In this document: in pieces, positions 1 through 64,000 of the stretch
Layout of the letters: each line of letters opens with the position of its first letter
Position numbering within the stretch: the stretch's first letter is position 1
DNA from: an uncultured Gammaproteobacteria bacterium
GTDB lineage: Bacteria > Pseudomonadota > Gammaproteobacteria > CAMYKB01
DNA: 64,000 bases
Assembly: GCA_947258875.1 (NCBI GenBank)
Contig: CAMYKB010000007.1
Coordinates: forward strand, 1 to 64,000
Direction of reading: 5' to 3'
Position numbers and translations under genes: made by a program
The notes under the pieces: model-generated
What the model saw: only the letters and a program-made list of their open reading frames with translations
Database searches by the model: none
What the model was told of the DNA's origin: nothing

Positions 1-108
1 CCAGGCGGCGAGCACGCTGCCCGGGGTCAACAGGCCGGCGCCAACAGCGACGGTGACCGCACTGGCGGCAACGCCTGTTTTCATGAATAGTCTGCGTTTC
101 AGGTTCAT
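1..108 (-). CDS. soxY: SoxY, sulfur-carrier protein (N-terminal fragment)
   Basis: Only the first 36 codons are in the window; the gene runs off the left edge. They encode a twin-arginine signal (KRRLFMK followed by an Ala/Val/Gly-rich stretch ending LAAW), the usual start of SoxY, which carries the thiosulfate-derived sulfur on a C-terminal GGCGG cysteine in the periplasmic Sox system. The C-terminal carrier motif is not visible. A good ribosome site (AAAGGA) lies about 8 bases upstream of the ATG. It follows soxX on the same strand, the normal soxXY order, which is the main support for the name. Another Tat substrate is possible but unlikely. Confidence 0.75.
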   Translation of the reverse strand, partial: MNLKRRLFMKTGVAASAVTVAVGAGLLTPGSVLAAW

Positions 109-216
109 TTATGATTTCCTTTAATTAATCTTAATAGCAGGGTATGTAACACCGGCTATAGGTCAAGCTACAGGCAGCCGTGTTCTGTACGGCTGGCAAG
201 TACCCAATTACGCACC

Positions 217-588
217 TCAAAGAGTGTGAATAAACTCAGTCACCTTATCGATCTCGCCACTGCTAATGATGGCATGGGGCCCGAATGGCGGCATGATGGT
301 ATTGGGATTGCGTGTCCTGGGTTCAGCAATTTGGGCACGCAAGGCGGCCTTGTCAGGAAAACGTTGCTTCATCGCGATCAGCGGTGGGCCGATGTTACCC
401 GGCAGGCTGCCGCCAGCAATTTGATGGCAAGCCAGGCAGTTACCTTTTTTGCGGTCGAAAGCTATTTTTTTGCCTTCCTCAACGACGCTGGCTCCCGCCG
501 CCTGAGCTGCATATGGTACGAGTGCCAATGAGCCTGCGATAGCGATGACCGAGGCTGCCGAGGCAATAAGTGTTACGGGGTTACGCAT
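217..588 (-). CDS. soxX: SoxX, c-type cytochrome of the thiosulfate-oxidising Sox system
   Basis: A 123-residue secreted monoheme cytochrome c. It has a signal peptide (hydrophobic segment ending AAQA), the haem-binding motif CLACH, and a distal TIMPPFG stretch that supplies the methionine ligand. SoxX pairs with SoxA and accepts electrons as thiosulfate is conjugated to SoxY in the periplasm. The start at 588 was chosen because AGGAGG sits just upstream and a signal peptide follows at once; the open frame continues to 699 but the extra 37 residues are not signal-like. It is the first gene of a leftward sox operon, with soxY about 110 bases downstream. Length and motifs fit the family well. 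Confidence 0.85.
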   Translation of the reverse strand: MRNPVTLIASAASVIAIAGSLALVPYAAQAAGASVVEEGKKIAFDRKKGNCLACHQIAGGSLPGNIGPPLIAMKQRFPDKAALRAQIAEPRTRNPNTIMPPFGPHAIISSGEIDKVTEFIHTL

Positions 589-857
589 GCTATTCCTCCT
601 TAAGGTGCTGCATTTTAATAATAATTTCTTACTCTTGTGCGTATGCCGCAGGCAATAATATGTGACGCACACACACAATTCATGGCATAGCATACTCAAC
701 TGATCGCTATTAGCAAGCAGTCAGGGATGAATTAATATATGTAGTTTTACTAATATTGCTGAAGCCGGCAAAAGACAGGCTTAGTGATTAAATAGATCGC
801 GCGGGAAAAATTTGCGGGCAGCTGCCACGCTGTTGGCACTGCGTAATAGTATGTCGC

Positions 858-2324
858 TCAGGTGCCATCCGGTTCTTGTAGTTTCAGTAATTTCCTGCGC
901 TTGCTTTGGGCTCGAGCGAGGGTCACGGTGTCGGCTTGTTCCGTTTTCAGTGCGAGGTCGAGTTGCTCCAGGGCGGAACCGTATTGCCCGTGGGCAATAT
1001 AGTAATCCGCCATTGCTTCGTGACTCAGCCACGGCTGTGCTGTTGCTGCTGCGGCTTCGGCCCGTAATTTGTCCAGTAGAGGGTTATGGCGTTTTTGGTA
1101 TGCTAAGCGCTCCATATGTTTGAGTGCTTCATTAGCTCGCTTCATGTCGATCAGGCTCTTGGACAGAAAATAGACGATGGCTTCGTCGCCGGGATAAATC
1201 TCGTTAAGTCGCTGTAATAGCTTGTGCGCCGCGGTAGTCTCGCCGACATTAAGGTAAGCCTGTGCCGTTGCCAGATTAACTGATAAAGCGGCATCGTTGC
1301 TTTGATCGATGGTGTCCAGTAGTTCTATCGCCCTGTGATGTTCGCCTGCGCGATCCAGTGCAATCGCATAACTGTAGGTGTCGACAGATTTTTGCGGAAT
1401 ACCGTTGCGGCTCGCCTCTTCAAAAACACGTATGAGATCCGCGGGATTGGCCGTGAGTGCAATGGCACGCGCTTTGGCAAACTGGAAGCGTGTGGAGTCT
1501 TTTACAAACTTACCCGATTGCTGTGCGGCACGGCTCTTGGTGTCGCTGATCCTGGAGAGCGTTACCGGGTGAGTACTGAGAAATTCAGGAACCGGCCCGG
1601 AATTCAATTCGCTGTATTTGTGCAGGCGTTCGAAAAACAGGGGCATCCCGTGCGGATCGAAGTTGGCCGACATCAGCAGGTCAATGCCAACCCGGTCAGC
1701 TTCCTGTTCATGGGCCCTGGAAAAAGCAAGTTGTGCCTGAGAGCTGGCTCCCATGGCTGAATACAGTGCCGCTGCAGTGACATTGCTGTTATCCATAGCG
1801 ACTCCAGCTGCGACCGAAGCCAGCACTGCTAGCGCAGTGGCAATGTTGATTTTACTGGCGTTCTCGTAAGCGCGCGCCAGGTGTCGCTGTTCAATATGAG
1901 CAATTTCATGTGCTACCACGCCCGCGAGCTCACTCTCACTGCGTGCTGACGTTAACAGTCCGGTATGGATTACAATCACGCCGCCAGGCGCAGCAAATGC
2001 ATTGATATTTGGATCATTGACCAGCATGAAGTTGAAATTGATCTGAGTATCGACACCACCTCCCAGCAGGCGTGTACCCAGCGTCTGTATATATGTGTTG
2101 AGTTCAGGATCGTCGATAGTCGGGAATGCCCCGCGTATCTGCGCGGCCAGCACTTCGCCGAGTTGTTGTTCCTGTCCCGGGCTAATGACCTGGCTGGCCG
2201 GGGCGCCGATCTCGGGTAGTTGATAACGGTTATCCGCGGCGTGCACGCCGGGTGCGTTGACACACAACATGGTAATGGCGATTAGAATGAATTGGCGTAA
2301 TTTGTGTGTCGTTGTCTGTGGCAT
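858..2324 (-). CDS. bepA: BepA/YfgC-type M48 metalloprotease with TPR tail
   Basis: A 488-residue periplasmic zinc protease. Residues 1-29 are a signal peptide; the peptidase domain holds HEIAH at 139-143 and the third-ligand motif EQEAD at about 206-210; the C-terminal half (from about 300) is a run of TPR-like helices. BepA promotes assembly of outer-membrane beta-barrel proteins such as LptD and degrades stalled ones. The length (E. coli BepA is 487) and the domain order match. It is transcribed away from the rhodanese gene, with about 270 bases between the two starts, and its stop lies 270 bases from the soxX start, so it is probably a separate unit. Confidence 0.88.
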   Translation of the reverse strand: MPQTTTHKLRQFILIAITMLCVNAPGVHAADNRYQLPEIGAPASQVISPGQEQQLGEVLAAQIRGAFPTIDDPELNTYIQTLGTRLLGGGVDTQINFNFMLVNDPNINAFAAPGGVIVIHTGLLTSARSESELAGVVAHEIAHIEQRHLARAYENASKINIATALAVLASVAAGVAMDNSNVTAAALYSAMGASSQAQLAFSRAHEQEADRVGIDLLMSANFDPHGMPLFFERLHKYSELNSGPVPEFLSTHPVTLSRISDTKSRAAQQSGKFVKDSTRFQFAKARAIALTANPADLIRVFEEASRNGIPQKSVDTYSYAIALDRAGEHHRAIELLDTIDQSNDAALSVNLATAQAYLNVGETTAAHKLLQRLNEIYPGDEAIVYFLSKSLIDMKRANEALKHMERLAYQKRHNPLLDKLRAEAAAATAQPWLSHEAMADYYIAHGQYGSALEQLDLALKTEQADTVTLARAQSKRRKLLKLQEPDGT

Positions 2325-2525
2325 GGATTAATGCTGGAGGCCAGGGTTGGTTAGTGTCATGTGTGCGTTTCAGTGCGCCTTAGGCCTAAGATAACACTCA
2401 AGAGCGTTGTTCACTATGGCGCGTCCGTAAACCTGAATCACTCGTATTAGGCGATAGAGGGGTCAGTAATCATTAATTTGTCCTTAACGTGGATGTAAAG
2501 TTCGATCGTGGATTTGCCCGTTAGC

Positions 2526-2555
2526 TTGACACAGGGTTCTATAGGTATGTTACAT
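2526..2555 (+). promoter_or_regulatory. Candidate sigma-70 promoter of the rhodanese gene
   Basis: A perfect -35 box TTGACA (2526-2531) and a weak -10 TTACAT (2550-2555) are 18 bases apart, ending 36 bases before the rhodanese ATG. The -10 is poor, so this is a suggestion. The rhodanese start itself has no clear Shine-Dalgarno sequence. Confidence 0.4.
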
Positions 2556-2591
2556 TAGCCATTCCTAATATACCGTATAGATAAAATTTAT

Positions 2592-2948
2592 ATGTTCAAC
2601 ATCAAGCAGATTGATTCGCACACCCTCGATCAATGGCAGGCGGAAAAGCGCCGTTTGCGTTTAATCGATGTGCGCTCGCATGACGAGATGGAGCATGGTG
2701 TGATTACGGGCGCCCAGGCATTACCACTCCATATTTTACCTCTCAAGGCTGAAGAAATCGTACGTCAGTTAGACCCGGAAGAATCTGTGGTTTTTTACTG
2801 CAGGTCCGGTGCGCGTTCGGCCCAGGCGTGTATGTATATGACCAGCCAGCTTGGCATCCGCAATGTCTATAATCTGGAACAGGGCATTATGGGTTGGGTT
2901 GCGGCAGGCAAGGGTTTGTTCGCCGGCGAAGCTATCCTTGCTGCCTAG
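2592..2948 (+). CDS. Single-domain rhodanese (sulfurtransferase)
   Basis: A 118-residue cytoplasmic rhodanese. The active-site loop YCRSGARS places the catalytic cysteine at residue 70, and IDVRSHDEMEHGVI near residues 25-38 is the typical family signature. It forms a cysteine persulfide and passes sulfane sulfur on. Its neighbours, tusA and dsrE2, form the known rhd-tusA-dsrE2 sulfur-relay cluster of sulfur oxidisers, so the likely role is to load TusA during sulfur oxidation. It is separated from tusA by 283 bases, wider than usual for this cluster, so the two may not always share a transcript. Confidence 0.85.
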   Translation: MFNIKQIDSHTLDQWQAEKRRLRLIDVRSHDEMEHGVITGAQALPLHILPLKAEEIVRQLDPEESVVFYCRSGARSAQACMYMTSQLGIRNVYNLEQGIMGWVAAGKGLFAGEAILAA

Positions 2949-3231
2949 CCTTTGGCAGCACAGTCGACACTACGGCACATTAGATTGTGCTTCGGAGGTG
3001 TCACCGTTCTCGATCCAAGCGGGGCTGTTCTACCTATAAATGATCTTGATGCGGTATAAGAAGCCTTGATTGATACATATATGATTTTGCATGTGATGGT
3101 AATTTGAGTGACAATGAAAAGTTACCGAATTGTCTTCAGATGAGTAGTGATCCCCTGCAATTTGAAACCGGATTTCAAGGTAGAGATGGCAGGAATAACA
3201 GTAAAGTTGAAAATGTGAAGGAGTAGAGAAA

Positions 3232-3462
3232 ATGGCAGATTTTGACCAAGAACTTGATGCGACAGGCTTGAACTGTCCGTTACCTATCCTGCGTGCCAAA
3301 AAGGCGTTGTCGAGTATGCAAGCAGGTCAGGTACTACATATCATTGCGACTGATCCTGGTTCTGTTAAGGATTTCGAGGCGTTCACCAAGCAAACAGGTA
3401 ACGAGTTGATGGAGTCCAAGGAAGAAGGCGGTAAGTTTTACTTCTTGATGAAGAAGTCTTAA
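3232..3462 (+). CDS. tusA: TusA sulfur-carrier protein
   Basis: A 76-residue TusA-family protein with the conserved CPLP motif (Cys15), which carries a persulfide, and the alpha-beta fold signature DPGSVKDF. AAGGAG is 7-12 bases ahead of the ATG. In sulfur oxidisers TusA is a central cytoplasmic sulfur donor that shuttles sulfur between rhodanese, DsrE-type proteins and the Dsr or sHdr oxidation machinery; in other bacteria it serves tRNA thiolation. The position between rhodanese and dsrE2 favours the dissimilatory role. It is followed after 49 bases by dsrE2, probably co-transcribed. Confidence 0.9.
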   Translation: MADFDQELDATGLNCPLPILRAKKALSSMQAGQVLHIIATDPGSVKDFEAFTKQTGNELMESKEEGGKFYFLMKKS

Positions 3463-3511
3463 TTGCAATGCCCTGCTGCTTTAATCCAGCTTAGCGCCGG
3501 GAGGAGTTGAT

Positions 3512-3991
3512 ATGTCAGAAAAAAAATTAGCGATTATCGCTACCAAGGGAAGCCTCGACTGGGCATACCCGCCATTCATACTTGCATCTACGGCTGCAGC
3601 GCTGGGATATGAGACACAAATCTTCTTTACATTTTATGGTCTTCAGTTATTGCGCAAAAAGCTGAGTCTGGAGGTTACACCGCTGGGTAATCCGGGCATG
3701 CCGATGCCTATGGCGATGGACAAGTGGTTCCCGGTCGCACTCACGGCATTACCGGGCATGCAGTCTATGATGACGATGATGATGAAAAAGAAAATGAAGG
3801 ATAAAGGTGTAGCCAGTGTGGAAGACTTGCGTGATCTTTGCGTCGAAGCCGATGTTAAATTGATCGCTTGTCAGATGACGGTTGACCTGTTTGACATGGA
3901 TACATCAGACTTTCTTGATGGGCTTGAGTACGGTGGCGCAGCAACATTCTTCGAGTTCGCGGGCGAGTCCGATATTTGCCTGTTTGTTTGA
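3512..3991 (+). CDS. dsrE2: DsrE2-family sulfurtransferase
   Basis: A 159-residue DsrE/peroxiredoxin-like protein of the DsrE2 type. Features are the N-terminal KLAIIATKGSLD strand, a long Met-rich segment (about 62-98) and the conserved LIACQMT with Cys120; further cysteines are at 110 and 156. The hydrophobic, Met-rich segment is typical of DsrE2, which has been treated as membrane-associated. The function is persulfide transfer with TusA and rhodanese. GGGAGGAG precedes the ATG. A strong hairpin terminator begins 20 bases after the stop, closing the cluster. Confidence 0.85.
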   Translation: MSEKKLAIIATKGSLDWAYPPFILASTAAALGYETQIFFTFYGLQLLRKKLSLEVTPLGNPGMPMPMAMDKWFPVALTALPGMQSMMTMMMKKKMKDKGVASVEDLRDLCVEADVKLIACQMTVDLFDMDTSDFLDGLEYGGAATFFEFAGESDICLFV

Positions 3992-4010
3992 GTGGTATGT
4001 GCATTGGTAA

Positions 4011-4047
4011 TCACAAAAAAACCCCGGTCCCCGGGGTTTTTTTGTGA
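4011..4047. terminator. Strong bidirectional hairpin terminator after dsrE2
   Basis: A perfect 17-bp stem with a 3-base loop: an A-tract plus CCCCGG on the left arm, mirrored by CCGGGG plus a T-tract on the right. It can end transcription in either direction, although only the plus-strand dsrE2 needs it here. Confidence 0.9.
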
Positions 4048-4513
4048 TTTTAGATTAATGTTATTAACCTTGGTGATTATAATTTCCAAATGTGTATAAC
4101 AGGGTTGTCAGTTCTATAGCGCATCTTTAATAAACGTATTTGATTCTAAATAAAAAAATTTAATAAGCGTTTCTAACTATGGGGTCTTATGATCTCAGGC
4201 GGCTTAAGACATCATTACAATAATCACTGATGCCGAGTGGATATCATAAAACGAGTGGATATCATAAAAATTGAGTCGCATTAATTTATATCCATAATAA
4301 ATAAAAACAAAATCAAATAACAGAAGCCAGGGGATGTGTCATACTTTCTATAAATTCTTGCAAGACTGATTGGTAATCGACGCGTAATGTCGCCTGTGCC
4401 CGGATTTTCCCCACTAGATTTTTCGTAATTATTGCGGTGTGTACATAAAAGATCATAAGAATCTTGTGATGGCCGTGATAATAATTAAGCAGTAAATGAC
4501 AGGAGAACAGTCA
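4048..4513. other. AT-rich intergenic region before fadL-like gene
   Basis: About 465 bases with no convincing gene. It is clearly more AT-rich than its neighbours and contains a perfect 18-bp tandem duplication (listed separately). It must hold the promoter of the FadL-like gene, but no box pair stands out. AGGAGA lies just upstream of the ATG at 4514. Confidence 0.6.
4234..4269. repeat. Perfect 18-bp tandem duplication
   Basis: The unit CGAGTGGATATCATAAAA occurs twice back to back (4234-4251 and 4252-4269) with no mismatch. It contains the short palindrome GGATATC/GATATC. It could be a slippage product or a doubled regulator site for the downstream outer-membrane protein gene. Confidence 0.75.
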
Positions 4514-5824
4514 ATGAAAATCACCTCAATGCAATCACTTTGTACAGCTGTGGTGCTGGGCGCAACGCTGGTCAGCGGTACGGCCTCGGCAACCAATGGC
4601 TATTTTGCCCATGGATATGGCACAACTCAAAAAGGCCTCGCAGGTGCGGGTTCAGCGCTGGGACAGGATACCCTGGCTGCCGCGACCAATCCCGCTTCAA
4701 TGGTTGATCTGGGTAACCGTATGGATATCGGCCTGGAAATCTTCAGTCCGCGCCGTAGCTACACCGTGACCGGCAATCCCACGGGATTTCCAGGCACCTT
4801 CGGTCTTGCCCCAGGGTCCGTGGACAGCGATAGCGAATATTTTCCTATTCCGAGTTTCGGATATAACCGCATGCTGGATGCCAACACATCCATCGGCATC
4901 AGCGTTTACGGTAATGGTGGGATGAACACCGATTATCCGGCTAACGTCAATGGCACTGGGGTTAGCGTGTTTGGTGTTCCTACAGCAACCGGCGTTGATT
5001 TATCACAGCTCTTCATTGTGCCGAGCTATGCGCGCAAATTTACCAGCGGTAAGGGTTCCTGGGGGATCAGCCCTATTATTGCCTACCAGCGCTTTGAGGC
5101 GACCGGAGTGGGGAGCTTTGCCGGTTTCAGTACTGATCCACAAAATCTGAGTGATAATGGCCATGATGCAGCCTTCGGTTTTGGTGCACGTATCGGCGTT
5201 AAGGGTGAGGTGTCACCTGGCGTAACCCTTGGTGCGTCTTATCAGTCGCGCATCTTTATGGGGGAGTTTGATGATTACGCCGGTCTGTTTGCCGAGCAGG
5301 GTGATTTCGATATCCCGTCTACCCTGAATGTTGGTCTTGCCTGGAATACATCACCGTCGACAGTGCTGGTATTCGATATCCAGCATATTTTCTATGGTGA
5401 AATCGATGCTATCGCAAACTCGACGACCAATGCTGCCGCCTGTTTTGGTGGTGATCCGAGCAGTTGTCTGGGTGGCGACAATGGTGCCGGTTTTGGTTGG
5501 GATGACATGACGATCTTTAAACTGGGTTACCAGTGGAGCACTGCCGGTGGCTGGACATGGCGTGCGGGTATCAGCCATGGCGGTCAACCGATTGAAGAAG
5601 AGAGCGCGATCTTCAATATCCTGGCGCCTGCTGTCGTCGAGACTCATGTGACCTTTGGTTTCACCAAAGAAATCGACTCAACGAGTGCCCTGAACTTTGC
5701 GGGAATGCATGCGCTAGATAATGATATTTCGGGTCCCAATGTCTTTGAAGCACCCGGCGCACAGCAAATTGAACTGCAGATGGACCAGTTTGCGCTGGAA
5801 CTAAGTTATACCCGTAATTTCTGA
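4514..5824 (+). CDS. FadL/OmpP1/TodX-family outer-membrane transporter
   Basis: A 436-residue outer-membrane beta-barrel. It has a signal peptide ending at TASA and then the family hatch signature NGYFAHGYGTTQKGLAGAG followed by AAATNPASM; the last residue is an aromatic (YTRNF), the outer-membrane insertion signal. FadL-type porins take up long-chain fatty acids or other hydrophobic compounds. The start at 4514 is preferred over one six codons upstream because AGGAGA is correctly spaced. The next gene, an unrecognised secreted protein, starts about 100 bases later on the same strand and may be a functional partner. The substrate cannot be predicted. Confidence 0.88.
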   Translation: MKITSMQSLCTAVVLGATLVSGTASATNGYFAHGYGTTQKGLAGAGSALGQDTLAAATNPASMVDLGNRMDIGLEIFSPRRSYTVTGNPTGFPGTFGLAPGSVDSDSEYFPIPSFGYNRMLDANTSIGISVYGNGGMNTDYPANVNGTGVSVFGVPTATGVDLSQLFIVPSYARKFTSGKGSWGISPIIAYQRFEATGVGSFAGFSTDPQNLSDNGHDAAFGFGARIGVKGEVSPGVTLGASYQSRIFMGEFDDYAGLFAEQGDFDIPSTLNVGLAWNTSPSTVLVFDIQHIFYGEIDAIANSTTNAAACFGGDPSSCLGGDNGAGFGWDDMTIFKLGYQWSTAGGWTWRAGISHGGQPIEEESAIFNILAPAVVETHVTFGFTKEIDSTSALNFAGMHALDNDISGPNVFEAPGAQQIELQMDQFALELSYTRNF

Positions 5825-5921
5825 TAACAGGAGTTCGTGTTGTGCGCAATAAGGGCTATGGAGACATGGCCCTTATTGTTTCTTGGCTGGTATTTTTAAT
5901 AATGAAAAGGCGGGAGTACTC

Positions 5922-6851
5922 ATGTTCAACCTTAAACACGTAACGCGTCGACTGACTGTTGCGGCGATGCTGACGCTGGTTGTCTGCAGTGTTGCGAATG
6001 CCGAGGATAAACTAAAACCCTTTGTGCTAGCTTCGATCTCATCTGGCGATGTTTCGGCCAAGGCTGCTGAAGTCAAAAATGCGCTATCCGCAGCGGGTTT
6101 CACGGTGCTTGGAGACTATGCGCCCAATGCCGCCACCAAGGTGATCATCGTAACCAATGATGCGTTGAAAACTGCGGCTGGTAAATCGGTGCGTGGCGCT
6201 TATGGTGCCGTGCAGCGTGTTTCGGTGGCCAAGGTAGGTGATCAGCTGCAGGTAGCTTACGCCAACCCGGTTTATTTCCAGCATGCCTATCGTATGGCTG
6301 CGGACCTTTCCGGTGCTGCCGATCAGCTGGGGCAGCTACTGGGAAACCAGCAAACCTTTGGCGCAAAGGGGCTTACGGTGAAGAAGCTGCGTAACTACAG
6401 ATACAAACCGACGATGGAGAAATTTACCAACCCCTATGAGCTGGCCAGTTATGGGAGCCACAGTGAGGCGGTGCAGGCCGTTGAGACGGGCCTGGCAGAG
6501 CAGCGCGCCGGTGTCAGCAAAATCTATCGCCTCGACCTTCCGGGCGAACAAACCCTGTTCGGTGTGGCGATGACGGGCAAGAATGTGGGTGATAAATATT
6601 CCGATGATGGGTTTCAGATGGGCGTGGTGGATTTCAAGGAACACAGCCAGGCGGCCTATCTGCCCTATGAAATTCTTGTCAATGGAAACCAGATCGAAGC
6701 CCTGCACATGCGCTTCCGTATGGCGGTTAATTTTCCGGATCTCAGAATGATGGGTAAGCACAGTTTTATGAAGTTGATGAAGTCGCCGGGTGCAATCCAG
6801 CGGGCGCTGATGAAAGTTGCCGGCGGAAAGGATGAAGTTGCCATAGAGTAA
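5922..6851 (+). CDS. Secreted protein of unknown function
   Basis: A 309-residue protein not recognised with confidence. Residues 1-27 are a signal peptide ending SVANA. The first part of the mature protein (about 30-120) has an alternating alpha/beta pattern with a VKNALSAAGFTV segment and a YANPVYFQHAYRM segment, vaguely reminiscent of DUF302, which is a weak inference. No catalytic motif, haem site or membrane anchor is visible. The start at 5922 puts the signal at the N-terminus, with a modest GGGAG upstream. It follows the FadL-like gene and is closed by a hairpin terminator, so the pair is probably one unit. Confidence 0.6.
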   Translation: MFNLKHVTRRLTVAAMLTLVVCSVANAEDKLKPFVLASISSGDVSAKAAEVKNALSAAGFTVLGDYAPNAATKVIIVTNDALKTAAGKSVRGAYGAVQRVSVAKVGDQLQVAYANPVYFQHAYRMAADLSGAADQLGQLLGNQQTFGAKGLTVKKLRNYRYKPTMEKFTNPYELASYGSHSEAVQAVETGLAEQRAGVSKIYRLDLPGEQTLFGVAMTGKNVGDKYSDDGFQMGVVDFKEHSQAAYLPYEILVNGNQIEALHMRFRMAVNFPDLRMMGKHSFMKLMKSPGAIQRALMKVAGGKDEVAIE

Positions 6852-6885
6852 ATCGGTGTGTCCCGGTTGTCTGGCTGGTTGCGCG

Positions 6886-6916
6886 AACGGCTGGTCCGGA
6901 AGGTCCAGCCGTTTTT
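6886..6916 (+). terminator. Rho-independent terminator
   Basis: The inverted repeat AACGGCTGG / CCAGCCGTT (6886-6894 and 6905-6913) with a 10-base loop is followed by a short T-run, 34 bases after the stop of the secreted-protein gene. Confidence 0.8.
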
Positions 6917-7250
6917 ATGTGTGGCCATGCTGAACCTGGACGCTGCTGCAGGGCATTGTTTGGGGAAATAAGTGTATTTTGTCATTACCTGGTGCCGAAT
7001 TTCAGGCGATTTGTGTCAAAATCGTGAAATTCACGCCTGTTCGTATTAATATCGCTACTCTTTTTCATCGGCCGGGACTGGAAGGCTTCTTTTCCCATGG
7101 ATACTCACGAACGGTCTGCGGTATAGACACATACGAAATACGCTAAATGATCATAATTCACGAACCAGGAAACCCGGCCGGCGCCCGGATTGCCGCATAC
7201 CCGTTCCATGGAATGCCCGGTAATTATCTGTTGCCTGAAGGCGCATAGCG
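6917..7250. other. Intergenic region before ilvN; no ilvB present
   Basis: A 334-base stretch without a convincing reading frame. In many related bacteria the large acetolactate synthase subunit gene ends immediately before ilvN, but no trace of its C-terminus was recognised here. The region presumably holds the ilvN promoter. No leader peptide rich in Ile, Leu or Val codons was seen. Confidence 0.5.
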
Positions 7251-7742
7251 ATGCGGCACATTATCTCTATTTTGCTCGAAAATGAGGCTGGCGCGCTGAC
7301 CCGCGTTTCCGGGCTGTTTTCATCGCGTGGTTACAATATCGAATCTCTGACCGTTGCGCCCACCGACGATCCCACCCTGTCGAGGATGACGGTGGTGACG
7401 CGTGGCAGTGATGAGGTGATTGAACAGATCACCCAGCAGCTGAATAAGTTGGTGGACGTGGTCAAAGTTGTTGATCTTACCTGTGATGAGCACATAGAGC
7501 GTGAGTTAATGTTGCTCAAGGTGGAAGCCGGGGGCGAAGATCAGGATGAGATCGTGCGGCTTGCGGAGCTCTTTAATGGACGCATTGTTGATACCTGCGA
7601 TACGGCGTGCACGATAGAGATGACGGATACCGGTGACAGGATAGATGAATTCATAAAAACCCTCGGCGCGAGGAAGCTCCTTGAAGTGGTCCGTTCTGGT
7701 GCCACGGGTATTGCGCGGGGTACCACCAGCCTCAAGCTTTGA
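7251..7742 (+). CDS. ilvN: Acetolactate synthase small (regulatory) subunit
   Basis: A 163-residue regulatory subunit of acetohydroxyacid synthase, the first common enzyme of valine, leucine and isoleucine synthesis. The N-terminal ACT domain begins RHIISILLENEAGALTRVSGLF and continues to about residue 80, binding valine for feedback control; the C-terminal half matches the IlvH/IlvN extension (ELMLLKV, ending GTTSLKL). The length is typical of IlvH (about 163). It is followed 108 bases later by ilvC on the same strand. The usual catalytic partner ilvB/ilvI is missing upstream, so it must lie elsewhere in the genome. Confidence 0.93.
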   Translation: MRHIISILLENEAGALTRVSGLFSSRGYNIESLTVAPTDDPTLSRMTVVTRGSDEVIEQITQQLNKLVDVVKVVDLTCDEHIERELMLLKVEAGGEDQDEIVRLAELFNGRIVDTCDTACTIEMTDTGDRIDEFIKTLGARKLLEVVRSGATGIARGTTSLKL

Positions 7743-7775
7743 TTTTTACAGGAGACCTGGACTGAACCTGGATGA

Positions 7776-8867
<1,092 letters not shown>

Positions 8868-8940
8868 TCGGGCCGCAACGTCGGTTTCGGCTGGTGATGC
8901 AGTAGAGATTAATTCGGCTCACCCACCAGGATTAGCATAA

Positions 8941-9546
8941 ATGCTCGCGAAGGAGGCACGCACCAACATATATGCAGCGGCTCTTGGCGTTGCGGTGCTG
9001 ACCTATTTTATTGGTGTGTGGGCCATTCCGTTGTGGTTAATTGTGGCGGTGTTCGCATTTACCTGGCGCAGCTTTCCGCGTGTGGTGCCCTCCATTCCCC
9101 TGGCGAACGTCAGCCCTGTAGACGGCGGCGTAATCGCAGTGGAACATACTCATGATCCTTATCTGAAGCGTGATGCACTCAGGGTCACTGTAAGGCAGTG
9201 GCGTTTGGGGGAGTTCAGTGTATACAGTCCGATTGAGGGTAAGCTGATTGAGCGCTGGTTTGCTGCAAAAGGTGACACCATGGGGGGGCCTTTATTCGCC
9301 ATGCATATTCGTACTGATGAAGACGATGATGTGGTGGTTGCATTCAGCATAGCCAGTCGTTTTCGCTATATGCGCATGCGCCGCTATTCAGGCGAGCGTG
9401 TCGGTCAGGGCAGGCGCATCGGATTTTTTGGTTTCGGCTGCTCGGTGGATGTTTACCTGCCAGCCAGTTCGCGTGCGAACGTGGCACCGGGTCAGCGTGT
9501 CCGTGGCGGTAGTGATGTTATCGGCACTTTTATTCACCCAGGCTGA
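8941..9546 (+). CDS. Phosphatidylserine decarboxylase-like protein, catalytic residues altered
   Basis: A 201-residue protein with two N-terminal membrane segments (about 8-50) and a PSD fold. The ANVSPVDGGVI, SPIEGKL, IASRF and GRRIGFFGFG segments align with short (class II) phosphatidylserine decarboxylases. In those enzymes the loop reads FGS-x-VD, where Ser becomes the pyruvoyl cofactor; here it reads FGCSVD, with Cys at that place. The usual VHVNRSP histidine loop is FSVYSPI here, so the His is also missing. It sits directly before pssA (25 bases), which makes the PSD substrate. It could be an inactive homologue, a Cys-processed enzyme, or have a new role in phospholipid metabolism. Confidence 0.65.
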   Translation: MLAKEARTNIYAAALGVAVLTYFIGVWAIPLWLIVAVFAFTWRSFPRVVPSIPLANVSPVDGGVIAVEHTHDPYLKRDALRVTVRQWRLGEFSVYSPIEGKLIERWFAAKGDTMGGPLFAMHIRTDEDDDVVVAFSIASRFRYMRMRRYSGERVGQGRRIGFFGFGCSVDVYLPASSRANVAPGQRVRGGSDVIGTFIHPG

Positions 9547-9570
9547 TACTCAGGCGTTAAACTTAGGCCC

Positions 9571-10353
9571 ATGAGTGAAGAAGAACAGAAATCACGGCGC
9601 GGTATATACCTGCTACCGAATCTACTGACCACAGGTGCCCTGTTCGCGGGCTTCTATGCCATCGTAGCAGCCATGGAGCAACATTTCGAAGCGGCTGCCA
9701 TCGCCGTATTTGTTGCCATGTTTCTGGATGGCCTGGATGGGCGTGTAGCGCGCCTGACCAACACTTCCAGCGCCTTTGGTGGCGAATACGATTCGTTGTC
9801 AGATATGGTTTCCTTCGGTCTGGCGCCGGCGCTGGTGATGTATGAATGGGCGCTGGGCGATCTCAAGACCCTAGGCTGGTTCTGGGCCAAATTAGGCTGG
9901 CTGGCGGCGTTCTTCTATGCAGCGTGCGCAGCACTGCGGTTGGCGCGCTTCAATACTATGAGCGGCTCGACAGACAAGCGCTACTTCCAGGGGCTACCGA
10001 GTCCATCGGCCGCCGCGCTGATGATGGGAATGATCTGGATGTGGCACGATCTCGAATTTTCGGGCGCTGAACTTAAACTGCCGGCATTACTTGTCACGGT
10101 GATCAGTGGTGCGCTGATGGTCAGTAACGTGAGTTACTACAGTTTTAAGGAGATTGACCTTCGCAACAAAATCCCATTTGTCGCAATGCTGGCTATTGTG
10201 ATCGGCTTGATGCTGGCCTCCATTGATCCACCCAAGGTACTATTTGGCGGGTTTGCGGTCTACGCTGCTTCGGGGCCTATGACCAGTATCATCCGCTGGC
10301 GACGCAAGCGGGCAGCGCGCCATGCCAGCAAGGAAGAACAGGAATCCGGGTGA
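9571..10353 (+). CDS. pssA: CDP-diacylglycerol-serine O-phosphatidyltransferase
   Basis: A 260-residue integral membrane enzyme making phosphatidylserine from CDP-diacylglycerol and serine. The CDP-alcohol phosphotransferase signature is complete: DGLDGRVAR, then a Gly and DSLSD (about residues 53-76), including all the conserved aspartates. About seven membrane segments follow, and the C-terminus is Arg/Lys-rich. It lies 24 bases after the PSD-like gene, so the two are probably translated from the same message. The length and topology fit the bacterial type II PssA. Confidence 0.92.
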   Translation: MSEEEQKSRRGIYLLPNLLTTGALFAGFYAIVAAMEQHFEAAAIAVFVAMFLDGLDGRVARLTNTSSAFGGEYDSLSDMVSFGLAPALVMYEWALGDLKTLGWFWAKLGWLAAFFYAACAALRLARFNTMSGSTDKRYFQGLPSPSAAALMMGMIWMWHDLEFSGAELKLPALLVTVISGALMVSNVSYYSFKEIDLRNKIPFVAMLAIVIGLMLASIDPPKVLFGGFAVYAASGPMTSIIRWRRKRAARHASKEEQESG

Positions 10354-10655
10354 ACCGGTGGTGACAGGTGCTTGGCAAATGTTCCGATCCCAGCTATAGT
10401 TGAGCCATGTTACCGCAACAGTCCATTTTCAGTGCTGCCTTCATCGCATCCGGCGAGGCATTTGCTTGCGGTCGCAATAGTACCTATCCCACACAACTCC
10501 TGCTGTCGCTGCGACTGCCGCATTAGCGGCATATACATGCCTGGCGAGGTTATACGCATTCCCCTGTGTTATGCCTGCTGATGTCTTCATCAGCGGATTC
10601 CTGATATATGTTTTGCGGTGCCAGCCTGTACAATGCGGGGCACCAGGAGCAGAAA
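10354..10655. other. leuA leader region with hairpins
   Basis: About 300 bases without a supported gene. Two perfect small hairpins are present: GCTGATG/CATCAGC (10577-10594, 4-base loop) and GGTGCC/GGCACC (10617-10644). The second ends exactly where the leuA ribosome site AGGAG (10645-10649) begins, so folding could affect translation. No Leu-rich leader peptide was seen. Confidence 0.45.
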
Positions 10656-12206
10656 ATGAACGCGACAGAAAAACTCATTATTTTTGACACCACCTTGCGT
10701 GATGGCGAACAGAGCCCGGGCGCATCCATGACCAAAGACGAGAAGGTGCGCATTGCCAAGTCCCTGGAACGCATGCGTGTGGACGTCATCGAAGCAGGCT
10801 TTCCGATTGCCAGCCCGGGAGATTTTGAATCGGTGCAGGCGGTGGCCCGCAGCATTAAAGACAGTACGGTATGTGGCCTGGCGCGCGCACTGGACAAAGA
10901 TATCGACCGCGCCGGTGAGGCTCTGAAGCCGGCGAAATCGGGTCGTATTCATACTTTTATAGCCACTTCGCCCATCCACATGCAGGCGAAATTGCGCATG
11001 CAACCGGAGCAGGTACTGGAACAGGCGGTTAGAGCGGTCAAGCGCGCACGTGAGTATACCGATAATGTTGAATTTTCACCCGAGGATGCGGGGCGTTCCG
11101 AAATCGATTTTCTGTGCCGAATTATAGAAGCAGTGATCGACGCGGGTGCGAATACAATTAATATCCCGGATACTGTGGGTTACAACATTCCGCAGCAATT
11201 CGGCGAATTGATCCGGCAATTGATAGAGCGCGTGCCGAATTCAGACAAGGCTGTATTTTCCGTCCATTGCCATAACGACCTCGGATTGGCCGTGTCCAAT
11301 TCATTGGCTTCTGTATTGAATGGCGCCCGGCAGGTGGAGTGCACCATTAACGGTCTGGGCGAACGCGCCGGGAATGCATCGCTCGAGGAAGTTGTCATGG
11401 CGGTGCGTACACGACAAGATTTCTTCACCTGCGATACCACGCTCGATACCACACAAATCGTACCCTGCTCGCGCTTGGTTGCCGGAATCACTGGTTTCCC
11501 GGTGCAGCCCAACAAGGCCATAGTCGGTGCCAATGCCTTCGCGCATGAATCCGGTATTCATCAGGACGGCGTACTCAAGTCGCGCGAGACCTACGAAATC
11601 ATGCGTGCACAGGATGTGGGCTGGTCCGATAATCGTATGGTGCTTGGCAAGCACTCCGGTCGCAATGCTTTTCGTAGCCGCGCGCAAGAGCTTGGCGTCG
11701 AGTTTGCTTCGGAAGAAGATTTGAACGAGACGTTTTCACGATTCAAGGACCTGGCCGACAAGAAGCATGAAATCTTTGATGAGGATATACAGGCGCTGAT
11801 AACTGAAACAGGCTTTTCTGCTGAGAATGAACACTACAAGTTGGTGTCGCTCAAAGTCTGTTCTGAAACCGGTGAAACCCCGAATGCGTCTATCACGCTG
11901 CTGGCGGATGGTGCAGAAAAACATGGCAGTGCCAGCGGTGGTGGTCCTGTCGATGCCGCATTCAAGGCCATTGAGATGATCGCTGAAAGTAACGCGCAGT
12001 TACAGCTTTATTCGGTGAACAACATCACCAGCGGTACGGATTCTCAAGGCGAGGTCACTGTGCGCCTGGAAAAGGCAGGGCGTATTGTCAACGGACAAGG
12101 TGCCGATACCGACATCGTAATTGCCTCGGCCAATGCCTATGTCAATGCACTCAACAAACTGATTACCCCCGCGCGGCGTGCTCATCCGCAACTGGGCGAC
12201 GTGTGA
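10656..12206 (+). CDS. leuA: 2-isopropylmalate synthase
   Basis: A 516-residue LeuA catalysing the first committed step of leucine synthesis, condensing acetyl-CoA with 2-oxoisovalerate. The TIM-barrel starts with [16 protein letters not shown] (about 9-24), metal-binding HCHNDLG is near 205 and the [13 protein letters not shown] signature near 230. The C-terminal regulatory domain (from about 395) contains the leucine-feedback region. The start at 10656 has AGGAG 6 bases upstream; the frame opens 16 codons earlier. With ilvN and ilvC it forms a branched-chain amino acid block, interrupted by the two phospholipid genes. Confidence 0.95.
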
Positions 12207-12215
12207 GCTTAGATA

Positions 12216-12812
12216 ATGTATTTGCCGCGTCATTTTGAGGAGACGGACAGCAAGAGATTGCAGGCCCTGATGCAGGACCATCCGTTTGCCACTCTGGTAA
12301 CGACACATGAGGATCTGCCCTTCGTGACCCACTTGCCGTTACTATGGCAGGATGGTCGTCTCTTCGGACATATGGCGCGTGCTAATCTTCAAGCGGCAGC
12401 GATACAGGCGCAGCAGGGGGTGCTGGCAATTTTTCATGGGCCGCATGCTTATGTGTCTTCTGGTTGGTATGAGGAGCAGGGGTTACCCTCGACCTGGAAT
12501 TATGCGGTGGTGCATGTGCGTGGCAAGTTATCGCCGGTAACAGACTTGGAGCAAGTGGCGGAAATGATCCAGGCATTAATTGCCGAACATGATGGTGACA
12601 ATGCTGCGGTTTGGGATGCGACGCAATTCACAAAACGCAGTGGCGCTATTATCGGTTTTGAAATAGAAATAGAGCAAATCGAAGCCAAATTCAAGCTGAG
12701 TCAGAACCGGCCGGCAGGTGACCGTGAGAGGGTGTTGCGGCGCCTACGGCAATCAAGTTCCTTGTCAGACCAGGAGGTTGCCAAGATGATGGAGGAATTA
12801 CGTGAACCTTGA
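12216..12812 (+). CDS. PaiB-family FMN-binding protein
   Basis: A 198-residue protein of the PaiB/FMN-binding split-barrel family. It begins MYLPRHFEE, followed by PFATLVTT and FVTHLPLL, then GHMARANLQ and SSGWYEEQ-x-PSTWNY, all typical. In Bacillus PaiB is described as a negative regulator of sporulation and protease genes; in Proteobacteria the role is unclear and flavin binding is inferred. It starts 9 bases after leuA and overlaps the uracil-DNA glycosylase gene by 11 bases, suggesting a shared transcript and translational coupling. Confidence 0.85.
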   Translation: MYLPRHFEETDSKRLQALMQDHPFATLVTTHEDLPFVTHLPLLWQDGRLFGHMARANLQAAAIQAQQGVLAIFHGPHAYVSSGWYEEQGLPSTWNYAVVHVRGKLSPVTDLEQVAEMIQALIAEHDGDNAAVWDATQFTKRSGAIIGFEIEIEQIEAKFKLSQNRPAGDRERVLRRLRQSSSLSDQEVAKMMEELREP

Positions 12813-13521
12813 TGAGCGTCAGCGGGCGTATCTCGGCGCGCTGGGTATCGATATTTGGGTGTCGCGTGCAGCAGTTCCAATGGCGGCGAGCGCATCTGCG
12901 CCTGTCACTACTGCAGAGCCGTTGGTTGAAGCGCATGCAGACGCTGTCGAAACGGGTGTCTCGCAAATGGATTGGCCGCAACTGCGTCAGGCGGTTGCGG
13001 CCTGCACACTTTGCGACCTGTACAAGACACGTACACAAACGGTATTCGGTGTTGGCAAGCAAAATGCTGATTGGCTATTTATCGGTGAGGCACCAGGAGC
13101 AGATGAGGACCGGCAAGGTGAGCCCTTTGTTGGCCGGGCGGGACAGCTGTTGAATAATATGATCATCGCTGTTGGCTTGCGGCGCGAACAGGTGTTTATT
13201 GCCAATATTCTCAAATGCCGCCCGCCCAATAACCGCGATCCGCAGGTAAAGGAAGCCCGTTCGTGCGGGCCGTACCTGCGTCGTCAGATTGAGTTGCTAA
13301 AACCCAGGATTATTGTCACCCTGGGCCGGATCGCGGCGCAGAATTTATTACAAACCGAAACGCCGATTGGTAAGTTGCGTGGCCGCGAATATGAGTACGA
13401 AGATACCGCAATACCGGTAGTGGCAACCTATCATCCCGCCTACCTGTTGCGTAGTCCGGGACAAAAACGTAAAGCATGGGAAGACCTGCAACTCGCGATG
13501 CGTTTGGTGAAAAACAAATAA
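12802..13521 (+). CDS. Family 4 uracil-DNA glycosylase (Fe-S)
   Basis: A 239-residue DNA repair enzyme removing uracil from DNA. Four cysteines (68, 71, 139, 155) would hold the [4Fe-4S] cluster; motif A is GEAPGADED (about 95-103) with [11 protein letters not shown], and the second active-site motif is YHPAYLLR near 215. An extra 60-residue N-terminal region rich in Ala is probably a flexible tail, as in the DNA polymerase-related family 4 proteins of many Proteobacteria. The start is GTG at 12802, inside the end of the PaiB-like gene. rimI follows after 35 bases, a common order in Gammaproteobacteria. Confidence 0.92.
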
Positions 13522-13556
13522 GTCATAACAACACGAATAATGATATCGATCTCACT

Positions 13557-14018
13557 ATGAGCGCAGTATTAAAGACAAACGAATCTATACGCCTAATGCG
13601 TCATGATGACTTGGCGGCGGTTATTGCGATTGAAACACGTGCCTATGTCTTTCCCTGGAGCAAGGGTATATTTCATGATTGCATGCGCGTGGGTTACTCC
13701 TGCTGGATCTATGAGCAACAGGGGATTATTCAGGCTTATGCCATTATGTCGGTGGGTGTAGGAGAATGTCATGTGCTGAATTTGTGTGTCGATCCTGAGA
13801 TCCAAAGACAGGGTATAGGCCGCAGGCTATTACAGTATCTGCAGACTCAGGCCACCGCCTGCAATGTCGATACAGTATTACTGGAAGTGCGCACTTCAAA
13901 CCATGCTGCGATAGCATTGTACAAGTCCGAGGGTTTTAATGAAGTTGGGAAACGCAAAGATTATTATCCAGCCACACAGGGCAGGGAAGACGCCATCATC
14001 TTCGCCAAGGCAATTTAG
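13557..14018 (+). CDS. rimI: Ribosomal protein S18-alanine N-acetyltransferase
   Basis: A 153-residue GNAT acetyltransferase. RimI acetylates the N-terminal alanine of ribosomal protein S18. Visible are the FPWS motif, the acetyl-CoA loop QRQGIGRRLL (about 85-95), and the LLEVRTSNHAAIALYKSEGF signature followed by KDYYP. The frame opens 27 codons upstream, but the start at 13557 gives the normal N-terminus; its ribosome site is weak. It lies between the glycosylase and prfC on the same strand. Confidence 0.9.
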   Translation: MSAVLKTNESIRLMRHDDLAAVIAIETRAYVFPWSKGIFHDCMRVGYSCWIYEQQGIIQAYAIMSVGVGECHVLNLCVDPEIQRQGIGRRLLQYLQTQATACNVDTVLLEVRTSNHAAIALYKSEGFNEVGKRKDYYPATQGREDAIIFAKAI

Positions 14019-14091
14019 TCATCGTTTAGAGACTAAGTGCACAGCGATATAATGATCCGATTTTTTAGCAGTACCCACGTATAAACAAAAC

Positions 14092-15684
14092 ATGCCTACA
14101 CATTCCGAGGAAACAGCTCGTCGGCGTACGTTCGCGATCATCTCGCATCCGGATGCCGGCAAAACCACACTTACCGAAAAGCTGCTGCTCTATGGCGGGG
14201 CTATCCAGCTCGCAGGTAGTGTCAAGGGGCGTAAGGCAGCACGGCACGCCACCTCCGACTGGATGGAGCTTGAGAAACAGCGTGGCATCTCGGTGACCAG
14301 TTCCGTGATGCAGTTCCCGTACAAGCAATGCATCGTCAACTTGTTGGATACGCCTGGGCATGAGGATTTTTCCGAGGATACCTATCGGACATTAACCGCT
14401 GTGGATTCCGCGTTGATGGTGATTGACTGTGCCAAGGGTGTTGAAGAACGTACCATTAAACTTATGGATGTGTGTCGTTTGCGGGATACACCGATCATGA
14501 CCTTTATTAACAAGCTCGACCGAGAGGGACGTGAACCCGTTGAGTTGCTTGACGAGGTTGAGGATATTCTCAAGATACAGTGCGCACCTATGACCTGGCC
14601 GATAGGCATGGGTCGTCGGTTCAAGGGTGTATATCACTTATACGATGATGTTATTCATCTCTATGATCCGCAGCACGGCGGCAAAATCAAGGCAGGAAAT
14701 GTTATCGAAGGTCTGGCGAATGCCAGGCTTGATGAATTACTGGGCGAGCAGGCGGCGGAGTTGCGCGATGAAATTGAATTAGTGCAGGGTGCAAGTCATC
14801 GTTTTGATGCGCAAGCCTATCTCGATGGCAAGTTGACACCGGTATTTTTTGGGTCGGCCATCAATAACTTCGGTATCGAGGAATTGCTGAATACATTCGT
14901 GGAACATGCACCGCCACCGATGTCACGACAGACTGAAACACGTAATGTTACTCCCGATGAAAGCAAATTTACCGGGTTTGTTTTCAAGATCCAGGCCAAT
15001 ATGGATCCGCAGCATCGTGACCGCATTGCCTTCATGCGCGTGTGTTCGGGCAGTTTTAATCGCGGAATGAAGCTGCGTCATGTGCGTCTGCAGCGGGAGA
15101 TTAAGGTGGCGGATGCACTGACATTTATGGCATCTGATCGCGAACATGTTGATACGGCGTATCCGGGAGATATTCTGGGTATCCATAATTACGGCACTAT
15201 CCAGATCGGCGATACCTTTACGCAGGGCGAGGAACTTGCGTTTACCGGTATTCCCAATTTCGCGCCGGAATTATTTCGCCGTGCGCGACTGCGTGATCCG
15301 CTCAAGATGAAGGCCTTGCAAAAAGGACTTGCGCAACTTTGCGAAGAGGGGGCTACCCAGTTGTTCAAACCGTTTTCAAATAATGATCTTATTCTGGGTG
15401 CAGTTGGTGTATTGCAGTTTGATGTGGTCGCGCACCGCCTGAAGCACGAATACAATGTGGATTGCAGTTTTGAGACAGTGAATGTCAGTACCGCGCGTTG
15501 GGTGAGCAGTGATGATCAAAAGCGCTTTGAACAGTTCAAGTCCAAGGCTGCGGATAACCTGGCGCTCGATCACGCGGGTGAACTGGTATACATTGCGCCG
15601 ACGCGTGTTAATTTGCAGATGGCACAGGAGAAATGGCCGGAGGTTCAGTTCCATGCCACGCGCGAGCATGGCATTGCCGTGTGA
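14092..15684 (+). CDS. prfC: Peptide chain release factor 3
   Basis: A 530-residue translational GTPase that releases RF1/RF2 from the ribosome after termination. The G domain begins with G1 [13 protein letters not shown] (about 18-30), then the switch [16 protein letters not shown] and the NKLD motif near 142. The EF-G-like domains II and III follow ([18 protein letters not shown]). The length matches E. coli RF3 (529). It has its own start 73 bases after rimI; no promoter was assigned. Confidence 0.95.
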
Positions 15685-15728
15685 TCGCTGGATTCTATTG
15701 AAAGTATTATAAACATGAGGTGCATCCC

Positions 15729-16325
15729 ATGGCGCATATGAAGCCGTTAGCGGCTGATGCTCATCCCGAGTTGGCAGATGATTTTGCGATCTTTGAGCGA
15801 ATTCTGGGTTTTGTGCCAAACAGCCTGTTGACCATGCAGCGCAGACCAAAGATGGTAAAGGCCTTCGGGGTGTTGACTCAAGCCGTGATGGATCCGCAAG
15901 GCGAGGTTGACCTGGGCTTTAAGCGATTGATTGCGCACTTTGCCAGTCGCGCGGCAGGTTGTACCTACTGTCAGGCGCATTCTCTTATTGCTGCGGAAAT
16001 TCATGGTATCAGTAAAGAAAAACTTAATGCAGTATGGGATTACAAGACCAGTACACTGTATTCCGACGCCGAACGTGTGGCGCTGGATTATGCGTTGGCT
16101 GCGGGTGCAATGCCGAATGCGGTCGATGAAGAACTGATGCAACGTATGCGTGAATACTGGAGTGACGATCAGATCGTGGAAATTCTTGGTGCGGTGTGCC
16201 TATACGGCTTTCTTAACCGCTGGAATGATTCCATGGCGACTCAGCTTGAGCCAGGCCCACTAGCTATGGGAAAGCATGTGCTCGAGCAGGGTGGCTGGAA
16301 GGCGGGTAAGCACCTTGCTGACTAA
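15729..16325 (+). CDS. AhpD/carboxymuconolactone decarboxylase-fold protein
   Basis: A 198-residue alpha-helical protein of the CMD/AhpD superfamily. The redox motif C-x-x-C followed by H, here CTYCQAH, is at about residue 81-87, as in AhpD-like and peroxidase-related members, which suggests alkylhydroperoxidase-type thiol chemistry. The start could be GTG 15720 or ATG 15729; the ATG is preferred because GAGG lies 9-12 bases upstream. The substrate is unknown. It sits between prfC and an MFS transporter on the same strand. Confidence 0.75.
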   Translation: MAHMKPLAADAHPELADDFAIFERILGFVPNSLLTMQRRPKMVKAFGVLTQAVMDPQGEVDLGFKRLIAHFASRAAGCTYCQAHSLIAAEIHGISKEKLNAVWDYKTSTLYSDAERVALDYALAAGAMPNAVDEELMQRMREYWSDDQIVEILGAVCLYGFLNRWNDSMATQLEPGPLAMGKHVLEQGGWKAGKHLAD

Positions 16326-16339
16326 ATTTCTTTGTGCGC

Positions 16340-17641
16340 ATGAAGTCATTTTTGTCAGATAGAACCACCATCAACCGTCAGGTTGTCGCCTGGGCCTTTT
16401 ACGACTGGGCAAACTCGGCATTTGCTGTCGTCGTGCTGTCGGGATTCTTCCCGCTCTTTTTTCGTGAATACTGGAGTTCTGGCCAGGAAAGTAGCGATAT
16501 CACATTTCGTCTGGGTATCGCGAATGCCTTGTCGAGTCTTGTAATCGTCGCCTGTGCGCCATTGCTGGGCGCGATCGCAGATCAAGGTAGTGCGCGCAAA
16601 AAGTTTCTGTTTGTGTTTGCCATGATGGGCATAGTGATGACCGGCTGCCTGTTTCTCGTGGGTCAGGGGCAGTGGTTTGCGGCAGTAACATTATTTGTGT
16701 TAGCGACCATTGGTTTTATGGGCGCAAATGTGTTCTATGATGCGCTGATCATCGGTATTACTCGGCACGAACACTATGATACGGTGTCTGCGCTGGGTTA
16801 TGCGTTAGGCTATCTCGGCGGTGGTCTGTTGTTTGCGTTATGTGTGATGATGACGCTTTATCCGTCACATTTCGGCCTGCAAGGCGCGGCTGATGCGGTG
16901 AGATTGTCTTTTGTACTGGTAGCCACATGGTGGGCCGTGTTTTCGTTACCGCTGCTGTTTTGGGTTAAGGAGCCTGTAACCCCTGAAAAAGTCGGATTGC
17001 TGCAGTCCGCCCGAAACGGCTTTCGGCAACTCATTGACACCTTTCATCATATTCGTCAGTTACGCCATGTGCTGTTGTTTCTGTTGGCGTATTGGTTGTA
17101 TATCGATGGTGTCGATACTATCGTGCGAATGGCTGTTGATTATGGGCAGGCGTTGGGTTTTGACAGTAATCAGCTCATACTCGCGCTTTTGATTACACAG
17201 TTTATTGGTTTTCCGTCGGCAATAGTATTCGGCCATATCGGTGAACGGCTGGGAACCAAAACAGGAATCTATATTGCAATAGCCGTCTACATTTGTGTGA
17301 CGATGTGGGGAGTGAGGATGACCAGTGCCTGGGAATTCTATGTGCTGGCAGTGGCAATCGGTTTGGTGCAGGGGGGCATACAGTCACTTAGCCGAGCCTA
17401 TTATGCGCGGATGATTCCTGTGGACAAAGCTGCTGAATTTTTTGGCTTCTACAATATGCTCGGTAAATTTGCAGCTGTTATTGGCCCCTTCATGGTGGGT
17501 TGGGTTGGTGTTTTGAGTGGTAATCCGCGGCTGGGTATGTTGTCCTTACTGATACTCTTTATCGGTGGCGGGGTGCTACTCTATTTTGTGCGCCCTACCA
17601 CAACAAGCCCACAGACCACCAACCACAGACCATCAAGATGA
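16340..17641 (+). CDS. MFS transporter, UMF1/Atg22-like
   Basis: A 433-residue, roughly 12-helix membrane transporter. The N-terminus AWAFYDWANSAFAVVV is the hallmark of the UMF1 (Atg22-like) branch of the major facilitator superfamily; GAIADQGSARKK is the loop 2-3 motif. QGGIQSLSRAYYARMIP in the second half is also typical. The substrate is unknown; yeast Atg22 exports amino acids from the vacuole, but this should not be transferred. The ribosome site is weak. The end of the gene lies 10 bases before the amidohydrolase start, so the two are probably co-expressed. Confidence 0.85.
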   Translation: MKSFLSDRTTINRQVVAWAFYDWANSAFAVVVLSGFFPLFFREYWSSGQESSDITFRLGIANALSSLVIVACAPLLGAIADQGSARKKFLFVFAMMGIVMTGCLFLVGQGQWFAAVTLFVLATIGFMGANVFYDALIIGITRHEHYDTVSALGYALGYLGGGLLFALCVMMTLYPSHFGLQGAADAVRLSFVLVATWWAVFSLPLLFWVKEPVTPEKVGLLQSARNGFRQLIDTFHHIRQLRHVLLFLLAYWLYIDGVDTIVRMAVDYGQALGFDSNQLILALLITQFIGFPSAIVFGHIGERLGTKTGIYIAIAVYICVTMWGVRMTSAWEFYVLAVAIGLVQGGIQSLSRAYYARMIPVDKAAEFFGFYNMLGKFAAVIGPFMVGWVGVLSGNPRLGMLSLLILFIGGGVLLYFVRPTTTSPQTTNHRPSR

Positions 17642-17651
17642 AGAATGCATC

Positions 17652-18890
17652 ATGAAGAGGCGCCGTTTTTTGCGTTGGCTTGGGTTAGGAGGCCTGGCCG
17701 CGATCGCCACAGGGGCAACGCATTACTGGCCCCGTGAGGGAGTGTTCAATCCCTGCATTTCTGAGGACATGCCGGAGTCACTTAAGAACCATGACTTGGT
17801 GCAGGCTGCCTGGGAGGGAATTCCACAAGCTGATTTTTGGGATTGTCACGTGCATCTGGTGGGTTTGGCTGCGAATAGCACGGAGGTGCGCTTCGACCCG
17901 GAAATGAATTCTCCCAGGCACCCTATAAAACTTGCGCAAATGCAATTTTATGAAAATGCTGCTTGCGTAGAGTCAGATGATGAGGCGGCCAATGAAAAAT
18001 ATATAGATCGACTCATTCTGCTCAATCGTGGAGTGTCTCCATCTAGCAAACTAATGTTGTTGGCCTTTGATTATCATCATGACCTTGAGGGTCTGCCTGT
18101 TGTTGAGGGTAGTACGCTGTACGTTTCCAACAACTACGCGCGGCGCGTTGCTGACAGCCGGCCGGACCAATTCGAATGGATTGCCTCAATTCATCCTTAC
18201 CGTGAGGATGCGCTTGAAGTGTTGGAGACAAGCGCGCGAAGCGGGGCGCGGGCTGTAAAGTGGTTACCGCCGGCAATGGCTATTGATCCCTCGTCTCCGC
18301 GATGTGATGATTTTTATCAGTCGCTGATCGAATATGATATACCGTTACTTGTACATGCTGATGTGGAGCGAGCGGTACATGGTGCCAAGCTACAGGATTA
18401 TGGCAATCCGTTACTGTTGCGTAGGCCACTGGATCACGGTGTCCGGGTGATCATCGCTCATTGTGGTTCGCTGGGTATGGGTAAGGATATTGACAAGGGA
18501 AAGGCAGGACGCAAAATCCCCAATTTTGATTTGTTTGCACGTTTAATGGATGAGCAGCGATATGAGGGTCTTGTGTTGGGTGATATTTCGGCCATGACGC
18601 AGATTAACCGTATCGGCAGACCTTTTGAAACCATAATTGAGAGGGATGACTGGCATCATCGGCTGGTCAATGGCACGGATTATCCGTTGCCTGGTGTCAT
18701 GTTACTGTTCTCGATTCAAGCTATGGTGGATCAGGGTTACATTAAGAAATCTGAAGCTAAGGTGCTGGCCGATATCCGCCGCTATAATCCCCTGTTATTC
18801 GATTTTGTTTGCAAACGCAGTATACGTTATCAGGGCAAGCGCCTGCCCCCGAAGGTCTTTGCGACACGCAGGCATTTTGTTGGTCAATGA
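17652..18890 (+). CDS. Tat-exported amidohydrolase-2 family protein
   Basis: A 412-residue metal-dependent hydrolase of the amidohydrolase-2 (TIM-barrel) type. It starts with a twin-arginine signal (KRRRFLRWLGLGG). Metal-site motifs are visible: FWDCHVHL (HxH) near 75, LVHADVE near 235, IIAHCGS near 270, and the final NGTDYPLPG aspartate near 340. Export before folding of a metalloenzyme would explain the Tat signal. The substrate is unknown; family members include decarboxylases and lactone hydrolases. It is followed by a small DUF2970 gene after 12 bases. Confidence 0.8.
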   Translation: MKRRRFLRWLGLGGLAAIATGATHYWPREGVFNPCISEDMPESLKNHDLVQAAWEGIPQADFWDCHVHLVGLAANSTEVRFDPEMNSPRHPIKLAQMQFYENAACVESDDEAANEKYIDRLILLNRGVSPSSKLMLLAFDYHHDLEGLPVVEGSTLYVSNNYARRVADSRPDQFEWIASIHPYREDALEVLETSARSGARAVKWLPPAMAIDPSSPRCDDFYQSLIEYDIPLLVHADVERAVHGAKLQDYGNPLLLRRPLDHGVRVIIAHCGSLGMGKDIDKGKAGRKIPNFDLFARLMDEQRYEGLVLGDISAMTQINRIGRPFETIIERDDWHHRLVNGTDYPLPGVMLLFSIQAMVDQGYIKKSEAKVLADIRRYNPLLFDFVCKRSIRYQGKRLPPKVFATRRHFVGQ

Positions 18891-18902
18891 TAAGGAGTTT
18901 CA

Positions 18903-19112
18903 ATGGCAGATGAGCCACGGCCGGGTTTTCTGGGTGTCTTTAAAAGTGTATTGTCCAGTTTTCTCGGGGTGCAAAAAAACGAAGTAAGAGAGCGTGATTT
19001 CAAGCATGGCAAACCGTCGCAATTTATTATTATAGGCTTGATTGTGACAGTGCTTTTTATAGTCGTCATTTGGGGAGTGGTAAGGCTGATTCTGGTTCTT
19101 GCAGGTGTATAG
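18903..19112 (+). CDS. DUF2970 small membrane protein
   Basis: A 69-residue protein with a soluble N-terminal half and one membrane helix (about 42-66). The segment SVLSSFLGVQKNEVRERDF followed by HGKPSQFI is the DUF2970 signature known from Beta- and Gammaproteobacteria. AAGGAG is upstream. The function is unknown. Confidence 0.8.
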   Translation: MADEPRPGFLGVFKSVLSSFLGVQKNEVRERDFKHGKPSQFIIIGLIVTVLFIVVIWGVVRLILVLAGV

Positions 19113-19128
19113 ATAGCGCTGAATTATT

Positions 19129-19548
19129 ATGAATATTCCTCGTTTCCATCTGGCTTTTCCAGTCAATGATATCGAGTCCACACGGGATTTCTATGTTGAT
19201 ATGCTGTGCTGCAAGCTTGGGCGCGTGGACGAGTGCTGGATCGATTTCGATTTCTTTGGTCACCAACTAAGTGCGCATGTGGTCAAGCGTGCTACAGTGC
19301 TGCCTGGGCAACATTTTATCGATGGAGAGCAAGTGCCGGTACCCCATTTCGGTGTTATCCTCGACTGGCTCGAATGGGAGAGATTGCGCGATAGGCTAAA
19401 ACTCGCAGGCATAGATTTTACTGTCGAACCCACTGTTCGTTTCAAGGGTGAAGTGGGTGAGCAGGCAACATTATTCATTAAAGATCCCAGTGGAAATTGT
19501 CTGGAATTCAAGGCATTCAGGGATCAGGATCGGGTCTTCTCAAGTTAA
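19129..19548 (+). CDS. VOC-superfamily (glyoxalase-like) protein
   Basis: A 139-residue protein with the glyoxalase/bleomycin-resistance/dioxygenase fold. It starts FHLAFPVNDIESTRDFY and ends with the typical FIKDPSGNCLEFKAF motif, where the Glu is a metal ligand; HFGVILDW supplies a further His. Family members bind a divalent metal and act as lyases, dioxygenases or binding proteins; the reaction cannot be predicted. It starts 16 bases after the DUF2970 gene on the same strand. Confidence 0.85.
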   Translation: MNIPRFHLAFPVNDIESTRDFYVDMLCCKLGRVDECWIDFDFFGHQLSAHVVKRATVLPGQHFIDGEQVPVPHFGVILDWLEWERLRDRLKLAGIDFTVEPTVRFKGEVGEQATLFIKDPSGNCLEFKAFRDQDRVFSS

Positions 19549-19568
19549 TTGCGGATGCAGGAGGGTTT

Positions 19569-19934
19569 ATGAAATACGGTGTATGTATGGCGATCAGTAT
19601 GTTGTTCGCTTCAGGTTTGGTGCATGCAGGCGAGGCCGATGTGGTATCAGTAGAGGTTGATCTCATAGGAGAACGCAGTTTTCGGTTTGATGTGACTGTG
19701 CGTCACGCTGATGAAGGTTGGAAACATTATGCGAATAAATGGGAAGTGACAGGGCCAGATGGCGCGGTGCTGGGAACACGCATCTTGCACCACCCGCATG
19801 TTAATGAACAACCGTTTACGCGCAGTCTCTCGGGTGTCGTGATTCCATCTGACATCAAGGAAGTCACAATTAAGGCCTACGATTCCGTTCACGATGATGG
19901 TGGTAAGGAAGTCCGTATAATATTGCCACAGTAA
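19569..19934 (+). CDS. Small secreted protein of unknown function
   Basis: A 121-residue protein with a signal peptide (MKYGVCMAISMLFASG ending VHAG). The mature part is mostly beta-strand-like, with WKHYANKWEV, TRILHHPHVNEQPFTRSL and VTIKAYDSVHDDGGKEV segments; several histidines are conserved-looking but no known motif is present. I do not recognise the family by name. The start at 19569 was chosen for GGAGGG seven bases upstream and the signal peptide. It follows the VOC gene after 20 bases. Confidence 0.7.
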   Translation: MKYGVCMAISMLFASGLVHAGEADVVSVEVDLIGERSFRFDVTVRHADEGWKHYANKWEVTGPDGAVLGTRILHHPHVNEQPFTRSLSGVVIPSDIKEVTIKAYDSVHDDGGKEVRIILPQ

Positions 19935-20374
19935 TAGACTTCAGGTTCTCCGGAGTGCGCGTTAACTTCACAGGATCAGAGCAATCGTATGAGCTGGGTA
20001 TTTCACGTACAAGTGATTGTGGACCGATTGAGTGAAGCGGTTATAGGTGGAGATCCGGAGACCACTAAACCTGCGCGGAATGGCTTTCCGCTAATCATGA
20101 TTATCGATGCTACTGGAAAACGCTGCAATGTGTCATCGATTTTTCATTCTATCCTGTCGATGGGCAGGCGCATTGTATTAAGGCCAATATGGAAGATAAG
20201 GATAAACAATTCAGGCACAGTAGCAACCTTGGTAAAGCGATATTGGGGAATTATTATGCGGGCTGTTTTTATCGTGCCTGCAGGGCGATATGAACCTTAT
20301 GGCAATAAGTTATGAAACGGCTGAGATCGATCGATGTGGTTGCCATGAATGGAGATGAATTTTTTCGGGATGTT
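19935..20374 (+). other. Gene-poor region, possibly a decayed reading frame
   Basis: A 440-base gap without a supported intact gene. One plus-strand frame ending in TGA near 20290 encodes a protein-like stretch of about 75 residues (containing CVIDFSFYPVDGQAHCIKAN and SSNLGKAILGNYYAGCFY) but lacks a start and is preceded by in-frame stops near 20026 and 20067. Another frame is open from an ATG at 19989 to 20315, but its composition is less protein-like. The region may be a pseudogene or non-coding; I cannot decide. Confidence 0.3.
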
Positions 20375-22012
20375 ATGCGGAAGAATAAAATTATATACGT
20401 GTTGCTGGTATCGGTTCTATTTACTGCTTGCAACAAGCAAGAGCCTGAGAAATTCGCCAAACACAAGGTTGAAAAGATCGGGCATGTAGCTGATTCGATG
20501 GCTAAGCCTGAAGACGCGATAGATAACAAGGGTATGCAGATCGCCTGGATCAAGGATGATGTCGAAGGCGCATTCCGCGCAGCTAAAGAGCAAGACACTC
20601 CGATGTTGCTCTACTGGGGCGCCGAATGGTGCCCGCCTTGTCAACAACTCAAGGCCACCGTCTTCAAACAGCCCTCATTTATCGAAAAGACACGGAAATT
20701 TCTACCGGTTTATATTGATGGTGATACCGAGAGTGCGCAGCGTTGGGGTGAGCGTTTCGGGGTCAAGGGCTACCCTACTGTTATTATTTTCAACCCTGAA
20801 GGTAATGAGATAGCCCGCATCGCACATGGGCTGAATGCCGAACGATTTAATAGTGCGCTCGATGCTGTTCTCAACAGATTACAGCCGGTGCAGGTGATAC
20901 TGCAACGTGTGCTCAGTGAGCCGGGTAGCGCTACCGAAGCGGACTACAGTTTGCTCGCCTACTATGCCTGGCAGCAGGATACCCAGGGCGTTATGCCTGA
21001 GGGACAGCAAGTTGAAATTTTCGGGCAGCTGCAGCAACAGGTACCACCGCGACTAGATGCAATAGCGGCACGCTTATTTCTCTCTTATCTTGAGGCGGCT
21101 GCCAGGGTTGACCCCTATGGCGATCTGTTATTGGAGCTTGGTAATAAGCGTACAGAATATATAGAGCGTTTACTTGTTATTTTCGAAAATGAACGCCTCA
21201 GGCGTGAAATTTCCCAGTGGATCATATTTTCCAGTGAAGAAATCGCCGGCTTCCTGACGCCCGCGGTAAGTGATGATTGGCAGGATGATGATAATTATAC
21301 AGTGAAACGACAGCAACTCGTTACTGCCTGGATCAAAGCTGCACAGGCGTTAGTTAACGATACCGGGCTCTCGACCGCAGAGCGTCTGGGCGCATTGTTG
21401 CCGATCGTACAGTTCGCGGAGCAACCGGACGGTAAGCCACCTGTATCATTACAGCAAAGCATCCGCGAGCAGGTCGGTAAGGCAGACTTGTTGACCCCTG
21501 ATCCCCGCGAACGCCAGACTGTTATGAGCAGGGCAAGCTATGTCATGTTCAAGGCAGGCATGGTCGATGAAGCAAGGGCAATACTCGAAGCCGAGATCGA
21601 TAAGGCCCTTAAACCCTTCTATTTTATGTTGCGCCTCTCGCGCCTGGAAAAAGAGGCGGGCAATACCGAAAAGGCACTTGCCTGGCTGGATCGTGCCTAT
21701 ACTGAGGCCGAGGGCCGCGCGACGCGCTTTCAGTGGGGTGTTAACTATATCACCGGTTTAATCGAAATGACCCCGAAGGACGCGGTGCACATCGAAAAGG
21801 TCGCCACCGAGGTTTTGCAGGAACTCATGCAACATGGCGATGCCATGCATGGCCGTAATCGCAAACGCCTCGCGACTCTGGAGAGCACCCTCAAACAGTG
21901 GGGGCAGCAGGAACACGCCAGGGAGCTGGAAAATATTCGTAATACTGTCATTCGGCAGTGCCAAAAGCTGGATACCAACGAGACCTGCAAATCATTTCTG
22001 CTGAATGTGTAG
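20375..22012 (+). CDS. Thioredoxin-domain lipoprotein
   Basis: A 545-residue envelope protein. A lipoprotein signal ends at the lipobox LFTAC with Cys19. A thioredoxin domain follows (about 55-180) with active-site WCPPC at 85-89 and the cis-proline GYPTVIIF, as in thiol-disulfide reductases of the DsbD-C/thioredoxin-7 type. The remaining 350 residues are helical and include a TPR-like part (LEKEAGNTEKALAWLDRAY). The start at 20375 is preferred because it begins the signal; the frame is open 21 codons further upstream. A role in periplasmic thiol reduction is likely but the partner is unknown. Confidence 0.75.
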   Translation: MRKNKIIYVLLVSVLFTACNKQEPEKFAKHKVEKIGHVADSMAKPEDAIDNKGMQIAWIKDDVEGAFRAAKEQDTPMLLYWGAEWCPPCQQLKATVFKQPSFIEKTRKFLPVYIDGDTESAQRWGERFGVKGYPTVIIFNPEGNEIARIAHGLNAERFNSALDAVLNRLQPVQVILQRVLSEPGSATEADYSLLAYYAWQQDTQGVMPEGQQVEIFGQLQQQVPPRLDAIAARLFLSYLEAAARVDPYGDLLLELGNKRTEYIERLLVIFENERLRREISQWIIFSSEEIAGFLTPAVSDDWQDDDNYTVKRQQLVTAWIKAAQALVNDTGLSTAERLGALLPIVQFAEQPDGKPPVSLQQSIREQVGKADLLTPDPRERQTVMSRASYVMFKAGMVDEARAILEAEIDKALKPFYFMLRLSRLEKEAGNTEKALAWLDRAYTEAEGRATRFQWGVNYITGLIEMTPKDAVHIEKVATEVLQELMQHGDAMHGRNRKRLATLESTLKQWGQQEHARELENIRNTVIRQCQKLDTNETCKSFLLNV

Positions 22013-22376
22013 ATGCGATGGCGGTGTTCCAGTCAGAAGCTGGCTGGCTTAGAGATCATTTTGACGTGGAGTGCGCCTTGGATAGCTATTCTGGCCGTTG
22101 ATCCCAAAATTCGGTTTGTTCGTCTGTTGATAAGACATGTGTGTGAAATATCACATAAATGATAAAACTAAATTAATAATATTTCGTGAAATCTTATAAA
22201 AAGTCATTTATGGCTTTATGCAGAGATAAGAAGTGATAAAAAACAGCAACACCTCCGGGTGCTTCTTGAGAAATTGGCGGCCTGGTGATGATAGGATGCT
22301 GAAGTGATGTGCGCTAGGGATGCGGAAGGCCTAATTAAGCTGTTTGTGTGCACAAATGGCGTAAATAGGGGTGTTT
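22013..22376. other. Intergenic region before orphan response regulator
   Basis: A 364-base AT-rich stretch with no gene. It contains the palindrome described at 22142-22155. GGGGTG lies 5-10 bases before the ATG of the next gene. No clear terminator for the upstream lipoprotein gene was found. Confidence 0.5.
22142..22155. promoter_or_regulatory. TGTGA-N4-TCACA palindrome
   Basis: Perfect half-sites TGTGA and TCACA are separated by four bases. The half-sites resemble CRP, but the CRP spacing is six; the N4 spacing resembles FNR. It lies about 220 bases upstream of the response regulator, so it may be an operator for a CRP/FNR-family protein or a chance palindrome. Confidence 0.3.
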
Positions 22377-23240
22377 ATGAAAAATTCCAAGGTTTTCCCG
22401 GTGTTCCTTGTTGGGGTGGCTGGTTCTAAACAAAAGACTCTCGAAAGAATATTTCATCTTGCAAATGGGCAAACCCGCGCTTATGAAATAAAACGCCATT
22501 CCGCTGCAGGCAAAAATTCGATTACTATTATCGATCATGATAAACGTCACGCTGTAAAAATGTGGGACAGCATTACAAAGCATAACCCTGAAAAGGCGAC
22601 GTCACCGGTAGTTTATGTTGGGAGTGATTCTAATATGAATGTAAAACCCAAGTATTTTGTAAAAAAGCCATACAGTGCAACACAAATGCTGAAAGTCCTG
22701 AATCAGGTGACGGCGCTAGAATTTAATTTTATACCCGAGTTGAATGTCGGCGTAAAATCCGATATGACCGCCATCCCCGGGGATGAGCTTGAGCAGCTTC
22801 TTATTCCTAAAGATCCTGCGGGGGTAAAGATCCCACGCTATTCCGCTATGGTGGTGGATGATAGCCAGATGGTCAGAACGCAATTGCGTATAGAACTCAA
22901 GTTGCAGGGTTTCGAGGTCGATTTTGCCGAGAATGGCAAGGCTGCTGCGAGGCTATTATCGAGTGGTAAGTCATACGACATTATTTTTCTTGATGTAATG
23001 ATGCCGGGTGTCGATGGTTATTGTGTATGCAAACAATTTAAGAATAGCGGCTTGGTGAAAAATACACCTATTGTCCTTTTGACGAGTAAATCGTCACGTA
23101 TCGATAAGATCAAGGGCACGTTCGCCAGATGCGATGACTATTTAACAAAGCCTCTGGATCGGAAAACATTTGAGGGGATTATAGAAAAGTATTTCCCTGC
23201 TTCCAATAATGTGATGCCTTTACAAACTGCGCATGCATAA
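22377..23240 (+). CDS. Response regulator with N-terminal pseudo-receiver
   Basis: A 287-residue protein with two parts. Residues about 155-275 form a canonical CheY-like receiver: acidic pair DD161-162, phospho-acceptor Asp206 in FLDVMMPG, LLTSK and Lys258 in YLTKP. The N-terminal 115 residues look like a degenerate receiver (SITIIDHD, PVVYVGSD, YFVKKPYS) without the phospho-acceptor. There is no DNA-binding or enzymatic output domain. ATG 22377 is preferred over GTG 22371. No histidine kinase is adjacent. Such regulators often act in motility, pili or adaptation; the specific role is unknown. Confidence 0.75.
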   Translation: MKNSKVFPVFLVGVAGSKQKTLERIFHLANGQTRAYEIKRHSAAGKNSITIIDHDKRHAVKMWDSITKHNPEKATSPVVYVGSDSNMNVKPKYFVKKPYSATQMLKVLNQVTALEFNFIPELNVGVKSDMTAIPGDELEQLLIPKDPAGVKIPRYSAMVVDDSQMVRTQLRIELKLQGFEVDFAENGKAAARLLSSGKSYDIIFLDVMMPGVDGYCVCKQFKNSGLVKNTPIVLLTSKSSRIDKIKGTFARCDDYLTKPLDRKTFEGIIEKYFPASNNVMPLQTAHA

Positions 23241-24020
23241 CGCATGCATAATAAAGAGGCTTGAAATATAGGGAATCACTCCGAACAGTGGGTTGGTTTG
23301 AAATCAACGTGCTGCAGGGTTTCTCAATAATGCTATGAAATAGATATGCCGCTGATGCGCCAGGTTATCTCATGGTGTCATGGTGCATCGATATCAGGTT
23401 CGCCATGGAGCAATCGGCGCAGCAGGCCGACCAGTTGCTCGTATCGCTACTGACCTGTTCGCCGACCCGGGTCATTAGTTCACGCATATTTCTGAGCTGG
23501 ATGCTGTGTGCTCCATGGCTACTTATGAACGAAAATGCTTCACACCGTTGAGCGTTCGCAAGTGTCAATCTTGCTTGTGTGGTCTGTGTAGATGACGTGT
23601 CACATATCGAAAGCCTGACCACGGTAGCATTAGGCTGGCTCCAGCGCATAGCTATGGCATCTCTGGGCTAACTCAAAGCATTTCTTGACTCTCGAAAGCG
23701 CCCGCAGGCTGTGGCTTCGAGATACGTATGTAAATTTTTTGAGAATATCCATAGCACAATCACCCGGTTGTACACTAAATTATAAGATGCGGCTGGCCGC
23801 AATCTTTCTTGCGTGACGTATAAGTAGTGCTTCGTCGATCAGGGTTCCCTGTTAATGCCGATGTACTGCTGCCTAAGCATGAAATAGCCTCGGTTCTAAC
23901 ACCCGAACGCAAAAGACCGGTACAATATCGGCTTTGGCACTTAATGAATTTATCGACACGCTATGGAGCCGGTGGCTTTTTCATCCGGGCGCCGTTTTAC
24001 GCGCTTAACAGAGTTGTTTC
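23241..24020. other. 780-base region without a convincing gene
   Basis: No supported gene. A 94-codon minus-strand frame (23365-23649) and a plus-strand frame that starts at 23827 and runs into the next gene both lack ribosome sites and recognisable features. The stretch includes a small inverted repeat GCGCATGCATAACGCATGC just after the response regulator stop. It may contain the promoter of the large oxidoreductase gene. Confidence 0.45.
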
Positions 24021-27000
24021 ATGTCCGAACGCATACGCGAAATACCCTATAACTATACGTCTTTCTCCGATCGCGAGATCGTTATCCGTTTTCTGGGTGA
24101 AGGGATCTGGCAGCTCATTGGAGAGCTGCGTGGTGAACGCAACACCGGTATTTCAGCACGGATGTTACTGGAGGTGCTTGGTGATATGTGGGTGGTATCG
24201 CGTAATCCCTACCTGCAGGAAGACTTGTTGGAAGATGCGGGACGGCGTAAGGCGCTGATAGAAGCCATGCATCATCGCCTTGGGCAGATCGAGGCACGCG
24301 CCAATGGTAATAGCCGGGCACTGCAGTTGCACGGTGCAGCCACTGAGGCTGTGGATCGGTTTGCGAATCAGTTCGAGACCGATAAAAAACTACGCGATAA
24401 GCTGCGCAAACGTTTCAGGCATATTACACGCAAGGATAATGTCGATTTTGGTGGTCTGGCGCGTGTGTCTCATGCCACCGACGCGACGGACTGGCGCGTG
24501 GAATCCCCTTTTGTGGTGATCTCGCCGGATAGTGAAGCAGAGGTCATCGAGGTGGTGCGAGCCTGTATTGATATGGGCCTCACTATTATCCCGCGAGGTG
24601 GTGGTACCGGTTACACAGGTGGCGCCGTACCACTGGATGCGCATTCTGTTGTCATCAACACCGAGAAGCTCGAAACCCTGAGTGAGGTGGAGCAGCAGCA
24701 ACTAGCGGGAATTGAGGATGTAGTACCGACAGTGCATTGCGGTGCGGGGGTGGTCACACGCCGTGTGTCTGAACTGGCCGAGGCTAATGGCTTGGTATTT
24801 GCTGTGGACCCAACCTCGCAGGATGCCTCCTGTATTGGCGGAAATGTCGCGATGAATGCGGGTGGCAAGAAGGCTGTGCTGTGGGGCACGGCGTTGGATA
24901 ATCTGGTGTCCTGGCGCATGGTGACAGCGGATGCCGAGTGGCTGGAGGTTGAACGTTATCAGCATAATCTGGGCAAGATTCACGAACAGGATGAAGTGAT
25001 CTTCCGTATTTGCCGTTTCCGTGCTGATGGTAAAACCCCGATAGGTGAGCCGCGCATGTTACGCATACCAGGCGTAGCGTTTCGCAAGTTGGGTCTGGGC
25101 AAGGATGTCACGGACAAATTTTTATCCGGCCTGCCGGGCATCCAGAAAGAGGGTTGCGATGGCATTATCACTTCAGCATGCTTTATTTTGCATCGCATGC
25201 CCGAGTCCATTCGCACGATATGCTTAGAGTTCTTTGACTCAGACATGTCGCAAGTGATCCCAGCCATTGCCGAGATCAAGGCGTTTGTGGAGGCTGACGA
25301 TGATGTGGTGCTTGCCGGTCTGGAACATCTCGACGAACGCTACGTAAGAGCCGTGCGTTATACCACTAAGGCGCCGGGTCGAGCGCGCCCCAGAATGGTA
25401 TTGCTCGCTGACATTGCGGCTAACAATGAGGATAAGGTCGCCGCTGTGGGATCGCAGGTTGTTGCCTTGGCGAATACACATGGTGGCGAGGGTTTTATTG
25501 CTGTCAGCCCAGAGGCGCGCCGTAACTTCTGGCTGGATCGCGCGCGTACCGCCGCAATCTCGGCGCATACCAATGCCTTCAAGATCAACGAAGACGTGGT
25601 AATCCCGCTGGATCGCCTGGCTGAATACTACGCGGGTATCGAGCGCATCAATATCGAGCACTCCATTGCAAACAAATTGGAAAGCATGGATGCCTTCCTC
25701 GCGCATCTGGGTGGTGATTTGCAGGAACTTCATCAGCGCGAGGACTACGAAGATAGTGAAGAGAATCGTGCTATTTTTCAAGCCAAGCTAAATCTGGCGC
25801 GTGAGCATTTGCAGGCGGTACGCGCGCGCTGGGAAAACCTGGCTCGTAATCTGGATAACGCGGCTGCTGACTGCATCGAAATGTTCGATGAAAACGAACG
25901 TGCCGCAATACGTGAGGGTGATCGCGTTCTGGATTTGTTGCTGCGACGCGACGTGCTGGTTTCTTACCGCAACGAAGTCAAACAACGGTTGCGCGAGATC
26001 TTCCGGGGACAGGAGATGGAGCCGCTACGCAACGCATTACGCGAGAAACATATCGCGATCAAGAATTATCGTCTCTTTATTGCGCTGCATATGCATGCGG
26101 GTGATGGCAATATACATACCAATATCCCCGTGCATTCAAACAACTACCGTATGTTACGCGAGGCTGATGCGGTGGTTGATCGTGTTATGCAGCTGGCCCA
26201 GGACCTGGGTGGCGTGATTTCCGGTGAGCACGGCATTGGCCTGACCAAAATCCAGTACCTTGAGCCGGAAAAACTCGCTGCATTCGTGACCTATAAAAAT
26301 CAGGTTGATCCGCATGGCCGTTTTAATAAGGGCAAGTTGATGCCGGCTTCCGGTCTCGATAATGCCTACACGCCGTCGCTCGCCCTGGTGCAGCAAGAAG
26401 CGCTGATTCTCGAAGAGAGTGAACTGGGCTTGCTCAATGATGACATTAAACATTGTTTGCGCTGTGGCAAGTGCAAACCGGTGTGTATGACGCATGTGCC
26501 GCGCGCTAATCTGTTGTATTCGCCGCGCAACAAGATCCTTGCTTCAGGTCTGATTACCGAGGCCTTCCTTTATGAAGAGCAAACGCGGCGCGGTGTTTCT
26601 GTGCGCCATTTCGATGACCTGAACGATGTTGCAGATCACTGCACGCTGTGCCACAAATGTCTTAATCCCTGTCCTGTGGACATCGATTATGGCGAGGTCT
26701 CGATTCGTATGCGTAAGATTCTCAAAGATCGTGGCAAGAAGCGTTTTAACGCGGGTAGTTGGGCGGCCATGCAATTCCTCAATGTAAAAGATCCCCTGGT
26801 GGTCAAGGCGATGCGTGTTGCTATGGCGCAGATGGGTTTTAAAGGTATCAACATTGCGCATACGCTGGTAAAGAAAGCCGGATTACTCGGCAAAAGGGAT
26901 CGCCTTCCCCCAGGCACTACCGGCAATACGCCGATCAGGGAACAGGTTATAAACCTGGTGCGCAAGCCAATGCGCGCGGCAGTGCCGGCCAGGCCCATGC

Positions 27001-27866
27001 GTGCACTGCTGGGCGCGGAAGATCCAACTCAGGTTGTGATTATTCGTGATTCTGAAAAAACCACGAATGATTCTGATGCCGTGTTTTACTTTCCCGGCTG
27101 TGGCTCGGAGCGCCTATTCAGCCAGATCGGCTTGGCAACCCTCGCCATGCTTTACCAGACTGGCGCAAAAACCGTGCTACCACCCGGTTATCTCTGTTGT
27201 GGCTATCCGCAGACCTCCGCAGGCGATGCCGCAAAGGGTCAGGCCATCAGTACTGAAAACCGTGTGCTGTTTCATCGTGTGGCCACTACACTCAATTACC
27301 TGGACATTAAAACCGTTATTGTCAGTTGCGGCACCTGCATGGACCAATTACTGAAATACGAATTCGAAAAAATATTTCCCGGCTGCCGATTACTGGACAT
27401 TCACGAATATCTAATGGAAAAAGGTGTTGCAATGACGGGCAGCGACGGCGTGAAATATATGTATCACGACCCCTGTCACACACCAATGAAATCCAACAAT
27501 CCAATCACTGTCGCATCAAAATTGATGCAGCAGGATGTCGTGCTGTCCACACGTTGCTGTGGTGAGTCCGGGACACTCGGTACCTCGCGCCCGGATATTG
27601 CGGATCAGTTGCGTTATCGAAAACAACAGGAGCTACAGCTTGGCTTGGTCGAACTTACGGGACAGCCGAACAACAGTGCAGGCAAGGTTAAACTGCTGAC
27701 ATCATGTCCTGCCTGCCAACAAGGTCTGTCGCGTTATACTGATGATACCGGGCTGGAAACTGATTACATCGTTGTTGAATTGTGTAATAACAACCTGGGC
27801 CAGGATTGGCAAAGTGAGTTTCTTAATAAAGTTAATGCGGGTGGGGTCGAGAGGGTGTTGTTGTAG
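24021..27866 (+). CDS. Large FAD-linked oxidase / Fe-S oxidoreductase (DUF3683, GlcD-GlcF-like fusion)
   Basis: A 1281-residue fusion. The N-terminal ~125 residues match DUF3683. A GlcD/D-lactate dehydrogenase-type FAD domain follows, with the loop [18 protein letters not shown] near 195-212 and the FAD-oxidase C-terminal domain with [10 protein letters not shown] near 690-700. Then come two ferredoxin-like clusters: [11 protein letters not shown] near 812 and [12 protein letters not shown] near 873. The end has two CCG domains (FPGCG near 1023, CCGYPQ near 1058; HDPCHTP near 1148, CCGESG near 1178) as in GlcF/heterodisulfide reductase subunits. It probably oxidises a 2-hydroxy acid and passes electrons to the respiratory chain. 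The substrate is unknown. Confidence 0.85.
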
Positions 27867-27941
27867 TATGTGCCTGTATTGAAATCTGCCCGGAGCTGAT
27901 AGTCCGCCGGGTATGCGGATGCCGTGATCTCAAGTGTTTGT

Positions 27942-28472
27942 TTATTGCATCTCACTAATGAGGTGAGCAAAGCTTTCTACTTGCTGCCAATCGGTGAATT
28001 CTATATTTGTTTTTGGGTCGGTAGGGCCTTTGGTTAGTCGCATAATTAACCTAATCATGAAGCGATCCCAAAAACTGTACATCTGATAGTCTAGTCTGCC
28101 TGCAAACACTGCCAGGTTCCTGGGTTTCCATGCTATTTGGCGAAGGAATTTTATAAGATACGGATTTGTCTCAGGTTGGTTTTTTTCTGGTTTGCGGGCG
28201 ACAATATTGACAGTGAAAAAGGCATTGGGCTTGCTCTCCAGTACCTGTAAATTTCTTTTTATAAATTCGTATACCTCCGGTCTGTGTTTGCCGTAGCGAA
28301 TACTGGCGCCAATGACTATTTTGTCAAATGTTTTTAAGTCAACTTCTATTTTGTCGTTGATAGAAACTAACACGACCTGGTTGTTCAGATTTTCGATTAT
28401 TTGCTGTAAGCGCAGGCATATTTTTCTGGTATGCCCGTCGGTTGTCGAGTAAATAATAAGAATTTTAGGCAT
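27942..28472 (-). CDS. hemG: Menaquinone-dependent protoporphyrinogen IX dehydrogenase
   Basis: A 176-residue flavodoxin-fold enzyme oxidising protoporphyrinogen IX to protoporphyrin IX in haem synthesis. The FMN-binding loop YSTTDGHTRKI is at 9-19; GASIRYGKH, NPYLIKFL, AVFAGRLDY and the final TKGPTDPKTNIEFTDW are HemG signatures, and the length (E. coli 181) agrees. It lies 30 bases after the stop of the unknown gene 28503-29057 on the same strand, so the two are probably co-transcribed. Its 3' end converges with the large oxidoreductase gene. Confidence 0.92.
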   Translation of the reverse strand: MPKILIIYSTTDGHTRKICLRLQQIIENLNNQVVLVSINDKIEVDLKTFDKIVIGASIRYGKHRPEVYEFIKRNLQVLESKPNAFFTVNIVARKPEKNQPETNPYLIKFLRQIAWKPRNLAVFAGRLDYQMYSFWDRFMIRLIMRLTKGPTDPKTNIEFTDWQQVESFAHLISEMQ

Positions 28473-28502
28473 GATGTTTAATGTCTGGAAGCTATGGCGT
28501 GT

Positions 28503-29057
28503 TCAATGCGCCTCAAGGTTTCCCAGCTCCTCTAATATCGAGTGCAGCAGGCTTTGGCCTTGCGCATTCAGTTTTTTGCCCAGCTTATCAGCATCGCGCT
28601 CACCATTAACCAGGCGACGCATCAGGCCACCAAGCTGCCCCATGTCGCCGCCTACCTGTGTCATCTGTTCGGCCATGTTGGCGAGTAATTGTAGCGCCTC
28701 AGGATTACCGCTGGCCGCCGTGTGGATCATGTTGGCCAGTCCGGGCGCCGCCAGTGCGGGATCGCTCTGCGCGTTGGGGTCAGGCAGGCTTGCGGGGTTT
28801 TGTATACCGCGCATAATCGCGTCGATAATGGCTGAATCTTCTTCATCGAGTCCGGCAAGCAAGGAATGCTCGCGCGATCCGGCGAGGATTTTACGGATTG
28901 TATTAACCAAGGTCGTCCAGCCGTTTTGCTCGGTTTGCTGCAGGGCTTCATTTAAATCGGCTGATACCTTGCCGTGCTGTGCGGCGTCGGCAACCGCGAC
29001 GATCAGACCGGCATGTGCCTGGATGATTTGTTGCTGGCGGCTGGGTAGATTACTCAT
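28503..29057 (-). CDS. Conserved hypothetical protein, helical
   Basis: A 184-residue soluble protein, predicted mostly helical, with no signal peptide or membrane segment. It is rich in Ala, Gln and Leu; the central part has SDPALAAPGLANMIHTAAS, and the C-terminus reads LLHSILEELGNLE. No known motif is recognised. It lies between valS and hemG on the same strand and probably shares a transcript with hemG. A role cannot be inferred from context. Confidence 0.7.
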   Translation of the reverse strand: MSNLPSRQQQIIQAHAGLIVAVADAAQHGKVSADLNEALQQTEQNGWTTLVNTIRKILAGSREHSLLAGLDEEDSAIIDAIMRGIQNPASLPDPNAQSDPALAAPGLANMIHTAASGNPEALQLLANMAEQMTQVGGDMGQLGGLMRRLVNGERDADKLGKKLNAQGQSLLHSILEELGNLEAH

Positions 29058-29325
29058 GGTGAATTTATGTTATCAGAGATAATTTCTCATTCCCACAGTC
29101 TTTCATGGGATGAGAAACGAAAGGCATTCACCGCAAAGGGCGCCATGAAGATAAAATAGATACAGGAGCTTAATCGCAGAGCCGCGGGAATCGTAGAGAA
29201 AACGTAGATGCTTAATTCTACTCTCGCTTCCACGCCTCGTGTGGGAACGCTACTTTTGTATCGGTTAATCCCGGCATGGGCTACTCTACTTCCTCCATAC
29301 ATGGAGTCGGTTGCGGTATTTTTTC

Positions 29326-32091
29326 TTAAAGTTTTTTGAGTTTCTCCAGTTGTTCTTCGAGCTGTGCGATGGCCTTGCGTAATTCTTCAGCGCGCTCACG
29401 TTCCTTGCCGACGACAGCGGCAGGTGCCTTTCCGGAGAAGTTGGGGTTGCCAAGTTTCGCTTCCGTCTTTTCCAGATTGCCGCGCTCTTTTGTGAGGATT
29501 TTTTCCAGGCGTGTACGTTCTGCCTCTACATCAATGAGTCCGGCCAGCGGGATCAGGATCTTCATTTCACCAACCAGGGAGGTGGCTGATTCCGGTGCCT
29601 CGTTATCGGCCGCTAACCATTCCACAGATTCCAGTTTGGCGAGAAAACTGATCGACGCCTCGTTGGTGTCATAGCGTGCCTTGTCTGCTGAGGTCCACCC
29701 CTGCAACAACACGGGTAAGGCCTTGCCCGGAGCGATATCCATTTCCGAACGGATGCGGCGCACTCCCATGATAAAGGTCTTGACCCATTCCAATTCACTG
29801 ACTGCATCATGATCGATCTTATTGTTGTCCGCTCTCGGGTAGGGTTGCCTTTGAATGGTGTCACCCGTTTTACCGGCGAGCGGTGCAACGGTTTGCCAGA
29901 TTTCCTCGGTAATGAATGGCATGAAGGGATGCGCCAGTCGCAGTAAGGTTTCCAGTACCCGTACCAGTGTGCGACGGGTGCCGCGTTTGGCTTCATCTGA
30001 TGTGGTATCAGAAAGCAGTACGGGTTTACACAGTTCCAGGTACCAGTCACAGTAATCGTGCCAGGTAAAGTCGTAGAGAGTCTTGGCTGCCAGATCAAAG
30101 CGGTAGGTGTCGAGGTGGGCTGTAATACCCTGTTCGACATCCTGTAGGCGCGAGCTGATCCAGCGATCCGCCAACGACAGTTCAACTACCTTATCATTGA
30201 TACCGGTGTCCTGACCTTCGGTGTTCATCAATACATAACGCGCCGCATTCCACAGCTTGTTGCAGAAATTACGATAGCCCTCGATACGTTTCAGATCGAA
30301 ATTGATGTTGCGTCCGGTTGATGCCAGCGCCGCCAATGTAAAGCGCAAGGCATCGGTGCCGAAGGCGGGGATACCCTCCGGGAATTCCTTGCGTGTGAGT
30401 TTTTCGATCTTCGGCGCAATCTCCGGTTGCATCAGACCAGTGGTACGTTTCGCCAACAACTCGTCCAGCGAGATACCATCGACGATATCCAGCGGATCAA
30501 GGATATTACCCTTGGACTTGGACATCTTCTGGCCGTGGCTGTCGCGTACCAACCCGGTGATATAGATCTCGCGGAACGGTACGTCATCCATGAACTTGAG
30601 GCCCATCATGATCATGCGTGCGACCCAGAAGAAGATGATATCGAATCCGGTAACTAATACGGAGGTGGGGTAAAAAGTTTTTAATTCCTCGGTGTTATCT
30701 GGCCAGCCTAACGTAGAGAAGGGCCACAACGCAGAGGAGAACCAGGTGTCGAGAACGTCCTCATCCTGATTAAGCTGTAGTTCATCGCTGAGTTTGTATT
30801 TTTTGCGTGCCTCGTCTTCACTATCAGCAACATAGATGTTGCCGGTGCTGTCATACCAGGCCGGGATGCGGTGGCCCCACCAGATCTGGCGGCTGATGCA
30901 CCAGTCTTCGATGTTGTGCATCCATTCGAAGTAGGTCTTGTTCCAGTTTTCGGGAACGAACTTGATGCTGCCGTCTTCAACCGCCTTGATGGCAGGTTCT
31001 GCCAATGGTGCAATCTTCACGTACCACTGATCAGTCAGGTAGGGTTCCACCACCGTGCCGCTGCGGTCGCCGCGCGGCACCATCAGTTTGTGATCGTCGA
31101 TTTTTTCGATTAAATCCGCAGCTTGCAGATCGCTAACGATTTGTTTGCGTGCCGCGTAGCGGTCCATGCCTTGATATTGTCGCGGTGCATTATCATTGAT
31201 TTTGGCGTCGATACTGAAAATATTGATTCGCGGCAAGTCGTGGCGCTGGCCAATGGCATAGTCATTGAAGTCATGCGCCGGTGTAATCTTGACGCAACCG
31301 CTACCGAATTCTGGATCCACATAATCATCGGCGATGATCGGGATTTCGCGATCCGTGAGTGGCAGCCTGATGGTCTTGCCGATCAGTGACCGATAACGTT
31401 CGTCATCCGGGTGCACGGCGACCGCGGTATCACCCAGCATGGTCTCAGGTCGTGTGGTGGCGACGATCAGATGGCCGGAACCGTCTGCCAGCGGATATCG
31501 CATGTGCCACAGGTGACCGTTCTCTTCTTCAGAGATGACTTCCAGGTCGGACAACGCGGTGTGTAACACCGGGTCCCAGTTGACGAGACGCTTGCCGCGG
31601 TAGATCAGGCCTTCGTCATATAATTTGACGAACACTTCACGTACCGCCTTTGACAGGCCCTCGTCCATGGTGAAGCGCTCACGGCTCCAGTCCACCGACG
31701 AACCCATGCGACGGAGCTGGCGTGTGATAGTGTCACCGGATTGCTGCTTCCATTCCCAGACGCGTGCAATGAAATTGTCACGGCCCAGGTCGTGGCGTGT
31801 CAGGTCCTCGGCATTGAGCTGGCGTTCCACCACCATCTGCGTGGCGATGCCCGCGTGATCCGTGCCGGGCTGCCACAGCGTGTTATCACCCTGCATGCGG
31901 TGATAACGAGTTAGCGTATCCATCAGGGTATGCTGGAATGCATGCCCCATGTGTAGAGTGCCTGTGACATTGGGCGGCGGGATCATGATGCAATAGGGCG
32001 CGCCATGCCCGGAAGGCGCGAAATGACCCTGCTGCTCCCACTGCTGATACCAGTGTTGTTCTATGGTTTGCGGGTTGTATGTTTTATCCAT
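29326..32091 (-). CDS. valS: Valyl-tRNA synthetase
   Basis: A 921-residue class I aminoacyl-tRNA synthetase. The HIGH motif is in [14 protein letters not shown] (about 38-51) and KMSKS in [11 protein letters not shown] near 525. The editing domain, anticodon-binding domain and a C-terminal coiled coil (from about 855, Lys/Glu-rich ending LEKLKKL) are in the usual order, and the length is normal (E. coli 951). It is the last gene of the conserved pepA-holC-valS block, here with a small extra gene between holC and valS. Confidence 0.96.
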
Positions 32092-32212
32092 GTGATCGGG
32101 TTTTATGCTAACGACACAAAAGCCGCGATTATAACCCAGCAGCCTGATGAAAAACCTTTATCTACGGCTTTTTCATCGACCTGCGGGGGGCTGATATTTT
32201 TGTGTCCGGGTG

Positions 32213-32530
32213 TTACTTATCCTGCGGTTTGTTTTGTTGGCGTGTCTTCGGCAGGCGGGTTCTGATTTCTTTGAGAATGGCATCCGTAATTTCGGTGCGC
32301 GCCTCCTCCATGTGACGCTTCATGATGCCGGTGACAATAGCCTCGACCATGGCTTCAAAAGCGGTGCGATCCGTGTGACGTCTGGCCTGTCCTTGGGGAG
32401 CCTCGGCTGCCGTATCGGGCGATTGTTGGCTTTCGATATTGAAGAACGCTTTCTCTTCGACGAGGTCTTTGTCGCCGGGGACGACGACTTCATCGAGTGT
32501 CGGAATATGCTTGTCGGATGTAGCGGACAT
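32213..32530 (-). CDS. Small hypothetical protein between holC and valS
   Basis: A 105-residue acidic/basic soluble protein with no recognised domain. The N-terminus (SDKHIPTLDEVVVPGD) and a helical C-terminal half (FEAMVEAIVTGIMKRHMEEARTEITDAI) are visible. The start at 32530 is the most plausible; the frame runs on to 32668, overlapping the intergenic space after holC. A GAGGG is close to the ATG. It is probably part of the pepA-holC-valS transcript. The IPTL-start resembles small proteins commonly annotated near holC in related bacteria, which is an impression and not a verified match. Confidence 0.65.
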   Translation of the reverse strand: MSATSDKHIPTLDEVVVPGDKDLVEEKAFFNIESQQSPDTAAEAPQGQARRHTDRTAFEAMVEAIVTGIMKRHMEEARTEITDAILKEIRTRLPKTRQQNKPQDK

Positions 32531-32694
32531 ACCCTCGATTATAAAGGAATTCAGTAAGTCTGCCAGGGCCTGTTTACACTCACTATAGCGTGCGGGTGTT
32601 GCTTCCCCAAACAGAGCCAGGTAAGGCGCGAGGAGAGGGATCCGATTATTCCAGATGCCTCGCGTCAATCCGGTTTGGTGAGTGTGAACAGGTC

Positions 32695-33123
32695 TTAACG
32701 TGAGTGGATCTCGTGATGGCTGAGCTCGTAACCCCGATCACGATAAAACTTGTAGCGCGCGCGGCCACTGTTGCGGGTTTCCGGCTGCTGGTCGATGATC
32801 TCGCTGACACGCTCGAAACGACTGAAAAAGGCGGGCACCTCAGCGGCCAGATTGATGAGCACATTGCTGTGCTCGGGGGTCCAGCCATGGCCGATGGTCA
32901 CCGCGCAGTCGCCACTGCAGTGCGGTTCTGCTTCATGGGGTACGAAGCTACGGTCCTGAAATATCCATAACAATTCATCGAGTTTTCTGGATTCGGCCTC
33001 GGAGCTGGTATGAATGTGCACCTGGTGTCCCAGCTTGTGGGCCTTCTCGGCGATGCGGCAAGCGGTTTTGTAGCGGCTGCCAAGTGGCCCGTCTTTGAGA
33101 ATATAGAAATCGACCTTGGTCAT
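32695..33123 (-). CDS. holC: DNA polymerase III chi subunit
   Basis: A 142-residue chi subunit of the DNA polymerase III holoenzyme. Chi links the clamp loader (through psi) to single-strand binding protein. The N-terminus MTKVDFYIL and the segment ACRIAEKAHKLGHQVHIHT are typical, with LDELLWIFQDRSFVPHE in the middle. It lies 19 bases after pepA on the same strand, in the order known from E. coli. The length is close to the E. coli protein (147). Confidence 0.93.
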   Translation of the reverse strand: MTKVDFYILKDGPLGSRYKTACRIAEKAHKLGHQVHIHTSSEAESRKLDELLWIFQDRSFVPHEAEPHCSGDCAVTIGHGWTPEHSNVLINLAAEVPAFFSRFERVSEIIDQQPETRNSGRARYKFYRDRGYELSHHEIHSR

Positions 33124-33142
33124 AAGGGCTGCAGTCAGAGAC

Positions 33143-34639
33143 TCAGGAAGCAGAAGCGCGGTTCATCAAATAGTCGATCAACAACGGCACTGGGCGGCCG
33201 CTGGCACGTTTCTCTTTGCCGCTGTACCAGGCTACCCCGGCAATATCCAGGTGTGCCCAGTCCAGGTTTTCAGTAAACCGTGACAGGAAGCAGGCAGCAG
33301 TAATGGTGCCTGCAGAACGCCCTCCGATATTGGCCATATCAGCAAAATTGCTGTCGAGTTGTTTATCGTATTCTTCCCACAAGGGGAGCTGCCAGGCGCG
33401 GTCGCCACTGCGTTGACCAGCGGCCAGTAATTCGTCAGCGAGTGCCTGGTTGTTGGCAAGCAGACCCGTGGCATAGTGACCCAGCGCCACAATGCAGGCA
33501 CCGGTCAAGGTGGCGATATCGATCACCGCCGCCGGTTTGTAGCGTTCGGTATAGGTGAGGGCATCGCATAACACCAGGCGGCCTTCGGCATCGGTATTAA
33601 GGATTTCCACGGTCTGTCCGGACATCGTTGTCACGATATCGCCCGGTTTGCTGGCGCGGCCACTGGGCATGTTCTCGGCGCTGGCGATCACGCCGATGAC
33701 ATTGATGGGCAGTGCCATCTCCGCACAAGCCTTAAGGGTACCCAGCACCGTGGCGGCGCCGCACATGTCATATTTCATTTCATCCATGGCGGCGCCGGGT
33801 TTGAGTGAAATGCCCCCGGTGTCGAAGGTGATGCCTTTGCCAACCAGTACCACCGGCCGCGAATTTTTAGGCGCGCCCTGATATTCAATAGTAATGAGTT
33901 TGCCGGGTTCATCGCTGCCTTTGGAGACGGACAAAAATGCACCCATGCCGAGTTTTTTCATCTCAGTCTCACCGAGCACGCCGATCTTGAGCGTGCTGTT
34001 GTCCTTCTTTAACGCCTTGGCCTGTGAGGCCAGGTAACTGGGGGTGCAAATGTTGCCGGGTAGATTACCCAGTTCCTTGGTTAGCGAGACGCCCTTGCCG
34101 ATAGACTCGCCCTGACTCACCGCCAGTTTGGCGGCGGTTAATTGTGCGCGTTCAGCAACGATAAAAGAGAGTTTATGCAGTTTCGGGGTGTCGGGTTTGT
34201 TTTTGCCCTTGGTTTCGGAATAGGTATAGAGCAGATCGATTGCTGTAACCACGGCTTCGCGCAGTTTCCAGTCCTGTTCGCGGTGCTTGACCGGTAATTC
34301 GTTGAGCTGGAATATGGCATCGCCCGCACCGCTTTGTTTAACCGCCTTGATCGCAGATTCTGCGGCCTTGCGATAGGCGCCGGCATCGAATTTGGCCGCT
34401 TTGCCGCAGCCGACGAGCAGCACTCGAGCGCAGGGGATGCGCGGCAGTGCATGCAACATCAGTGTCTGCCCTTCTTTACCATCCATATCGCCGCTGCGGA
34501 GTATCTTGCTGATCGTGCCGCGACTGGTCTTGTCCAGGGCCGCCGCCGTTGGTGATAATTTGCGTGAGCTGAAAACGCCAACAATCATACAGGCTGTTTG
34601 TTGCTTTTCCGGGCTACCCGATTTCACGAGAAATTGCAT
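33143..34639 (-). CDS. pepA: Leucyl aminopeptidase (cytosol aminopeptidase, M17)
   Basis: A 498-residue M17 metallo-aminopeptidase. The catalytic domain contains the signature NTDAEGRL near residue 350, the metal-binding GKGITFDTGG (near 265) and KYDMCGAA. PepA cleaves N-terminal amino acids from peptides; the E. coli homologue also binds DNA and helps Xer recombination at cer sites, and a xerD gene lies about 5 kb away on the other strand (no functional link implied). It is the first gene of the pepA-holC-valS unit and is divergent from lptF, with about 113 bases between the two starts. Confidence 0.95.
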   Translation of the reverse strand: MQFLVKSGSPEKQQTACMIVGVFSSRKLSPTAAALDKTSRGTISKILRSGDMDGKEGQTLMLHALPRIPCARVLLVGCGKAAKFDAGAYRKAAESAIKAVKQSGAGDAIFQLNELPVKHREQDWKLREAVVTAIDLLYTYSETKGKNKPDTPKLHKLSFIVAERAQLTAAKLAVSQGESIGKGVSLTKELGNLPGNICTPSYLASQAKALKKDNSTLKIGVLGETEMKKLGMGAFLSVSKGSDEPGKLITIEYQGAPKNSRPVVLVGKGITFDTGGISLKPGAAMDEMKYDMCGAATVLGTLKACAEMALPINVIGVIASAENMPSGRASKPGDIVTTMSGQTVEILNTDAEGRLVLCDALTYTERYKPAAVIDIATLTGACIVALGHYATGLLANNQALADELLAAGQRSGDRAWQLPLWEEYDKQLDSNFADMANIGGRSAGTITAACFLSRFTENLDWAHLDIAGVAWYSGKEKRASGRPVPLLIDYLMNRASAS

Positions 34640-34752
34640 GACATACTCCCCTATATAATTGATTGGCGATGGCGATAGGTTATAGATCAGGTTATCCTGA
34701 TCCGTGGAATATATAGGTTAACAGAATATGAATAAAGCGCGCCTCAATAGCG

Positions 34753-35880
34753 TTGCATCCTGAAGCGGGTCCAGGTTTGTCCATAATCGATCGCTATATC
34801 ATCAAGGAGAGCACTCTGACGCTGCTGGCCGTGTCGTCGGTGTTGTTGCTGATTATCTCCGGTAATGTGTTTGTGCGCTTGCTGGCCTATGCAACCGAGG
34901 GCAAGATCCCGGTCGCTGTAGTCCTGCCGTTGCTGGGTCTGGGTACCGTAAAGGCATTGATATTGCTGCTGCCGCTAGCCTTGTTGCTCGCAATTATGCT
35001 GACCCTGGGGCGCTTGTACCGTGACAGTGAGATGGTGGCCCTGCAGTCTTGCGGGATTGGCACCGCTCGCCTGTACCGACCCTTGCTATTGCTGACCTTA
35101 CCCATTGTTATCATTCTGACGGGGCTTGTTATGTTCGTCTCGCCCTGGTCGATACGCATGAGCGAGGATATCAAGCACATTGCTCAGGAACGTGCTGATA
35201 TCGGTGGCCTGGCGGCGGGCAGTTTTGTGGAATCCAGTCGTGGCGATGTTGTGGTGTTTGTCGAGTCGACCGACAAGCAAGACGGCAATACCGCCGTCAG
35301 CAATATCTTCATCCACAAGCTCGAGAAGGGTGAAGTCAGCGTTGAGACGGCCGCCAAAGGCGTGCAGCGCAAGGACAGGCAGACGGGCGAAGCCTGGCTG
35401 GTACTGGAGGATGGGCATCGCTACGAAGGTATTCCCGGTAAGGCCGAATTTCGTATCCTGTCGTTTGGCCGGCATGAAATGCTGATACCCGAATTTACCA
35501 CCGCGCCTGCTCGGGTGCGCACATCGAGTCTGCCTACTACGACGCTGCTGACATCAGACAAGCCGCCCGAGCAGGCCGAGTTGCAATGGCGGATTTCGGT
35601 ACCGGTATCGGCTATCCTGCTGGTACTGCTTGCGCTGCCACTCAGTTATACCACGCCACGTCAGGGTCGTTATGCCAAGCTTGCCGTGGCGATTGTCATC
35701 TATGCCGTCTATGCCAACCTTGGTATGGCTGCGGTGAAATGGATATCCCGCGGCATCATTCCCCCGTCAATTGGTATGTGGTGGTTGCACGCTGCCCTGG
35801 GCGTTCTCATTCTGTTGATCCTGGTTAAGCAAAGCGGATTCCGTGCGGGCCGCAGGTCATCTCGGCGGCGTCAGGCATGA
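34753..35880 (+). CDS. lptF: LPS export system permease LptF
   Basis: A 375-residue inner-membrane protein, one of the two permease subunits of the LptB2FGC machine that extracts lipopolysaccharide from the inner membrane. Three helices at each end (about 18-125 and 285-360) flank a periplasmic beta-jellyroll domain. The typical N-terminus SIIDRYIIKES is followed by LLLIISGNVFVRLL. The start is uncertain: TTG at 34753 (used here) or TTG at 34777, which gives a more standard N-terminus; neither has a good ribosome site. The stop overlaps the lptG start by 4 bases. Confidence 0.9.
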   Translation: MHPEAGPGLSIIDRYIIKESTLTLLAVSSVLLLIISGNVFVRLLAYATEGKIPVAVVLPLLGLGTVKALILLLPLALLLAIMLTLGRLYRDSEMVALQSCGIGTARLYRPLLLLTLPIVIILTGLVMFVSPWSIRMSEDIKHIAQERADIGGLAAGSFVESSRGDVVVFVESTDKQDGNTAVSNIFIHKLEKGEVSVETAAKGVQRKDRQTGEAWLVLEDGHRYEGIPGKAEFRILSFGRHEMLIPEFTTAPARVRTSSLPTTTLLTSDKPPEQAELQWRISVPVSAILLVLLALPLSYTTPRQGRYAKLAVAIVIYAVYANLGMAAVKWISRGIIPPSIGMWWLHAALGVLILLILVKQSGFRAGRRSSRRRQA

Positions 35881-36944
35881 AGATTCTGGAAGCTTATCTG
35901 GGCCGTACGGTTATATGGGGTGCGCTTGCGGCGATGACGGTGTTGCTGGTGCTGTATACCTTCATTGATTTTGTGAATGAAGCCGAAGATATTGGCAAAC
36001 AAGGCATGACAGTACTACAGGCGGGGTACCTGACATTGCTGGCGGTGCCAAGGCGTGTTTATGAGATATTTCCGGCGGCGGTGTTGATCGGTAGCTTAAT
36101 TGGTCTGGGTAATTTGGCCGCCCATAGTGAACTGATCGTGATGCGTGCCGCGGGCATTTCCATCAGGCGTGTGGTGTTTTCTGTACTGAAGACGGGTGTA
36201 CTGCTGATGATAGTAGCGGTGCTGATCGGTGAATACGTGGCGCCGGTAAGTGAGCAATATGCACAGCAGCTGCGCAAGGTATCGACCACGGCCAAGCAAA
36301 TCAGCCTGAAAACACGCCATGGTTTATGGGCCAGGGATCAGAATCGCTTCATTAATGTGAAGCAGGTGTTTCCGGATCAGCGCCTGGGTAATATCCGTGT
36401 GTACAGTTTCGATGCTGAACGTCGCCTGACGGAATCAGTATTTGCCAAGAAGGCTGTTTACCAGGATGGGGGCTGGCTGCTCAGCGGTATTAGCAGGAGT
36501 TTGATCAGTGATGAAGGCGTCACCACCCGGCGTGAGCAACAAGAGCGTTGGGAGACGCTGGTATCCCCCGACTTGTTCGATGTCATCGTTGTCAAACCTG
36601 AGCAGATGTCTGCTGTGCGGCTTGCGAAATATGTCGCCTACCTGAAGGAAAACGGCCTCGAAACCCGGCGTTATGCGCTGGCCTTCTGGACCCATTTCAC
36701 AACGCCTTTGTCGAGCCTGGTGATGCTGTTGCTGGCGGTGCCGTTTGTTTTCGGTTCGGTGCGTGCAGGTGGCGCCGGCCAGCGCCTGTTCATCGGTATC
36801 ATTATTGGTTTGATCTTCCACATGCTTAACCGCGCACTGAATAATCTGGCATTGGTTTACGGTATTCCGCCGATAATAGGTGCCTTTATGCCGTTGTTGA
36901 TTTTTGTAGCCATCGGTTTGCTGGCGATCCGCCGCTTACGTTAA
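35877..36944 (+). CDS. lptG: LPS export system permease LptG
   Basis: A 355-residue partner of LptF with the same three-helix, jellyroll, three-helix layout. It begins MKILEAYLGRTVIWG, and the coupling region AAHSELIVMRAAGIS (about 79-93) is typical. The ATGA overlap with lptF indicates translational coupling. The last 9 bases overlap the end of the opposing RDD gene. Confidence 0.93.
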   Translation: MKILEAYLGRTVIWGALAAMTVLLVLYTFIDFVNEAEDIGKQGMTVLQAGYLTLLAVPRRVYEIFPAAVLIGSLIGLGNLAAHSELIVMRAAGISIRRVVFSVLKTGVLLMIVAVLIGEYVAPVSEQYAQQLRKVSTTAKQISLKTRHGLWARDQNRFINVKQVFPDQRLGNIRVYSFDAERRLTESVFAKKAVYQDGGWLLSGISRSLISDEGVTTRREQQERWETLVSPDLFDVIVVKPEQMSAVRLAKYVAYLKENGLETRRYALAFWTHFTTPLSSLVMLLLAVPFVFGSVRAGGAGQRLFIGIIIGLIFHMLNRALNNLALVYGIPPIIGAFMPLLIFVAIGLLAIRRLR

Positions 36945-37391
36945 TTTATTGTTGGTTTTAATCAGCCGTGTACCGGATAACCGGTCATGCAGTGCCAGTC
37001 GGTCTTGATTAAATAAGCACCACAACAGGGTCAGACCCAGCGTGCACCAGGCGACCGACAGCCGGATGAATGCCTGCTTCCAGTTCACGGCATCACCGTT
37101 GCCCTGGACTACTTTGATGTGCCATGTCTTCATGCCCAGGGTTTGGCCGCTATGCGTCCAGAACCAACCGAGAAAAACATAGCTGATCAGGAAGATGTAC
37201 AGCAGGCGTAACCAGTACAATGGATTATCGATAGTGATGACTTCGAGAGGTTGCCCGGTGTCGACCTTGAAAGGGTTGGTTATCAGCGCCATCGCAATAA
37301 ACAACACCGCGAATAATAAAAGGGCATCATAAACAATTGCTGCAAGGCGGCGTAACAAGCTAACTGGTGTTACCGTTGGGTTGTCGTTCAT
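36936..37391 (-). CDS. RDD-family membrane protein
   Basis: A 151-residue protein with three or four membrane segments. The RDD signature is present as LLRRLAAIVYDALLLF and the final LHDRLSGTRLI; GQTLGMKTWHIKVV is also typical. RDD proteins are small membrane proteins of mostly unknown role; some are linked to Na+/H+ exchange. It converges with lptG and overlaps it by 9 bases. Confidence 0.85.
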   Translation of the reverse strand: MNDNPTVTPVSLLRRLAAIVYDALLLFAVLFIAMALITNPFKVDTGQPLEVITIDNPLYWLRLLYIFLISYVFLGWFWTHSGQTLGMKTWHIKVVQGNGDAVNWKQAFIRLSVAWCTLGLTLLWCLFNQDRLALHDRLSGTRLIKTNNKLT

Positions 37392-37494
37392 TGTGTCTAT
37401 TCCACACGTAGGGCTGGTTTCAGCGCTACAGTTCCTGTGTTAAAGTCGATAAGGTGAAGCCATCAGGGAGTATTGTCACTCCGGGACGCCGCAA

Positions 37495-38931
37495 ATGATG
37501 ACGCAATATCCTTTAAACAAGCGAGTGCGCCCTTTCATGCTGTTGGCGATAGCGCTAATCACGGCTGCGACTATGAGCCTGCAGGCGGATTCGCCTGTAT
37601 CCAATACCCGTATCGTGCAACTGGATATCAAGGGTGCCATCGGTCCGGCGACCGGCGATTATGTCATGCGCGGCTTGCAACAGGCAAAAGAGAGCGATGC
37701 GGCGCTGGTTGTTTTACGCATGGATACCCCGGGTGGCCTGGATTTCTCCATGCGCAGTATTATCAAGGCAATCCTCTCGTCACCCGTGCCGGTTGCAAGC
37801 TATGTCGCACCCTCCGGTTCACGTGCTGCCAGTGCCGGAACCTACATATTATACGCAAGCCATATTGCCGCGATGGCCCCCGCCACTACTTTGGGCGCGG
37901 CGACCCCCGTGCAGATTGGTGGTATACCTGGGATGCCGGAGCCTGCAGACAAGGGTACTGAAAAGGATGGAAAACCGACCTTGCCGGACGACAAACAGGA
38001 TAGCGGCAAGGAAGCGGAGCCGGCAAAACCATTGTCGGGCACGGCAATGGAGCGCAAGATCACCAATGATGCGGCAGCTTATATCAGGGGTTTGGCGAAT
38101 CGTTATGGGCGTAATGCGGAATGGGCCGAGCGGGCGGTGCGCGAAGCGGTGAGCCTGTCGGCGCAGGAAGCGCTCGAGCAAAATGTCATCGATCTGGTTG
38201 CGACCGACGTTTCGGATCTGCTGGTGCAGGTGGATGGCAAAAAAATCAAGTTAATAACCGGTGAGATAACCCTGTCGACCCAGGGGGCGATGGTTGAAGT
38301 CATTGAACCTGACTGGCGCAGCCGTTTGTTGTCCATTATTACGGACCCCAATATCGCCTATATTCTGATGCTGATTGGTATCTATGGCCTGTTTTTTGAA
38401 CTCGCTAATCCCGGGGTGATTTTCCCGGGTGTGATCGGCGCGATATGTCTTATTCTGGCGCTGTACGCGTTTCAGGTCTTGCCGATCAACTATGCCGGAC
38501 TCGGCCTGATCATTTTGGGGGTGATCTTTATGATCGGCGAGGCGTTTGTTCCCAGTTTTGGCGTGCTCGGTTTTGGCGGCTTGATCGCCTTTGTTGTCGG
38601 TTCGATTATTCTCATGAAAGAAGACAGCCTTAGCATTTCATGGCCACTGGTTGGCGGTACGGCATTGGCATCGCTATTCATGATCATGAGCATTTCCGGT
38701 AGTTTTCTACGTATGCAAAGACGGCGCGTTGTATCCGGTGCCGAAGGCATGCTCGGTAGTGTTGCCCGGGCGCTGGAAGATTTTGATAGCGAAGGACGTG
38801 TGAGGGTTCATGGCGAATCCTGGCGCGCACAAACAACGGTCCCCGTGCACGAAGGCGATCAGGTACGCATCGTTGCCATCCATGGACTCACGCTGAATGT
38901 TGAACCCTATTCAAAGGAGGCGTCTCAATGA
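37495..38931 (+). CDS. NfeD-type membrane serine protease (ClpP-class)
   Basis: A 478-residue long NfeD protein. Residues 1-31 are a signal peptide. The ClpP/SppA-like protease domain (about 40-240) has the [13 protein letters not shown] loop and the nucleophile Ser113 in AASAGTYI; Lys in [17 protein letters not shown] is the expected general base. Between the two is an acidic/lysine-rich linker (about 142-175). Four or five membrane helices (265-400) and a C-terminal OB-like NfeD domain follow. These proteases pair with stomatin/slipin proteins, and such a gene follows with a 4-base ATGA overlap. Confidence 0.88.
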
Positions 38932-39677
38932 CTATTAATATTTTATTGATACCGGTGGTCGTATTGTTAGCGATTGTGCTGACATCGATCAAGGTGGTGC
39001 GTGAATACGAACGACTCGTTGTGTTCATGTTTGGTAAGTTCTATAAAGTGAAGGGGCCTGGCTGGCGTATTATCTTTCCGGTTATTCAGACCATGGAGCG
39101 GGTTGATAATCGTGTGGTGACCATGGACATCCCCAGCCAGGATGTGATCTCGCGCGATAACGTGACCGTCAGGGTCAACGCCATCCTGTTCTTCCGTGTG
39201 GTCGATCCGGAAAAGGCGATTATCCAGGTGGAAGACTATTTCGCGGCGACCAGTCAACTTGCGCAAACCACGTTACGTTCGGTGCTCGGTCAGCATGAAC
39301 TCGATGAAATGCTGGCGGAGCGTGAAAAGATGAATGCCGATATTCAGTTGATACTGGATGAGCAGACCGATGCCTGGGGCATCAAGGTTGCCAATGTCGA
39401 GATCAAGCACATCGATCTTGATGAGAGTATGATTCGAGCCATTGCACGCCAGGCTGAGGCCGAGCGTGAACGGCGCGCCAAGGTGATACATGCCGAAGGT
39501 GAAATGCAAGCCTCGGAAAAACTGCTGGAAGCGGCCAATGTGCTTGCCAACAACCCGCAGGCATTGCAATTGCGGTATCTGCAAACGTTGAACGATATTT
39601 CCAACGAACAAAGTTCAACCATTGTGTTCCCGTTACCAATCGATATGCTGAACGCCTTTTCCAAGTCGAAGGAATAG
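38928..39677 (+). CDS. Slipin/stomatin (SPFH, band 7) family protein
   Basis: A 249-residue membrane-anchored SPFH protein. One N-terminal helix (about 3-20) is followed by the band 7 domain: [23 protein letters not shown], then [18 protein letters not shown] and the [14 protein letters not shown] coiled-coil region. Stomatin-like proteins form membrane microdomain oligomers and are the typical partner and substrate of NfeD proteases. The gene overlaps the protease gene by 4 bases, confirming the pair. Confidence 0.93.
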
Positions 39678-39736
39678 GGGCGCTGAGTATTCTATTTAGC
39701 TGTGATCAGCCCGTTACTCGACTGGCGTGATTTGCG

Positions 39737-40651
39737 TTGTCTGAACGTACCGTCACACCACAGGACCAACGCATCATAGATGGCTTCCTTGATGCCGTGT
39801 GGATGGAACACGGACTCAGTGAAAATACACTGAGCGCCTACCGTAATGATTTGCAGACCCTGGCGGCCTGGCTGTGTGGTCATGAGCTGACGTTAATCGC
39901 GGCGCAACGCGAGCACCTGCTGGAGTATCTTTCTCACCGTGTTGCCAGTGGCGTGAAGGCCACTTCGACCGCGCGCATGCTGTCGAGCATGCGCCGTTTT
40001 TACCGCTACCTGATCCGCGAGCGCCGTATTGATACCGACCCGAGCGAGCTGATCGAATCGCCCAAGCTGGGGCGGCCATTGCCCGATTCTCTCACGGAAG
40101 AAGAGGTCGAGAATTTGCTGGCGGCACCCGATATTGAGAAGCCGCAAGGACTGCGCGACCGTGCCATGCTGGAGCTGTTGTATGCCTGTGGGCTGCGCGT
40201 CTCGGAGCTGGTGTCCCTCAAAATAGAACAACTCAATCTTCGCCAGGGTGTCATCCGGGTATTCGGCAAAGGCAGCAAGGAACGCCTGGTACCTATCGGC
40301 GAGCAGGCTGTCTCGTGGATAGAGGACTACACGCGTGATTCCCGGCCCGTATTATTGAAAGGCCGGCTCACCACCAATGCATTGTTTGTCACCAATCGTG
40401 GCGGACCCATGACCCGCCAGGCCTTCTGGTATGTGATCAAGCGCAATGCCCGTCAGGCGGACATCAACAAACACCTGTCACCGCATACGCTACGGCACGC
40501 CTTTGCCACTCACCTGGTGAATCATGGTGCTGATCTGCGTGTCGTACAGATGTTGCTGGGGCATAGTGACCTTTCGACGACACAGATATATACTCACGTC
40601 GCCCGTGCCCGCCTCCAGGATTTGCACAGTCAGCACCACCCGCGAGGCTAG
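39737..40651 (+). CDS. xerD: Site-specific tyrosine recombinase XerD
   Basis: A 304-residue tyrosine recombinase resolving chromosome dimers at dif with XerC. The catalytic residues are all visible: Arg154 (CGLRVSEL), Lys178 (GKGSKER), His250 and Arg253 (HTLRHAFATH), His276 (LGHSDLSTTQIY) and the nucleophile Tyr285. The N-terminal SAM-like core-binding domain has the ENTLSAYRNDL signature. TTG is used as the start. dsbC follows on the same strand, as in E. coli. The housekeeping context argues against a mobile-element integrase. Confidence 0.93.
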   Translation: MSERTVTPQDQRIIDGFLDAVWMEHGLSENTLSAYRNDLQTLAAWLCGHELTLIAAQREHLLEYLSHRVASGVKATSTARMLSSMRRFYRYLIRERRIDTDPSELIESPKLGRPLPDSLTEEEVENLLAAPDIEKPQGLRDRAMLELLYACGLRVSELVSLKIEQLNLRQGVIRVFGKGSKERLVPIGEQAVSWIEDYTRDSRPVLLKGRLTTNALFVTNRGGPMTRQAFWYVIKRNARQADINKHLSPHTLRHAFATHLVNHGADLRVVQMLLGHSDLSTTQIYTHVARARLQDLHSQHHPRG

Positions 40652-40754
40652 TGATTGAAGCTCTATGGGCTTAATCAAAGGTTCACTGGATTAGACTGAA
40701 TTATTTGCCAGCTCGTCTGTCATACCCACATACTCAATATTGTTGGATACCGCT

Positions 40755-41507
40755 ATGCCCAAATACCTGATCTTACTGGCCTCGTTGGCCCTGATGTTTA
40801 CCCATCAGGCCCTGGCTGGAGATGCGTCCATACCCGAAACCCTTAAAACACGCGCAGAAACGCTGATCCCAGGTGCTAAGCCTGACACTATCCAGGCGAC
40901 GCCGATCAAGGGGATTTATCAAGTGGCCTTCGGCGCACAAATCGTCTATATGAGTGCGGATGGGAATTACCTGCTGACGGGTAACCTGATCAATATGGAA
41001 AATAAGGTAAACCTCACCGAGGCTGCGCGCATGGGCACCCGCAAGCAGCAGCTTGCCGACATAAACGATGATCAGCTCATCGTCTATACGCCCAAAGACG
41101 TCAGGCACACCATTGATGTATTCACGGATATCGATTGTCCATACTGCCGTAAGTTTCACGATGAAATGGCTGGCATGCTGGCTGCCGGTATCAAGGTCAG
41201 GTACTTCCTGTTCCCGCGTGCCGGGGTGCCGTCGGCGTCACATGACACCGCCGTCAGCGTGTGGTGTGCCGAAGACAGAAATGCCGCCCTGGATGCTGCC
41301 AAGGGCGGTAAAAAGGTCGAGGCAGAGACCTGTGACAATCCGGTGCAATCCCAATACCGATTCGGACAATTATTAGGCGTTACCGGTACGCCCGCGATAA
41401 TCACTAGCGAAGGCAGTGTGATCGGAGGATACCGACCGGCGAAGGCGCTGGCAGAAACACTGAACAATATGGCTATGGCGCATAAAACATCCGCTGTGGC
41501 TAAATAA
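40755..41507 (+). CDS. dsbC: Thiol:disulfide interchange protein DsbC
   Basis: A 250-residue periplasmic disulfide isomerase. It has a signal peptide (ending ALAG), an N-terminal dimerisation domain to about residue 85 and a thioredoxin-fold domain with the active-site CPYC at 128-131 and cis-proline GTPAII. A second Cys pair (CAED, CDNP) is in the usual place. DsbC isomerises wrong disulfides and is kept reduced by DsbD. The start at 40755 begins the signal peptide; the frame opens 5 codons upstream. It follows xerD, and its 3' end converges with cnoX. Confidence 0.92.
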   Translation: MPKYLILLASLALMFTHQALAGDASIPETLKTRAETLIPGAKPDTIQATPIKGIYQVAFGAQIVYMSADGNYLLTGNLINMENKVNLTEAARMGTRKQQLADINDDQLIVYTPKDVRHTIDVFTDIDCPYCRKFHDEMAGMLAAGIKVRYFLFPRAGVPSASHDTAVSVWCAEDRNAALDAAKGGKKVEAETCDNPVQSQYRFGQLLGVTGTPAIITSEGSVIGGYRPAKALAETLNNMAMAHKTSAVAK

Positions 41508-41527
41508 GCTTTGGCTATAGATTAAGC

Positions 41528-42391
41528 TTAGTGTAAAACGTTAAACAATTTTGAGCGGTAGCGGCTAACCAATTCGCCGCTACCGCCCAGCATATCAAAC
41601 ACGGCCAGCATAGCCTTGCGGCCTGCATCATCCTCGAACTTGCGATCACGGCGCACGATCTCGAACAAGTTCTCCAGCGCCGCTTCATAATCACCGCTCA
41701 AAATCTTGTGCGCGCTCAATTGATAACGCGCCATTACATTTTCCGGTTCATCGTTGACAGTGCGTTCAAGTTTTTCAACATCCGGCTCCGCGGCAGCCAG
41801 CCGCGCAAACTCCAGCTGTGCCAACATGCCTTTTACTTCGGTTTCTTCCCTGAGAAGCGCCGGCAGTGCTTTGAGCGTGTTTTCAGCTTCAATGGCATCG
41901 CCTGCGGCCAGCAACACCTTTGCAAGATCGATCTTGAGTTCATGTTTTTCTGGCTCAGTGGCTACTGCTTGTTGCATCAACTCCAGCGCTTTTTGCGTAT
42001 CGCCAGACTGCAGCGCTGCAATGGCTTGCTGTTTGATTAAATCGGATTCATGTTCGATATGACGCTCGATAATCTCGCGGATAAAAGACTCCGGCTGTGC
42101 ACCCGTAAATTCATCCACGATCTCACCGTCCTTGAAGACCTTCACCGTCGGCAGTCCGCGGACTCCGTATTGCCCGGCCAGGGCCTGATATTTGTCCGTA
42201 TCGACCTTCGCCAGCAAAAACTTGCCCTGGTATTCATCGACCAGTTTGTAAAGAACCGGCGCCAGCGCCTGACACGGCGCGCACCAGTCCGCCCAGAAGT
42301 CCACCAGTACCGGCACCTCACGGGATTTCTCCAGAACCTCGCTTGTGAAGCTGTTCTGATCGATATCGTTGATGAAAGGTGATTCACTCAT
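41528..42391 (-). CDS. cnoX: CnoX/YbbN thioredoxin-like co-chaperone
   Basis: A 287-residue cytoplasmic protein with an N-terminal thioredoxin domain (about 8-110) and a C-terminal TPR-like helical domain. The active site is WCAPC (Cys37 and Cys40), so both redox cysteines are present, unlike the E. coli protein, whose motif lacks the first Cys. CnoX holds unfolding proteins during bleach stress and transfers them to GroEL/ES; the CAPC version could also act as a reductase. It converges with dsbC, separated by a short inverted repeat (TAAGCTT / AAGCTTA). Confidence 0.88.
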   Translation of the reverse strand: MSESPFINDIDQNSFTSEVLEKSREVPVLVDFWADWCAPCQALAPVLYKLVDEYQGKFLLAKVDTDKYQALAGQYGVRGLPTVKVFKDGEIVDEFTGAQPESFIREIIERHIEHESDLIKQQAIAALQSGDTQKALELMQQAVATEPEKHELKIDLAKVLLAAGDAIEAENTLKALPALLREETEVKGMLAQLEFARLAAAEPDVEKLERTVNDEPENVMARYQLSAHKILSGDYEAALENLFEIVRRDRKFEDDAGRKAMLAVFDMLGGSGELVSRYRSKLFNVLH

Positions 42392-42640
42392 GGTTGTTCT
42401 CGAGGTGTGCTGTATTGTGCAAATTCAAAGGGTTTTTGGTTAAGCGGGTAGAGTACACTGCTGTCCCAAAAGTAATGATGTTATCTCATTTCATGCTGGT
42501 ATTTTAGATAAAAATATTTCCATAATGACTGTAGACATGAAATCGTAAAACATAGTGTCGTCATACCCGCGCACACCTACATGGAGGTAGGTGGTAGGGC
42601 GACGCAGGGTGCCAAAGCCGAGGCGGGTATCTAGTAAATA

Positions 42641-42717
42641 ATTGATTTATAGCCTATTCATGCCCACTGGATTCCATCCTTAGGTTCGTTAACGCCACAT
42701 CCATGTGGCACTGCTCC
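42641..42717. repeat. Repeat copy A (22-bp element plus 52-bp element)
   Basis: Positions 42641-42662 are the exact reverse complement of 44408-44429, and 42666-42717 are identical over 52 bases to 44718-44769. Both are non-coding, and the 52-bp element contains CCACATCCATGTGG, a palindrome. Together they show the region has been duplicated or assembled from the same dispersed repeat family. Confidence 0.85.
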
Positions 42718-42795
42718 TACCTGCGCGAGAATGAAAAATATATGGAACAGTGGTGGGTAGAGTAAGAATCATCTAGTGACTATTCACATTATATC

Positions 42796-42940
42796 TCAAG
42801 GGGAGATGAATGGTTTTCCCGTGTCTCCGCCAATTTTGAAATAGCTGCTTTCGAGTTTTCCGCGAAGCTCTTCTGTGATGGGCTGTACGACCAGGGTTAC
42901 AAGGCGCTGGGCAAACTGAGTCAAGTCACCGGTAAACCAC
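42796..42940 (-). pseudogene. Minus-strand gene fragment, family unknown
   Basis: About 48 codons ending at a stop at 42796 look like the C-terminal part of a real protein (TGDLTQFAQRLVTLVVQPIT, then ELRGKLESSYFKIGGDTG). The frame continues upstream into the opposing IS3 remnant, where it is a shadow, so the gene appears truncated by that insertion. The family was not recognised. Confidence 0.4.
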
Positions 42941-42994
42941 CCCCGAATTGACGCACACTTTCTAAAGGGGGCAATAGCCCCAAGGAGAGTGGAC

Positions 42995-43287
42995 ATGGTC
43001 AAGCAAACAAGACAACGATTGAGCGCCGAATTCAAACGCGAAGCGGTGCGTTTATTGGAACAAGGCGACAAAGACGCTGCACAGTTAGCGAGAGAGCTAG
43101 GGGTACGTCGTGACCAGCTGTACAAGTGAAAAGCCGAGGCGCTGACGCCTTCCCAGGTGAAGGCGGTCGCCCCAGAAAGGCAGAGAGCGGCAGTACAGCC
43201 CGGCTGCAAGCGGAGATTAGACGTCTCAAGGAGGAGAATGACATCCTAAACAAGGCAGCCATCTTCTTCGCGCGCGAGGTCGACTGA
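42995..43287 (+). pseudogene. Decayed IS3-family transposase orfA
   Basis: The first 44 codons (from ATG 42995) read as an IS3-type OrfA helix-turn-helix (RLSAEFKREAVRLLEQGDKD, then AQLARELGVRRDQLYK) and then hit TGA where the family has Trp. The remainder continues in another frame as QAEIRRLKEENDILNKAAIF ending FAREVD-stop, so there is also a frameshift. GGAGAG precedes the ATG. OrfB (the DDE integrase) is absent; the sequence after 43287 is unrelated. The element is therefore dead. Confidence 0.85.
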
Positions 43288-43300
43288 GGTACGAGAAATT

Positions 43301-43333
43301 GGGATCAGAGAACAATTGTTTCTAATATTAGCG
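43301..43333. repeat. Direct repeat, left copy, flanking the toxin-antitoxin cassette
   Basis: This 33-base segment (starting GGGATCAGAGAACAAT) recurs at 44477-44508 in the same orientation with about four differences, one a single-base gap. The two copies bracket the antitoxin, toxin and small membrane protein genes. Confidence 0.75.
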
Positions 43334-43398
43334 GAAATTGTTCTCGGCCGTTTTCGCCCAAAAATACGAAATAAATACAAATTGTATGTAGATTAGAC

Positions 43399-43452
43399 GT
43401 ACAAGATATTGTACAATTTATATCCGTATTTAGTATACATTATGATGTATAC
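43399..43452. promoter_or_regulatory. Paired palindromes upstream of the antitoxin gene (candidate operators)
   Basis: Two perfect palindromes lie in front of the antitoxin start: GTACAA-GATA-TTGTAC (43399-43414) and GTATACAT-TATG-ATGTATAC (43433-43452). Phd/YefM antitoxins repress their own operon by binding such sites, so these are probable operators. The region is AT-rich; the exact promoter could not be fixed. Confidence 0.6.
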
Positions 43453-43478
43453 GTCCAGAATATATAAGTGAGGCTGTC

Positions 43479-43778
43479 ATGAGAACAATGTCATTATCGG
43501 AAGCCCGTGAGCATATGACTGATCTGGCGGATCCCATTGAGAAGACTGTATTAACCCGTAAGGGAACCCCTGTGGCAGTTGTCCTCGGCATAGATGCATA
43601 CCGCTCATATCAAGCCTTAACCGAACTTGCCCGTGATCCGCAGCGATATAGCCAGGTAATGGCCGCCCATATTCGGGTGCAACAGGATGATTTGTCAGCC
43701 ACTAAAGATCTTGCGGAATTGGAGGAGCTGCTAGGCGCTGCCGGCAAGGAAAGTCTTGATGCCCTTCAGCCGGGTTAA
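43479..43778 (+). CDS. Phd/YefM-family antitoxin
   Basis: A 99-residue antitoxin of a type II toxin-antitoxin module. The N-terminal DNA-binding part (MSLSEAREHMTDLADPIEKT, then VLTRKGTPVAVVLGIDAYRSY) is typical of Phd/YefM; the C-terminal 45 residues, rich in acidic residues, would wrap the toxin. It overlaps the toxin gene by 20 bases. Palindromes upstream suggest autorepression. It is longer than minimal YefM (about 83) but within the family range. Confidence 0.85.
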   Translation: MRTMSLSEAREHMTDLADPIEKTVLTRKGTPVAVVLGIDAYRSYQALTELARDPQRYSQVMAAHIRVQQDDLSATKDLAELEELLGAAGKESLDALQPG

Positions 43779-44022
43779 GGTCGATAATCGGGTCGTCGAT
43801 TTTCTCGGTAGCCTTCCTCCCCCCACCAGAGACTGTCTGGTCAAGGCCTTCAAGAAAATTCGTGATGGTAGTGCTGAACTGAGTCCCGACAGTATTCTCC
43901 CGCGTCTGCAGGCGACTGAGTATTGTGATTATACAATCCTGGTATCTGTAACACGCGATGGGTCAACCGCAGTCATTGTTGATGTGGTCCCGGCACGTAA
44001 CGCACTTTCAGGCTTATGGTAA
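43759..44022 (+). CDS. RelE/ParE-superfamily toxin
   Basis: An 87-residue small basic protein encoded immediately after and overlapping the Phd/YefM antitoxin. Its pattern (VDNRVVDFLGSLPPPTRDCLVKAF, then LPRLQATEYCDYTILVSVTRDG) fits the RelE/ParE fold, with a helical pair followed by beta strands. It may be an mRNA interferase or gyrase poison; the usual RelE catalytic residues were not confidently located. ATG 43759 is preferred over TTG 43756. Confidence 0.75.
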   Translation: MPFSRVKVDNRVVDFLGSLPPPTRDCLVKAFKKIRDGSAELSPDSILPRLQATEYCDYTILVSVTRDGSTAVIVDVVPARNALSGLW

Positions 44023-44285
44023 CGGACGGTCCAATGCTACTGAATATTCTGGGGTTGTTGGCCGAGATTATTGGTGTGATGTTAATGGCCAATGCATATC
44101 TGCAGTCCACACGACTGATTCAGACGCCATGGATTTTGCTGAAATGCCTGTGGAGTGTTAAAACAGTGACAGGTTTGGTTGCGATCAAGGATTTGGAAAC
44201 TGAAGATAGCGGTAAAGTGCTGAGGGGGCTCGCATTTATTGCGATTGGTTTTGTCCTCCAGCTGCTGGGGGTTGTCTTTAGTTGA
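44016..44285 (+). CDS. Small membrane protein next to the toxin-antitoxin pair
   Basis: An 89-residue (83 from ATG 44034) protein with two clear membrane segments (about 8-30 and 68-88) around a short polar middle (LWSVKTVTGLVAIKDLETED). The ATG at 44016 overlaps the toxin stop codon, suggesting translational coupling and membership of the same unit. Not recognised; the function is unknown. Confidence 0.6.
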   Translation: MVTDGPMLLNILGLLAEIIGVMLMANAYLQSTRLIQTPWILLKCLWSVKTVTGLVAIKDLETEDSGKVLRGLAFIAIGFVLQLLGVVFS

Positions 44286-44381
44286 AATTACGATTCATTA
44301 TCACCCTGAACATCGCACCACTGTTATCTTTCTTCGGAACGAAAAGGACTCTGACCCACTGCTGTCCCACTAACGCGTCAT

Positions 44382-44465
44382 TTCCGCGTAGGCGGAAGTC
44401 CAGTGAACATGAATAGGCTATAAATCAATCGTTTACTGGATACCCGCCTACGCGGGTATGACGAC
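44382..44465. repeat. REP-like palindromes
   Basis: Two palindromic units in opposite orientation: TTCCGCGTAGGCGGAAG followed by TCCAGTG (44382-44405), and TTTACTGGA then TACCCGCCTACGCGGGTATG (44432-44460). The 22-base spacer 44408-44429 is the inverse of 42641-42662. The core (ACTGGAT-CCCGC-GCGGG-ATGACG) matches the pair at 52649-52724. Confidence 0.75.
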
Positions 44466-44476
44466 AGTTGAAAATC

Positions 44477-44508
44477 GGGGTCAGAGAACAATATTTTCTA
44501 ATATAGCG
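44477..44508. repeat. Direct repeat, right copy, flanking the toxin-antitoxin cassette
   Basis: Near-identical to 43301-43333 in the same orientation. It begins GGGGTCAGAGAACAAT. Confidence 0.75.
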
Positions 44509-44561
44509 ATTGCATGTGTTTGCAGCGGTTAATGTTTAGAACCAGAAGGGTGTTAGAGAGC

Positions 44562-44735
44562 ATGTCAAGGAAAGCGCGTTTTAACATACTGGGCGTACCC
44601 CAGCACATTGTGCAGCGAGGTAATAATCGCGAGCCGTGTTTCTTCGCTGACCCCTTTTCGCTTGAAAAAAGAAAGATGATGGTCAGTGTCCCGCAGTTTG
44701 AAAGAGTGCGTGTATTTACTGGATTCCATCCTTAG
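44562..44735 (+). pseudogene. Truncated REP-associated (Y1, IS200-like) transposase
   Basis: The first 30 codons encode MSRKARFNILGVPQHIVQRG and NNREPCFFA, the conserved N-terminus of REP-associated tyrosine transposases (RAYT). The catalytic HUH and Tyr motifs, normally further on, are missing: after about 44645 the frame runs into unrelated sequence and the 52-bp repeat and stops at 44735. The REP-like palindromes around it are the expected partners of such an enzyme. Confidence 0.8.
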
Positions 44736-44794
44736 GTTCGTTAACGCCACATCCATGTGGCACTGCTCCCGCCTACGCGGGTATGACGGCGAGC
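44718..44794. repeat. Repeat copy B (52-bp element plus palindrome tail)
   Basis: Positions 44718-44769 are identical to 42666-42717. The copy continues as CCCGCCTACGCGGGTATGAC, the REP-like palindrome, which is degenerate in copy A. The last codons of the truncated RAYT lie inside this repeat. Confidence 0.85.
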
Positions 44795-44868
44795 GTAGGT
44801 TGGGGTGAGGAACGAACCCCAACGCACTAATTTCGAAAAATGATATCAGGGTGTGCTGTACGTCAGAT

Positions 44869-46956
44869 TTACTGTAAAGGCGCAACACGTTTCATTATTG
44901 CATTGAAAATCACTCCCTTTTTATCTTCTATATTCTCGGCTTCCACGTGCCCGCCATGAAATTCGGCTATCAGTCGCACTATGTAAAGCCCCAGGCCTAA
45001 ATGCGGGCGTTCATCTTTTTCTTCGCGTAGCGATACCATCGAGTCGAACAGGCGGCCTTGCATGTGATCGGGCAGGGGCGGGCCCTGGTTGGCGACACTG
45101 AGGATTGCTTCGTTGTCATCGCAGTACAGGGCGATGCTGATGGTGCCGCCATCTGGCGCGAAATCAGCGGCGTTGTCGACGAGTTTGTCCAGCATCTGCG
45201 CGATGAGGTCGGGTACGCCGGTCATGCTGCACGTGTCGTCACAGAGTTTGATTTCAAACTGCTTGTTTTTATAAACATCCTTGTAGCCTTCAGCACAGCC
45301 TGCGACGACATTACGCAGTTCAAATGCTTCAGGTTCGGCATTGCCGATGGCCTGTTCCATGCGCGTGGCTTCGCTCATGGCATTGAGGATGTTGTTGAGC
45401 CGGGCTGCGCCTTCGCGTGCGCGTTCGGTGTAGGTTTTTGCGTCCGGAGGCAGTGAATCATCCGAGAGGTTGTCCAGCGAGGATTGCAGTACCGCTAATG
45501 GCGTCCGTAACTCATGCGAGAGTTTGCTCGCGAGTGTGCGTAGGTATTCGGTGTAATCCCGCAGGTTGCCCAGCAGCGCAGAATAACTGCGGGCGAGGTC
45601 GCCCAGCTCGTCTTTGGCACTGGAGAGTGGCAGCTGTTCGCTTATACGGCCGTCCGCTGTGATGGCGTTTTCCGCAGCATTGCGTAACCTGCGGATGCGT
45701 AACGTGAGGTAGGTGGCGAAGCCAAGTGTTGCAGCGAAGATGATCAGCATGATGAGCAACGTCAGGCCGAGTAAACGTGTCATCGCCTTGTTGGTGAGTA
45801 AGGCGATTGAACTGGCGGCCTGTTCGGCAACGATGATGCCGACGTGGCTGTTGTTTAGTTCTATTGGATACGTGGCGGAGACAATGGCGCGATTCTGGTT
45901 GCCTGTGCGCCACCAATGAAATCCCGGTTTAGCATTGATAGCGGCGTCGATTTCCGGGCCAAGCAATTGCGGTATGGTCGAGGGCCGGTTAACCGGGTCG
46001 TCGCTGGTTTCATTAAGTAGTAGACGATAAAGCCACGATAGCCAGTAACCCGCTATGGCTTCGACATCCTCGGGTCGGTTATCTTCTAGGCGACCTGCAC
46101 GTGCCAACACATAGCCCTGCGGGTTGAGTACCCATACGCGCATGCCGTCCGGTTTGATGTCATTCAATTCCTGGCTGAGTGAGGCCTGCGGGAGGATTAA
46201 TGTCGCAAGCCCGGCAGATTCGGGTGTTGTTTGCACGGCAGTTGCATCACGCCTGTCCACATCAATCACTTCGATACCGAGTCTTGAACCGATCCAGTCC
46301 AGCGGCAGGCGTAACTCAACGGTGTAGCCAACCTCGCTTTCCTGCCATTCGCCGCGCACGCGGGCTTCACGGTTAGGTAATGCCAGCTCGGGGTCGTCGG
46401 GCAGCATGGCGAGCTCTTCTTCCGTATAAGGAATCGTCTCATCATTGCTTTGCGTGATGTCCTGGCCGATAACCCAACCCGGTGCGGGTGAGGCGATTGC
46501 AATACGTTTGCGGGTGCCTGTGTCATCCTCGAAAACCAGGTTGATATGATCGCTTTGTTCCAGTTTGTCTGACAGGGTGCGTTGATAAAGGATGTTGTCG
46601 TCGGTGACCTGTAACAACACATACAGAAAACGTTCATCCGTTGCGGCGAGTTGTTTGCTATTGCCGCTAATTGGCGTTGACCAGGGTAATAAATCTTCCC
46701 AGTCGTTGGTGTAACCGTCGAGAACGATATTACGTTTCAGGCGGTGCGCGTATATCACATCGCCATTCTCCGAGTAGGTTGATGATAGGTGTACCGCGTC
46801 GGCAACCACGCGTGCCGTAGCCTGCGCCGCGGCCTGGGTTGTAGCGGCCTGAGCTTCGCGCAGAAACTGCTCCATCTGGCGGATGTATTGGCAGCCGCCC
46901 CAGGGCAGGATCAGCACGATCAGCCCGAGTCCGAGTAATTGGGTTCTGAGTCGCAT
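44869..46956 (-). CDS. Sensor histidine kinase of the proteobacterial dedicated sortase system
   Basis: A 695-residue membrane kinase. It has an N-terminal helix (about 5-20), a large periplasmic domain, a second helix (about 393-417), HAMP (418-470), the H-box KLSHELRTPLAVLQ with His481, and an ATPase domain with DKLVDNAADFAPDGG and GLGLYIVR. The periplasmic part (about 78-235) reads like a CBM9-type glycan-binding module: LDGYTNDWEDLLPW, FLYVLLQVTDDNI, GYTVELRLPLDWIGSRLGI. The response regulator gene lies 12 bases upstream. The pair is divergent from the VIT/VWA target and sortase, the layout of the known marine-type sortase system. It presumably controls those genes. Confidence 0.88.
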   Translation of the reverse strand: MRLRTQLLGLGLIVLILPWGGCQYIRQMEQFLREAQAATTQAAAQATARVVADAVHLSSTYSENGDVIYAHRLKRNIVLDGYTNDWEDLLPWSTPISGNSKQLAATDERFLYVLLQVTDDNILYQRTLSDKLEQSDHINLVFEDDTGTRKRIAIASPAPGWVIGQDITQSNDETIPYTEEELAMLPDDPELALPNREARVRGEWQESEVGYTVELRLPLDWIGSRLGIEVIDVDRRDATAVQTTPESAGLATLILPQASLSQELNDIKPDGMRVWVLNPQGYVLARAGRLEDNRPEDVEAIAGYWLSWLYRLLLNETSDDPVNRPSTIPQLLGPEIDAAINAKPGFHWWRTGNQNRAIVSATYPIELNNSHVGIIVAEQAASSIALLTNKAMTRLLGLTLLIMLIIFAATLGFATYLTLRIRRLRNAAENAITADGRISEQLPLSSAKDELGDLARSYSALLGNLRDYTEYLRTLASKLSHELRTPLAVLQSSLDNLSDDSLPPDAKTYTERAREGAARLNNILNAMSEATRMEQAIGNAEPEAFELRNVVAGCAEGYKDVYKNKQFEIKLCDDTCSMTGVPDLIAQMLDKLVDNAADFAPDGGTISIALYCDDNEAILSVANQGPPLPDHMQGRLFDSMVSLREEKDERPHLGLGLYIVRLIAEFHGGHVEAENIEDKKGVIFNAIMKRVAPLQ

Positions 46957-46968
46957 TAGCCGGCCGTG

Positions 46969-47664
46969 TTAATTATCCGTTTTCCATCGATAGCCCGCGC
47001 CGTACACGGTCTCGATGGCTTCGAAAGCGGGATCGATCGCCATAAATTTTTTGCGAATACGTTTGATGTGCGAGGTGATGGTCTGATCATCGACAACGAT
47101 GTTGGCTTCCTGCATGAGCTGATCGCGGTTTTTAACATGGCCGGGATGCCGCGCCAGGTTGTGCACCAGCCAGAACTCCGTAATCGTCAGATCGAGATTC
47201 TGGCCTTTCCATTTCAGTGTCAGGCGATCGGGGTCGATCTCCAATGAGCCGCGTTTCAGCAGTTTTTCAGCCACGGCGGGCTGGTTTACAGCATCCATGC
47301 GGCGAAACAGGGCCGTGATGCGCGCCACCAGGTGTGGCAGGCTGATGTCCTTGGTCAGGTAATCATCCGCACCCAGGCGTAAGCCGGAAATGGCATCGAG
47401 ATCACTGTCGCGTGCCGTCAGAAAAATAATGGGCACCGTAGGTGATATCGCACGTACCTCCCGGCACAAATCAAAGCCGCCCTCGATTTCATCACCCAGG
47501 CCAACATCAATGATCAACAGGTTGGGTAATTTGTCGCGAAAGGCGGCTATTGCCTCGGCACGGCCTGCATAGCTTGTGACCTCAAAACTGTGTTTGGTCA
47601 GTACGTCTGCATAATTCTCGCGAATCAGCGGTTCATCTTCGACTATGGCAATGCTTCGGCCCAT
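46969..47664 (-). CDS. OmpR-type response regulator of the dedicated sortase system
   Basis: A 231-residue regulator. The receiver has the acidic pair in VEDEP, the phospho-acceptor in LLIIDVGLG and the Lys in DDYLTKD; the C-terminal winged helix (about 140-230) has LTITEFWLVHNLARHPG, DDQTITSHIKRIRKKF and GYRW. The start at 47664 has GGGGGAGA directly upstream; the frame runs far beyond it. It is co-transcribed with the kinase. The likely target is the divergent promoter region 47665-47949. Confidence 0.9.
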   Translation of the reverse strand: MGRSIAIVEDEPLIRENYADVLTKHSFEVTSYAGRAEAIAAFRDKLPNLLIIDVGLGDEIEGGFDLCREVRAISPTVPIIFLTARDSDLDAISGLRLGADDYLTKDISLPHLVARITALFRRMDAVNQPAVAEKLLKRGSLEIDPDRLTLKWKGQNLDLTITEFWLVHNLARHPGHVKNRDQLMQEANIVVDDQTITSHIKRIRKKFMAIDPAFEAIETVYGAGYRWKTDN

Positions 47665-47949
47665 ATCTCCCCCGTGCCCCCTTATGGTGTGGCCAATGTT
47701 ACCGCCTCTGGTGGCGTTTGTGTGTGATTGCACGGTGATTGCCCCGGGATTGCCATAATTCATCCTTGCATTGTCAGAATGTTGCCCCGGCACTGCCCGT
47801 TCACAGGCGCTTAATGGGTACCGTGAAGTCAAGGAAGGTCTGATTTGAACAGGAGTTTTACTACCGGCGCTGACAAGGACATCACGTTGCCACGGATGGC
47901 GCGCTGGGCCAATCATATCAACACAGGGCAGTCTTGCGGGGGAGATTAC
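47665..47949. promoter_or_regulatory. Divergent control region of the sortase system
   Basis: A 285-base interval between the regulator start and the target-protein start. Both genes have nearly the same ribosome site (GGGGGAGAT). It includes the short direct-repeat-like phrase CACGGTGATTGCCCCGGGAT and should hold both promoters and the regulator's binding sites, but no repeat could be assigned with confidence. Confidence 0.45.
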
Positions 47950-50157
47950 ATGCCACACCGAAACCACAGTATAAGACACGCACTGGAGCGGGATTTTGAG
48001 CGGCGATATGCCGGTCGTTACCCGAGCCTGGGAATGGATTTTGCGCGCCGCCGCCGGATTCTGGAAGCAGATAAACAACAGCGCAGACGATCGCGCCGAC
48101 TGGTCACCCTCATGGCAGGGATATGCCTGGGGCTGTTCATTATGGCCATGGATGGCCTAACCCAAAGTTTCGCGCAGCAGTTGGACGTGGTGCGCATGGA
48201 TGATGTGAGCCGGGGCGAGTTATTGTTCCGCAGTACTAGCCAGGGTGAATATGTTCCGGCAACCCAGCTCGATATGGATGTCGATATCCAGGTCAGCGGC
48301 ATGATCGCGCGGGTCAGGCTCAAGCAGGAATTTGAAAATACCGGCAGCGAATGGGCGGAAGGTGTCTATGTGTTCCCGCTACCCGAGAATGCAGCGGTCG
48401 ATGAATTGTTAATGCATGTTGGCGAGCGCGTGATCGTGGGAGAGATCAAGGAACGCGCCAAGGCCAGGGCGACTTATGAGAAAGCTAAAGCTGAGGGCAA
48501 ACGTACCAGTCTGGTAGAACAACAACGGCCCAATATGTTCACCACCTCCCTGGCCAATATCGGCCCGGGTGAGAAAATCACGGTTGAAATCGCCTACCTG
48601 CAAACACTCGCCTACGATACCGGTCAGTTTCGTTTACGTTTTCCCATGGCGATAACGCCGCGTTATATCCCGGGTACGCCAGTAGCCGACACGGAGCAAC
48701 AGGTCAGTGGAGAAGGCTGGGCGAAAAACACCGGGCAAGTCCCGGATGCATCGCAAATCACACCGCCGGTGTTTCATCCGGCCAGCGGCCGCCAGAATAG
48801 CATCAGCCTGCAGGTTGGCGTTGATGCCGGCTTCCCGTTGGCTGAAATCAGCAGCACTTATCACGACGTCGTGACCGACCGTACCGGTGAGGGACGTTAC
48901 AATATAGAGTTGGCAAACCTCACGACTGTAGCCGATCGTGATTTTGAATTGCAGTGGACACCCGCAGTCGGTGAGGCGCCCGGAGCGGCATTGTTCACCC
49001 AGGAACACAATGGCGAGCAGCATGCCTTCGTCATGTTGATGCCGCCACATCAGTACACCCAGGCTTCTGATCAGGCGCGTGAAATGATTCTGGTGATCGA
49101 TACCTCGGGTTCCATGGCGGGCGTTTCAATCAAGCAGGCCCGCTCAGCACTCAAACTGGCGCTGACAACACTGCAGTCACAGGATCGTTTCAATATTATT
49201 CAGTTCAACTCGGTCACGTCGAGCCTGTTTACTACTTCGGTAGCGGCCACACCGGAAAATCTTGCGTATGCGCAACGTTATGTAAACGGACTTCACTCCA
49301 CCGGTGGCACCGAAATGGCCTCGGCGCTTACGGCTGCGCTCAAAGGCGAGGCCCCCGATGGTTTGTTACGGCAAGTGGTATTCATCACCGATGGTAGTGT
49401 CGGCAACGAAACCGCGTTGTTCAAGCTAATAGCCGATCAACTCAGCGATGCACGTCTGTTCACGGTTGGTATTGGTTCCGCACCGAACAGTTATTTCATG
49501 CGCAAGGCCGCCGAACACGGGCGCGGCACCTTCACCTACATCGGTGATGTCAATGAGGTGCAGCAAAAAATGGGTGAGCTGTTTTCCAAGCTGGAGTCGC
49601 CGGTGCTGACGGATTTAAAGATCAAATGGCCGCAAGGTACTGATGCCTGGCCTAATACTGTGCCCGATCTCTACACGGGTGAACCGGTAGTGCTTTCGGC
49701 GCGCCTGCCGAAAGCGGGTGGCGAAGTTTACCTGCAAGGAGCAAGCGCGGGTGTGGACTGGACGCAACACCTGGATCTAAATGGCGGCCGTCAGCACGAG
49801 GGCATCGCCAAGACCTGGGCGCGTGCAAAGATCGAAGCCCTGATGGATCAAAGCCTGTCGAATGAAGCGGATAAAGAAGAGTTACGCGAACAGATTGTGG
49901 ATCTGGGATTGGCGTACCACCTGGTGAGCAAACACACCAGTCTGGTGGCGGTGGATAAAACACCCGCGCGGCCTGTTGATGCCAGTCTCAAAAAAGAGGC
50001 TTTGCCGCAAACACTGCCGCATGGCCAGGAACATGATGCCGTGCTGGCGGGTTATCCGAGTACCGCAACCGCGGCGCAACTTAAACTATTGTTGGGTATG
50101 TTCGGGTTATTGCTGGCCATCTTCAGCCACTACGGTTTCAGGAGGGCAAAAGCATGA
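47950..50157 (+). CDS. VIT/VWA-domain sortase target protein
   Basis: A 735-residue surface protein. After an unusually long Arg-rich N-terminus (1-50) comes a membrane/signal segment (51-68). A VIT domain covers about 105-235 (ARVRLKQEFENTGSEWAEGVYV, VFPLPENAAVDELLM), and a von Willebrand A domain about 378-545 with an intact MIDAS (DTSGS at 384-388, TGGTEM, ITDG near 480). The C-terminus is a sorting signal: YPSTAT from 702, a hydrophobic helix and RRAKA. The start at 47950 has GGGGGAGAT upstream. It overlaps the sortase gene by 4 bases. Likely role: metal-dependent adhesion or ligand binding at the cell surface. Confidence 0.9.
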   Translation: MPHRNHSIRHALERDFERRYAGRYPSLGMDFARRRRILEADKQQRRRSRRLVTLMAGICLGLFIMAMDGLTQSFAQQLDVVRMDDVSRGELLFRSTSQGEYVPATQLDMDVDIQVSGMIARVRLKQEFENTGSEWAEGVYVFPLPENAAVDELLMHVGERVIVGEIKERAKARATYEKAKAEGKRTSLVEQQRPNMFTTSLANIGPGEKITVEIAYLQTLAYDTGQFRLRFPMAITPRYIPGTPVADTEQQVSGEGWAKNTGQVPDASQITPPVFHPASGRQNSISLQVGVDAGFPLAEISSTYHDVVTDRTGEGRYNIELANLTTVADRDFELQWTPAVGEAPGAALFTQEHNGEQHAFVMLMPPHQYTQASDQAREMILVIDTSGSMAGVSIKQARSALKLALTTLQSQDRFNIIQFNSVTSSLFTTSVAATPENLAYAQRYVNGLHSTGGTEMASALTAALKGEAPDGLLRQVVFITDGSVGNETALFKLIADQLSDARLFTVGIGSAPNSYFMRKAAEHGRGTFTYIGDVNEVQQKMGELFSKLESPVLTDLKIKWPQGTDAWPNTVPDLYTGEPVVLSARLPKAGGEVYLQGASAGVDWTQHLDLNGGRQHEGIAKTWARAKIEALMDQSLSNEADKEELREQIVDLGLAYHLVSKHTSLVAVDKTPARPVDASLKKEALPQTLPHGQEHDAVLAGYPSTATAAQLKLLLGMFGLLLAIFSHYGFRRAKA

Positions 50158-50723
50158 GTCGTCGGAATATGCTTATCTGTATCGCCCTGTTGTTCGGTGG
50201 CTGGAATCTGCTGACGGGATACTACATCTATCTGAAAGCCGAAGTTGCACAAGTGTTGCTGGAGCATGCCTGGAGCCGTACGGTGTCAAGCGAGGAGCAA
50301 ATCAAACCCTGGCCCTGGGCAGACACCCATGCAGTCGCGCGCCTGCATGTCCCCAAACACGGCATCGACCAGATTGTGCTCGCCGGTGTCACCGGCCGTA
50401 CCCTGGCCTTCGCGCCGGGGTACATGCTGGCCAGCGCACAACCCGGTGAGCAGGGCAGTTGTGTGATCAGTGGGCATCGCGATACGCATTTTAAATTTCT
50501 CAAGGACCTTCAAGTCGGCGATGCCATCGAGATACAGACCGGCGATGGTGAAACACATAGATATATCGTCAGCACGGCAGAGGTGGCCGACACACGCAAC
50601 ACGCGCTTGCAGTTGCATGCGGATACCTCGCGTTTAACCCTGGTGACCTGTTATCCCTTCGATGCGATTGTGCCCGGTGGGCCGTTGCGTTATGTGGTGA
50701 CAGCGGATGCGGTTTGGACGTAG
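50154..50723 (+). CDS. Class GN (proteobacterial) sortase
   Basis: A 189-residue membrane-anchored transpeptidase. One N-terminal helix (about 6-27) is followed by a beta-barrel catalytic domain with His108 (ISGHRDTHF), Cys166 (LVTCYPFD) and Arg179 (GGPLRYVV), the complete His-Cys-Arg triad. LHVPKHGIDQIVLAG is the usual start of the domain. ATGA overlap with the target gene shows coupling. Its probable substrate is the YPSTAT signal of that protein. Sortases are rare in Gram-negative bacteria and this type normally has one dedicated target. Confidence 0.93.
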   Translation: MSRRNMLICIALLFGGWNLLTGYYIYLKAEVAQVLLEHAWSRTVSSEEQIKPWPWADTHAVARLHVPKHGIDQIVLAGVTGRTLAFAPGYMLASAQPGEQGSCVISGHRDTHFKFLKDLQVGDAIEIQTGDGETHRYIVSTAEVADTRNTRLQLHADTSRLTLVTCYPFDAIVPGGPLRYVVTADAVWT

Positions 50724-50880
50724 GAAAACCTTTCTGAGTGATGTTTCGGATTATGCTCCGATCAATGTAACGGTTGAACTCAGACGACGCCGAAGGAGCA
50801 CTAGCTACGTAGGTGGTCGGCTGGAGTGGCTGGTTTCATGCTGTAATCATACACTCAAAAATACACTCGAAACCAGACGG

Positions 50881-51144
50881 CTAATTGCTGCCAATACCTA
50901 AAAACGCAAACGGATATAAAACGACGCTAACCACCCTAGGAAATAATATTCCCAAGATAATGCCCATAATAATGCCGCCAACTGCCCAATATGCGAGAGC
51001 GGCAAATGATACAGGCATAGGTCCTATAAATAACCTCCCAAGCAGGCTAACCCAAAAGCCACCAATAGCACCAATAAAAACTGCTCCTATTTTATCTCGG
51101 GTACGTAGTGGTCTTCTCCACCACTGATTAAACGATATCAACAT
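50881..51144 (-). CDS. Small membrane protein, unknown
   Basis: An 87-residue protein with two or three glycine-rich membrane segments (KIGAVFIGAIGGFWVSLLG, WAVGGIIMGIILGILFP). It is encoded in AT-rich DNA downstream of the sortase on the opposite strand. The composition is convincing for a membrane protein but no family was recognised. Confidence 0.55.
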   Translation of the reverse strand: MLISFNQWWRRPLRTRDKIGAVFIGAIGGFWVSLLGRLFIGPMPVSFAALAYWAVGGIIMGIILGILFPRVVSVVLYPFAFLGIGSN

Positions 51145-51243
51145 TTAATAACTCTTTTTCATTTTTTAGTTAGCACTGAACGTTAGAAACCTGCCGCGCC
51201 GCTTTTTGACGTCGGTTGAGTTGAATTGTTATAAAATAATTTT

Positions 51244-51525
51244 TTATTTACTAATTTTGTTATTGAATGAAGAAGTAAAGTTTCTTTTTACAACAACATA
51301 GGATAAGCCTAAATCAAAAAGAACTACGCCAGTAATTGCCCCTACCAATAGAATGAAAAATGCCTTTTTGCCATCGTATCTTTGAGCAATGATTCCAGGA
51401 ATTAAATATGCGATTGCAAATGCCCCTATATCAATTGTATGCACTTTTAAGGGAGCACCGCTCACTAGCAATAAAACTACTGACAGTATTATAAAGATAC
51501 CCAAGTATAAGAAATGTTGTTTCAT
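51244..51525 (-). CDS. Small membrane protein, unknown
   Basis: A 93-residue protein with three predicted membrane helices (about 5-22, 32-45, 55-77) and a basic C-terminus. The DNA is clearly AT-richer than the flanking genes, suggesting recent arrival. It lies on the same strand as the previous small gene; no family was recognised. Confidence 0.55.
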   Translation of the reverse strand: MKQHFLYLGIFIILSVVLLLVSGAPLKVHTIDIGAFAIAYLIPGIIAQRYDGKKAFFILLVGAITGVVLFDLGLSYVVVKRNFTSSFNNKISK

Positions 51526-51643
51526 ATTGCCTTATAACTTGTTAATACGTGGAACCCATTTTCCATGTATGTTCATATTCAAGGGCAAACATGGAACATA
51601 TCCCTGATAACTCAGAACATCAACGCGCAGTGGACTTAATGAG

Positions 51644-52624
51644 TCATTTTCCCCCGGAAAACCTCAACGCAGCTGCATAAACACCCTTAACAACTTCAGC
51701 CATCCGCTCATAATCCAGTTTTTCGGCAGTATCTTCATGGGTGTGGTAGTTCTTGTTACGGAAGAATGCCGTATCTGTGATCATGATGGCCTCGTAACCC
51801 TGTTTCCAGTAGTTTAGATGGTCGGAGAAGTCGATGCCTGGTATAGAGGCGGGGGCGTTGATGGAATGAACAGGCAGACTGGAAGCGCTGCGCATGGCTT
51901 TCTTGGTCTTGCGGGTGACACCCATATTGCCTAGCCCGCCGACTACGGCGATGAAGTTGCCTTCGGTGGGGTAAAAGTATTTGAGGTAACCTACCGGAAA
52001 TTCCTGGCTGTCGGGTTCGTCGCTGAAATAACCGATCATTTCCAGCGAGATCATCACCTCGACATCGATGCCTTTGTCTTTAAGGCTTTGCGCGTGGACT
52101 GCGCTGCCCATGTCTTTGGTTCGGAAATAGGGCGGTTCTTCGAGCGTATAGGCGACGAGTTCTACTTTTTTGTTTAGTTTGGTTTTGCCCAGAAGTTTGG
52201 CGAGTTCGATAAGCCCTGCGACGCCGCTGGCGTTATCGTCCGCGCCCGGCAAGCCGTCGGCTGTATCGTAATGCGCACCGACCACAATGCGGCTTTCCGA
52301 ATCCGGGCCGAACTCTGCGATGATGTTGCGATACGGAATGCCCCAGACTTTATATTCCTGTTCGTAAACCTTGCCGCCCGTTGTCAGTAATTCTTGTTTA
52401 ATATAACGCGCCGAAGCATCGAGGTTATCGGTGTCATCATGCCTCGGCGGCAGTACCCTGGATAATGTGATGACGTGCTTCTCCAATGCTTCTGGAGACA
52501 CGGATATATCGGTCGCAAGCTGTTCAACCAACAACATGGGCTGGGTCACACAAGACCAGAGTGTTGTCAGCGTGAAAACAAAGAACAATATGACTAAGAT
52601 TATATTTTTGGTGAGTTCTATCAT
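51644..52624 (-). CDS. M28-family zinc peptidase, membrane-anchored or lipoprotein
   Basis: A 326-residue aminopeptidase-like protein. The N-terminal hydrophobic segment (about 6-25) ends LWSC, a possible but imperfect lipobox. The zinc-binding residues of M28 are visible: GAHYDT, GADDNASG, TLEEPP and a final YHTHEDT histidine. M28 enzymes cleave N-terminal amino acids outside the cytoplasm. It is flanked downstream by small membrane genes and upstream by a REP palindrome pair, so it appears to be a single-gene unit. Confidence 0.88.
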   Translation of the reverse strand: MIELTKNIILVILFFVFTLTTLWSCVTQPMLLVEQLATDISVSPEALEKHVITLSRVLPPRHDDTDNLDASARYIKQELLTTGGKVYEQEYKVWGIPYRNIIAEFGPDSESRIVVGAHYDTADGLPGADDNASGVAGLIELAKLLGKTKLNKKVELVAYTLEEPPYFRTKDMGSAVHAQSLKDKGIDVEVMISLEMIGYFSDEPDSQEFPVGYLKYFYPTEGNFIAVVGGLGNMGVTRKTKKAMRSASSLPVHSINAPASIPGIDFSDHLNYWKQGYEAIMITDTAFFRNKNYHTHEDTAEKLDYERMAEVVKGVYAAALRFSGGK

Positions 52625-52648
52625 GTTTTTAGATTAAAGGCGCTTGTC

Positions 52649-52724
52649 TACTGGATTCCCGCTTTCGCGGGAATGACGAGAATGAATTAAGGCTTGTCAT
52701 CCCCGCGAAGGCGGGGATCCAGTA
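52649..52724. repeat. REP palindrome pair (inverted, BIME-like)
   Basis: Two hairpin units face each other: TACTGGATTCCCGCTTTCGC then GGGAATGACGAG, a 13-base spacer, and the inverse TTGTCATCCCCGCGAAGGCG then GGGATCCAGTA. Ends, hairpins and the ATGAC tail match the palindromes near 44382-44465. The pair could act as a transcription barrier between the helicase gene and the M28 gene. Confidence 0.85.
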
Positions 52725-52754
52725 AAATAATGCCTCTTTACTTAATATGCGACA

Positions 52755-55700
52755 TCATGTCGATACAAGTTTGTGACAGCTTGTGAATAATAGTGCCGTT
52801 TGAGTCGGTTTTTCCGGCCAGATCTTTTCAATTCCTTTGTGATAGTAATCCATTTGTTGTTCGTAATGCTTGACGAGTTGTGGAATGGTTTCAGCGTTCG
52901 CGCCGATGTGTGTTTTGTAGTCAATGATTAATATCTCTCCAGGAGCGGTCTCGATCAGTCGGTCGATGATGCCGTGCACACGCCTGCCGTTGTCGATATA
53001 GGTGAGTGGCACTTCATTCCAGGCTTGTTTGTACTGGCTACTGTCGAATATGTGCTTGATTGCAGGGTCGCCAACAACAGCTCTGGCTTCTGCGAGCCAT
53101 GATTGCAGCTCGTTGTGTTGTGGGTCGAGATCGAGTTCGGTGGCGATGCGGTTTAGCAGCTGTATGTCGTCGATGAATGGTGTGCCGCTGAGGCATTCCA
53201 GCATGCGGTGGATGGCGATACCGCGTTGCAGGGCGTCTTCGTCGGTGATTTCCACGACACCGCCGCGTCCGATGTTGTGGCTGGGCGCAATTTCACGGGC
53301 CGCGGGTTTGAGTGTGATGGTTTGTCTCAGGCGCGCATCGATCTGGATGGCTCTCCCGGGTTTTTCTTCAGTGATGGCCGGAATGGTTGGTGGTTTGCCG
53401 AATTCGTAACACCAGTTGTTATCTTCGTGTTGTTGCCCAAAGCCTTCGAGCTGTTGTTTTATAAAGGTATACCAGTTGTCTTCTTTGTTCTTTGTTGATT
53501 CCGAGCCGGTGATGATAAGCATCTGCTTGGCGCGCGTGAGGGCGACATAAAGGATGTTGGTTTTTTCGCGTTGCTCAGCGTGATCAGCATAATCGATCAG
53601 CGTGCGTGTCTTGCTGTCGATGGTTTCTTTCTTGCCGATCAACATGATGTGTTCGGGTTTACCGGCCTCGGCGGGCCAGTGTACCAGGGCGCGGTAGGCG
53701 CGCGATGGGTTGTTGCTGGAGGCGGTGTCGGCGAGATACACCACTGGTGCCTCCAGTCCTTTGGCGGCATGCACGGTCATGATGCGCACTCGGGCATCGC
53801 CGGTTTGTGCGGGCGGTGTATCCGGCGCTTCGCGGCCATAGCTGCGTAATGTTTGTAATCGATTAATGAATCGTACCAGGCTGGGGTAACGGCCACTGTC
53901 GATTTCCAGTGACAATTCCAGAAAGCGTGTCAGGTTGGCGCGCACCTGGATGCGGCGTGACGGATCGGAGGCATTTTCATAGCGTCCGGGCACATCCACT
54001 TCGCTATAAATTTTATCCAGCAGGTCATGCACGGGCAGGGCGCCCGCGAGTTCACGCCAGCGGTGCAATATATAATGAGCACGGTGCAGCGCGCTGTCAG
54101 CGGGTAATTGATCTGCAATCAGTGCCAGGCGATCCAGCCAGGTGCCGCCCCGCTGTTGTGCGAGCAGGATCAGATCGTCATCGCTGACGGCAAAGATTGG
54201 TGAGCGTAGCACTTGTGCCAGTGTCAGGTTGCCGAAAGGGGTGATAAGCGTTTCCAGCAAGGCAACCATGTCCTGAATTTCCAGGTGATCGAGCAAGGTA
54301 CCCGGATCATCACCCAGATATGGGATGCCTGCCTCGCGCAACGCACGTTCATAATGGTTTACGTGTGTGCGACTGCGCACCAGGATCATGATGTCGCTGT
54401 AATGTATATTATGCGCACTGTCACCTTCGTCGAGTACCGTATTATTACTGATCAGCATGTTGATATGTGCAGCGATTAGCTGACCTTCGCGATACCAATT
54501 GAGTTCTTCACCTTCTTCGCGGGGTTGTTGCAGTGGATTGCGCAAGGTGAACGACGGCGTTGCATTGATGTTCTGGAGATCTGCTTCGTCAAGGGCAGAT
54601 GATTCTTCCTCCGCTTGTTTGATCAGGGGCAGCATTTCCACGCGGCCCCAAAGGGTTTCGTGTTGTGCGCTGTGCGGGTGGTACTGCTGGCCGGGGAAGA
54701 CATCACGCGCGAATACCTGGTTAACAAAGTTGATGATGGCGGGCGATGAACGCCAGGATTTGTCAAGTGGATATTCCTTTGCGCCCAGTGATGCCTTGAG
54801 CCAGTCAGAGGCGGTGGCTTGCAGGGCAGGGTTGGCGCGGCGAAAACCATAGATGGATTGTTTGCTGTCACCGACCAGGAACACACTGCGCGAACGTTCC
54901 GGTGAACCAGCGGCGAGTTCTTCCAGTAACGGCAGCAGCAACCGCCACTGTGTCGGGTTGGTGTCCTGGAATTCGTCGATCAGGATATGATCGATGCGTT
55001 GATCGAGTTTGTACTGCACCCAGTGCGCATTGTCGGCAGTATTTAATAATTCATAAGCGCGCCATTCGAGATCACTGAAGTCCAGCAGGCGGCGCTCGCG
55101 CTTGATGCGTTGATAGCATTGCAGGTAATGCTGCCCGACAACATACCAGGCGTGAGTTGTTCGATGTGTGTATTGGCGATTCAGCAGTTCGAGGGCATCG
55201 AGCAATGCTGTGCAAATTTCTTCGTGAAGTTTTAGAAACTGTGCTTCACCGGCTTCGCCCATTTTAGCGGCCTGCGTCTTGCTGGGTTTGCGGCTACGCG
55301 GCTCTTGTTTTGCGGTGAGGAACGCCTGCTTGATGTTCTCAAAGTCGGCAGACGCGTAATCCGCATTTTGCAGCACGCTATCAATCAACTCGGCATGCTT
55401 GAGGTTGGTTTTTGTTGGGTGCTTGTTTAACAGCGCGCTGAATTCAGCGAGTCTGCCCAGTTCTTCGGGCCCAAAGAAATCAACCAGTGGGTCTTGTTCA
55501 GGCTCGATACCTAGGAATGTTGTGAGTTGTTGTGTTGCATAGGCAATGGCGTGGTGCTCGTTCTGGTGCTCGGTGAAGGCCCACCAGTCACTGCGATGTC
55601 TCAAAAAGTCATCCAGTGCAGCCAGGGTGCTGCCGAGACCATTGCAGGATTCGAACAGGGTATCGAGTGCCTGGGCGAGCGCGCTGCCGGGATCACGTGT

Positions 55701-56237
55701 CGCCTGGTTGAACAGCGCATCCTGTGCTTCCTGTTCGAGTTCCAGGGTACTTTCAAGCAGACCAAATCCGGCAGGCACCTCGGCCTCCAGCGGAAAACGC
55801 CGCAGGATGTCCTGGCAAAAGGCATGAAAGGTGGTGGTGCGTACCGGGCGTTCACTGAATTGCAGTGATTCAAACAGCGCCCGTGCCTTGCCGAGTGCCA
55901 TCGCATCGGCATCGATGCCGATGTGGCTGAGTTCGGTTTTCAATGCGGTATCGTCCAGCGTCAGCCACAGGCTGAGGCGTTCCTGCAGACGCAGCTGCAT
56001 TTCGGCCGCCGCCTTGCGGGTGAAGGTGATGGCCAGGATGCTGTCAGGGCGGGCATCGGTCAGTAACAGGCGGATGATGCGGGTGACCAGCAACCAGGTT
56101 TTGCCGGAACCTGCCGAGGCGAACACGGTGGCATGGCGGTCGGGGGCGGCGGCTTGCAGGCTATTGGGCGGTTGGGGCATCTCGCCAGCATATCCGGCAC
56201 TGTGACTCGCCTCAAGCAGAATGCTGTCCTGAGCCAT
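52755..56237 (-). CDS. AddA/RecB-like helicase-exonuclease
   Basis: A 1160-residue UvrD-type DNA helicase with a C-terminal nuclease domain. Walker A ASAGSGKTWL is near 40-49, motif Ia ITFTRKAAAEM follows, Walker B is LIDEFQDTNPTQW near 425, then GDSKQSIYGFR, motif VI YVALTRAKQM near 930, and the RecB-type nuclease motif HGIIDRLIE-x-IIDYKTH near 1085-1110. This is the AddA architecture for processing double-strand breaks for recombination. AddB/PD-(D/E)XK partners are usually adjacent, but the neighbours here are parE (divergent, 94 bases) and a repeat. The partner must be elsewhere. Confidence 0.85.
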   Translation of the reverse strand: MAQDSILLEASHSAGYAGEMPQPPNSLQAAAPDRHATVFASAGSGKTWLLVTRIIRLLLTDARPDSILAITFTRKAAAEMQLRLQERLSLWLTLDDTALKTELSHIGIDADAMALGKARALFESLQFSERPVRTTTFHAFCQDILRRFPLEAEVPAGFGLLESTLELEQEAQDALFNQATRDPGSALAQALDTLFESCNGLGSTLAALDDFLRHRSDWWAFTEHQNEHHAIAYATQQLTTFLGIEPEQDPLVDFFGPEELGRLAEFSALLNKHPTKTNLKHAELIDSVLQNADYASADFENIKQAFLTAKQEPRSRKPSKTQAAKMGEAGEAQFLKLHEEICTALLDALELLNRQYTHRTTHAWYVVGQHYLQCYQRIKRERRLLDFSDLEWRAYELLNTADNAHWVQYKLDQRIDHILIDEFQDTNPTQWRLLLPLLEELAAGSPERSRSVFLVGDSKQSIYGFRRANPALQATASDWLKASLGAKEYPLDKSWRSSPAIINFVNQVFARDVFPGQQYHPHSAQHETLWGRVEMLPLIKQAEEESSALDEADLQNINATPSFTLRNPLQQPREEGEELNWYREGQLIAAHINMLISNNTVLDEGDSAHNIHYSDIMILVRSRTHVNHYERALREAGIPYLGDDPGTLLDHLEIQDMVALLETLITPFGNLTLAQVLRSPIFAVSDDDLILLAQQRGGTWLDRLALIADQLPADSALHRAHYILHRWRELAGALPVHDLLDKIYSEVDVPGRYENASDPSRRIQVRANLTRFLELSLEIDSGRYPSLVRFINRLQTLRSYGREAPDTPPAQTGDARVRIMTVHAAKGLEAPVVYLADTASSNNPSRAYRALVHWPAEAGKPEHIMLIGKKETIDSKTRTLIDYADHAEQREKTNILYVALTRAKQMLIITGSESTKNKEDNWYTFIKQQLEGFGQQHEDNNWCYEFGKPPTIPAITEEKPGRAIQIDARLRQTITLKPAAREIAPSHNIGRGGVVEITDEDALQRGIAIHRMLECLSGTPFIDDIQLLNRIATELDLDPQHNELQSWLAEARAVVGDPAIKHIFDSSQYKQAWNEVPLTYIDNGRRVHGIIDRLIETAPGEILIIDYKTHIGANAETIPQLVKHYEQQMDYYHKGIEKIWPEKPTQTALLFTSCHKLVST

Positions 56238-56259
56238 CGCTTGTGACTACAATATGTAG

Positions 56260-58218
<1,959 letters not shown>

Positions 58219-58426
58219 GGATCTAAAAAAACATGTTTTACCGCAAAGGTGCAGAGATATATAACGATTTATTCTCTCTCCCCAGGGGGAGGGTGAAGGA
58301 AGTGAGATAAGAATATGTAATTTATCAATTACCCCTCATTCCAGCCTTCTCCCGAAGGGAAAAGGAGTTTTTGGAATTAACTTTGCACACTTTGCGGTGA
58401 ACGAAATATTTTAAAAGGTATAACTT
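58219..58426. repeat. Intergenic imperfect inverted repeat between parE and parC
   Basis: Within this 208-base gap, 58272-58368 form an imperfect inverted repeat. The left part is a small hairpin (CTCCCCAGGGGGAG) and the right part contains CTTCTCCCGAAGGGAAAAGG; they are about 35 bases apart. Similar CCCTCTCCC-GGGAGAGGG repeats are dispersed in many proteobacterial genomes. It could attenuate or stabilise the parE-parC message. Confidence 0.6.
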
Positions 58427-60685
58427 ATGGGCGATAACCTCGAAATCGATTACGAAGGGATTGAGAAGCAATCTCTCAAGACCTTTACAGAAAAGGCGTA
58501 CCTGGATTATTCCATGTACGTCATCCTGGATCGTGCCTTGCCGAATATCGGTGATGGTCTCAAGCCCGTGCAGCGACGCATTGTGTATGCGATGTCGGAG
58601 TTGGGACTGTCGGCGCTGTCCAAGCACAAGAAATCGGCGCGTACCGTGGGTGATGTTTTAGGTAAGTATCATCCGCATGGTGACTCGGCCTGTTACGAGG
58701 CGATGGTGTTGATGGCGCAGGACTTTTCCTACCGCTATCCACTGGTCGATGGCCAGGGTAACTGGGGCTCTCAGGACGATCCCAAGTCCTTCGCGGCGAT
58801 GCGTTATACCGAGTCGCGGTTGACGCCTTATGCCAAAACCTTATTGCAGGAACTGGGGCAGGGCACGGCTGACTGGGTGCCGAACTTCGACGGCAGTATG
58901 CAGGAACCCAAAATTCTGCCGGCGCGCCTGCCTAATATATTGCTGAATGGTGGTTCGGGCATCGCCGTCGGGATGTCTACCGATATTCCACCGCATAATC
59001 TCAAAGAAGTGGTGTCGGCCTGCGTGCGGTTACTGGAAGAACCCAAGGCCGATGTCGAGGCCCTGTGCGAGCACATCCTTGGGCCGGACTACCCGACCGA
59101 TGCCGAAATTATTTCCAGCCGTGAAGAATTGCGCGAAATCTATAAAACCGGTAACGGCACGGTACGCATGCGCGCACGCTATGAGCGTGAAGACGGTGAC
59201 ATCGTGATCACGGCCTTGCCTTATCAGGTCTCGGGAGCCAAATTGCTGGAACAGATTGCACAACAGATGCAGGCCAAGAAATTACCCATGGTCGAGGATC
59301 TGCGCGATGAAACCGATCATGAACACCCTACACGCCTGGTGGTCGTGCCGCGCAGCAACCGTGTGGATGTTGATGGGCTGATGTCGCATCTGTTTGCCAC
59401 CACCGATCTGGAACGCACCTACCGTGTCAATATGAACCTGATCGGCCTCAATGGGCGACCGGAAGTCAAAGACCTGCGCGCGTTGTTAAAAGAGTGGTTG
59501 TCGTTCCGTACCGAGACAGTGCGCAAGCGGCTGCAATGGCGGTTGGATAAGGTCGACAAACGCCTGCATTTATTGGAAGGCCTGTTGATTGCTTTTCTCA
59601 ATATCGATGAGGTCATCCGCATCATCCGTGGCGAGGATGAACCCAAACCGGTGTTAATGAAACGCTTCAAGCTTAGCGAGGAGCAGACGGATTACATTCT
59701 TGATACCAAACTGCGTCAGCTCGCGCGCCTGGAAGAGATGAAGATTCGTGATGAGCAGGAGGCATTGGTCAAGGAGCGCGATGAGCTTAATAAGATTCTG
59801 AAATCTGATCGTCGCTTGAAAACACTGGTGCGTAATGAGTTGCTGGAGGATGCAGAAACCTACGGCGACGAGCGCCGCTCACCGATTGTTGAGCGTGACT
59901 CCGCTCAGGCCATGGATGAAACCGCATTGATTCCTTCGGAACCGATCACGGTAGTGATTTCACAAAAGGGCTGGGTGCGTGCGGCCAAGGGCCACGAGGT
60001 CGATCCACGTTCACTGAATTTTAAAGCAGGTGATGGTTATCAGGCGCATGCCTGCGGCCGTAGCAATCAACCGGTGGTCTTTATGGATTCGTCGGGGCGT
60101 GCTTACGTGCTACCGGCACACAGTCTGCCCTCGGCACGCGGACAGGGTGAGCCTTTGAGTGGCCGCCTGAACCCACCCAGCGGCGCCAGTTTCGTTGGCG
60201 TCATGATGGGGGCGAATGATGATCTTTTGTTGCTCGCCAGCGATGCGGGTTATGGATTTGTTTGTAAGCTGGAAGATATGTTGTCGCGCAACAAAGCCGG
60301 CAAGGCGGTACTCTCGGTGCCCAAAGGCGCGGGCGTGCTGCCGCCGGTACCGGTTCGTAGCCTTGACGAGGACTGGATAGTCGCGATCACCAGCGAGGGT
60401 TATATGCTGGTTACCGAATTGGGTGAATTACCGCAGATGAGTAGGGGTAAAGGCAATAAAATCATTAACATACCTTCAGCCAAACTCAAGGCGCGTGAAG
60501 AGATGGTGGCAGCCATCGACTTGATTCAGGACGACGAAAAGCTCACTATCCATGCTGGCAAAAAGCATAAGACCATGCGCGGCGACGAGGTGGATGAGTA
60601 TGTTGGAGAGCGTGGCCGCCGGGGGCGTAAGCTGGCACGTGGCTACCAAAAGGTGGATGCTGTTGACGTGCAGCATAATGATTGA
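58427..60685 (+). CDS. parC: DNA topoisomerase IV subunit A
   Basis: A 752-residue cleavage/religation subunit partnering ParE. The quinolone-resistance region has the expected [15 protein letters not shown] (about 77-91), the active-site Tyr is in ESRLTPYAK near 128-134 ([13 protein letters not shown]), and the C-terminal beta-pinwheel runs from about 500. The N-terminus [22 protein letters not shown] is typical. The Ser in GDSA is the usual quinolone-sensitive residue. The length agrees with E. coli ParC (752). Confidence 0.95.
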
Positions 60686-60789
60686 ATTTTATGGATTGGA
60701 CCCCATCTAATGTGAGGGGCCACTGAACGAGTCATGTCCGGCTGTTCTGAAGTTCCTAAACTGAAACTGAATTTGGAAGGTATTACCAC

Positions 60790-61677
60790 ATGACAAGAAT
60801 ACTTTTATTTATGGGTACCAATATTGCGGTGCTGGCGGTGATGAGCATCGTGTTTAACCTGCTCGGTCTTGAAGGCATATTGCAGGAGAACGGTACTCAG
60901 TTGAATCTAACAGCCTTGCTGATCATGTCCGGGCTCTTCGGTATGGGTGGGTCGTTCATCTCATTAGCGATTTCCAAATGGATGGCCAAACGCTCCATGG
61001 GTGTCCAAGTCATTGAGCGCCCGGGTAACAGCAGCGAGCAATGGTTGGTGGATACCGTGCGCCAACAGGCCAAGCGCGCTGGTATTGGCATGCCGGAAGT
61101 GGGAGTCTTTGATTCACCTCAGCCCAACGCCTTTGCTACCGGTATGAACAAGAATAAGGCGCTAGTGGCTGTGAGCACAGGTCTGCTGCAAAACATGACA
61201 AAAGACGAAGTTGAGGCGGTACTGGGTCATGAGGTCAGTCATGTGGCCAATGGTGATATGGTGACGATGGGGTTGATTCAGGGTGTGGTGAATACCTTTG
61301 TGATTTTCCTGTCACGCATTGTCGGCTTTTTTGTGGATCGCGTGATCCTTAAGAACAATCGTGGCTTGGGGATTGGTTATTTTATTTCAAGTCTCGTGGC
61401 GCAGATTGTCTTGGGGTTTCTCGCATCGTTTATCGTCATGTGGTTTTCGCGCTGGCGTGAATTTCACGCTGATGCTGGCGGCGCCAAGCTTGCCGGGCGC
61501 GACAAGATGATTGCTGCCTTGCGTCGTTTGCAGGCTGGTAGTGAGCCAGAGGATTTGCCAGGAGAAATGGCGGCTTTTGGTATTTCCGGTGGCATGGCGA
61601 GTGGACTCAGGAAGCTGCGCATGACTCATCCGCCACTTGAAGATCGTATCGCAGCACTGGAGTCTGGTCGGAACTGA
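60790..61677 (+). CDS. htpX: Membrane protease HtpX (M48)
   Basis: A 295-residue zinc metalloprotease with an N-terminal pair of membrane helices (about 5-25 and 38-58), the zinc motif HEVSH at about 147-151, two further helices (165-185 and 200-225), and the [13 protein letters not shown] third-ligand motif. HtpX degrades damaged membrane proteins together with FtsH. GGAAGG precedes the ATG. The gene ends at a strong terminator. It is usually stress-induced through CpxR in E. coli; no such site was identified here. Confidence 0.95.
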
Positions 61678-61693
61678 GCGCGGCTTGATTAAC

Positions 61694-61728
61694 AACAAAA
61701 AAAGCGGGCATTGCCCGCTTTTTTTGTT
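61694..61728. terminator. Bidirectional hairpin terminator between htpX and fimX-like gene
   Basis: A 16-bp perfect stem (AACAAAAAAAGCGGGC and its complement) with a 3-base loop ATT. The A- and T-tracts on both sides let it serve both convergent genes. Confidence 0.92.
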
Positions 61729-61743
61729 CAATTGATTATGAAG

Positions 61744-63816
61744 TTAGCCCATCGCGGAAAAATCGTAATTAAGGTTCTTGCTGGGTTCCTGCAGGAAATT
61801 GCCCTGGATGTAGTTGACGCTCATGCCCCAGAGTACAGATAGTGCATTAGCGTCTTCCACATGCTGCGCAATAGTCAATTTCCCCATTTCTTTCGCTGTC
61901 TCGGAAATCATGCGTAGCGTTTGCTGGTGCTCCGTGTTTTCAGTGATGTCTTTCATCAATCCGTGGTCGATCTTGAGGCAGTCGGCATCGACAGTCTTCA
62001 GCAGTTGGAAGGGCTCCGAGCCGGCGCCGAAATCGTCAAGGGCAATCCTGCAATTGATTTTCTTGAGACCATCGGAGAGATATTTGGCGTGATTGAGATG
62101 GTTGACGATGACATTTTCCTTGATGGTGAAGATAACGTGGGCAGGCGACACCTTGGTCTTCATGAGTTGGTCACTCACCCATTGCAGCAGGGCTTGGTCA
62201 TTCACCGACGCTGCGGACAATCTGAAAAAGAAGGTCGTCTCACGCCCGGAATGATGCAGTTCGGAGAGGCGGTTGAGTCCATTCATTATCACCCAGCGGT
62301 CCAGTGCCTTGGTGAATCCGGTGCGTTCTGCACTACCCATGAATTCGCCGGTAGGGACTCTCTTGCCATTTTCATCCAGCATCTCCATGAACAGGTCATA
62401 ACGTTCGGAGGGGTCGCCCTGCAAGCTGACGATGGGCTGAAATAGCAGGTCGAACCTGTTGTCCTTGAGGGCTTCCCGGATACGGCCATTCCATAACGCA
62501 TCGATCTGGCGTTGCGACATTTCGTCTTCGTCCGGGGTGTATATCGAGATTTCCTTGGCTTTGCTGTCAAGGCAATCCTGGCTGGCCTTCCTGGCGCGCT
62601 CGAGTAACTCTTCAGATGTCGGGGTATCCTTGTCGATGAGTACCGCGCCGAGGCAGGCCTTGGCTTTGAAGGTTTTGCCTGTAGCGCTGCACACATGATC
62701 CTCGATAAGTTTACTCAGGGTTTTGCCATGTTCCTTGAGCTGGCCAAGCTCGGCGTTATGGGAAATGATCGTGATAGTCTGTTCGCTGAAGCGTCCAATG
62801 ATATCTGTCTTATCGCAGTGTTTCTGCAGAAGTTTACCAATCTCGGCCAGCACGTTATCAGATGCGGCAAGCCCCATGATCTTTTTGGCATCCTGCATAT
62901 TGTAGACTTCAATGTGCAACAGGGCACTATCGCGTTGCCCTTTAATGGCCTGCTGAATCGCGGCTTCGAGTTTATCGAGAAAATGCTTGCGATTGTATAG
63001 GCCGGTGGCGGCGTCGCGCTGACTTAAGCGTTTGAGTTGCTCTTCAAGTTCGCCTGAGTTCTGCTGGTTACGGATTACGATTTGTGTGCAGGGTTCGCCT
63101 TCTACGCTGGCTGGACTGAATTCAAGTTTTCCGCTGAAGACATCGCCGCTGGCATGAAGTAGGTTTATTTCCAGTGCCTGCTTTTCTTCTGAGCTTTCAT
63201 CATGAGTGCGTAGGAAATCCTTGACGGTCTTTTGATCATCAGGTGCGACCATATCCATAAGTGGCATACCCTCAAGCTCATCGAAGCTGGGGTAACCAAA
63301 AAGCTCCAGATAGGAATCATTGCCATAGATATGCATACCTTCGTGAACATAACAGATGGCGTCGCGCGAGCTGTCGAGCAAGGTGCGGTTACGTTCTTCG
63401 CTTTCGGCAAGTGCAGCCTGTGCCTTTTGTAATTGCTCGCGTTGGAATTGATAGCTGGCCGCACGGCTGACTACCAGTTTCAGGTGATCCGGTTGTGTCT
63501 TGGCGACAAGATCGTATGCGCCCTGTTGTAGGTAGTCCACGGCATTGCCATCTGTATCATTACTAACCACAATGACCGGGATGGGATTATCAGTTGGCGC
63601 GATGCAGCCTATGATCTGTTCCAGATTAATGTGTTCACTCTCGAGAGCGAACAGCAGCATATCCGGATCGTGTGTGTTGAGCGCTCCTGTCAGATCTTCT
63701 TCATCTTCAGCACGTTGCGCGCGCACGGCAAACCCACCTGATTTGATTGTGCTGATCATTTTCTCAGCATCATTTGGGTTGTCATCAATAATGATGAGAC
63801 GTAGAACGTTATCCAT
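61744..63816 (-). CDS. FimX-like c-di-GMP effector (REC-PAS-GGDEF-EAL, degenerate)
   Basis: A 690-residue cytoplasmic protein: receiver-like domain (1-125), PAS (about 140-250), GGDEF (about 265-430) and EAL (about 440-685). All enzymatic motifs are degenerate: the receiver phospho-acceptor is replaced (DMLLFALES), GGDEF is GRFSE (341-345), EAL is DLF (474-476), and the usual AEGVE reads AQHVE. EAL ligand residues DDFGAGS and CLKID remain. Pseudomonas FimX has the same order, 691 residues and EAL-site position near 475-477, and controls type IV pili by binding c-di-GMP without cleaving it. Here binding without catalysis is likely, and the pilus role is inferred. Confidence 0.8.
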   Translation of the reverse strand: MDNVLRLIIIDDNPNDAEKMISTIKSGGFAVRAQRAEDEEDLTGALNTHDPDMLLFALESEHINLEQIIGCIAPTDNPIPVIVVSNDTDGNAVDYLQQGAYDLVAKTQPDHLKLVVSRAASYQFQREQLQKAQAALAESEERNRTLLDSSRDAICYVHEGMHIYGNDSYLELFGYPSFDELEGMPLMDMVAPDDQKTVKDFLRTHDESSEEKQALEINLLHASGDVFSGKLEFSPASVEGEPCTQIVIRNQQNSGELEEQLKRLSQRDAATGLYNRKHFLDKLEAAIQQAIKGQRDSALLHIEVYNMQDAKKIMGLAASDNVLAEIGKLLQKHCDKTDIIGRFSEQTITIISHNAELGQLKEHGKTLSKLIEDHVCSATGKTFKAKACLGAVLIDKDTPTSEELLERARKASQDCLDSKAKEISIYTPDEDEMSQRQIDALWNGRIREALKDNRFDLLFQPIVSLQGDPSERYDLFMEMLDENGKRVPTGEFMGSAERTGFTKALDRWVIMNGLNRLSELHHSGRETTFFFRLSAASVNDQALLQWVSDQLMKTKVSPAHVIFTIKENVIVNHLNHAKYLSDGLKKINCRIALDDFGAGSEPFQLLKTVDADCLKIDHGLMKDITENTEHQQTLRMISETAKEMGKLTIAQHVEDANALSVLWGMSVNYIQGNFLQEPSKNLNYDFSAMG

Positions 63817-64000
63817 ACAGGATTTGGCTTATATTATTAGTTAACAACATTAAGTACCTGTATTGACAGGTGCGGCTCTTCCTGGGTAGTCGGGCCATGT
63901 GGTACTGCTCCACGGAAACATTATTTTTATTGCTGTTTTAGTATAATGGCTCCATTATATCGAGTAATTAGAGATTCCACATCCTTTAAATCGGAGCGGC
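63817..64000. other. Right-end region, upstream of the fimX-like gene
   Basis: No gene seen in the last 184 bases. There is a small hairpin ACCTGT-ATTG-ACAGGT near 63855-63870 and a short stretch (CCATGTGGTACTGCTCC, near 63894) resembling the end of the duplicated 52-bp repeat. The promoter of the fimX-like gene should be here but was not assigned. Confidence 0.4.

Follow-up and report, generated by a model that had tools for sequence, protein, structure and literature searches.

A phosphatidylserine decarboxylase-like gene preceding pssA belongs to a clade predicted to lack decarboxylase activity

The psdL locus and its product

The window analysed here is the whole stretch of 64,000 nucleotides, in which a gene for a protein resembling phosphatidylserine decarboxylase (PSD), named psdL in this analysis, was found within the order ilvH-ilvC-psdL-pssA-leuA, with UDG-rimI-prfC following after leuA. 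The open reading frames of this neighbourhood were the following:

7251..7742, forward strand: ilvH, acetolactate synthase small subunit (163 aa), upstream, a conserved neighbour in most orthologous loci
7848..8867, forward strand: ilvC, ketol-acid reductoisomerase, the conserved upstream neighbour
8941..9546, forward strand: psdL, predicted PSD-like pseudoenzyme (201 aa), intact, with a PF02666 match and membership of the pseudoenzyme clade
9571..10353, forward strand: pssA, phosphatidylserine synthase of the CDP-alcohol-transferase type (260 aa), with relatives in 269 of 281 genomes of the class
10656..12206, forward strand: leuA, 2-isopropylmalate synthase, downstream

The psdL frame starts with ATG, is open throughout and ends 24 bases before the start of pssA (9571), and the placement between ilvC and leuA, directly before pssA, that had been described in an earlier note on this DNA was confirmed from the open reading frames of the window. 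Its product matched PF02666 with 43.5 bits (Pfam cut-off 22) and scored 95 bits on NF003680, for which NCBIfam sets a cut-off of 262, so that the equivalog threshold was not reached; every other NCBIfam equivalog cut-off was also far above its score. An active beta-proteobacterial short PSD obtained 379 bits on NF003680, while the other members of the clade apparently also remain below the cut-off, judging from a best E-value of 2e-50. Moreover, the profile-profile comparison with active short PSDs (hhalign) extended over 208 columns and the whole length of the protein (E 4e-55). At the sequence level the homology to short PSDs is certain, as the earlier note had proposed for this intact gene. 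Within the psdL product, the following positions were located:

8968..9069, forward strand: hydrophobic N-terminal segment (residues about 10-43), likely a membrane anchor, from hydropathy and a low-confidence model
9121..9123, forward strand: Asp61 within SPVDG, kept from the ancestral Asp-His-Ser set and found as Asp in 91% of the pseudoenzyme representatives
9214..9216, forward strand: Phe92, replacing the catalytic His (His144 of E. coli Psd; PMC7952604) in the alignments
9268..9300, forward strand: shortened segment at the site of the FxNAxxDKASxENERN motif of active PSDs, from the alignments
9439..9441, forward strand: Cys167 at the former pyruvoyl Ser, unconserved in the family alignment

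As residues 165-170 read FGCSVD, with Gly-Cys at the cleavage site, Cys167 occupies the position of the pyruvoyl Ser, and the alignment of EFSVYSPIEG with VHSNRSPVDG of the active beta-proteobacterial short PSD indicates that the catalytic His has become Phe92, both in agreement with what had been noticed before. The KASxENERN segment, which is shortened and unrecognisable in psdL and unconserved in the clade, had been missed at that time. In E. coli Psd, Ser254 is needed for cleavage and His144 for decarboxylation (PMC7952604), which supports the predicted inactivity of psdL. The ancestral parts still present are Asp61 and the hydrophobic N terminus, where hydropathy averaged over 19 residues reached 2.2 in psdL and exceeded 1.6 in 94 of 101 homologues; a structure model of low confidence (pLDDT 45), whose input was a three-row alignment of the window protein and two relatives, placed helices at residues 2-24 and 26-44. 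Overall, psdL resembles the short (type II) PSDs (PRK05305/NF003680) in its whole-length homology, its N terminus, Asp61 and its genomic slot, whereas it differs from them in the missing His, Gly-Ser site and KASxENERN motif, in its score below the cut-off and in a set of newly invariant residues.

Catalytic positions and spread of the family

With a profile built from the first 14 homologues, 281 genomes of the same class were searched, and 95 of them had matches. Orthologues of psdL, taken as pseudoenzymes, were present in 79 genomes, nearly all of them at the X position of ilvC-X-pssA-leuA. The catalytic His was absent from 80 of the 101 family sequences, being replaced by Tyr in 47 and by Phe in 22, and the pyruvoyl position in these 80 sequences was occupied by Gly (21), Arg (20), Ala (16), Ser (11), Cys (4), Lys (2), Gln (2), and Asp, Leu, Thr or Val (one each). 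A total of 82 pseudoenzymes was thereby defined, consisting of the 80 sequences without His and two with His but without Ser; three of the 82 (G001, G033 and G038) came from an earlier search for relatives, leaving 79 in the 281-genome sample. The two exceptions (L091 in G164 and L095 in G174) have His at the old catalytic position and FPAF where Ser is gone, and the sister of G174 has Arg.

The four Cys cases were the window protein, two species of one genus (G044 and G160) and G103, whose sister G197 has Gly. Cys is thus not invariant among the homologues of the ilvC-pssA slot, and the earlier suggestion of a Cys-based PSD, in which Cys167 would act as the nucleophile of self-cleavage and give rise to a pyruvoyl or equivalent group, was not upheld. 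The motif FGCSVD does lie exactly at the cleavage site, and the Ser254Cys mutant of E. coli Psd reportedly keeps a little activity, which was counted in favour of this reading. However, close relatives have Gly, Arg or Leu at the position, His and the NERN motif are also lost, and a normal psd is present in the same genome; furthermore, decarboxylation is abolished when His144 of E. coli Psd is mutated (PMC7952604). Since the pyruvoyl position is unconstrained in the family, the Cys is best regarded as incidental, and a Cys-based decarboxylase is highly improbable. On these alignments psdL is a member of a family-wide pseudoenzyme and not a one-off: homologues of the same slot were inspected for a uniform presence of the normal Ser and His, which was not what they had, and a single local mutation in the window was ruled out, as the predicted loss of catalysis extends to the whole clade.

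Among individual loci, three open frames of 568-577 aa (L103, L105 and L110) were read from their coordinates as probable run-on frames overlapping ilvC rather than as fusions. In G160 the profile match (L094, 5064-5600) spans two in-frame TAA codons near the N terminus and TTG is the first codon of the frame that remains, which suggests possible decay of this copy.

In the maximum-likelihood tree, the 82 pseudoenzymes were placed on one side of a single branch and 15 active short PSDs on the other (SH-aLRT 100). The active short PSDs of the class sit in the same ilvC-pssA slot, from which it follows that the slot is ancestral. The tree and the synteny show the psdL clade, as far as sequences can tell, to be the single-origin descendants of a short PSD ancestrally encoded between ilvC and pssA, with the catalytic residues lost. 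In the search of the phylum, the best 29 loci besides the window all retained the catalytic His, and all but one had FGSRVD, so within the phylum sample searched the clade appears to be confined to this class. No relative was found in the viral contigs searched, and the plasmids searched gave nothing beyond two weak matches in Neisseria records of chromosome size.

Phosphatidylserine decarboxylation by a type-I enzyme

The earlier note had offered, as its other option, that phosphatidylserine (PS) is decarboxylated elsewhere in the cell and that the homologue has another role. A full E. coli-type psd was indeed found in the window's own genome, on the same contig (70086-70739) at about 61 kb from psdL, with YHRVH, NER and MGST intact and a TIGR00163 score of 255.7 bits (cut-off 111.75). 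This type-I protein belongs to the same superfamily (PF02666) as psdL and occurs with it in one genome, but the similarity is distant and, unlike psdL, it is intact and likely the active Psd. Furthermore, of the 79 pseudoenzyme genomes 75 had a type-I psd, against none of the 15 whose slot holds an active short PSD, a pattern that does not amount to 79 independent observations because the pseudoenzymes form one clade. The type-I call was made by eye from the PF02666 results of each genome, a strong match being one with a best E of about 1e-48 or lower, and the 15 genomes with an active short PSD had the short protein only, with one PF02666 match (1e-33 to 1e-47). The type-I proteins fetched from pseudoenzyme genomes had YHRxH, NER and [ML]GST in all cases (48 of 48). 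From these motifs and the distribution of the genes, PS decarboxylation in these genomes is shown to be assignable to the E. coli-type psd encoded elsewhere, and this option of the earlier note is supported by the intact type-I gene and by the membership of psdL in a clade that is under selection although its catalysis is, by sequence, lost.

Four pseudoenzyme genomes, all of them draft assemblies with an estimated completeness of 95-98%, yielded no type-I psd, relaxed protein search included (G164, G184, G202 and G259, with psdL loci L091, L105, L101 and L103, respectively). Two of them, G184 and G259, belong to one genus, so that PS decarboxylase may really be absent there, or else its gene may fall in an assembly gap.

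The coexistence of both genes in 75 of 79 genomes would suit a role as partner to the active type-I Psd, whose gene lies elsewhere, by analogy with the prozyme of trypanosomes, a dead paralogue that activates the pyruvoyl enzyme AdoMetDC (PMC5201418). The likeness to that precedent is conceptual: in both cases a dead relative of a pyruvoyl enzyme is kept by selection, although psdL belongs to another family and pathway. Nevertheless, almost all genomes of the class carry type-I psd, with or without the pseudoenzyme, and the assemblies of the four genomes above show the pseudoenzyme without a type-I psd. Type-I Psd and the pseudoenzyme also lacked any residual covariation in rate (partial r 0.02-0.10), although the type-I gene is not linked to psdL and linkage confounds the test. 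Such a partnership with Psd was considered improbable.

Selection, linkage to pssA and a proposed role

Close pseudoenzyme pairs with unsaturated synonymous change gave pairwise dN/dS values of 0.11-0.26. Constraint was then compared between 58 pseudoenzyme representatives (<60% identity) and 12 active representatives, and the old active-site columns (H, N, NERN and IRFGSRVD) were released in the former, while other columns were gained:

9235..9237, forward strand: Glu99, newly invariant (100% of the 58 representatives), variable in active short PSDs
9316..9327, forward strand: Asp126-Glu127-x-Asp129, a new, near-invariant acidic turn (100%, 100% and 97% of the 58)
9397..9411, forward strand: Arg153-x-Gly155-Gln156-Gly157, a new, near-invariant motif (100%, 98%, 95% and 100%), of which Gly157 is common to pseudoenzymes and active PSDs
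9535..9537, forward strand: His199, newly conserved near the C terminus (83%)

Other gained columns were L54 (93%) and C160 (76%), and the window protein carries all the gained residues except the latter, with Ile160 in its place. By these comparisons psdL is shown to be kept under what reads as purifying selection and to have acquired near-invariant residues that are new, and the earlier view that the gene is under selection holds. A decaying, functionless relic that persists by chance or as a spacer in the operon would agree with the slot being empty in many genomes of the class and with the roughly 15 presence/absence changes of psdL needed on a poorly supported PssA tree. However, a relic would shed constraint rather than gain it, and given the dN/dS values, the gained residues and the reading frames that remain intact across a divergent clade, this explanation is largely refuted and very unlikely.

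The gain of several near-invariant polar residues together (E99, D126, E127, D129, R153, Q156 and H199) resembles a functional site, and these acidic, Arg, Gln and His residues might form an active or metal site in a PSD fold, with new chemistry on a lipid head-group or membrane substrate. In contrast, none of the catalytic motifs of other known families was recognised, and Pfam and NCBIfam matches beyond the PSD models were at chance level. A new enzyme is therefore an unlikely reading, albeit less so than a partner of Psd.

Regarding the neighbouring gene, pssA lies directly downstream of the pseudoenzyme gene in most loci, and the linkage is kept where ilvC is gone or has moved off, in G160 (L094), G202 (L101) and G087 (L140), while in one genus (G070 and G174; L098 and L095) psdL stays after ilvC with pssA on another contig. 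As the ilvC-pssA synteny is ancestral, it argues only weakly for a partnership with PssA. In 20 inspected genomes without a family match, no relative was found beside pssA; most of them had ilvC and pssA as close neighbours with the slot empty, and some had no ilvC or leuA nearby. The occurrence of this PssA type in 269 of the 281 genomes, together with the empty slots, indicates that PssA does not generally depend on the pseudoenzyme. Moreover, the rate covariation of psdL with pssA was significant (partial r 0.55-0.60), but that with leuA, which belongs to another pathway, was equal (0.58), so it is explained by linkage and was not used as support.

That psdL lacks PSD catalysis is, on its sequence, very probable, and the gene probably has a new, non-decarboxylase job in membrane-lipid synthesis. 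The most likely form of this job, taken tentatively, is a non-catalytic one, in which the protein, anchored in the membrane, would bind lipid and serve PssA as a partner or regulator, a reading preferred for the proximity of the two genes, the likely membrane anchoring and the ancestral substrate. The N-terminal segment would anchor psdL in the inner membrane, the PSD fold would be retained, and neither self-cleavage nor a pyruvoyl group would be expected. The protein could then bind PS and/or PssA, putatively through E99, D126-E127-x-D129, R153-x-GQG and H199, and so tune or stabilise the PssA encoded immediately downstream. The PssA-partner mechanism taken by itself is doubtful, and the whole account, pseudoenzyme and PssA/PS partner together, is given a probability of about 0.38. 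A broader course of events, in which a short PSD displaced by the type-I enzyme gave rise to an undescribed clade of proteins that have a conserved site of their own and are either new enzymes or dedicated to phospholipid synthesis as its regulators or partners, falls slightly short of an even chance.

No description of PSD pseudoenzymes or of the ilvC-pssA clade was found in the literature searched, an absence that is no proof of novelty, and the psdL clade is filed here within the PSD superfamily as a branch of pseudoenzymes. Pyruvoyl decarboxylases with dead relatives are already known from trypanosomes. About 28% of the sampled genomes of the class carry a gene labelled by Pfam as phosphatidylserine decarboxylase that by sequence should not be one, and it may be counted as an active PSD in automated annotation and in reconstructions of lipid pathways. 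If regulation of PssA or PS binding were true, psdL would be a control point at the PS/PE branch of bacterial phospholipid synthesis, and the clade would be a natural instance of a displaced pyruvoyl enzyme that became a pseudoenzyme.

Finally, some loci depart from the common arrangement. One genome (G250, family f66) has neither a PSD-like gene nor this type of pssA and keeps type-I psd, a possible joint loss of the former two. In G145 (L122, 4989-5615), psdL stands alone at the ancestral spot before UDG-rimI-prfC, with ilvC, pssA and leuA gone, and the best pssA match in that genome is weak (E 1.7e-20). In L098, psdL is followed downstream by a SPOR-domain (DedD-like) gene, cvpA and purF.
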